A stretch of DNA of 32,275 nt, taken from assembly GCA_022772675.1 (NCBI GenBank), contig JALEZW010000056.1, positions 1 to 32,275 of the forward strand, written 5' to 3'. Under the pieces are notes generated by a model. It had not been told where the DNA came from, searched no databases, and saw only the letters and a program-made list of their open reading frames with translations. Position 1 is the first letter of the stretch, and every line of letters begins with the position of its first letter. This DNA comes from Agathobacter sp. Lineage in GTDB: Bacteria > Bacillota > Clostridia > Lachnospirales > Lachnospiraceae. Of this stretch, positions 1-32,275 are shown one piece after another. Both the position numbers and the translations under genes were made by a program.

Positions 1-25
1 CGCAAGTCTACGCTTCGCTCCGGTC

Positions 26-60
26 GGCGCAGAGCAGACATCCACTGGATGTCTTGCGCC
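26..60. repeat. Nested inverted repeat at window start
   Basis: An outer pair GGCGCA (26-31) and TGCGCC (55-60) encloses an inner pair GACATCC (37-43) and GGATGTC (47-53), so the stretch can fold into one long imperfect hairpin. No T-run follows on the plus strand. The stretch 1-151 contains no convincing gene. Its role is unknown: it may be the end of a palindromic element or a terminator for a gene outside the window. The 12-mer GGCGCAGAGCAG also occurs near 32072. Confidence 0.5.
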
Positions 61-151
61 CCGCAATTCTACATCATCATATATTGCAGAACTGCACGAA
101 AAGTCATGCTCTCTATGCAATAGAAGATACTACGAATCTGATACGCAGTAT

Positions 152-499
152 TTATATTTGTTCCTCCGGCGGGACATCCAGCACCCGCTTTACTGCAGAC
201 TGCAACTCCGGATGTTTACGGTAAAGTTCAATAAGATGACGTTCATCTGCAGTGATTGGAAAGCTTCCGCCGGAGGAGTTTAAAAGATCTTCAGAGATAT
301 TTTCCATCTGATACATTTCACAGAGAACCAGCAGGGTTTCCGTACGGGGATAACACTGGTCGCTTTCCCAGCCGTAAACGGTTTTGGCAGCCACGTCCAT
401 TTTATATTCATCGTGCAGCCGGACCACCACATCGTTGACCGTCCAGCCATGGCTTTTTCTCATTTTTCGCAGTGCGGAACCTATCTGCATTCCCTTCAT
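152..499 (-). CDS. XRE-family helix-turn-helix transcriptional regulator
   Basis: The 115-residue protein begins with a helix-turn-helix of the Cro/CI (XRE) type over roughly residues 5-60: a basic first helix (SALRKMRKSHGW), then VNDVVVRLHDEY, then the recognition-helix region AKTVYGWESDQCYPRTETL. The 'YGWESDQCYP...ETLLVLCEMY' part is typical of XRE domains in Firmicutes. The C-terminal part (about residues 80-115) has an ADERHLIELYRKHPELQ helix, common in short XRE regulators as a dimerisation tail. It is divergent from the Dabb gene across a 250-bp gap that contains an inverted repeat suited to autoregulation. The target genes are unknown. Recognition as a DNA-binding protein is strong; no specific function is implied. 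Confidence 0.85.
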   Translation of the reverse strand: MKGMQIGSALRKMRKSHGWTVNDVVVRLHDEYKMDVAAKTVYGWESDQCYPRTETLLVLCEMYQMENISEDLLNSSGGSFPITADERHLIELYRKHPELQSAVKRVLDVPPEEQI

Positions 500-576
500 A
501 AAATGATACTCCTAGTTCGTAAAATTGAGATTATAAATATACCCATAGTTTTATCTTATCGGGAAAAAATATAACA

Positions 577-632
577 TCAAGAAATTCTTCCCATATAAGA
601 ATGGCATGGAAAATATATGCAGAATTTCTTGA
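577..632. promoter_or_regulatory. Inverted repeat in divergent promoter region, candidate operator
   Basis: Two 12-nt arms, TCAAGAAATTCT (577-588) and AGAATTTCTTGA (621-632), are perfect reverse complements, and each is itself rich in AAGAA/TTCTT motifs. A further TTGAAAAACAAGAA follows at about 628-641. The site lies in the gap between the divergent XRE and Dabb genes. Binding by the XRE protein is an inference; an alternative is an RNA hairpin. The gap (500-746) holds nothing else recognisable apart from a weak TATACT at about 710. Confidence 0.45.
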
Positions 633-746
633 AAAACAAGAATACGTTATGGAGCATAAGTAGAAATGAAATATTGCATTTGGGATGTCCGAAAATAGAA
701 AAGTATGTTATACTGGGGAAAAAGTATATTTGGACAGGAGGAGCTT

Positions 747-1049
747 ATGGTAAAACATGTAATTTTATGGACGCTGAAGGATTCATTAAGTGACGAGGAG
801 AAAAAAAGTGTCAAGGCAGGAATTAAAGAAGGGTTAGAAGGGCTGGCAGGACAGATTCCGGGACTTACGGATATTCATGTATATACCAATGGACTGGCAA
901 GTTCCAATGCGGATGTGATGCTGGATTCAACTTTTACCGATGAGGACTCCCTTAAGGGGTATGCGGTTCATCCCAAGCATGTGGCAGTTGCAGATGGTAA
1001 GGTGCGTCCTTATACGGCGACACGCACCTGTCTGGATTATGAAATCTAA
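747..1049 (+). CDS. Dabb (stress-responsive A/B barrel) domain protein
   Basis: About 100 residues matching the Dabb family: it opens with VKHVILWTLKD, has a central GLAGQIPGLTDIHVYTNGL segment and ends with the family-typical 'YAVHPKHVAVADGKVRPYTATRTCLDYE' (the HPxH region). Family members are small dimeric ferredoxin-like alpha/beta barrels; most bacterial ones have no defined substrate. The start at 747 is preferred over an upstream in-frame ATG at 705 because GGAGGAG lies about 6 nt before 747 and homologues usually begin with M-x-(K/R)-H. It stands alone and is followed by a strong bidirectional terminator. The biochemical role is unknown. Confidence 0.85.
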   Translation: MVKHVILWTLKDSLSDEEKKSVKAGIKEGLEGLAGQIPGLTDIHVYTNGLASSNADVMLDSTFTDEDSLKGYAVHPKHVAVADGKVRPYTATRTCLDYEI

Positions 1050-1072
1050 ACAGGTCGCTTTATTACCTACCC

Positions 1073-1107
1073 ATTTTGCTCATATATGGGGCTTTGAACA
1101 GTTACCT
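1073..1107. repeat. Partial copy of the structured element found at 27087-27283
   Basis: The segment ATTTTGCTCATATATGGGG followed soon by TGAACAGTTACCT closely resembles two separated parts of the 27-kb element (ATTTTGCTCATACATGGGG near 27163 and TGAATAGTTACCT near 27273). It looks like an internally deleted relic of the same dispersed element. Evidence is direct comparison within the window. Confidence 0.5.
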
Positions 1108-1108
1108 G

Positions 1109-1160
1109 AAAAAATCTCTCATCCCTTGTTTGAATGAACATATGGGATGGGAGATTTTTT
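1109..1160. terminator. Bidirectional intrinsic terminator between Dabb and BASS genes
   Basis: A left arm of A6 plus TCTCTCATCCC (1109-1125) pairs with GGGATGGGAGA plus T6 (1144-1160), with one G:U-type pair. The A-run on one side and T-run on the other let it end both convergent transcripts, the Dabb gene from the left and the BASS gene from the right. Confidence 0.85.
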
Positions 1161-1207
1161 ATGTCTGACTTTCCGGATCAGTGAAACAGCAGATATTGTG
1201 CATTATG

Positions 1208-2227
1208 TTATGCAGTTTCTTCAGCAGCTGCAGCCTTCTCTTTTCTTTTATCGAGGCTTGCAAAAAATCCAGCCATCAGCGTACCGGAAATGGAGTGCCA
1301 TACGCAGGAAACAGCGCAGATGATTGCAGATTCCGGAGAGGATGCAAACTGTGCGGTTGTGGTGGCAAGGTTGGTAGCCAGGCCCGCATTCTGCATACCG
1401 ACTTCGATAGAAATCGTACGTTTCTTTGCAGTGTTCATACCGGTCAGTTTTCCGGCACAATAGCCCAGCAGATAACCAAGACCATTATGGAGCAGGACAG
1501 CAACAAAGATAACAGCACCGGAGGTAAAGAACTTAGACCCCTGTGAGGAGATAACCCCGCCAACAACGCAGGCAAGCCCAAGAACAGCAACACCCGGCAT
1601 TATTTTCTGTACTTCCTGAAAGGCTTTCTTTTTTCCTAAAAGATAATTCAGTAAAAATCCGATAGCAATTGGTAAGATAACGGTTTCAATAATGGATACA
1701 AACATTGGCATTGCTTTGATGGAAATTGTGGCACCGCTTGCAAGGAAAGAGACAAGAAGCGGCGTCATAAGCGGTGAAAGTAATGTAGAAACGGTTGTCA
1801 TTCCTACGGAAAAAGCAACATCACCGCCACAGAGATAGGACATGATGTTGGAGGAAACACCGCCCGGGCAGCATCCCACTAAGATCAGACCCAGTGCAAT
1901 GGCATCCGGCAGATGTAAAAGTTTTGTCAGACACAATGCGATGGCCGGCATGATCAGATACTGGGCAATAGCGCCGATGCAGATATCAAAAGGGCGCTGT
2001 GCAAGGATCTTAAAATCATCGGTAGTCAGAGTCAGTCCCATACTGAACATGATGATACCGATAATGACGGACTGTGAAGTAAACTTATTTGTGGCAAAAT
2101 CCGTAAAGAGTGAAATGTTTACCCAGCCCATCAGGCCTGGAACCAAAAAGGTGACGACTGCAATGGCAATTACGACAACTGCTGTGTAGTCAGATAAAAA
2201 TTTGCTGAGTTTTTGTAGTGTTTTCAT
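1208..2227 (-). CDS. Bile acid:sodium symporter (BASS) family transporter
   Basis: A 339-residue polytopic membrane protein. Recognisable BASS features include the MFSMGLTLTTDDF segment (about residues 55-67), the GCCPGGVSSNIMSYLCGGDVA motif (about 110-130, with the family G-G-x-x-S-N) and the later EVGMQNAGLA segment (about 265-275). BASS members cotransport organic anions (bile acids, keto acids, pantoate-like compounds) with sodium; the substrate here is not readable. The start at 2227 has an AGGAGGAT site just upstream. An in-frame extension of 78 codons to 2461 overlaps the T-box leader and is rejected. The gene lies alone behind a T-box, so its transcription is expected to rise when a particular tRNA is uncharged, suggesting import of an amino acid, its precursor or a related sulfur or keto compound. 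Confidence 0.88.
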   Translation of the reverse strand: MKTLQKLSKFLSDYTAVVVIAIAVVTFLVPGLMGWVNISLFTDFATNKFTSQSVIIGIIMFSMGLTLTTDDFKILAQRPFDICIGAIAQYLIMPAIALCLTKLLHLPDAIALGLILVGCCPGGVSSNIMSYLCGGDVAFSVGMTTVSTLLSPLMTPLLVSFLASGATISIKAMPMFVSIIETVILPIAIGFLLNYLLGKKKAFQEVQKIMPGVAVLGLACVVGGVISSQGSKFFTSGAVIFVAVLLHNGLGYLLGYCAGKLTGMNTAKKRTISIEVGMQNAGLATNLATTTAQFASSPESAIICAVSCVWHSISGTLMAGFFASLDKRKEKAAAAEETA

Positions 2228-2308
2228 AGTATCCTCCTTATGTTTTGAACATGATACATGAACCAAAATTCGTGTTGTAACCTTTGGGATACTTGCTGAC
2301 AGAATGCC

Positions 2309-2343
2309 AAAAAAATTCCCCCACAGGAAAAACCTGTGAGGGA
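2309..2343 (-). terminator. T-box-controlled intrinsic terminator
   Basis: On the minus strand a stem with arms near CCCTCACAGG and CCTGTGGGGG is followed by a run of T (2315-2309). The 5' arm overlaps the T-box antiterminator region, the usual mutually exclusive switch. It lies about 80 nt before the BASS start codon. Confidence 0.85.
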
Positions 2344-2530
2344 CGAAAGTAATCCGCGTTACCACCCTGATTCTGTGAATATCACAGCACTCACTATGTA
2401 CCATCATACATATTCCCGATAACGGGGGAGACCGGCACAGCCTACTGCCACAATCGGGCATTCAGCCTGCTTCTTGGAGAGGATATCTGCCTTTGCCTGA
2501 ATGCCTGTTCACACCAGCCACAGGCTCTCT
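2309..2530 (-). ncRNA. T-box riboswitch leader of the BASS transporter gene
   Basis: Read on the minus strand, the leader starts with AGAGAG (2530-2525) and a GGCTGGTGTGAAC element, continues through a Stem I apical region, an AGTAGGCTG...CGTTATC segment typical of T-boxes, the T-box core AGGGTGGTAACGCGG (2368-2354) and then the ACTTTCGTCCCTC antiterminator/terminator region. A candidate specifier follows the conserved GAA: TGC at 2460-2458, which would read tRNA-Cys. Against this call, the next base is C rather than the usual purine, and this part can also pair in a 9-bp stem. The class assignment is firm; the amino acid is tentative. Confidence 0.9.
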
Positions 2531-2599
2531 GAAAATTAATGCAAATACAGCGTTGTTCTCCGCAATGAATTTTGGTGAATGTATTTTCTTTTGACACTT

Positions 2600-2627
2600 A
2601 TTATAGGTGATTGTCAGAAAATGTCAA
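2600..2627 (-). promoter_or_regulatory. Sigma-A promoter for the T-box/BASS transcript
   Basis: On the minus strand a perfect TTGACA (2627-2622) and a perfect TATAAT (2605-2600) are separated by 16 nt and lie about 70 nt upstream of the AGAGAG start of the T-box. This is the strongest consensus promoter in the window, as expected for a gene controlled by termination rather than initiation. Confidence 0.85.
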
Positions 2628-2759
2628 TAGGCAAAATAAAGTTTTATATTCAGATGTAACCATGTATAATATGATACAAGGGTCAAAAGGTCAGAACTCG
2701 TTCCTGCTTGCAGGATAAGAGTCCTGACTTGCTGATATAGAGATTGGGAGGAACTCGGT

Positions 2760-3713
2760 ATGGGAAAGAGGAAGAAAGAAACAATGGAATTTCGGTTTTA
2801 TGAAGTTCCACAAGGAGAGGCGGTTCTGGCGCTTTTAGGTGACAGCTGGATCAGGAGATATGGGCATGACGGATCGGTACATCTTCATTTCCATAATCTG
2901 ATGGAAATTGGATACTGCATAGATGGAACAGGGGAACTGTACCTGAACGAGGAAAGACACAGGTATGAACCATCAATGTTCAGCGTTATTCCTGCAAATT
3001 ATCCACATATTACCGTGAGTGATGGGGAGGATACCAACTTCTGGGAGTACATTTTTTTTGACCCGGCGCAGGTGGTATGTGAACTTTATCCGGATAATCC
3101 AATCTGCCAGAGGCATATGACAGAGATGGTGAACAGGAATGCTCTTCTTTTGAAGGAAAAAGAGAATGTGATTCTTTTGGAGATGATCCGGCTTGTGATG
3201 GAGGAAATGCGAGGAAAACAACCACACTATACTTCTATGGTGAAAAGCATGGTTCGGGGGATTGTGATTGAGCTTATCAGACTGAACGAAAAGCGTTTGA
3301 AAATGGAAAGCGGCATAAAGTCCGAGCCGGATGATGCAACAAAGAGCAACCAGATCACCGCCGCACTGGAATATGTGAGCGAGCATTATGCAGAGCCTGT
3401 TCAGGTTTGTGAGCTGGCTGAGGCATGCAGTATGAGCGAAACTCATTTCAGACGGCTGTTTAAGAAAAATATGAATATGTCACCCATGGATTATGTCAAT
3501 CTGATACGAATACAGAAGGCCTGCGATTTGATGAAACGGTCGGATGATTCCATGGATACAGTTGCAATGAAGTGTGGTTTTGCTACAACGTCAACATTTG
3601 ACCGGAATTTTAAAAAATATTTGTCTACTTCGCCATATCAGTGGAAGATTAATCCGGAAAATTATGAACGAAAGATTCTGGATTTTAAGATTTCTGCTCT
3701 GAAAGGTTGGTAA
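2760..3713 (+). CDS. AraC-family transcriptional regulator of the sugar locus
   Basis: A 317-residue two-domain regulator. The N-terminal half is cupin-like: HLHFHNLMEIGYCIDGTGELYLNEERHRYEPSMFSVIPANYPH contains the sugar-sensing barrel pattern, roughly residues 40-85. The C-terminal 100 residues hold two helix-turn-helix motifs of AraC type: VCELAEACSMSETHFRRLFKK and the family signature around MDTVAMKCGFATTSTFDRNFKK, ending SPYQW. GGGAGG lies 9 nt before the ATG; a second ATG 24 nt inside (MEFRFYE) is also possible. It sits just upstream of the transporter and beta-galactosidase genes in the same direction, so it is probably their sugar-responsive activator. The downstream promoter has a good -10 and poor -35, consistent with activation. 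Confidence 0.9.
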   Translation: MGKRKKETMEFRFYEVPQGEAVLALLGDSWIRRYGHDGSVHLHFHNLMEIGYCIDGTGELYLNEERHRYEPSMFSVIPANYPHITVSDGEDTNFWEYIFFDPAQVVCELYPDNPICQRHMTEMVNRNALLLKEKENVILLEMIRLVMEEMRGKQPHYTSMVKSMVRGIVIELIRLNEKRLKMESGIKSEPDDATKSNQITAALEYVSEHYAEPVQVCELAEACSMSETHFRRLFKKNMNMSPMDYVNLIRIQKACDLMKRSDDSMDTVAMKCGFATTSTFDRNFKKYLSTSPYQWKINPENYERKILDFKISALKGW

Positions 3714-3793
3714 ATTGACGAATTTCCTAACAAAATGGTCGAAATTGCGTGTTTTATAGTGGAATTAGTATACAAAAAAGATACCTGGTTCGT

Positions 3794-3799
3794 TATAAT
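3794..3799 (+). promoter_or_regulatory. -10 box of the transporter operon
   Basis: A perfect TATAAT sits 120 nt before the solute-binding protein start. The -35 position (about 3771) reads TACAAA, a poor match, so an activator is likely needed. Similar GACGAATTT/GTCGAAATT motifs at about 3717-3745 could be AraC sites; this is inference. Confidence 0.45.
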
Positions 3800-3918
3800 A
3801 CACATATAAATAAAGCGGTGTGAAAATAAACAGAACAAATTGCACAAATACATTTGGCAAAGGGAGAAAAAACATCGCGAAAACGACTATTTTGATTGGA
3901 ACTAGGGAGGAAAAAAGT

Positions 3919-5244
3919 ATGAAAAGAAAAGCATTATCAATCTTACTGGTAGCTGCTATGACAGCAACTATGGTTATGGGGTGCGGTACAGGAAAAGGAA
4001 GCTCATCTAATGGAGGAACACAGGCAGGAGATCCAACTGCAGGAGAAGATGAGCACACACTGAGCGTAAATGCATGGGATAAAAACTTCAACATCCCTGC
4101 ACTTCAGGCAGCAGCAGATGATTACAAGAAGAATGTTGATCCGGATTTCAATCTGAAGATTAACGAAGTGGCACAGTCATCAGATATTGAGAATGCAGTC
4201 ACACTTGCTGCATCAGCAGGCGACTACAGCACATTACCGGATATCGTTTTATTCCAGGATCACTGGGCACACAAGTATATCAGCGATTATCCGGATGCGT
4301 TCCAGAACATTGATGATATTGATATTGACTGGTCTGATTTCGCATCAGAGAAAGTTTCTTACTCTACTATCGATAACAAGCATTACGGAGTACCGGTAGA
4401 TAACGGAACCGTTATCTGTGCATACAGAATTGATCTTTTGGAGCAGGCCGGATATACCATTGATGATTTGACTGGATGCACATGGGATAAGTTCATTGAG
4501 ATTGGCGAAAAGGTAAATGAGAAGACTGGAAAGTACTTACTTTCCATGGATGGTGACGGAAATGATCTCGTTTACATGATGCTGCAGGCAGAGGGTGAGT
4601 CACAGTTTAAGGATGGCAAACCATACATCGCAGATAATGAGAAACTTGTAAAGATTGTAGAAATTATCAATGAGATGGTTCAAAAGAAAGTATTATATCT
4701 TGCAAATGACTGGAACGATTACACCGACCAGACTATTATTGGAGACATGGTTGCAGGTGTTATGAACGGTAACTGGATCATTCCTACAATTGAGCAGGTT
4801 AAGGAAAATAGTGGAAAATGGGAAATTACGTCCATGCCGACACTTGAGGGTGGCGAAGGATATGCTTCCAATGGTGGTGCTTCCCTTTATGTAACTGCTA
4901 ACTGCAAGAATCCGGATCTGGCAAAGAAATTCCTTGCTTATACATTCGGTGGCAGCAGTGTTACATATGATGCAGCATTAAAGAATGGTGGTGTGATCAC
5001 CACATGTATCTCAGCCGGTAAGTCTGATGTATATAACGAGGGGGTTGAATATTTCAACAATACTCCGATTTACGCACAGATTGTTGAGATGGGATCTCAC
5101 GTACCGGTTGTAGAGCAGAGTGATTACCATTATACCTGCCGTGAGAAGGTTGCAGCAGCAATCATTAATATTACCGGTGGCGCAGATGTAAAGTCTGAGC
5201 TCAAGAATGCAGAAGACCAGCTGAACTTTGAAATGGGAAATTAA
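3919..5244 (+). CDS. Carbohydrate ABC transporter substrate-binding lipoprotein
   Basis: A 441-residue extracellular solute-binding protein of the maltose/oligosaccharide type (family 1). It starts with a lipoprotein signal peptide: MKRKALSILLVAAMTATMVMGCG, with lipobox VMGC and lipidated Cys near residue 19, followed by a Gly/Ser/Asn-rich linker. The mature part contains typical segments such as ADYPDAFQNIDD-like and NGNWIIPTIEQ, where tryptophans line the sugar cleft in the family. The start at 3919 is chosen because GGGAGG lies 9 nt upstream and it opens directly into the signal peptide; the longer frame from 3820 would bury it. It is the first gene of a set with two permeases and a beta-galactosidase, suggesting a beta-galactoside or galacto-oligosaccharide as ligand. 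A hairpin follows, so it is probably expressed more than the permeases. Confidence 0.92.
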   Translation: MKRKALSILLVAAMTATMVMGCGTGKGSSSNGGTQAGDPTAGEDEHTLSVNAWDKNFNIPALQAAADDYKKNVDPDFNLKINEVAQSSDIENAVTLAASAGDYSTLPDIVLFQDHWAHKYISDYPDAFQNIDDIDIDWSDFASEKVSYSTIDNKHYGVPVDNGTVICAYRIDLLEQAGYTIDDLTGCTWDKFIEIGEKVNEKTGKYLLSMDGDGNDLVYMMLQAEGESQFKDGKPYIADNEKLVKIVEIINEMVQKKVLYLANDWNDYTDQTIIGDMVAGVMNGNWIIPTIEQVKENSGKWEITSMPTLEGGEGYASNGGASLYVTANCKNPDLAKKFLAYTFGGSSVTYDAALKNGGVITTCISAGKSDVYNEGVEYFNNTPIYAQIVEMGSHVPVVEQSDYHYTCREKVAAAIINITGGADVKSELKNAEDQLNFEMGN

Positions 5245-5278
5245 TAGATTGACATAGGTCGGCAAAGGAGTAGGTGAA

Positions 5279-5309
5279 ACGGGGAATCAGGGGGCTGACT
5301 CCCCGTTTT
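5279..5309 (+). terminator. Intrinsic terminator/attenuator after the binding-protein gene
   Basis: ACGGGGA-A-TCA (5279-5289) pairs with TGA-C-TCCCCGT (5296-5306) and is followed by TTTTC. It lies between the binding-protein gene and the first permease, a common place for partial termination that keeps binding protein in excess. Confidence 0.75.
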
Positions 5310-5338
5310 CATATAGAGTAGGAAGGAATGAGGGAAAG

Positions 5339-6235
5339 ATGAAGAGAAGTGGGAAAAGCATAACCTCAAAGCAGCATGCGGCTGGATGGGCATTTCTGGC
5401 ACCGGCATCCATACTGATTGTTGTTATGAGTTTTATTCCGATCATACAGGCAATTCTTATGTCTTTTAAGACCGGATCCAGTGCGAATATGAAATGGGTA
5501 AATCCATTTACCTATAACTATACCCGGATGTTTCAGGATAAACTGTTTATGCGTTCGGTGGGAAATACATTTTTATACTTATTGATAGAAGTACCGATTA
5601 TGCTGGTTCTTGCAATCCTGCTGGCACAGATATTAAATAATAAGAATTTGAAATTCAAGGGATTCTTCCGTACCTGCGTCTTTCTGCCCTGTGCAACTTC
5701 ACTGGTATCCTATTCCCTGATTTTTAAATCCCTGTTTGCCACCAACGGATTAATTAACAGCGTACTGGTTAAGCTTGGGATTTTGGAAACCAATTATAAT
5801 TTCCTCGGAAATGCCACGTCAGCACGTATTATTATCATTCTTGCACTGATCTGGAGATGGACAGGATACAACATGGTCTTCTTCCTGGCAGGGCTTCAGA
5901 ATATTGAATATTCTGTCTATGAAGCTGCAAAGATTGATGGAGCCAGCTCCTGGAAGACTTTCTGGCATATTACGGTTCCACTTTTGAAACCCACCATCGT
6001 TATGACAATGATTATGTCAATCAACGGTACCTTACAGCTCTTCGATGAGTCTGTAAACCTGACAAGCGGCGGACCGGCAAATGCAACCATTACTATGTCA
6101 CATTACATTTACAACAATTCCTTCGGTCAGGGTGTTGCGAACTTCGGATATGCATCGGCGATGTCGTTCTTTGTATTTATCCTTGTAGCAATTCTGGCGT
6201 TTATCAATATGAAAGTAGGTGACAAGCGTGACTAA
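5339..6235 (+). CDS. Carbohydrate ABC transporter permease (MalF/UgpA type)
   Basis: A 298-residue inner-membrane permease with about six transmembrane segments, the first at residues 15-42 (WAFLAPASILIVVMSFIPIIQAILMSF). The cytoplasmic EAA loop that docks the ATPase is clear near residue 195: EAAKIDGASSWKTFWHITVPLL. It ends FVFILVAILAFINMKVGDKRD. The 'NLTSGGPANAT' segment is characteristic of MalF/UgpA-like subunits. It forms a heterodimer with the next gene, whose start overlaps its last codons. No ATPase gene is present here; in such clostridial loci a shared MsmK/UgpC-like ATPase elsewhere usually serves, which is an inference. Confidence 0.92.
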   Translation: MKRSGKSITSKQHAAGWAFLAPASILIVVMSFIPIIQAILMSFKTGSSANMKWVNPFTYNYTRMFQDKLFMRSVGNTFLYLLIEVPIMLVLAILLAQILNNKNLKFKGFFRTCVFLPCATSLVSYSLIFKSLFATNGLINSVLVKLGILETNYNFLGNATSARIIIILALIWRWTGYNMVFFLAGLQNIEYSVYEAAKIDGASSWKTFWHITVPLLKPTIVMTMIMSINGTLQLFDESVNLTSGGPANATITMSHYIYNNSFGQGVANFGYASAMSFFVFILVAILAFINMKVGDKRD

Positions 6236-7058
6236 GAAAAAACATGGATCAATGATACAGAGGAGACTGATTCCCTCTTACATATTTTTGATTATCGTAT
6301 CATTCATTTCAGTGTTCCCACTGTACTGGATGATTACGGCCGCAACCAATACCTCTGTGGAGGTTGCACGCGGAAGAATCATATTTGGTACGCATGCAAT
6401 TGAGAATTTTCAGAAGCTGTTAGAGCAGCAGGATCTGTTTGGAGCACTGGGAAATTCCTTCCTCTATGCAGGTATGCAGACGATTGTTGCGCTTTTAATC
6501 TGCTCTCTTGCAGGATTTGGATTTGAGCTTTACCATGACCGTTTTAAGGACAGATTATTTTCCATTTTACTGCTGGCAATGATGGTTCCTCAGGTAGCAA
6601 CCATGATTCCGCTGTTTAAAATGATGGCAAAGATGAATCTTTTAAATTCGGTTTGGGCATTTATTCTTCCACAGATATCAACACCGTTTCTGATTATGAT
6701 GTTCCGTCAGAATTCCAGAAACTTCCCGGTTGATGTCATGGAAGCAGCACGAATCGACGGATTGAGCGAGATTCGGATATTCTTCCAGATGTATATGCCA
6801 ATTCAGAAATCCACTTATGCTGCAGCTGCCGTTATCACATTCATGAATTCATGGAATGCATACTTATGGCCTAAAGTTGTTATGAGCGATAACAGAGCAC
6901 AGACGATGCCGATGCTCATTGCAAATCTGGCAGCCGGATACAATGTCGATTATGGTGTTTTGATGATGGGTGTATTATTCTGCTCCATTCCGACAATGAT
7001 CATCTTCTTCGTACTTCAGAAACAGTTCGCAGAAGGTATTACAGGTGCAGTGAAGTAA
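6228..7058 (+). CDS. Carbohydrate ABC transporter permease (MalG/UgpE type)
   Basis: A 276-residue second permease with about six membrane segments, starting with IPSYIFLIIVSFISVFPLYWMI. The EAA loop is near residue 172: EAARIDGLSEIRIFFQMYMPIQK. The C-terminal region KQFAEGITGAVK is the typical MalG/UgpE tail. A GTG start at 6228 is preferred because AGGTG lies about 7 nt upstream; an alternative GTG at 6219 would add three residues. The start lies inside the end of the upstream permease gene, so translation is probably coupled. It pairs with that permease to form the sugar channel. Confidence 0.9.
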   Translation: MTKKKHGSMIQRRLIPSYIFLIIVSFISVFPLYWMITAATNTSVEVARGRIIFGTHAIENFQKLLEQQDLFGALGNSFLYAGMQTIVALLICSLAGFGFELYHDRFKDRLFSILLLAMMVPQVATMIPLFKMMAKMNLLNSVWAFILPQISTPFLIMMFRQNSRNFPVDVMEAARIDGLSEIRIFFQMYMPIQKSTYAAAAVITFMNSWNAYLWPKVVMSDNRAQTMPMLIANLAAGYNVDYGVLMMGVLFCSIPTMIIFFVLQKQFAEGITGAVK

Positions 7059-7092
7059 ATAAAATATAATATAATGTGTAAAATTACGACAG

Positions 7093-10217
<3,125 letters not shown>

Positions 10218-10245
10218 TCATTTCCCGCCATTCTTAGCGATGACC

Positions 10246-10269
10246 ACACCGGAAAAAATTTTCTGGTGT
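10246..10269 (+). terminator. Hairpin after lacZ, probable terminator
   Basis: ACACCGGAAAA (10246-10256) pairs with TTTTCTGGTGT (10259-10269), 11 bp with one G:U. The T-rich part lies within the 3' arm rather than after it, so termination strength is uncertain. It is 28 nt after the lacZ stop. Confidence 0.55.
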
Positions 10270-10294
10270 ATCGAACGAGGATGCGGTTTCGAGT

Positions 10295-10350
10295 GCGCAG
10301 GTTAAAAAACGAAGGCGTAGCAGGCTACGTCGAGACTTTTTGACCTGTGC
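10295..10350. repeat. Long two-stage palindromic hairpin downstream of lacZ
   Basis: Outer arms GCGCAGGTTAAAAA (10295-10308) and TTTTTGACCTGTGC (10337-10350) enclose an inner GCGTAG (10315-10320)/CTACGT (10325-10330) hairpin. It could be a second bidirectional terminator or a dispersed palindromic element. The whole gap 10218-10639 has no coding sequence I can support. Confidence 0.6.
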
Positions 10351-10402
10351 TATCGGATGCCAGACCGGTCTTATGCGTCAGTTATTTCTTTTCAGTGAGT
10401 AG

Positions 10403-10442
10403 TATGGGCATATACAGAGAAATATTCATGTATATGCCCATA
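10403..10442. repeat. 13-bp perfect inverted repeat
   Basis: TATGGGCATATAC (10403-10415) and GTATATGCCCATA (10430-10442) are exact reverse complements around a 14-nt A/T-rich loop. No T-run follows directly. It may be a regulator site or an RNA hairpin upstream of the restriction-helicase remnant; function unknown. Confidence 0.55.
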
Positions 10443-10639
10443 TACCCCTGTATTTTATACGGTTGTCTGGGGGACCAGGCAGCAGATGGGCTTGCTAGGG
10501 GTGCAAATAAGATCTGAAAGTGTCTAATGGATATTCTTGTGCAATTAACTTGTGATTATGGTATTATATAGATATGGTTTCGTCTTAAACATTAAGAATA
10601 TTACATCAGTACAGAATTTGAAGAGAGAGGGCAGAGGCG

Positions 10640-11684
10640 ATGTCAGGTTTTGATAGATTATTATGTTATTTACGGGCTATCAGCAGAAATAATAGTGATC
10701 AGGGAACGCGTTTTGAGCATTTAATGAAAAAATTTTTTCTGACAAGTCCATTATATGAAGATGTATATGAGAGTGTTTGGACGTGGAATGAATTCCCATA
10801 TAACGGAGGAAAACATGATTTCGGGATTGATCTTGTAGCGAAGGTGAGAGGCGTCGATGAATATCATGCCATTCAGTGTAAGTTTTATAAAGAAAACCAC
10901 TCGGTATCAAAAGAGGACGTAGATACTTTTTTAAGTGCTTCCGGTAAACCGTTTTATGTGGATGATAATCCTATCCGTTTTTCAAGTAGAATTATTGTGT
11001 CTACTACTGATAAATGGACCAGTACTGCAGACGCAATCATAGAGGGACAAATACCGCCAGTTAATCGGATTCGTTTGCAGGATTTGAAAGATTCCGGGAT
11101 TGATTGGGATTCGTTTTCTACTGAAAATGTAGATAGCATGAGGAGAAAAAAGAAAAAACAAGTACGTCCGCATCAAATCGCGGCGATTGAAGATGTCCTA
11201 AATGGATTTCGTTCATCTGATCGTGGAAAGTTAATAATGGCATGCGGTACAGGAAAAACCTTTACGTCATTAAAAATAGCAGAAGCAGTGACTGGCGGAA
11301 ATTCATTTGAATTATGAAAAACCGGTAAGTGCAGATGATTTGGGGTTAGTGATTGAAAAAAGCAGAGATGATTACACAGTAACAAAAATGTGTTTTGCAA
11401 AAGAAGGAAAAGAAATAAAGAAAGATACCATTATTTACAATGAGTATATTACCATAAAGAATATTCCAAACCGTGTGTATGAATATGTTATTAATGGAAA
11501 ATCAGCTGTAGAATGGATCATGGAACGTTATGCTGTTTCCCAGGATAAAAACAGCCGATTGTCAGATGACCCAAATGATAATGAACATCCGACATATATT
11601 TTTCAATTGCTGATATCTGTAATTAAAGTTAGTTTACAGACACAGAATTTACTGGATGAATTACCGGAATATAAAGAGATATAA
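10640..11684 (+). pseudogene. Type ISP-like restriction enzyme/SF2 helicase, collapsed by internal deletion
   Basis: Two open pieces represent the two ends of one much larger protein. The first (10640-11317) has an Mrr-like PD-(D/E)XK nuclease domain (GIDLVAK around residues 73-79, then AIQCKFY, giving D and QxK) and reaches the helicase Walker A motif (ACGTGKT, about 211-217) before going out of frame. The second (11307-11684) resembles the C-terminus of DEAD/DEAH type ISP-like enzymes: TIIYNEYITIKNIP, then YVINGKSAVEWIMERY, then a final SLQTQNLLDELPE segment. The rest of the helicase, the methyltransferase and the specificity parts, normally several kilobases, are missing at a junction near 11300-11310. 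The product cannot restrict or modify as a whole enzyme; the nuclease domain alone might still be made. Confidence 0.8.
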
Positions 11685-11722
11685 GGAAGAGACTTTATTT
11701 TATAGTAGAGAGGTATCCATGT

Positions 11723-11941
11723 ATGTGCAGGGAAGAAGAACTACGTTTTTCAATATTTGTTATATATAGTTTAGCGGACAAATGGAAAAAAACACCCGCT
11801 GATGTCTATAAAATCCTGAATTCGACCGGTATTTTAGATAATTATGTTATTTCCTGCTATGATGTCCTTCATACGCAGGGAAAAGAGTATTTGGTAGAGG
11901 ATCTTACGGAGTATGTTAAAGAAAAGGGGATATCCATATGA
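11723..11941 (+). CDS. DUF3791-like small protein
   Basis: A 72-residue acidic helical protein of the DUF3791 type: EEELRFSIFVIYSLADKWKKTPADVYKILNSTGILDNYVISCYDVLHTQG is the typical pattern, with the YDVLHTQG motif near its C-terminal third. AGAGAGG lies about 9 nt before the ATG. Its last codons overlap the start of the DUF3990 gene (ATGA overlap), so translation is coupled. From memory, DUF3791 genes are often found next to DUF3990 genes. It may be an antitoxin or accessory partner; this role is inferred from size and order only. Confidence 0.75.
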   Translation: MCREEELRFSIFVIYSLADKWKKTPADVYKILNSTGILDNYVISCYDVLHTQGKEYLVEDLTEYVKEKGISI

Positions 11942-12417
11942 TAGTTTATCATGGAACGACAGAAATCATAAAGACACCTGATGTGCTGCATTCAAAAGGG
12001 TATATTGATTTTGGACCGGGATTTTATGTAACAACTTACGAAGAACAGGCGAAAAAATGGGCAGCGCGGAAGGGGATGAGACAAAACAAAGAGGCAATTG
12101 TAAATGTTTACTATATGGAAGAAAAATTGGATGAATACAAGGTATTATCTTTTGAAAATGAAAATGAAGGATGGCTGGAATTTGTTTGTTCCTGTCGCAG
12201 GGGGGAACCGATCAATCAGGATTATGATATTGTGATTGGAAATGTTGCAAATGATGATGTGTTTAAAACGGTAGATATGTATTTTCGTGGTTTATGGGAT
12301 AAGAAAAAAGTGTTGGAGGAATTGCGATATTATAAAAGGAATGATCAGATTTGTATAGTTAATCAAAGCACATTGAACAAGATATTAACTTATCAAAAAT
12401 CATATAAGGTGGAATAA
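11938..12417 (+). CDS. DUF3990 protein, possible ADP-ribosyltransferase-like fold
   Basis: A 159-residue protein matching DUF3990: it opens IVYHGTTEII, then has YIDFGPGFYVTTYEEQAKKWAARK (about residues 21-45), LEFVCSCRRG (about 82-91), YDIVIGNVANDDVFKTVDMYF (about 97-117) and a final QICIVNQSTLNKIL. The Y-H-G-(S/T) start and the D-F-G-x-G-F-Y motif resemble the first two NAD-binding motifs of ADP-ribosyltransferase-like proteins; this relation is from memory and no catalytic Glu is claimed. It is the middle gene of a tightly coupled trio. A toxin or effector role is possible but unproven. Confidence 0.78.
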   Translation: MIVYHGTTEIIKTPDVLHSKGYIDFGPGFYVTTYEEQAKKWAARKGMRQNKEAIVNVYYMEEKLDEYKVLSFENENEGWLEFVCSCRRGEPINQDYDIVIGNVANDDVFKTVDMYFRGLWDKKKVLEELRYYKRNDQICIVNQSTLNKILTYQKSYKVE

Positions 12418-12419
12418 TC

Positions 12420-12650
12420 ATGGTAGATAGAGAACAGCTAACTGAGGTATATAAGGAGAATTTAGAAGAGGATATCATAAAAGCAATTTCTACATTCAAG
12501 CATATCAATCTACGACAGGCATTTGACATATATTATTCAAGCAAATTGGCAGATCAGATTGCAAAAGGAAGTTATGGCATTGAAAATATGGATGCGAAGT
12601 ATTTGGCAGAAGATCTGATCGAGAATGAACCGGAATTATTTGTAAAATGA
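12420..12650 (+). CDS. Small acidic protein, third gene of the DUF3990 trio
   Basis: A 76-residue acidic protein starting 2 nt after the DUF3990 stop, so certainly co-translated. A helical first half (EQLTEVYKENLEEDIIKAIS) precedes LRQAFDIYYSSKLADQIAKG and a C-terminal KYLAEDLIENEPELFVK. The 'FDIYYSSK...' followed by a short acidic tail is, from memory, a recurring small partner downstream of DUF3990 genes, but I cannot name a family. It could be an antitoxin or immunity protein. Confidence 0.65.
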   Translation: MVDREQLTEVYKENLEEDIIKAISTFKHINLRQAFDIYYSSKLADQIAKGSYGIENMDAKYLAEDLIENEPELFVK

Positions 12651-12652
12651 GA

Positions 12653-12745
12653 TAACAGGGAGAGGATAAACAAAAGATTAGGGGTGGTGGCTCGCAGAAT
12701 TGCTTTAGTTCTTTCCATCGTGGCATTGAATGCTCTCCCCTGTTA
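12653..12745. repeat. Inverted repeat enclosing a 68-nt loop
   Basis: TAACAGGGAGAG (12653-12664) pairs with CTCTCCCCTGTTA (12733-12745) with one bulged C. It starts right after the stop of the trio and ends just before the metG leader promoter. It could be a terminator-like or structured RNA element, or the ends of a small mobile element; unexplained. Confidence 0.45.
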
Positions 12746-12761
12746 GTTCGGGCCTTGGCAC

Positions 12762-12790
12762 TTTACAAATGAAAATAAATCAGTTACAAT
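12762..12790 (+). promoter_or_regulatory. Promoter of the metG T-box transcript
   Basis: TTTACA (12762-12767) and TACAAT (12785-12790) are separated by 17 nt, a near-consensus sigma-A promoter located before the T-box leader. Confidence 0.7.
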
Positions 12791-12837
12791 AAAATAGAAA
12801 GTCTGGGCAAACAGACGATATAGAAAACACCGGGAAA

Positions 12838-13120
12838 AAGAGAGTATATCTGACAGGAACCATACAGAGAAATTTCCGCCGGAAAATCGGCAGCTGAGAG
12901 GAAATGGGGAGCGCAGATAGAAGATGGCTTTGGAGTGGCAGAGTTGAGCCGAGGAGGTTAGATTCTGACAGGACCGCCTGTTATAGCGGAGAATAAGGCT
13001 GTTGCAGAGAAAACGCATATGCAGTATTGGAATCAGGTGGCATAGGATCCGGCAGCAGTGAAAAGAAGTGGTAACACGGGATGATGCTCTCGTCTTCTAT
13101 GGAGGACGGGGGCTTTTTTT
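12838..13120 (+). ncRNA. T-box riboswitch leader of metG
   Basis: The 3' end is diagnostic: a T-box core AAGTGGTAACACGGG (13066-13080) is followed by CTCTCGTCTTC and GGAGGACGGGGGC plus T7. A GGAGTGGC apical-loop-like stretch occurs near 12932, and GACAGGACC...CCTGTTA near 12970. Position before a methionyl-tRNA synthetase gene fits a tRNA-Met sensor. A GAAATG string is at 12901-12906, but it lies before the apical-loop region, where the 5' side of Stem I should be, so I do not accept it as a proven specifier. The 5' boundary is approximate. Confidence 0.82.
13086..13120 (+). terminator. T-box terminator before metG
   Basis: GCTCTCGTCTTC (13086-13097) pairs with GGAGGACGGGGGC (13101-13113), including several G:U pairs, followed by T7. 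It overlaps the antiterminator partner of the T-box. Confidence 0.85.
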
Positions 13121-13212
13121 CTCAATAAAGAAAGCTGTTCAGCATACGATATTTTTCTGTTTGAGAATATATGAGGTGGCAGAATGGCGGTGAAAAGAAA
13201 AGGAGATTAAAA

Positions 13213-15210
13213 ATGGCACAGAACAAGGGAAAATATTACATGACAACAGCGATTGCCTACACTTCAGGCAAACCGCATATCGGAAATACCTACGAGATCA
13301 TTCTTGCAGATTCCATTGCACGGTATAAGCGTGCAGAGGGCTATGACGTTTATTTCCAGACTGGAACTGACGAGCATGGTCAGAAGATTCAGGAAAAGGC
13401 AGAGGCTGCCGGTATTACACCGAAGGAATATGTGGATCAGGTATCCGGCGAGGTAAAGAGAATCTGGGATCTGGTCAATGCATCCTATGATAATTTTGTC
13501 CGCACCACAGACGAGGATCACGAGAAGTGCGTGAAGAAAATCTTTAAGAAATTGTACGATCAGGGAGATATCTACAAGGGCTCTTATGAGGGCCTGTACT
13601 GTACACCCTGTGAGTCCTTCTGGACGGAGTCCCAGCTGGTGGACGGCAAGTGTCCGGACTGTGGCCGTGAGGTAAAGCCGGCAAAGGAGGAGGCATACTT
13701 CTTCAAAATGAGCAAGTATGCAGACCGCCTGATTGATTACATCAACACCCATCCGGATTTCATCCAGCCGGTATCCAGAAAGAATGAGATGATGAACAAC
13801 TTCCTGCTGCCTGGGCTGCAGGATCTGTGTGTTTCCCGTACCTCCTTCAGCTGGGGAATTCCGGTAGATTTTGACCCGAAGCATGTGGTCTATGTATGGC
13901 TGGATGCCCTGACCAACTATATCACCAAGATTGGTTACGATCCGGATGGTTCCAGCGATCTGTTCAACAAGAACTGGCCTGCAGATCTGCACCTGATCGG
14001 AAAAGATATCGTTCGTTTCCACACCATTTACTGGCCGATTTTTCTGATGGCACTGGATCTGCCGCTGCCGAAGCAGGTGTTCGGACATCCGTGGCTCTTA
14101 CAGGGCGGGGATAAGATGAGTAAGTCCAAGGGAAATGTAATCTACGCGGATGATATGGTAGATCTGTTCGGTGTGGATGCCACCCGTTATTTCGTACTGC
14201 ATGAGATGCCTTATGAGAATGATGGTGTGATTACCTGGGATCTGGTAATCGAGCGCTATAATTCCGACCTGGCAAATATCCTTGGGAATCTGGTGAACCG
14301 TACCATTTCCATGAGCAATAAATATTTTGGAGGTATTGTAAAATCCACCGGTGTCACCGAGGATGTGGATGATGATCTGAAGGCTGTGGTGACAGGAACC
14401 AAGGCAAAGGTTGGTGAGAAGATGGAGAAACTTCGTGTAGCCGATTCCATTTCCGAGGTAATTGCATTGTTCCGCCGCTGCAACAAATATATTGACGAGA
14501 CGGAGCCGTGGGTGCTGGCAAAGGATGAGGCAAAGCAGGATCGTCTGGCAGAGGTGCTCTACAACCTGACGGAGTCCATTACAATCGGTGCAAGTCTGCT
14601 GCATCCCTTCCTGCCGGAGACCGCAGAGAAGATTGTGGCACAGCTGAACACCGAGCTTCGCGATTTCGACGTGTTGGATCAGTTTGGTCTGTATGAAAGC
14701 GGAACCAAGGTTACCGAGAAGCCGGAAATTCTCTTTGCGAGACTGGATGCGAAGGAGATTATGCCGAAGGTAGAGGAGATTCAGGCAAAGCAGAAGGCAG
14801 AGTATGAAAAGGAGCAGAAGAAGCTTGGCGGCGGAGACGCTGCAGAAGCCGAGAACGAGACGGCCATTGACATTGAGCCGAAGGCAGAGATCACCTTTGA
14901 GGATTTTGAAAAAATGCAGTTCCAGGTAGGCGAGATCCTTTCCTGCGAGGCAGTTCCCAAGTCCAAGAAGCTTCTGTGCTCCCAGGTGAAGATCGGAAGC
15001 CAGGTCAAGCAGATTGTGTCCGGAATCCACAAGGACTACACCCCGGAGGAGATGGTGGGCAAGAAGGTGATGGTTCTTGTGAACTTAAAGCCTGCCAAGC
15101 TGGCCGGGGTGCTCTCCGAGGGGATGCTCCTTTGTGCTGAGGATGAGAATGGTGCACTCTCCCTGATGACACCGGAGAAGCCGATGCCGAGCGGAGCGGA
15201 AATCTGTTAA
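13213..15210 (+). CDS. metG: Methionyl-tRNA synthetase
   Basis: A 665-residue class I aminoacyl-tRNA synthetase that charges tRNA-Met in the cytoplasm. The HIGH-type motif is PHIGN at residues 21-25 and the KMSKS loop is at 301-305. The inserted zinc knuckle is visible from about residue 130 (CTPC then CPDC), with both Cys pairs kept. The anticodon-binding helices follow, and the C-terminal part from about residue 560 (ITFEDFEKMQFQVGEILSCE) is the Trbp111/EMAP-like tRNA-binding domain found in the longer bacterial form. The start at 13213 has AAAGGAGA about 7 nt upstream; an in-frame ATG at 13171 is not preferred. A T-box leader precedes it. Confidence 0.97.
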   Translation: MAQNKGKYYMTTAIAYTSGKPHIGNTYEIILADSIARYKRAEGYDVYFQTGTDEHGQKIQEKAEAAGITPKEYVDQVSGEVKRIWDLVNASYDNFVRTTDEDHEKCVKKIFKKLYDQGDIYKGSYEGLYCTPCESFWTESQLVDGKCPDCGREVKPAKEEAYFFKMSKYADRLIDYINTHPDFIQPVSRKNEMMNNFLLPGLQDLCVSRTSFSWGIPVDFDPKHVVYVWLDALTNYITKIGYDPDGSSDLFNKNWPADLHLIGKDIVRFHTIYWPIFLMALDLPLPKQVFGHPWLLQGGDKMSKSKGNVIYADDMVDLFGVDATRYFVLHEMPYENDGVITWDLVIERYNSDLANILGNLVNRTISMSNKYFGGIVKSTGVTEDVDDDLKAVVTGTKAKVGEKMEKLRVADSISEVIALFRRCNKYIDETEPWVLAKDEAKQDRLAEVLYNLTESITIGASLLHPFLPETAEKIVAQLNTELRDFDVLDQFGLYESGTKVTEKPEILFARLDAKEIMPKVEEIQAKQKAEYEKEQKKLGGGDAAEAENETAIDIEPKAEITFEDFEKMQFQVGEILSCEAVPKSKKLLCSQVKIGSQVKQIVSGIHKDYTPEEMVGKKVMVLVNLKPAKLAGVLSEGMLLCAEDENGALSLMTPEKPMPSGAEIC

Positions 15211-15239
15211 CTAGACTAGTATTTGTTGGGGGGGAGTTT

Positions 15240-16712
15240 ATGCCAGATACCATTTTCTATCATTTAAAATTAAAGAGGGGAAGGCATCCGCAGGAGGTCT
15301 TTGAGAAGATGGCAAAAGCCATCAAAAAAAGAGGGGCAACAAAGAACTGGAGTTACAAAATCAACGAAGAAGAGGAAACGTTTCTGGTTGATTTTGGAGA
15401 TGAACTGAGTGAGGGCTTTGGGATCCACTTTGAGAAACAGGTTGCGGATGATTGCTGCAAGGTTTATTTTCCATTGGATGGCGAACTATATGAGGATGAG
15501 AAAAAAAGCGAGTTCAAGGCATTGCTTAACATGATCTATTCGGCAAGGACATCGTTTTCTCGGATGGAGATTACAGATGACTATGGTCTTGCTGAAGATT
15601 TCATGGAGAGCAAAAAGTTCAAGTTGAAGCTGAGGGAACTGACAGAAGAGGAAATGGAGCGGGCGAAACGGCTGTATAACCTGGGGTATACAGCCCATCC
15701 TGATTTTGTGCTGAAGCTGATTTATGATTATCTTGAAATTCCTTTTGATGAGGAATATGAGAAATATGTGAATCCAAAGGTTTCATGTACAAGATATGAT
15801 TTAGAGGATCAGAAATTTTTGCGTCCGTTTATTGAGACTTTTCTTTATGAGACTTCGGAATATCGGGATCAGGGAAGATTGTTTTTGATAGATGATTATT
15901 TTGGAGAACTGAATGCGGTATGGTTTTCAGCGTATGCCTTTATTCTGATTATTGAGGAGGTCATTTTATATAAAGATGATCCGTTTCTTAAGTATCATAA
16001 TTCTTTTGGTGTGAAAGAGGGACAGGCACATAAATATTATGTCCAGAAGTTCCTTCCAATGCTGGAGAACGAAACAGACCCATTTGAAAGATGTATTCTG
16101 GCATATCGATTCTTTGTTTCAGTGTATGATTTTTGTGGCTTGGTGTATGTTGGAAAGGAAAAAATCGCGCTGGATCAAAATAGAATTTCAAGTGCATCTG
16201 ACATAGAACTGAGATATTACATGCATCAGGATGAAAAGAAAAGAATCGGATTGCGCAAATATGAAGATATTCCCGAAGGTTATTCTACCCTGGTAAGTGT
16301 GGGACTTGCAAGCTTTGCTAAGACTCAATGCTTTCAAAATAGTGAAGTGATTATGGCGGTGGATGAAGACGCAGGGCAGGCAATGAAATGTTTAGGAATG
16401 ACACTATTGAGTTTCGCCCGGGAGGATTTTGGTTTTGATAAAGGATTCTGTACCGGGAACATTTTAGACATTTTTATTCCAGGATTTGAGGAACAGCACC
16501 ATAAAGCCGGTATATATTTCATGGAAATTGATAAGCTTCCGGATGATTTTCCATTTATTATTCGGGGAGGAAGAGTATATATGGCATTTTTCGTAACGAG
16601 ACAGGAAATTGACTATATGTTAAAATACGGTTTTGAAAAGTTTGAGGAAGCATTGAGGGAGAGCAATGTTGATTTGAGACAGTTGGGGCGGGAGTCAATC
16701 ATAGAGATTTAG
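15240..16712 (+). CDS. Uncharacterised 490-residue cytoplasmic protein
   Basis: Not recognised with confidence. The protein is acidic, lacks signal peptide and membrane segments, and is rich in aromatic residues. The N-terminal ~100 residues look alpha/beta (ATKNWSYKINEEEETFLVDFGDELSEGFGIHFE); the middle is helical with many Tyr and Phe; the C-terminal third includes GYSTLVSVGLASFAKTQCFQNSEVIMAV and DFPFIIRGGRVYMAFFV. A very strong GGGGGGGAG site precedes the ATG. It starts 29 nt after metG without a terminator between them, so it may be co-transcribed, and the CPBP gene follows 29 nt later in the same direction. No function can be assigned from the sequence. Confidence 0.8.
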   Translation: MPDTIFYHLKLKRGRHPQEVFEKMAKAIKKRGATKNWSYKINEEEETFLVDFGDELSEGFGIHFEKQVADDCCKVYFPLDGELYEDEKKSEFKALLNMIYSARTSFSRMEITDDYGLAEDFMESKKFKLKLRELTEEEMERAKRLYNLGYTAHPDFVLKLIYDYLEIPFDEEYEKYVNPKVSCTRYDLEDQKFLRPFIETFLYETSEYRDQGRLFLIDDYFGELNAVWFSAYAFILIIEEVILYKDDPFLKYHNSFGVKEGQAHKYYVQKFLPMLENETDPFERCILAYRFFVSVYDFCGLVYVGKEKIALDQNRISSASDIELRYYMHQDEKKRIGLRKYEDIPEGYSTLVSVGLASFAKTQCFQNSEVIMAVDEDAGQAMKCLGMTLLSFAREDFGFDKGFCTGNILDIFIPGFEEQHHKAGIYFMEIDKLPDDFPFIIRGGRVYMAFFVTRQEIDYMLKYGFEKFEEALRESNVDLRQLGRESIIEI

Positions 16713-16741
16713 GCATGGAATTGCCGGAAAACGATTGATAA

Positions 16742-18178
16742 ATGGAAAGCGAAACAAACATGGAGAAAATAAAAACATACCTGTACAAAGATATTGGAAT
16801 TATTTTATGTATTCTATTTTACATATGTTTTATGGCAATCGCATATGCTGTCAAACCATACTTGGATGGTGCTGACTGGTATTTTTTCAGCAGCCTGCAG
16901 AGACTGCTCTTTGGATTGGTAGAATTGGCAATCTTCATAAAGATTTTTCATAAGGAGAAGTGGACAGACGTAATCAATTTCAGGCACTTTAAGGATGGAA
17001 TTCGTGTGGGAAGTGGAGTGATTCTTTATACGATATTGCTCACAATTGTAACTGCTATCGGAATAGGTTCCCTGGTCAATACTACGTTCGCAATCCTATT
17101 TTCCTGCTTAATCTGTCAGCAGATTACAACAGGTTTCTGGGAGGAATTGACATTTCGCGCATTTGTGCTGGAGGGTTATTTCAATAAAACTAAGAAAAGC
17201 TGGTGGTGCAGGCTTGCTTATGCAAGTATGTCTTTTATCTTTTTTGGACTTGTTCATGCGATAGAATGTGACAATTTTGGAGATGCGATAGATGTTTTTA
17301 TTATGACGGGAACCTTAGGATTTGTTTTCGCAGCAATTTACCTGTATTCACACAACATACTTGTTCCGATGCTGCTTCATTTTATCTATGATATCCCGGC
17401 AAATTTTCAGCAGTTTATAGATGTATGGAATGAGGAAAGTCAATTATTCCATGTGCTGAATAATTATGTGCTTACAGCAGTTTTTCTATTATTGCCGATC
17501 GCAGCTTTGGCTTTTGTCATAAAGAAACCTGTATACGAATATGAAAATACGGTGCAGATCAGTGGAACCGATGGGCCGACATCTGTATTTATTGTCGGTG
17601 GTATGCACAAGCCTTCTCTCTCGCAGAGAGTACAACGCATACCGTTTCGGATGAGAAAAGCATGGTATGAGAAGCATATTACAGCTGATGGTCACACGAT
17701 GGAAGAAGTAAGGCGGTATATAAAGGATGTTTACGGGTTTCAGGAAGTGGATCAGCAGTCAGAAGAATATCAAGAGCAATATTCACAAATGAGAGCATCT
17801 TTTATCATGCAGTATGCACCGGAATTACTGGGGGAATATGCCGACGCACCGCAGATGAATGGCACTGACGAAGCAGCCATAAAACGTTTTATGGAGCAGA
17901 TTGAACTTCGTCAGCAGGTGGCTGAGAGAATTCCAAAGGAAGATTTTGATATTGATCTGCATATTTATAAAAAAGATGAAAAGGATACACATATTGATTT
18001 TGCATTAGAGTCAAAATACGGATACATTGGGGGCGGTGCCAGCGGAAGCAAGGCTGATATTAGAAAGTACGAGAAAATGTATCGTGACGTTTATCGGTAT
18101 TATGGAGTCACAAAAAGCGATATTGAGCATAGGACCAAACGGTACGAGGATTTGATTCGCACTTTGGCGAGGAGGTAA
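16742..18178 (+). CDS. CPBP-family intramembrane protease with extra C-terminal domain
   Basis: A 478-residue protein. The first ~265 residues are a multi-pass membrane domain with the CPBP/Abi (CAAX protease-like) motifs: EELTFR at residues 134-139, GLVHA with His near 172, and LLHFIYD with His near 213 and Asp near 217. These are the expected metal and catalytic positions. After the last membrane helix comes an unusual ISGTDGPTSVFIVGG segment (about 271-285), which resembles the DGPT(S/A)-x-F motif of sodium-pumping decarboxylase beta subunits, then a ~180-residue soluble, charged domain ending at an RTLARR tail. Usual CPBP proteins are about 200-300 residues, so this is an elongated form. 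CPBP members process prenylated peptides or act in bacteriocin immunity; which applies here is unknown. The start is weakly marked; a second ATG lies 18 nt inside. Confidence 0.82.
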   Translation: MESETNMEKIKTYLYKDIGIILCILFYICFMAIAYAVKPYLDGADWYFFSSLQRLLFGLVELAIFIKIFHKEKWTDVINFRHFKDGIRVGSGVILYTILLTIVTAIGIGSLVNTTFAILFSCLICQQITTGFWEELTFRAFVLEGYFNKTKKSWWCRLAYASMSFIFFGLVHAIECDNFGDAIDVFIMTGTLGFVFAAIYLYSHNILVPMLLHFIYDIPANFQQFIDVWNEESQLFHVLNNYVLTAVFLLLPIAALAFVIKKPVYEYENTVQISGTDGPTSVFIVGGMHKPSLSQRVQRIPFRMRKAWYEKHITADGHTMEEVRRYIKDVYGFQEVDQQSEEYQEQYSQMRASFIMQYAPELLGEYADAPQMNGTDEAAIKRFMEQIELRQQVAERIPKEDFDIDLHIYKKDEKDTHIDFALESKYGYIGGGASGSKADIRKYEKMYRDVYRYYGVTKSDIEHRTKRYEDLIRTLARR

Positions 18179-18183
18179 AGGCA

Positions 18184-18266
18184 TATGGGTATTTATCTGA
18201 ATCCGGGAAAACCATCGCGGCAAATATGCTGGCGGCTTATTACGGGAAGGACTGCGATTCTGCGTT
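18184..18266 (+). pseudogene. Truncated and internally deleted copy of the AAA-ATPase gene (5' fragment)
   Basis: The start (ATG plus codons for GIYLNPG) and the stretch around Walker A to YYGKDCDS match the intact gene at 22279-23859, but about 130 nt between them are missing and one T is lost, shifting the frame. Over 53 nt the second part differs from the intact copy at only about 3 positions. AGGAGG from the end of the CPBP gene would have been its ribosome binding site. Short GGAAA repeats flank the missing part in the intact copy, suggesting deletion between direct repeats. Confidence 0.8.
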
Positions 18267-18271
18267 GAAAA

Positions 18272-18357
18272 ATGGGTTATGATGAATTTGATTCACAGAT
18301 TTTGGCATTGAAAGAATATGAGGAAAAAGGAGATATTTCGTTTATGGAGGTTCAGTG
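18272..18357 (+). pseudogene. Short coding remnant, C-terminus of an unknown small protein
   Basis: A 28-codon open stretch reading MGYDEFDSQILALKEYEEKG and ending MEVQ stop looks like the helical C-terminus of a small protein, possibly an antitoxin-like one. It is joined directly to the AAA-ATPase debris upstream. It carries a GGAGG that serves the next ORF. Confidence 0.35.
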
Positions 18358-18359
18358 AT

Positions 18360-18530
18360 ATGAAAGTATATGAGAATGATAGAGATATAAAAGTCTCAAA
18401 CTTGTACTTAAAGCTTCCGCAGAATATGATTAATAAGATAAGTAATATAGCAATTTCTTTTTCTCATCTGCTTACCAGAAGGGAAAAAGCTCATAAAACT
18501 AATAAGAAGAGTATCCATTTTAATTTGTAG
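18360..18530 (+). CDS. Small basic protein of unknown function, possibly a remnant
   Basis: A 56-residue ORF starting MKVYENDRDIKVSNLYLKLP, with GGAGG about 9 nt before the ATG. The C-terminal half is rich in Lys and Ser. The arrangement after the previous remnant resembles a small two-gene cassette, but no family is recognisable. Whether it is still a gene is doubtful. Confidence 0.3.
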   Translation: MKVYENDRDIKVSNLYLKLPQNMINKISNIAISFSHLLTRREKAHKTNKKSIHFNL

Positions 18531-18569
18531 AATGGTAAATAGAATGAATATGTATTGTGTGGGAAACCG

Positions 18570-18606
18570 GGCAGTTTCGCGGTAAGCGGAACTGCCTACA
18601 TTTTTT
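18570..18606 (+). terminator. Intrinsic terminator closing the metG-CPBP region
   Basis: GGCAGTTTCGC (18570-18580) pairs with GCGGAACTGCC (18586-18596) around a GGTAA loop, followed by TACA and T6. It ends the transcript before the sigma-factor modules. Confidence 0.85.
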
Positions 18607-18780
18607 GTCTCTTTGCTCCCGGTATTAAAATAATGTGACCTTTTCCAAAATTTCTCATCTAATAGATAGGACGTCCAAAAGAGAAATGGAGGGAAAGAAT
18701 CTGTGATAAGAAAATAAATGAAATGTTATAATGAAGCCAAAAAGAAACTAATTCAATCCTACATTGGATGGGGGATATAG

Positions 18781-19269
18781 ATGGAGAAATTTGAAGACAT
18801 CTACGAGAAGTACTACAGAAAAGTGTATTTGTTTCTCCTTAAACTGTCAGGGGATTCCTCTCATGCGGAGGAATTGACGCAGGATACGCTGTTTAAGGCA
18901 TTTTTACATATCGACCAGTATGAGGGACGAAGCAGTCTTTATACCTGGCTTTGCACGATTGCAAAAAATAACTGGCTGGCTGAAATAAAACGTAAAAAGG
19001 AGTTTGTGGATACCGGGATGGATCCGGAAATAAACAGCGGAATGAATGTGGAGAATGAAGTTCTGGACAGGCACATGGCAGAACTGATAAGAAAAGAAAT
19101 CGCACATTTGCCTGAGCCCTATGGCAGTGTGTGCGCTATGAAAATTTATGCAGAGCTTACGTATCGTGAGATTGCTGCAGAATTTCAGAAGTCTGAAAGT
19201 TGGGCGAAAATGACTTTTTTTAGAGGAAAAACGATGCTTATGGAAAGGATTGTGTCAAGTTTTCTATGA
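18781..19269 (+). CDS. ECF-type RNA polymerase sigma factor (module 1)
   Basis: 162 residues, the usual ECF size. The sigma-2 region covers about residues 5-75 (YEKYYRKVYLFLLKLSGDSSHAEELTQDTLFKAF, then SSLYTWLCTIAKNNWLAEIKR) and sigma-4 covers about 100-155 (LPEPYGSVCAMKIYAELTYREIAAEFQKSESWAKMTFFRGK). It directs RNA polymerase to stress or envelope genes. The next gene encodes a zinc-finger anti-sigma factor, the normal partner. A TATAAT at 18727 lies upstream without a clear -35. Another ECF/anti-sigma pair follows directly. Confidence 0.93.
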   Translation: MEKFEDIYEKYYRKVYLFLLKLSGDSSHAEELTQDTLFKAFLHIDQYEGRSSLYTWLCTIAKNNWLAEIKRKKEFVDTGMDPEINSGMNVENEVLDRHMAELIRKEIAHLPEPYGSVCAMKIYAELTYREIAAEFQKSESWAKMTFFRGKTMLMERIVSSFL

Positions 19270-19286
19270 AAACTTGACATGCAGCT

Positions 19287-19343
19287 TCGGTCCATTTGCC
19301 GAAGGCAAATTTTGCATGGACCGATGTTCAAAGGATGGAGAGG
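19287..19343 (+). repeat. Structured leader hairpin, copy A
   Basis: TCGGTCCA (19287-19294) pairs with TGGACCGA (19317-19324) around an inner TTTGCC/GGCAAA hairpin. The 3' half and following bases (19306-19343) closely match 23995-24033 before the second ATPase gene. It lies between the sigma and anti-sigma genes, just before the ribosome binding site. Confidence 0.65.
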
Positions 19344-19348
19344 TATAG

Positions 19349-20191
19349 ATGAAAAAGAGTGGAATCACCTGTCAGGTCATTCAGGATATTCTCCCACTAT
19401 ACACAGACGGCTGCTGTAGTGAGGATTCCAAAAACCTGGTGGAGGAGCATTTAAAGACCTGTGATGACTGTCGAAAACTGGTAGACCGCTATGAAGAGCC
19501 GGTTCCGGTTCAGGAGGAAAAAGAAGTGGAGGTTACCACTATCCGGCGCAGTATGAGACAGATTAGGAGAGGAAAAACAGCGGGAGTTGTTGCGTTAGTA
19601 TTGGTATTTGCGGTGTTTTTCGTGGCAATTCCATTAAAAAACTATATTGTCGGAGACGGAATCACCTATGCCAATTTAAAGGAAATATCAGATGCCTGTT
19701 CTTTTGGGGATGCCATTGCCGAAGGCGATTTTGAAAAGGCGTACAGCTATTTTAATATGAAACAGGCCTATGACAAACTGATCCGGCAGGCGGAGGATGA
19801 GGGAATTGATGACAGCGTAAAACAGGGAATTTTGAAGGTAAAAAACAATGGATTCGACTGGTATAATCAGGTCTGTCATGACTCATTTATTGAAGCCATG
19901 GAAAAGGTAGAGGAGAAGGGAAAATTATGGAAATCCTGTACCTACCGGTCAGCCGTCAAGCAGAAAGAGGGCTGGACATTATTTTATGACGGAAAGCTCC
20001 AGTCCGGTGAAACGATACTCATACAGTTTGATATGAACGCAGGCGGCATCGAGCATTATTGTGTTATGAAGGAATTTATGGTACTGGATGAAAAAAGCGG
20101 TGAGTTTGTTGAGGACAGGGAGGCGCGAAAGCTGAATGATGAGCTTCTTGAAATTTATGTGGAGCCGCAGAATAATAGTGTTATTCAATAG
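19349..20191 (+). CDS. Zinc-finger (zf-HC2) transmembrane anti-sigma factor (module 1)
   Basis: A 280-residue bitopic protein. The cytoplasmic N-terminus has the zinc-binding anti-sigma pattern: C8, H34, C38 and C41 (EEHLKTCDDCRKL), which binds and silences the cognate sigma factor. A single membrane helix spans about residues 77-96 (VVALVLVFAVFFVAIPL). The ~180-residue extracellular part, with helical DAIAEGDFEKAYSYFNMKQAY and beta-rich WTLFYDGKLQSGETILIQF, is probably a sensor or a DUF4179/DUF3600-like domain I cannot name. It is in the same operon as the preceding ECF sigma gene, 80 nt apart. Release probably follows an envelope signal. Confidence 0.88.
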   Translation: MKKSGITCQVIQDILPLYTDGCCSEDSKNLVEEHLKTCDDCRKLVDRYEEPVPVQEEKEVEVTTIRRSMRQIRRGKTAGVVALVLVFAVFFVAIPLKNYIVGDGITYANLKEISDACSFGDAIAEGDFEKAYSYFNMKQAYDKLIRQAEDEGIDDSVKQGILKVKNNGFDWYNQVCHDSFIEAMEKVEEKGKLWKSCTYRSAVKQKEGWTLFYDGKLQSGETILIQFDMNAGGIEHYCVMKEFMVLDEKSGEFVEDREARKLNDELLEIYVEPQNNSVIQ

Positions 20192-20261
20192 GATTTTTTT
20201 GTGCTGTCAATCGTGTATATAGTAGAGGTATGAATCAGATACAGGCAGGAGGAAGTATTAC

Positions 20262-20819
20262 ATGAAAGAGAATACAAGGGCGGCAGAATTTCGAGAGTTG
20301 TACGATCGGCAGATACAAAGAGTGTATAAGCTTGCCCTGCTGCTGCTCGGGAGTGTAGCAGATGCGGAGGATATTGCGCAGACCGTTTTCCTGAAGGTGT
20401 GGGAGAAGGCACCAAAATTTCGGGATGAGAACCACGAGATTGCCTGGTTTCTCACCACGACCAGAAACCAGTGCCGTGACCTTCAGAAAAGCTTTTACCG
20501 CAAGCACCGCACAGCTATAGAGGACGCTCCGGAACAGTCGGTTTCTCTTACATCCAATGTGGATAATGAAATCTGGCAGGCACTGCAGAGCCTGCCGGAG
20601 AAGTACCGCATCGTGCTGTACCTGTATTATTATGAGGGCTATCCGGTGAAGGAACTCTCCGTACTTCTGGGACGCAGGGCAAGTACCCTGCAGACACAAC
20701 TGGCAACAGGACGTAGGCTTTTGAAGGAAAAGATTGGCACAGAATCAGGAGGGGAAAATGAGAGAAAAGCTGGAGAAACAACTGAAACACACGATAGAAC
20801 AGATGGGACCGGACGATAA
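20262..20819 (+). CDS. ECF-type RNA polymerase sigma factor (module 2)
   Basis: 185 residues. Sigma-2 is at about residues 8-75 (FRELYDRQIQRVYKLALLLLGSVADAEDIAQTVFLKVWEK, then AWFLTTTRNQCRDLQKSF) and sigma-4 at about 108-160 (LPEKYRIVLYLYYYEGYPVKELSVLLGRRASTLQTQLATGRRLLKEK). GCAGGAGGA precedes the ATG. The last ~60 nt overlap the start of the next gene in another frame, so a charged, low-complexity tail (about residues 162-185) lies in the overlap. It is a second sigma of different sequence from module 1. Confidence 0.93.
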   Translation: MKENTRAAEFRELYDRQIQRVYKLALLLLGSVADAEDIAQTVFLKVWEKAPKFRDENHEIAWFLTTTRNQCRDLQKSFYRKHRTAIEDAPEQSVSLTSNVDNEIWQALQSLPEKYRIVLYLYYYEGYPVKELSVLLGRRASTLQTQLATGRRLLKEKIGTESGGENERKAGETTETHDRTDGTGR

Positions 20820-22161
20820 GCAGACAGAGCGGATCTGGCGTGGCGTGCAGAGCCGCACGAAAGAGAAGGAAAAGAGGTTTCCGGTATTTCGGGCAGCAGC
20901 AGTAGGGACATGTGTACTGGCACTGTGCGTGGTGACCGGAGTGAGTGTCAACGCGGCTACGGATGGAGCCTTTTTTGAATCTGTCCGTGCATTTGTAGGT
21001 ATGACGGAGCAGCAGGAAAAGGTTGCGGATGAAGGAATTAAACTTGGACGAAGAGAATCAAATACTTACGCAGATCCATTGGTGGCATGCTCAGATGCAT
21101 ACATTATATTTGCCAATGAGCGTGGACTCATGATTTACGGAAGAGAGGAGCAGACGCTTCTCGCAGCACTGGATCTGCAGGCATTGGACTGCAATTATTT
21201 TAATGCGGATACCATCGAGACCCACATCATGATGCAGGAGAACCTGCTTTACATTTTTAACGAGTATAAGGATAAAAATACTGAGAAAGTCTATACCTAT
21301 GATCTGACGCAGGCGGGATTGGAAAATGCGTTGGAATGTGTGGAGGATCCGGCTGAGGTGGCAGGGATTCAGAAGCAGTGGAACTCTTATGCAGCAGCGT
21401 ATCGCAGGGATACCTTTGATACGATACCGGCGGCACAGGAGGAGTGGAATGGAAGCAGGGATCTGACTTATAGTGAATACAGCATTGTCTGGACGGATGG
21501 AAAGGGTGCAGAGCAGATTAGCTGCCTGCTGATAAACGGTGATGGAACGTATGAACTTTATACATGTTCTGCAGATGATTTGTCGGATGCGAGGACAGAT
21601 ACACTTGCTCTGAAAGGATATGAAGACAGTACACAGGAGGAAAGTCTGCCGAAGTTTGTTTATACCGGAGATGACCCGGTGCTGAAAGCATTGTGCGACT
21701 ACATGTGTAAAGAAGATATGGGCGGCAGGTATCTTGGAGATGATGAGGAGAATGGGGTATTTATCCCGGCTCCGGTGGTGTACAAAACGGTTACACGAGG
21801 GGACGAATTGACGGTGTTTGCAAATTTGTGGAGCTATATTTACAAACAAAACGGCAACACTTTGGACTGTGTAAGCGGCGGAGAGCAGCCATCCCGTCTG
21901 AAACTGAAACCCGATGGCAACGGTGGCTATCGCATAGAGGAACACCTTACTGCGGGGGATGGCGCAGACTACGAAAAAGACATTAGGGATTTCTGTGCCG
22001 GATATATGATTTCTCCGGGAAAATTTATTGAGGCAGGTTATAAGTACGAGGGAATTCGTAAGGAACTGATTCGGATGTATGTGGATGACAATCATCTGGA
22101 TATTAAGTATTTTAAGGACTATGGCTGGGATCCGATCGCGCTGGATGACGAAAACGAATAA
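20758..22161 (+). CDS. Membrane anti-sigma-like protein (module 2)
   Basis: 467 residues. It starts with a cytoplasmic helical region (REKLEKQLKHTIEQMGPDDKQTERIWRGVQSR), has one membrane helix at about residues 45-66 (AAAVGTCVLALCVVTGVSVNAA) and then a large extracellular domain. It lacks the HxxxCxxC zinc motif of module 1. The overlap with the upstream ECF sigma gene and the layout strongly suggest an anti-sigma factor for that sigma. The extracellular part, rich in Asp, Glu and Tyr, may be a sensor. AGGAGGGG lies 4 nt before the ATG at 20758, which decides this start over an in-frame ATG at 20734. Confidence 0.8.
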   Translation: MREKLEKQLKHTIEQMGPDDKQTERIWRGVQSRTKEKEKRFPVFRAAAVGTCVLALCVVTGVSVNAATDGAFFESVRAFVGMTEQQEKVADEGIKLGRRESNTYADPLVACSDAYIIFANERGLMIYGREEQTLLAALDLQALDCNYFNADTIETHIMMQENLLYIFNEYKDKNTEKVYTYDLTQAGLENALECVEDPAEVAGIQKQWNSYAAAYRRDTFDTIPAAQEEWNGSRDLTYSEYSIVWTDGKGAEQISCLLINGDGTYELYTCSADDLSDARTDTLALKGYEDSTQEESLPKFVYTGDDPVLKALCDYMCKEDMGGRYLGDDEENGVFIPAPVVYKTVTRGDELTVFANLWSYIYKQNGNTLDCVSGGEQPSRLKLKPDGNGGYRIEEHLTAGDGADYEKDIRDFCAGYMISPGKFIEAGYKYEGIRKELIRMYVDDNHLDIKYFKDYGWDPIALDDENE

Positions 22162-22278
22162 TCCTCCTGGGTACAGATAGGAATCCGGTGATTTTTGTAA
22201 ATACGATTGATAAAATCACTTTCTAAGAGTAAACTGTAATTAACATCGTTTACATCATCCATAAGGGGGATTGAATAT

Positions 22279-23859
22279 ATGGGAATTTATCTGAACCCGG
22301 GAAATGATAATTTTCAAATTGCATGTAATTCTGAAATTTACGTGGATAAAACAGGAATGATTAAGCATACCAATCGGATGATCTGTACGCAACAGCGGTT
22401 TATCTGCATCAGCCGTCCGAGAAGATTCGGAAAATCCATCGCGGCAAATATGCTGGCGGCTTATTACGGAAAGGACTGCGATTCCGCAGAATTGTTTGCA
22501 CCGTATCAAATTGCACAGGATGAAGATTTTCGCAAAAATTTAAATCGATATAATGTAATTATGCTGAATATTCAGGATTTTGTGAGTATAATACCCAAAG
22601 TTGATGAAATGCTTTTATTTTTGCAGAAACGAGTAATCAAAGAATTAAAACGGGCATACCCGGATATCGTTGATGCTGATGAAAGCTTTTTGAGTTTTGT
22701 TCTGGAGGATTTGTACAGTGAGACAAAAGAGACATTTGTTTTCATTATTGATGAGTGGGACTGTATTTTAAGGGACCGCCAGTATACTGCCGATGACCAG
22801 AAAAAATATCTGGATTTTATCCGGAATCTGCTGAAGGACAAGGCATACGTTGCCCTTGCCTATATGACCGGAATTCTGCCTATTAAAAAATATGGAACTC
22901 ACTCTGCATTGAATATGTTTGACGAGTATTCCATGACAAGACCCTTTGAATACGCACAGTTTATAGGTTTTACAGAGCCGGAGGTAAAGGCCCTTTGTGC
23001 AAAATATCAGGTGGATTTTGACACCATGAAAAGCTGGTATGACGGGTATACCTTTCCGGAAGTGGGACACATTTATAATCCCAAGTCTGTGGTGGACAGT
23101 ATCCGGAGAAAAAGCTTTGGAAGCTACTGGACTCAGACCGAGACCTATGAAGCACTAAAGATTTATATTGATTTAAACTATGACGGTCTGAAGGATGCAG
23201 TTGTACAGATGCTTGCGGGAGGCCGCGTGGGAATCAATCCGGAGCGGTTCCAGAATGATATGACCACTTTCAGCAGCAAAGATGACGTCTTAACCCTATT
23301 GGTGCATCTGGGTTATCTGGCCTTTGACAGTGAACATTCGGAAGTGTTCATTCCAAATGCGGAAATCCGCGGAGAATTCCGCAACGCAATTCAAGGGGAT
23401 CATTGGAAGGATATCGTTGCTGCACTGGAGCAGTCCCAGAAGCTGCTTGAGGCAACCTGGAATCAGGACGGAGAGACCGTGGCTGAGATTCTGGATGCCG
23501 TGCACAGCGAGAATACCTCAATACTCACTTACAACGATGAGAATTCTCTAAGCTGTGTGATCTCTCTGGCCTATTTCAACGCCATGAAGGAGTATACGAA
23601 GATCCGTGAATTCCCCAGTGGGAAAGGCTTTGCCGATATTGTATATCTTCCCAGGAAGCATTCCGATAAACCGGCATTGATCGTAGAATTAAAGTATGAT
23701 GCTTCTGCAGAAGGGGCGATTACGCAGATCAGAGAAAAGCGGTATGTGGAGAGCCTGAAGGAGTATCACGGGAATCTGCTTCTGGTAGGAATTAATTACG
23801 ATAAGGAAAGCAAGAAACATACCTGTGTGATTGAAAAGTGGGAGAATTTTTGCTGTTGA
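22279..23859 (+). CDS. AAA-ATPase with C-terminal PD-(D/E)XK nuclease-like domain
   Basis: A 526-residue member of the AAA-ATPase-like plus PD-(D/E)XK family, often amplified in gut Bacteroidetes and Firmicutes. It opens MGIYLNPG and YVDKTGMI; Walker A is RPRRFGKS (about residues 46-53), Walker B is FVFIIDEWD (about 155-163). A C-terminal nuclease-like core shows D in GFADIVYLP (about 452) and E-L-K in VELKYD (about 470-472). A helical bundle of about 150 residues lies between. The family's biological role is unknown; mobile-element or defence roles have been proposed. Fragments of the same gene family lie at 18184 and 26482, so it has been copied or recombined within this region. GGGGGA lies about 9 nt before the ATG. 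Confidence 0.88.
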   Translation: MGIYLNPGNDNFQIACNSEIYVDKTGMIKHTNRMICTQQRFICISRPRRFGKSIAANMLAAYYGKDCDSAELFAPYQIAQDEDFRKNLNRYNVIMLNIQDFVSIIPKVDEMLLFLQKRVIKELKRAYPDIVDADESFLSFVLEDLYSETKETFVFIIDEWDCILRDRQYTADDQKKYLDFIRNLLKDKAYVALAYMTGILPIKKYGTHSALNMFDEYSMTRPFEYAQFIGFTEPEVKALCAKYQVDFDTMKSWYDGYTFPEVGHIYNPKSVVDSIRRKSFGSYWTQTETYEALKIYIDLNYDGLKDAVVQMLAGGRVGINPERFQNDMTTFSSKDDVLTLLVHLGYLAFDSEHSEVFIPNAEIRGEFRNAIQGDHWKDIVAALEQSQKLLEATWNQDGETVAEILDAVHSENTSILTYNDENSLSCVISLAYFNAMKEYTKIREFPSGKGFADIVYLPRKHSDKPALIVELKYDASAEGAITQIREKRYVESLKEYHGNLLLVGINYDKESKKHTCVIEKWENFCC

Positions 23860-23920
23860 GATTGTAATGATTTGGGTTATATGCCGTCACCCGTCTGCAA
23901 CTTCTATTGCAAAATTGCCA

Positions 23921-23960
23921 ACTTACAAGTATAATACTTATAAGTATTATACTTGTAAGT
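23921..23960. repeat. Perfect 40-bp palindrome
   Basis: Positions 23921-23940 are the exact reverse complement of 23941-23960, with no unpaired centre. The arms begin ACTTACAAGTATAATACTTA. The DNA is A/T-rich and could extrude as a cruciform, or bind a dimeric or tetrameric regulator. It lies 61 nt after the AAA-ATPase gene and 78 nt before the next ATPase gene. No T-run follows, so it is not an ordinary terminator. Confidence 0.9.
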
Positions 23961-23981
23961 ATACAAATTTGAATATCTGTT

Positions 23982-24033
23982 CATCTTCCAAAGACAAATT
24001 CTGCATGGACAGATGTTCAAAGACTTGGAGGGG
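23982..24033 (+). repeat. Structured leader hairpin, copy B
   Basis: CATCT-TCCA (23982-23990) pairs with TGGA-c-AGATG (24006-24015). The segment 23995-24033 is about 85 percent identical by eye to 19306-19343. As in copy A, it ends at the ribosome binding site of the following gene (GGAGGGG). The function is unknown. Confidence 0.6.
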
Positions 24034-24037
24034 AAGT

Positions 24038-25426
24038 ATGATTGGCAGAGAAAAAGAACTGGAGCAGTTGGAAAGGCTGTGTGCCCGGGACCGGTTTGAA
24101 TTTTTAGTGATGTATGGGAGAAGACGGGTTGGAAAGACGACAATCCTTCAGGAATTTTCAAATAGTCATAACGTGATTTTTTATTCGGCTCAGGAGAAAA
24201 ATGACAGCCTGAATCTTCAGGATTTTTCCAAAATGATTCAACAACATTTTGACGGACAGTGGGTGGCACCATTCTTGTCATGGGAAGATGCCTTTTCCTA
24301 TGTGACCAGAAAAACAGCGGATCAAAAGACGATACTGATCATTGATGAATTCCCTTTTATGGCAGGTCCTAATCCATCCATTAAAAGTATGCTGCAGCAT
24401 GAAATCGACCATCACTGGAAAGACCGGAATATATTTTTGATTTTGTGTGGTTCCAGTGTGAGCTTTATGATCAATGATATTATGGGATATGAAAGTCCGC
24501 TTTACGGGCGTACAACTGCTTCCATGGAAGTGCTGCCATTTGATTATCTGGATGCTGCAAGATTTTTCCCGAATTATTCGATGGAAGAGAAGCTGATGGC
24601 ATATGGGGTGCTGGGAGGAATACCACGGTATTTAAATGCATTTTCGGATGAATATTCCATACAGGAAAATATCGAAACAGAGATTTTGAAAAATGGGGCA
24701 TTCTTAAACGATGAACCGATGATGCTTCTGCGGATGGAACTTCGTGAGCCGAGTGTTTACAACAGCATTTTGGAAGCAATTGCAAGAGGATACAACAAGA
24801 TTACGGAAATTGCGGACTGCATCCATGAAGATCGGGGGAAATGCAGTAAATACATTACAACTCTGCAAACCATAAGACTGGTTGAAAAGCGTGTACCCTG
24901 TGGAGAGCCGGAAACTAGCAAAAAAAGTATTTACGTTTTGACCGATCATTTTTACAGATTTTGGTATCACTTTATATTTTCAAACAAAAGCTATTATGAA
25001 ATGTTGGGGGAAGCAGATGCTGCCAAAGAAATCATGAATGACATTTCAGAGTTTATGGGACTTGCATTTGAAGAAATCTGTAAGCAGTATTTGATTCATC
25101 AGGCAAAGCAAAAAAAGCTCTCGTTTGTTCCGGCATACATCGGAAAGTGGTGGGGGAATAACCCGGCGATCCGGGCTCAGGATGATATAGATTTGCTTGC
25201 ATTGAATAAGAAAAAAACAGAGGGCATTTTTTGTGAATGTAAATTTACAAACAAACCAATGCCGATGGAAGAATATGAGGATCTGCTGCTTGCTGCAAAA
25301 GCATTTCCGGAGACTATGAAGAAGCAGTTGATGTTTATCAGTAAAAGTGGATATGTGGATTCTGTGAAAAGGCGGGCAGAAGAAGAGGGCGCACTGCTTT
25401 TGACGATACAGGATTTGTTTATTTGA
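24038..25426 (+). CDS. ATP-binding protein of the archaeal-ATPase/DUF234 type
   Basis: A 462-residue P-loop ATPase. It starts MIGREKELEQLERL, with Walker A GRRRVGKTT (about residues 24-32) and Walker B TILIIDEFPFM (about 99-108). The middle includes SSVSFMINDIMGYESPLYGRTTASMEVLPFD, a typical pattern of this family, then a winged-helix-like part. The C-terminal domain contains DDIDLLALNKKKTEGIFCECKF (about 386-407), a nuclease-like D...E-x-K arrangement of DUF234. Members are linked with defence or mobile DNA, function unproven. The ATG at 24038 is chosen by GGAGGGG 6 nt upstream; the longer open frame to 23831 runs through the palindrome and is rejected. It is a different ATPase family from its upstream neighbour. 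Confidence 0.87.
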   Translation: MIGREKELEQLERLCARDRFEFLVMYGRRRVGKTTILQEFSNSHNVIFYSAQEKNDSLNLQDFSKMIQQHFDGQWVAPFLSWEDAFSYVTRKTADQKTILIIDEFPFMAGPNPSIKSMLQHEIDHHWKDRNIFLILCGSSVSFMINDIMGYESPLYGRTTASMEVLPFDYLDAARFFPNYSMEEKLMAYGVLGGIPRYLNAFSDEYSIQENIETEILKNGAFLNDEPMMLLRMELREPSVYNSILEAIARGYNKITEIADCIHEDRGKCSKYITTLQTIRLVEKRVPCGEPETSKKSIYVLTDHFYRFWYHFIFSNKSYYEMLGEADAAKEIMNDISEFMGLAFEEICKQYLIHQAKQKKLSFVPAYIGKWWGNNPAIRAQDDIDLLALNKKKTEGIFCECKFTNKPMPMEEYEDLLLAAKAFPETMKKQLMFISKSGYVDSVKRRAEEEGALLLTIQDLFI

Positions 25427-25547
25427 TGCTCAAAAGTATAAAGCTTATGTAAAAAGCTGGAAGCCGGTGCAATAGAAGGTAAACTGACTTTTCATAAAAA
25501 CACAACAGTACAACGCAACAAGTGGATCAAATAAAAAGGAATGAATA

Positions 25548-26471
25548 TTGAGAAAGAATAAAGGAATCATAATCACAGCCTTTTTTATACTGGCAGTAGT
25601 GGCTGTGGCAGAGGGAAGCCATCTGGTAAAGAATTATGTAAAAAATCAGAATCGAGAATCGAAGCTGCCGGAGGCTGCTACAGAATCTTCAGCAGAATCT
25701 TCATCAGGATCATTTACGAAATCAATTTCAGAACCAACCTCAGAGACGGCTGTGGAACCAGTTACAGAATTGGCTTCGAAGCCGGGTATGGAACCAGTTA
25801 CAGAATTGGCTTCGGAGCCGGTTACGGAACAAACAGCGGAACAGGATGCAGAAGCTGCTGCGGACCTATCGGAACTTTCTGAAATCTCTAATCACGATTT
25901 CTATATTTCCGAAATCCCGGACGAAATCTTTGAAAAAATGCAGGGCAAGTCTTTTAAGCAAGACTGTACGGTGCCACGGGAGGATCTTCGTTATCTTCAT
26001 GTGCTGCACAAGGGGTTTGACGGTCAGACAAAGGAAGGGGAGCTGGTGGTGAATAAAGCCATCGCCGATGATGTTCTTGCAATTTTCGAGGAATTGTATC
26101 AGGCAGATTATCCCATTGAGAAGGTGCGCCTGGTGGATGAATATGATGCAGACGACGAGGCTTCCATGAGAGATAACAATTCATCTGCTTTTAACTTTCG
26201 TTTCATTTCCCATACTACAAAGGTATCGAAGCATGGCCTGGGGATGGCAGTGGATATCAATCCCCTTTACAATCCATATGTGAAGGCTGTGAAGGGTGAA
26301 ACCTCCATTGAGCCTGCCGTTGCTGCTGCATATGTGGACAGAAGCGGGGATTTCCCATACAAAATCGATCATGACGATCTGTGCTACAAGCTTTTTACCA
26401 AATATGGGTTTACCTGGGGCGGCGACTGGGAACATTCCAAGGATTATCAGCATTTTGAGAGAGGGGAGTAG
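25548..26471 (+). CDS. Secreted or membrane-anchored M15-family peptidase
   Basis: A 307-residue protein. A TTG start is followed by an N-terminal signal anchor (IIITAFFILAVVAVAEG). Then comes a long Ser/Thr/Glu-rich linker (about residues 38-110) including a tandem 12-residue repeat (EPVTELASKPGM, EPVTELASEPVT; 36-nt period). The C-terminal domain (about 115-307) resembles peptidase M15 (D-Ala-D-Ala carboxypeptidase or L-Ala-D-Glu endopeptidase): KHGLGMAVDIN gives zinc ligands His near 229 and Asp near 236, and DWEHSKDYQHFE gives the final His near 302. It probably cuts cell-wall peptide cross-links outside the membrane. AAAGGAATG precedes the start. It runs directly into an AAA-ATPase gene fragment. 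Confidence 0.82.
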   Translation: MRKNKGIIITAFFILAVVAVAEGSHLVKNYVKNQNRESKLPEAATESSAESSSGSFTKSISEPTSETAVEPVTELASKPGMEPVTELASEPVTEQTAEQDAEAAADLSELSEISNHDFYISEIPDEIFEKMQGKSFKQDCTVPREDLRYLHVLHKGFDGQTKEGELVVNKAIADDVLAIFEELYQADYPIEKVRLVDEYDADDEASMRDNNSSAFNFRFISHTTKVSKHGLGMAVDINPLYNPYVKAVKGETSIEPAVAAAYVDRSGDFPYKIDHDDLCYKLFTKYGFTWGGDWEHSKDYQHFERGE

Positions 26472-26481
26472 CTGTCTGAAA

Positions 26482-26520
26482 TTTGACAGTGAACATTCGG
26501 AAGTGTTTATTTCAAAGGCA
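26482..26520 (+). pseudogene. Fragment of an AAA-ATPase gene (middle part)
   Basis: The 39 nt encode FDSEHSEVFISKA then stop and align with 23323-23361 of the intact gene (FDSEHSEVFIPNA), with about 4 differences. Only this scrap remains, 10 nt after the M15 peptidase stop. It shows recombination or deletion at this point. Confidence 0.75.
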
Positions 26521-26553
26521 TAAATTTGTGGGGGAATTCTGTGGTGTAATATT

Positions 26554-27020
26554 GTACGGGGGAATTTTATGTGTTTAAAATTCAGCCGTATTCTTTTTGT
26601 TTTGTACGTGTGAAATTACGAAATCTGGAAACCCATCCGTAAAATCCAGATGTCCTGTACGGGCGAAATCTCGAACTTCTCAAAACCACCTGTATAATAT
26701 TTATATTCTGTACGGGCGAAATTACGAAATCCGGAAACCACCCGTACAATATCTATATTCTGTACGGGCAAAATCTCAAATTCCTCAAAACCACCCGTAT
26801 ACTCCCAAGTCATGTACATGTGAAATTTCGAAAATGAAAAACCACCCGTATAAACCTTACGAACTGTACGGGTGAAATTTTAAAATTGCAAAACTACCCG
26901 TATAATCCTTGCACTTTGTACGGGTGAAATTACGAAAATCTAAAAATCGCCCGTATAATTCCTACGCCCCGCACGGGTGAAACCCTGAAATTCAAAAGTC
27001 ACTCATATGTGACCTTCCTG
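26554..27020. repeat. Nine-unit tandem array of hairpin repeats, 52-bp period
   Basis: Starts of the units marked by GTAC (or GCAC) lie at 26554, 26604, 26657, 26710, 26762, 26814, 26866, 26918 and 26971, spacing 50-53, mostly 52. Most units carry a left arm like TACGGGTG and a right arm like CACCCGTA about 25 nt later, separated by A/T-rich DNA, then a variable tail beginning TATAAT-like. Units differ by many substitutions. Ends decay into non-matching DNA. There are no unique spacers between identical repeats, so it is not a CRISPR array. An ORF running through it (26597-26875) reflects the repeat only. Confidence 0.88.
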
Positions 27021-27086
27021 TAACCAATAAGAACGATCATAAATCCTTTCAAATCCCATTATGTATAAGGAAATCATTCTTGACTT

Positions 27087-27283
27087 GTAACTATTCAAAA
27101 CCCCTCCCCATGCATTTGCAAAAACGCACGACAAGTCGTGCTTTCTCGCTGTTTCGCAGCTAATTTTGCTCATACATGGGGAGGTGGCTCTATTCGAGCT
27201 ACCTTACGAATAAGATAAGTAGCTTCTTACATGCAAGCATGACGAATCTACTTATCTTATTCTAAGGGGTTCTGAATAGTTAC
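27087..27283. repeat. 197-bp structured element with inverted termini (MITE-like or ncRNA)
   Basis: Terminal arms of 19 nt (27087-27105, beginning GTAACTATTC; 27265-27283) are inverted repeats with one mismatch. Inside are a second pair CCTCCCCATG (27103-27112)/CATGGGGAGG (27175-27184), a GCACGACAAGTCGTGC palindrome near 27126, and a perfect 14-bp hairpin AATAAGATAAGTAG (27209-27222)/CTACTTATCTTATT (27248-27261). It has no coding capacity. Related scraps are at 94-114 and 1073-1107, so it is a dispersed element. Confidence 0.7.
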
Positions 27284-27570
27284 CTTGACTTTTAAAAATT
27301 GAATTCTTAAAATAAGGGATGTCCAGTGGCGAAAGCGTAAATCCAGATAGGGTTTGCGCTTATTTGTTATGCGAAACCTATGCTCAGACAGGTTATGGCA
27401 GCTTTCCTGAAAAGACACCAACATTTTTGCGGTTCTTACAGGATGCCTGCGGATGGCAAAGGAAAATTTCTATTATGGAATTCTGCTTGGAATCCTAAAC
27501 TTTAAAGGTGGCTGGATGGTCACATCTAATAAAGAGACGGGGGACAGATTCAGTGTCATCATGGTAAGAA
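27284..27570. other. Stretch without a recognisable gene
   Basis: Between the structured element and the two-component remnant I see only a possible coding scrap (about 27390-27500, reading GYGSFPEKTPTFLRFLQDACGW then stop) that I cannot assign. It looks like more gene debris. Confidence 0.4.
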
Positions 27571-27885
27571 TTGATGATTCGGATACGTCTATTAGAACAT
27601 AGGGAGCTTCCCGTCATCTTTCTGACGGCAAAAGGAAAAACGCCGGATAAGGTAAAAGGACTGAGGGGTGGCGCAGCAGTCTTTTCTGGAAAAATGACCA
27701 GACCCTTACGAAAACTTTCCCAGGCAACACAGGAACTCTCAGAAGGAAATTATGACAGACGGGTGCAGCCCAGAGGCCGGGATGAGGTGGCTCTATTAAT
27801 GCAGGATTTTAATCATATGGCGGATGGCAGCTCTTTTTATGTCTTAAACAGGTTTGAAAACCCACAGCTCTATGGAAAGGAATGA
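27571..27885 (+). pseudogene. Fused remnants of a two-component response regulator and histidine kinase
   Basis: The 104-codon frame starts with a receiver-domain piece: LLEHRELPVIFLTAKGKTPDKVKGLRGG (the K of the T-A-K motif kept; the phosphorylated Asp part missing). It is joined straight to a HAMP-domain piece of a sensor kinase: MTRPLRKLSQATQELSEGNYDRR...GRDEVALLMQDFNHMAD. The output domain, the rest of the regulator, the kinase membrane part and the catalytic domain are all missing. The junction lies near 27670. The neighbouring VanY remnant suggests the original set sensed cell-wall stress or glycopeptides, which is an inference. Confidence 0.75.
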
Positions 27886-28010
27886 GACGGAGCCCTTTTG
27901 ACCGAGATGGGAACTTTCCTGACAGTCATGTAAATAATGCAGAATGGATACAGTATGGCAGATACTGTGATACATTTCCGGAGTATCCTTTGGACAAAAG
28001 GAGGAAGAAT

Positions 28011-28448
28011 ATGTCCAGAGGATTACGAAGGAAGAGAAAAATCAGGAAGCTTAAGAGACTCTGCAGGAGACTTTTGCGTATTACACTATTCGCCGTGCTC
28101 GCTACAGGATTATTTGCAGTGGTTTATGGGAAATGTGATTCCGTGCTGCATTCCAGCAAAACCCGGGGCAGGGTATTGGAGGGGAAAAAACGGCAGATGC
28201 TTACGGAAATGCTTCGAGCAGCGGGGGATGCCGGGTATGATTATTGGATTGCCTCCGGCAACGCAAATATGGATGCATCCCAGGCAGAGGAACCGGCGAA
28301 CCAGTGGCTGGTAATACATTGCAGTGAATACGGATTTATTCTGCGGTATCCACTGGATAAGGTATCTGTGACGAAAATAGCGTGGGAGCCATGGCATTTT
28401 CGGTACGTAGGCAGCAAAATATATCACGGAACACGGGATGACACTTGA
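28011..28448 (+). pseudogene. VanY-type D,D-carboxypeptidase remnant lacking its catalytic middle
   Basis: 145 codons. A basic N-terminus and signal anchor (LLRITLFAVLATGLFAVVYG, about residues 22-42) start after AAGGAGGA at the usual distance. The C-terminus has the VanY ending: WLVIHCSEYGFILRYPLDK and EPWHFRYVG with the last zinc-ligand His. The H-x6-D segment and surrounding catalytic domain, about 100 residues, are missing, so the enzyme should be inactive. The frame remains open across the junction near 28250-28290. It could be called a short CDS, but truncation against the family is clear. Confidence 0.7.
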
Positions 28449-28467
28449 GGAGTTTTGTAACCGGCTT

Positions 28468-28495
28468 TAAGAGCCAGAAGTCTGGGGGCTTTTTG
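28468..28495 (+). terminator. Intrinsic terminator after the VanY remnant
   Basis: A short stem (AGAGCCAGA paired with TCTGGGGGCT, with a small bulge) is followed by TTTTTG. Confidence 0.6.
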
Positions 28496-28502
28496 TGAAA
28501 AA

Positions 28503-28531
28503 TTGTAATTTAAGGGAAAATCTGCTATACT
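28503..28531 (+). promoter_or_regulatory. Promoter for the ABC permease genes
   Basis: TTGTAA (28503-28508) and TATACT (28526-28531) are 17 nt apart, just after the terminator and 105 nt before the permease start. Confidence 0.6.
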
Positions 28532-28635
28532 AATGAAAATGATTTGTATAGACCAAGAGGGTTTGGAATAGGAAAACCCATAAAGGAAATATTTTTATTC
28601 TCTTTATGAGCTTTTTAGCAGGGGGGAGGGCGAGA

Positions 28636-29559
28636 ATGAAAATGAAAAAGTACATATCTATTGATAACGGTCTTTTAATGCTCTGCATTAGTTTATTTTT
28701 ATTTATGATGTTTCTATGCTCGCAATTGTTATTCTGTGGATACGAAGAAAGTGAATCTCCTAAACAAAATTATATTATTGAGGAAGACGAAATAACAGTT
28801 CAGCAAATGAATCAGATCATAGAAATTCTCAGAGACAGGAATACAGATGCATATATAGATGGGATATATATGAGAGATGGGGAACTGTTTGATCGAAAAG
28901 CTGTGAGACTATGGTTATATCGTAAAGAACAGGCAGCACGTAAAGAAAAAACTATGATAGATGACCCTTTACAGGAGCTGGATTGGGAAAATTTATTTGA
29001 GGATGACCGATCACGTATTATTCAGGAAACCAATGAAAGAGAAACGGAATTCGAGAAAATATACCTGGTATTTTCAGGGAAACAGGAACCGGATGAATCC
29101 TTTATTCGTTCTATAACTTCCTGTATCCCAATAAGTAAATCGAATGAGCAGAGCCCGGAAAGAGGAAATTATCTGCAGTCATTTCAGGATAAGATGATGT
29201 TGTATTCATCAGTAGGAATTGCAGTATTTGGAATTGTCTGTATGTTTTCTTTTTCAGAGTTATGGATATACAGCCGGCAAAGGGAATGGATGATATGCAG
29301 AATCTATGGATTTCGTCAAGGTGATATCGCAAAGGGGATATTAAAGGAACTATTGGCGGTCTACGGGGCTTCTGTCGGTTGCGGAATAGTTCTGGTGTTG
29401 ATTTATCATTGGGTGTATCATTACGCTTATATGATTACGGGGAAGTGGATGTTTCTTTTTGTGGCAGAAATTATGATTGTTTACATTCTATTTTCCGGTT
29501 ATGTCATCTCCAGAGAATGCAAAATTATGAAGAAAGATAACGGAAGGGAAATACTATGA
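28636..29559 (+). CDS. FtsX/MacB-like ABC transporter permease
   Basis: A 307-residue membrane protein. One N-terminal helix (about residues 9-31, LLMLCISLFLFMMFLCSQLLFCG) is followed by an extracytoplasmic domain of about 160 residues, then three more helices near the C-terminus (SSVGIAVFGIVCMFSFSELWIYS, LLAVYGASVGCGIVLVLIYHW and MFLFVAEIMIVYILFSGYVI). 'RQREWMICRIYGFRQGDIAKGILKELL' between the last helices is typical of FtsX-type permeases. The full layout of one N-terminal and three C-terminal helices fits the family. GGGGGGAGGG 8 nt upstream decides the ATG at 28636. It overlaps the next gene by 4 nt. The partner permease and ATPase are damaged, so it is probably orphaned. Confidence 0.82.
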   Translation: MKMKKYISIDNGLLMLCISLFLFMMFLCSQLLFCGYEESESPKQNYIIEEDEITVQQMNQIIEILRDRNTDAYIDGIYMRDGELFDRKAVRLWLYRKEQAARKEKTMIDDPLQELDWENLFEDDRSRIIQETNERETEFEKIYLVFSGKQEPDESFIRSITSCIPISKSNEQSPERGNYLQSFQDKMMLYSSVGIAVFGIVCMFSFSELWIYSRQREWMICRIYGFRQGDIAKGILKELLAVYGASVGCGIVLVLIYHWVYHYAYMITGKWMFLFVAEIMIVYILFSGYVISRECKIMKKDNGREIL

Positions 29560-30362
29560 AATGGTTAATTATCGCATGGGATCAGATTCGATTGAACAAA
29601 AAGGTTTCCGGCATATTAATTTCGCTCATTGCCTTAAGTATTTTTCTTGTGGGTGTAATCGCTTTTTATAACAATATTTACAGCTATTCAGAGAGGCAAT
29701 GCCAAGAGGTTTTGAATGGAACCATTGATGAAACCGGTTTAATCTATGCCGAAAATAATTGCTCTTATTCACAGGATGCAAAGGATTTTATGAATGATGC
29801 AGCCAAAACAGGAATTGTGAAGGCAATTGGATCTGTTTCAGAAATGCAGACAGAACGTCTGCCGGAATTGGCGCATATTCAGAATCCTGATCATGATGAG
29901 CTCACCTGGATCTGGGTGGATGAGACAGCACGAAATCTTTGCAGCTTATCCTTTTATGAGAGCACAGATACAAAAGAGCAGGGGGAAAATGTATTTCATT
30001 TGTATCTGGGATACAATTTTAAGCAGGTGAAAGCAGGAACAAAATATGTTGTGAAAGACAGTCCGGGAGAGACCTGTACCTATGTTGTGGACGGCATTTT
30101 GAAAAAACATCAGAAATTTATTTACGGTGAGATTGCCACCGGAGGTGCTGCGGGAAACACGGCTGCGACCTATGATATGGACAATCGGGTAATGGTTTTT
30201 GGAAATGCGTATCCGCCATCCGGATACTGGATGTATGAGACCGGAGAACATGAAACAATGACAACAGCCAAGAGTAAATTACAGCAGCTGGCCAACAGCC
30301 ATAATATCCCCCGGAGCTTTCGGGAGGACAACAGCAGCGTTGTGCAATTGCCAGAGCCCTGA
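29556..30362 (+). pseudogene. Truncated FtsX/MacB-like permease fused to ATPase debris
   Basis: The 268-codon frame starts (ATGA overlap with the previous gene) with an N-terminal helix LISLIALSIFLVGVIAFYNNIYSY and a large extracytoplasmic domain, but has no C-terminal helices. After about residue 250 the frame enters, out of register, the ABC ATPase sequence and stops at 30362. The last ~17 codons are therefore meaningless read-through. The junction lies at about 30300-30311. The permease can no longer form the expected four-helix fold. Confidence 0.78.
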
Positions 30363-30556
30363 TAGCAAATACGGATTTATTATTATGTGATGAGCCAACA
30401 GGGGCACTGGACAGTGATAACAGTAATAAAATTATGGATGAGATTGACAAAATTCATAAAGAAGGAAAGACAATCATTATTGTCACCCACGATATGGAAG
30501 TAGCGCAGCGGTGCCAACGTATGATTCATATTACCGACGGGCGCATAGGTTTGTGA
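30311..30556 (+). pseudogene. C-terminal half of a MacB/LolD-type ABC ATPase
   Basis: Read in its own frame, 81 codons start at the ABC signature (ELSGGQQQRCAIARAL), continue through Walker B (LLLCDEPTGALD) and the H-loop (TIIIVTHDMEVA) and end ITDGRIGL stop. The Walker A half is missing. This order (permease, permease, ATPase) shows that the 3' end of the second permease gene and the 5' end of the ATPase gene were deleted together. Confidence 0.88.
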
Positions 30557-30574
30557 TAATACAGAAATTTGCAC

Positions 30575-30602
30575 TTGCAAAAAAAAATATATTTGCTATG
30601 AT
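30575..30602 (+). promoter_or_regulatory. Candidate promoter for the NUDIX-tatD operon
   Basis: TTGCAA (30575-30580) and TATGAT (30597-30602) are 16 nt apart. A GCGGGAA/TTCCCGC hairpin lies between the promoter and the gene at about 30640-30660. Confidence 0.5.
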
Positions 30603-30721
30603 TTGTATAGAATATAAATAGATTTTATGAATGAGCAGGGGCGGGAAATCTTCCCGCCGCTTCTCACATATACAGTGCTGCAGATTTTGTGTGGACTACT
30701 GTGTTATAAAGGAGGCAAATC

Positions 30722-31267
30722 ATGGAAATACTTGATATAGTGGATGAGGAAGGAAAACCAACCGGCGAGACAGTGGACAGAGAGCAGGCGCACCGTGAGG
30801 GCGTACTGCACCGTACATCCCATGTGTGGATTGCCAGAAATAAAAACGGGCGGATACAGCTTCTGTTACAGAAACGTTCCATGCAGAAGGATTCTTTTCC
30901 GGGGTGTTACGACATTTCCAGTGCGGGACATATTCCGGCAGGAGATGATTATGTGCAGTCTGCACTTCGGGAATTGAAAGAAGAACTGGGAGTCACGGTA
31001 AAGGAAGAGGATCTCATTAACTGTGGGCAGGTTCAGAAACAGGTGGATACGGAATTTGGGGGTGTGCCTTACCATGATCGCCAGATTTCCTGTGTTTTTC
31101 TGCTCTGGCTGGATCAGGAGGAAGAGGAATTTAACCTGCAGGAGGAAGAGGTAGACAGTGTGCGCTGGATGGATTATGCCCAGTGCCGTGGTATGGTGGC
31201 AGCAGATACCCTTCCAAACTGTATTATCATGGAAGAACTGAATATGCTGGAGGGACATTTTGCATGA
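30722..31267 (+). CDS. NUDIX hydrolase
   Basis: 181 residues. The Nudix box is GHIPAGDDYVQSALRELKEELG (about residues 67-88), which matches G-x5-E-x7-R-E-x2-E-E-x-G except that Asp replaces the first Glu. The start MEILDIVDEEGKPTGETVDREQAHREGVLHR is characteristic of the isopentenyl-diphosphate isomerase-like NUDIX group found in many Firmicutes; the substrate is unknown and it hydrolyses some nucleoside-diphosphate-linked compound. AAGGAGG lies 7 nt before the ATG. It overlaps tatD by 4 nt (ATGA), so the two are translated together. Confidence 0.92.
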   Translation: MEILDIVDEEGKPTGETVDREQAHREGVLHRTSHVWIARNKNGRIQLLLQKRSMQKDSFPGCYDISSAGHIPAGDDYVQSALRELKEELGVTVKEEDLINCGQVQKQVDTEFGGVPYHDRQISCVFLLWLDQEEEEFNLQEEEVDSVRWMDYAQCRGMVAADTLPNCIIMEELNMLEGHFA

Positions 31268-32043
31268 TTTTTGAGACCCATGCCCATTATAATGACGCAA
31301 AATTCGATACAGACCGGGAGGCAGTGCTGGCAGAACTGCCGGAGAGTGGTGTCTCACCGGTCATCAATGTGGGGGATTCCATCAGGTCAACGAAGGAAAC
31401 ACTTGCGCTGGCAGGAAGGTATTCCTTTCTTTATGCCGCAATCGGGGTACACCCCAGCGAAATCAGCGGGTTAAACGAAGAGACCTTTGCATGGCTGTCG
31501 CAGCAGACAGGGCGGGAAAAGGTCGTTGCTATGGGAGAAATCGGACTGGATTATTACTGGGATAAGGAATCGGAGATCCAAAAGCAGCAGCGTTACTGGT
31601 TTAAGCGGCAGCTGGCGCTGGCAAAGGAGAAAGAACTGCCGGTTATTATCCATTCCCGGGATGCAGCAGAGGATACCATGAACATTATGAAAGAGGCTCA
31701 CGCAGAAGGCATTTCCGGTGTGATTCACTGTTATTCCTATTCACCGGAGATGGCAAAGGAATACGTAAACATGGGCTATTATATAGGTGTTGGTGGAGTT
31801 GTCACTTTTAAAAATGCCAGGAAACTGGTTCGTACGGTGGAAGAGATTCCCCTGGAGCACATTTTATTGGAGACCGACTGCCCGTACATGGCACCGGAAC
31901 CCCATCGGGGAAGCCGCAATGATTCCCGCAATATTCCCTATGTAATTGCAAAGATTGCGGAGATTAAAGGCATTTCGCCGGAAACAGTGGAGAAAACCAC
32001 AAGAGAAAATGCGTTCCGGCTGTTTTCCCGAGTTCCGAGGTAA
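31264..32043 (+). CDS. tatD: TatD-family metal-dependent hydrolase (DNase)
   Basis: 259 residues with all TatD motifs: the opening FETHAHYND (H-x-H metal ligands near residues 5-7), AIGVHPSEI, GEIGLDYYW (Glu ligand near 92), VIIHSRDAAEDT (His), VIHCYSYS (His) and ETDCPYMAPEPHRG (Asp ligand near 205). The family uses two metal ions and acts as 3'-5' exonuclease or phosphoesterase in the cytoplasm. The start at 31264 is favoured by GGAGGG upstream and by the family's usual M-(I/L)-F/I-D/E-T-H-A-H start. It is coupled to the NUDIX gene by overlap. Confidence 0.95.
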   Translation: MIFETHAHYNDAKFDTDREAVLAELPESGVSPVINVGDSIRSTKETLALAGRYSFLYAAIGVHPSEISGLNEETFAWLSQQTGREKVVAMGEIGLDYYWDKESEIQKQQRYWFKRQLALAKEKELPVIIHSRDAAEDTMNIMKEAHAEGISGVIHCYSYSPEMAKEYVNMGYYIGVGGVVTFKNARKLVRTVEEIPLEHILLETDCPYMAPEPHRGSRNDSRNIPYVIAKIAEIKGISPETVEKTTRENAFRLFSRVPR

Positions 32044-32103
32044 ATGGCAGGTTGGGGGATGCGAAATTGTGGGGCGCAGAGCAGCGCGATTCGTGTATCA
32101 AAA

Positions 32104-32129
32104 GAGGGTCAAAATACCTTTTGACCCTC
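32104..32129. terminator. Terminator stem after tatD, interrupted by the intron
   Basis: GAGGGTCAAAA (32104-32114) pairs with TTTTGACCCTC (32119-32129) around TACC. On the plus strand the expected T-run is not present; ATCTCAT and then the intron follow. On the minus strand a short T-run follows. Confidence 0.7.
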
Positions 32130-32136
32130 ATCTCAT

Positions 32137-32275
32137 GTGCGCCTTGCGGCGCACGTTTCTAATGGGTGAAAGTCCCTAATCCGCCCTAGTAGTGGGAAGG
32201 ATACAGCCAAAGCTAAGGGTGTCCTATTCATAGCATCGATTATGATTAACGCGAGGGGAATCTGAAGGAAAGTGG
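32137..32275 (+). mobile_element. 5' part of a group II intron (bacterial class C-like)
   Basis: The sequence starts GTGCGCC, forms a GTGCGCC/GGCGCAC hairpin, then runs through GGGTGAAAGTCCC, GGATACAGCC, AAGGGTGTCC and GAATCTGAAGGAAAG, the conserved domain I strings of group II introns. The order and spacing resemble group IIC introns, which typically insert just after terminator stems, as here. The window ends inside domain I, so the reverse transcriptase and the 3' end cannot be seen. Confidence 0.85.

Follow-up and report, generated by a model that had tools for sequence, protein, structure and literature searches.

The array at 26555 to 27007 of the window (the whole stretch of 32,275 nucleotides that we analyzed, which is contig C64 of the 2.8-Mb, 73-contig genome G000) is probably a dispersed, gene-less copy of an array of half-sites found immediately upstream of a nuclease-like gene in the same genome; we give this reading a probability of about 0.6. 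Arrays of this kind are linked to nuclease-like genes, their arms diverge along with the proteins, their steps are near whole turns of the helix, and arrays with matching arms are dispersed in the genomes. As there is an array at the nuclease-like gene, and relatives of the gene have arrays of their own, these observations point to a previously unrecognized protein-and-repeat partnership. Both the gene and the dispersed family of arrays go beyond what an earlier note on this DNA had seen.

The array in the window

The earlier note described nine units with a period of mostly 52 bp, and mapping the units bears this out. They start at 26555, 26605, 26658, 26711, 26763, 26815, 26867, 26919, and 26972 (steps of 50, 53, 53, 52, 52, 52, 52, and 53 bp), and each spans 36 or 37 bp. 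In window coordinates, with no strand assigned, the features are:

26555 to 27007: whole array, nine inverted-half-site units with a step of 50-53 bp; probable orphan (gene-less) copy
26555 to 26590: unit 1, TACGGGGG ... CAGCCGTA, 36 bp; complementary arms longer than in units 2-9
26605 to 26641: unit 2, TACGTGTG ... CATCCGTA, 37 bp
26658 to 26694: unit 3, TACGGGCG ... CACCTGTA, 37 bp
26711 to 26746: unit 4, TACGGGCG ... CACCCGTA, 36 bp
26763 to 26799: unit 5, TACGGGCA ... CACCCGTA, 37 bp
26815 to 26850: unit 6, TACATGTG ... CACCCGTA, 36 bp; degenerate left arm
26867 to 26902: unit 7, TACGGGTG ... TACCCGTA, 36 bp
26919 to 26955: unit 8, TACGGGTG ... CGCCCGTA, 37 bp
26972 to 27007: unit 9, CACGGGTG ... 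CACTCATA, 36 bp; both arms degenerate

The left hexamer is exactly TACGGG in six of the nine units and the right hexamer is exactly CCCGTA in five; the remainder have one or two mismatches. Tandem Repeats Finder also calls the array. A detector that chains a single 8-mer in strictly alternating orientation gave a chain of 8 here, and at most 4 in 200 shuffles (4 was reached in 1 of 200) or in 110 other slices of the window (4 was reached in 1 of 110).

Related arrays in Lachnospiraceae

Used as a query, the window array finds similar arrays elsewhere in its own genome. The pattern TACGGGN{22,34}CCCGTA has 26 matches there (one of which, on C10, is not unit-like) versus 2 for the reversed control, and the other 25 make up eight TACGGGYG/CRCCCGTA arrays, on C7, C40, C42, C63, C64 (the window), and C72 (three arrays). 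Their inner sequences differ; the arms, the span of 36-37 bp, and the step of 52-53 bp recur. The window and C42 arrays also match in the flank next to the units, so duplication of an array can take neighboring DNA along.

Among 98 relatives, a stricter TACGGG pattern was found only in G000 (16) and G018 (58), and its reversed control only in G020 (2). A two-unit pattern, run over the genomes of named species, found 32 stretches. Of these, 31 lie in six assemblies of Lachnospiraceae, namely Butyrivibrio sp. INlla21, Pseudobutyrivibrio ruminis CF1b, and four metagenome-assembled genomes, and one lies in a Streptomyces. Counts for TACGGGN{24,25}CCCGTA, with the control in parentheses, were 25 (0) in G000, 58 (2) in G018, 13 (0) in G098 (CALWMW), 47 (2) in G100 (CAMKQH), 35 (2) in G101 (JAFZNO), 10 (0) in Butyrivibrio (G102), 15 (0) in P. 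ruminis (G103), and 10 (1) in Streptomyces (G104). We take the Streptomyces matches (L042) to be due to chance, as they are single units in GC-rich DNA without an AT-rich center. No two-unit TACGGG array was found in viral contigs.

Dispersed arrays show no promoter bias, as their flanks resemble background gaps: in the 23 of 37 arrays for which both flanks were seen, the flanking genes were codirectional in 13 cases, convergent in 6, and divergent in 4 (background: 110, 36, and 41). The other 14 arrays had one flank only, and many arrays in G100, G101, and G018 are at contig ends, so arrays probably break short-read assemblies and are undercounted. In Butyrivibrio INlla21 (L046, 4609-4813), a 68-bp tandem repeat in three copies adjoins both GCACCGCC and TACGGG arrays.

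Anatomy and conservation of the units

We parsed 32 arrays with 168 units. The unit span is 37 bp in 129 of the 168 and 36 bp in 34. The arm positions of TACGGG and CCCGTA are 93-99% invariant (array-weighted, 30 arrays), which is partly by construction because the unit search tolerated no more than two mismatches. The A/T-rich triplets at positions 10-12, 18-20, and 26-28, which are symmetric about position 19 and allow G/C between them, are not by construction of the unit search. Otherwise, the inside of the unit varies between arrays. Many arrays have a strong bias to A or to T on one strand all through the inside, so the inside does not self-pair. The earlier note's term "hairpin" covers the arms only. 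The TATAAT-like box that was noticed after right arms is present in several units of the window but is not a feature of the family: across 30 arrays, CCCGTA is most often followed by C, and conservation of the spacer is low.

In one orthologous pair of arrays (L038 and L037), each has six units at a step of exactly 53 bp, and the main flank match is 87% identical. All 24 arm hexamers are exact and 21 of 150 inner positions differ, but the search that gave these loci used an exact two-unit pattern, and this biases toward exact arms. Another orthologous pair has 8 versus 6 units. The earlier note had proposed that free drift of both unit number and spacing among relatives would indicate a neutral minisatellite; unit number does drift (8 vs. 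6 in one pair, 6 vs. 6 in the other), but spacing stays at 49-53 bp.

Half-sites are spaced by nearly whole turns of the helix

Units in P. ruminis have the same arms, and their half-sites are exact, but the inner sequences are unrelated and the units are not copies of one another. Their steps of 52, 62, 73, 83, and 94 bp are whole helical turns. Successive exact half-sites mostly alternate in orientation at 30-32 bp; other distances are 21, 41, 52, and 63 bp, so that the distances correspond to 2, 3, 4, 5, and 6 turns, and there are two longer gaps of 93 and 125 bp. Over 33 same-orientation steps, which are not independent, R was 0.94 at a period of 10.3-10.4 bp.

The same phasing is seen across many arm types. 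In 43 gene-linked arrays, the median step was 51-54 bp (24 arrays), 60-65 bp (7), 71-74 bp (10), or 80-81 bp (2), and no median fell between these four groups (R = 0.73 at 10.4 bp; the resolution of the period here is no better than about 10-10.6 bp). When the five-turn group was left out, R was 0.66 (n = 19, p about 2.5e-4). Whole-turn steps between units with unrelated inner sequences argue for a DNA site that is bound on a single face, rather than for a minisatellite or an RNA. The earlier note's suggestion of a phased, conserved array of the protein-binding type thus holds, given that arrays with differing insides have their arms, span, A/T positions, and step in common.

Linkage to a family of nuclease-like genes

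When we compared the genes beside TACGGG arrays across genomes, the only recurring candidate for a partner was a nuclease-like gene; the other recurrences were only syntenic pairs and common large families. In the window's genome, this gene (G000:C72:79877-80680, minus strand) has an array just upstream (80771-81231). TACGGG arrays also adjoin copies of the gene in P. ruminis, G098, and G101, and a truncated copy in G100.

The linked protein has about 270 amino acids and no Pfam or NCBIfam family. Its C-terminal part looks like a PD-(D/E)XK nuclease: in eight proteins scanned, the PADLOC model PDC-S68 matches all eight in the C-terminal nuclease domain (E = 1e-25 to 7e-31) and HEAT_CxxC_PDDEXK matches seven (best E = 6e-8). 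The motifs RSKSE, YE, PDF, and EH are invariant in 25 copies, with H where the classic motif has K. Judging from sequence, the linked proteins appear to have both the catalytic-type residues and the profile matches of the PD-(D/E)XK superfamily. A Pfam scan of the eight proteins at E ≤ 1 listed no transposase family. A near-full-length structural model (pLDDT 70, pTM 0.42) matched prefoldin, V-ATPase, and ESCRT-III, which we disbelieve as matches between long helices; the N-terminal part may nonetheless have a known fold.

The range of the gene looks narrow. With a cutoff of E ≤ 1e-10, 29 of the 60 genomes from the genus have relatives, as do 2 of the 38 remaining genomes in the order sample. 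At E ≤ 1e-25, relatives appear in 2 of the 148 additional genomes in the phylum sample, in one case for the nuclease domain only. A single linked-protein query had no match in viral contigs; the protein profile matched eight loci there, all of them encoding long proteins (open frames of 747-1191 amino acids, at loci truncated on one side). No array stood out in the downstream flanks of these eight loci, which were the only flanks viewable. Eight plasmid records had partial profile matches (the annotated ones are ATPases or helicases), and among phages one unannotated 4.2-kb record matched. There are up to 11 matches per genome (in G100), with 9 in P. ruminis. Decaying copies, with stop codons or in fragments, are found beside intact ones in G028, G055, G059, G013, G017, G044, and G053.

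We examined 70 places with the gene, some of them fragments (30 loci, 24 further ones after six repeats were dropped, and 16 that were fetched in addition). Within 700 bp, 36 of the 70 copies had an alternating chain of at least 5 half-sites; 207 shuffles never gave more than 3. The chain is upstream in 32 of these 36 copies and downstream in 7. In a different genus of the family, four of seven additional copies had such a chain, so that in total 40 of 77 copies have a chain of at least 5 and 37 do not. As background we used 191 upstream regions of open reading frames, from stretches that were mostly picked for TACGGG arrays. These gave 16 chains of at least 5 (13 of TACGGG and 3 of GCACCGCC), of which two belong to genes of the family; the other 175 regions had at most 4.

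Arms differ among gene copies

The arms at gene copies include TACGGGCG, TACGGTTA, TATGTCCC, TACCGCCC, GCACCGCT, CAGGCAAG (25 in a row), TACTACCT, and TACGTGAG. The CGGGTCTG array of G035 is genuine; with a strict chain of no more than 4, it is not counted among the 36. Across 34 copies, the similarity of the arms tracks the identity of the proteins (Mantel r = 0.29, 0 of 2000 permutations): arms are shared in 4 of the 8 pairs above 60% protein identity and in about 2% of the 525 pairs below 50%. The protein tree agrees with the arm types, except that TACGGG arms appear in two distant clades.

For four arm types (TACGGG, TATGTCCC, CGGGTCTG, and TACCGCC), we found both a gene-linked array and scattered gene-less arrays. 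TATGTCCC, which is gene-linked in G000, G018, and G027, has 8, 5, and 18 units in those genomes, 1 unit in G006, and none in the remaining 56 of 60 genomes (Fisher's exact test, 1.2e-4; the reversed control has 1 each in G011 and G015). CGGGTCTG has 12 units in the one-contig genome G035, at its single gene copy and at six other places, and none in five other genomes. TACCGCC, which is linked in G100 and G101, has 35 and 10 units there, 3 in G102 (one inside a GCACCGCC array), 1 in G098, and none in five others (control: 1 in G000). In Butyrivibrio, GCACCGCC is linked to a gene copy (L115) and has gene-less arrays on two further contigs, one of which directly adjoins a TACGGG array. TACTGTT in G055 is not dispersed: it forms an array at the gene alone, and the further matches are two single ones and 1 in G000 (control: 1 in each of two genomes).

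Two genomes have TACGGG arrays and no TACGGG-linked gene in their assemblies. G018, whose assembly is 80% complete, has 58 TACGGG units; its contig that is syntenic to the gene region of G000 breaks off at an array a short way ahead of where the gene would be expected (L039 vs. L070), which may be why the gene is missing. We had predicted that a truncated copy in G018 (on C54) would carry TACGGG arms, and this was wrong: its arms are CATGGGCG. In the draft genome of Butyrivibrio INlla21, none of the four matches to the gene is TACGGG-linked.

What the arrays might be

We propose that the protein binds the half-sites, probably via its N-terminal part, and that an oligomer of it would line up along the array on a single side of the helix. 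A dimer site for the C-terminal PD-(D/E)XK-like domain could consist of two half-sites in inverted orientation, about 37 bp from each other and with AT-rich DNA at the center. Most speculatively, arrays might be cut or nicked and then repaired by the host, which would lead to their expansion, homogenization, and occasional appearance in new places. The gene-linked array and the scattered arrays would then act much as a RAYT gene does with its REPINs. A broader proposal, which we hold tentatively, is that this is a new class of selfish or domesticated DNA, in which a two-domain nuclease reads alternating half-sites at whole turns and spreads or maintains the arrays, and in which paralogs arising by duplication have private recognition sequences that co-evolve with them.

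Two other accounts have little room left. A string of structured RNA hairpins, as the earlier note had offered, would explain why, on both strands, the window array folds better than its shuffles (100 per strand; z = −5.8 and −5.1), but an inverted repeat would fold so in any case. At the variable arm position, the 168 units have T-A 58 times, C-G 32, T-G 31, C-A 25, and other combinations 22. The association of T-A and C-G is weak (odds ratio about 2.4), and because C-A, a mismatch, is frequent (25 of the 146 pyrimidine-purine pairs), recognition of each half-site in DNA is favored over an RNA stem. Also, the arm hexamers are nearly invariant, the steps track DNA turns, and Rfam has no match to the window array at gathering score (lax thresholds gave weak, unrelated matches only), so we consider RNA hairpins very improbable. 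Still less credible is a neutral minisatellite. Units are alike within most arrays and their number varies, as expected of a minisatellite, but it is already contradicted by the anatomy (arms, span, A/T positions, and step in common among arrays with different insides), by the P. ruminis units, which are not copies of each other, and by the helical phasing.

The arrays could instead serve chromosome architecture, as immobile sites where a domesticated DNA-binding protein bends or bridges DNA, with a nuclease fold that is structural or rarely used. The whole-turn spacing, the many arrays per genome, and the exact arms in the orthologous pair whose flanks are about 87% identical fit this account, and conserved catalytic-looking residues are no proof of activity. 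It seems unlikely nonetheless, because the system is patchy (within the genus, 29 of the 60 genomes have the gene; TACGGG arrays occur in 2 of 98 relatives) and because a core role sits oddly with broken copies of the gene and with paralogs whose arms are private to them. We find it somewhat more doubtful that the protein is an autoregulatory or defense nuclease, with the linked array as operator and sink and with dispersed arrays that add to the sink or mark self DNA. The mostly upstream position of the array (32 of 36 copies with a chain) and the relation of the nuclease domain to PADLOC's candidate-defense models PDC-S68 and PDC-S69 would be explained; the numerous dispersed arrays, without promoter bias (13/6/4 against a background of 110/36/41), and the downstream chain in 7 copies would not.

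Comparison with known systems

Among known systems, the best reading is that the arrays and the gene would work most like REPIN-RAYT, with an unrelated enzyme and unrelated DNA. In REPIN-RAYT systems, REPs flank the RAYT gene and pairs of REPs are scattered (PMC3116915), and the REP palindrome is defined with a GTAG or CGTC tag (PMC3733652). Both systems have a gene flanked by the repeat it presumably acts on, gene-less inverted pairs scattered between genes, and several types of gene and repeat per genome. In contrast, the protein here is PD-(D/E)XK-like rather than related to the IS200/IS605 (Y1/HUH) transposases, and the repeats are long arrays of alternating half-sites at whole turns with unconserved insides rather than GTAG- or CGTC-tagged palindromes. 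The consensus TACGGGYG...CRCCCGTA has neither tag; the arm type at L138 happens to contain GTAG.

Another of the closest systems is Tn7, whose TnsA is a PD-(D/E)XK transposase subunit. The candidate defense proteins PDC-S68 and PDC-S69 of PADLOC have the C-terminal nuclease domain in common with our family. This type of domain also ends long helicase-like proteins in viral contigs and plasmids; unlike the long proteins of viral contigs, the present family has about 270 amino acids and its own N-terminal part. The plasmid centromere sopC of F is a protein-loading array of tandem inverted-repeat units of some tens of bp. Our arrays resemble sopC-type centromeres in having tandem units, each with an inverted repeat, but differ in the many arrays per genome and in the nuclease-like linked protein. 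Given the many arrays per genome, the centromere-like site suggested earlier is not supported. A CRISPR array is a poor match, in agreement with the earlier note: within an array, units are diverged rather than near-identical, yet they resemble each other throughout, with no unrelated spacers.

Neither the array nor the protein is named in Pfam, NCBIfam, or Rfam. A literature search, which covered subscription papers and preprints only in part, surfaced nothing on either, and we do not claim that they are absent from print. If the proposal is correct, Lachnospiraceae have a nuclease-based counterpart of REPIN-RAYT, with dozens of natural pairs of protein and half-site whose specificities diverge in step. 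A code of protein-DNA recognition, as well as the multiplication and maintenance of repeats in bacterial genomes, would then be directly testable, and intergenic arrays that these databases do not name would have an origin.

Surroundings of the window array

The array is downstream of a gene for an M15-type peptidase (25548-26471). Directly before the array, a 44-bp remnant (26482-26525) still reads FDSEHSEVFI and is 89% identical to 23323-23366, within an AAA-ATPase-like/PDDEXK_9 gene (22279-23859). In G018, there is no array between the M15 peptidase gene and the next gene, which resembles the window's open reading frame 30722-31267; because the window has about 4 kb more than G018 there, this gives no clean boundary of an empty site.

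Just past the array, 27098-27272 (minus strand) has strong inverted repeats and a sub-threshold match to the Clostridiales-1 RNA (RF01699, 31.6 bits against a gathering score of 48). The outer ends are similar (gtaactattca ... tgaatagttac), and it is possibly a small repeat element. A T-box leader RNA lies at 2336-2574 of the window (minus strand), above the Rfam gathering score. Finally, an intergenic sequence that begins with GATACAAGGGTCAA (then A or C) AGGTCAGA is common to L066 (8400-8490) and L072 (16640-16730). It is beside an array in G000 and at an array-free place in G018, and it looks like another dispersed element.
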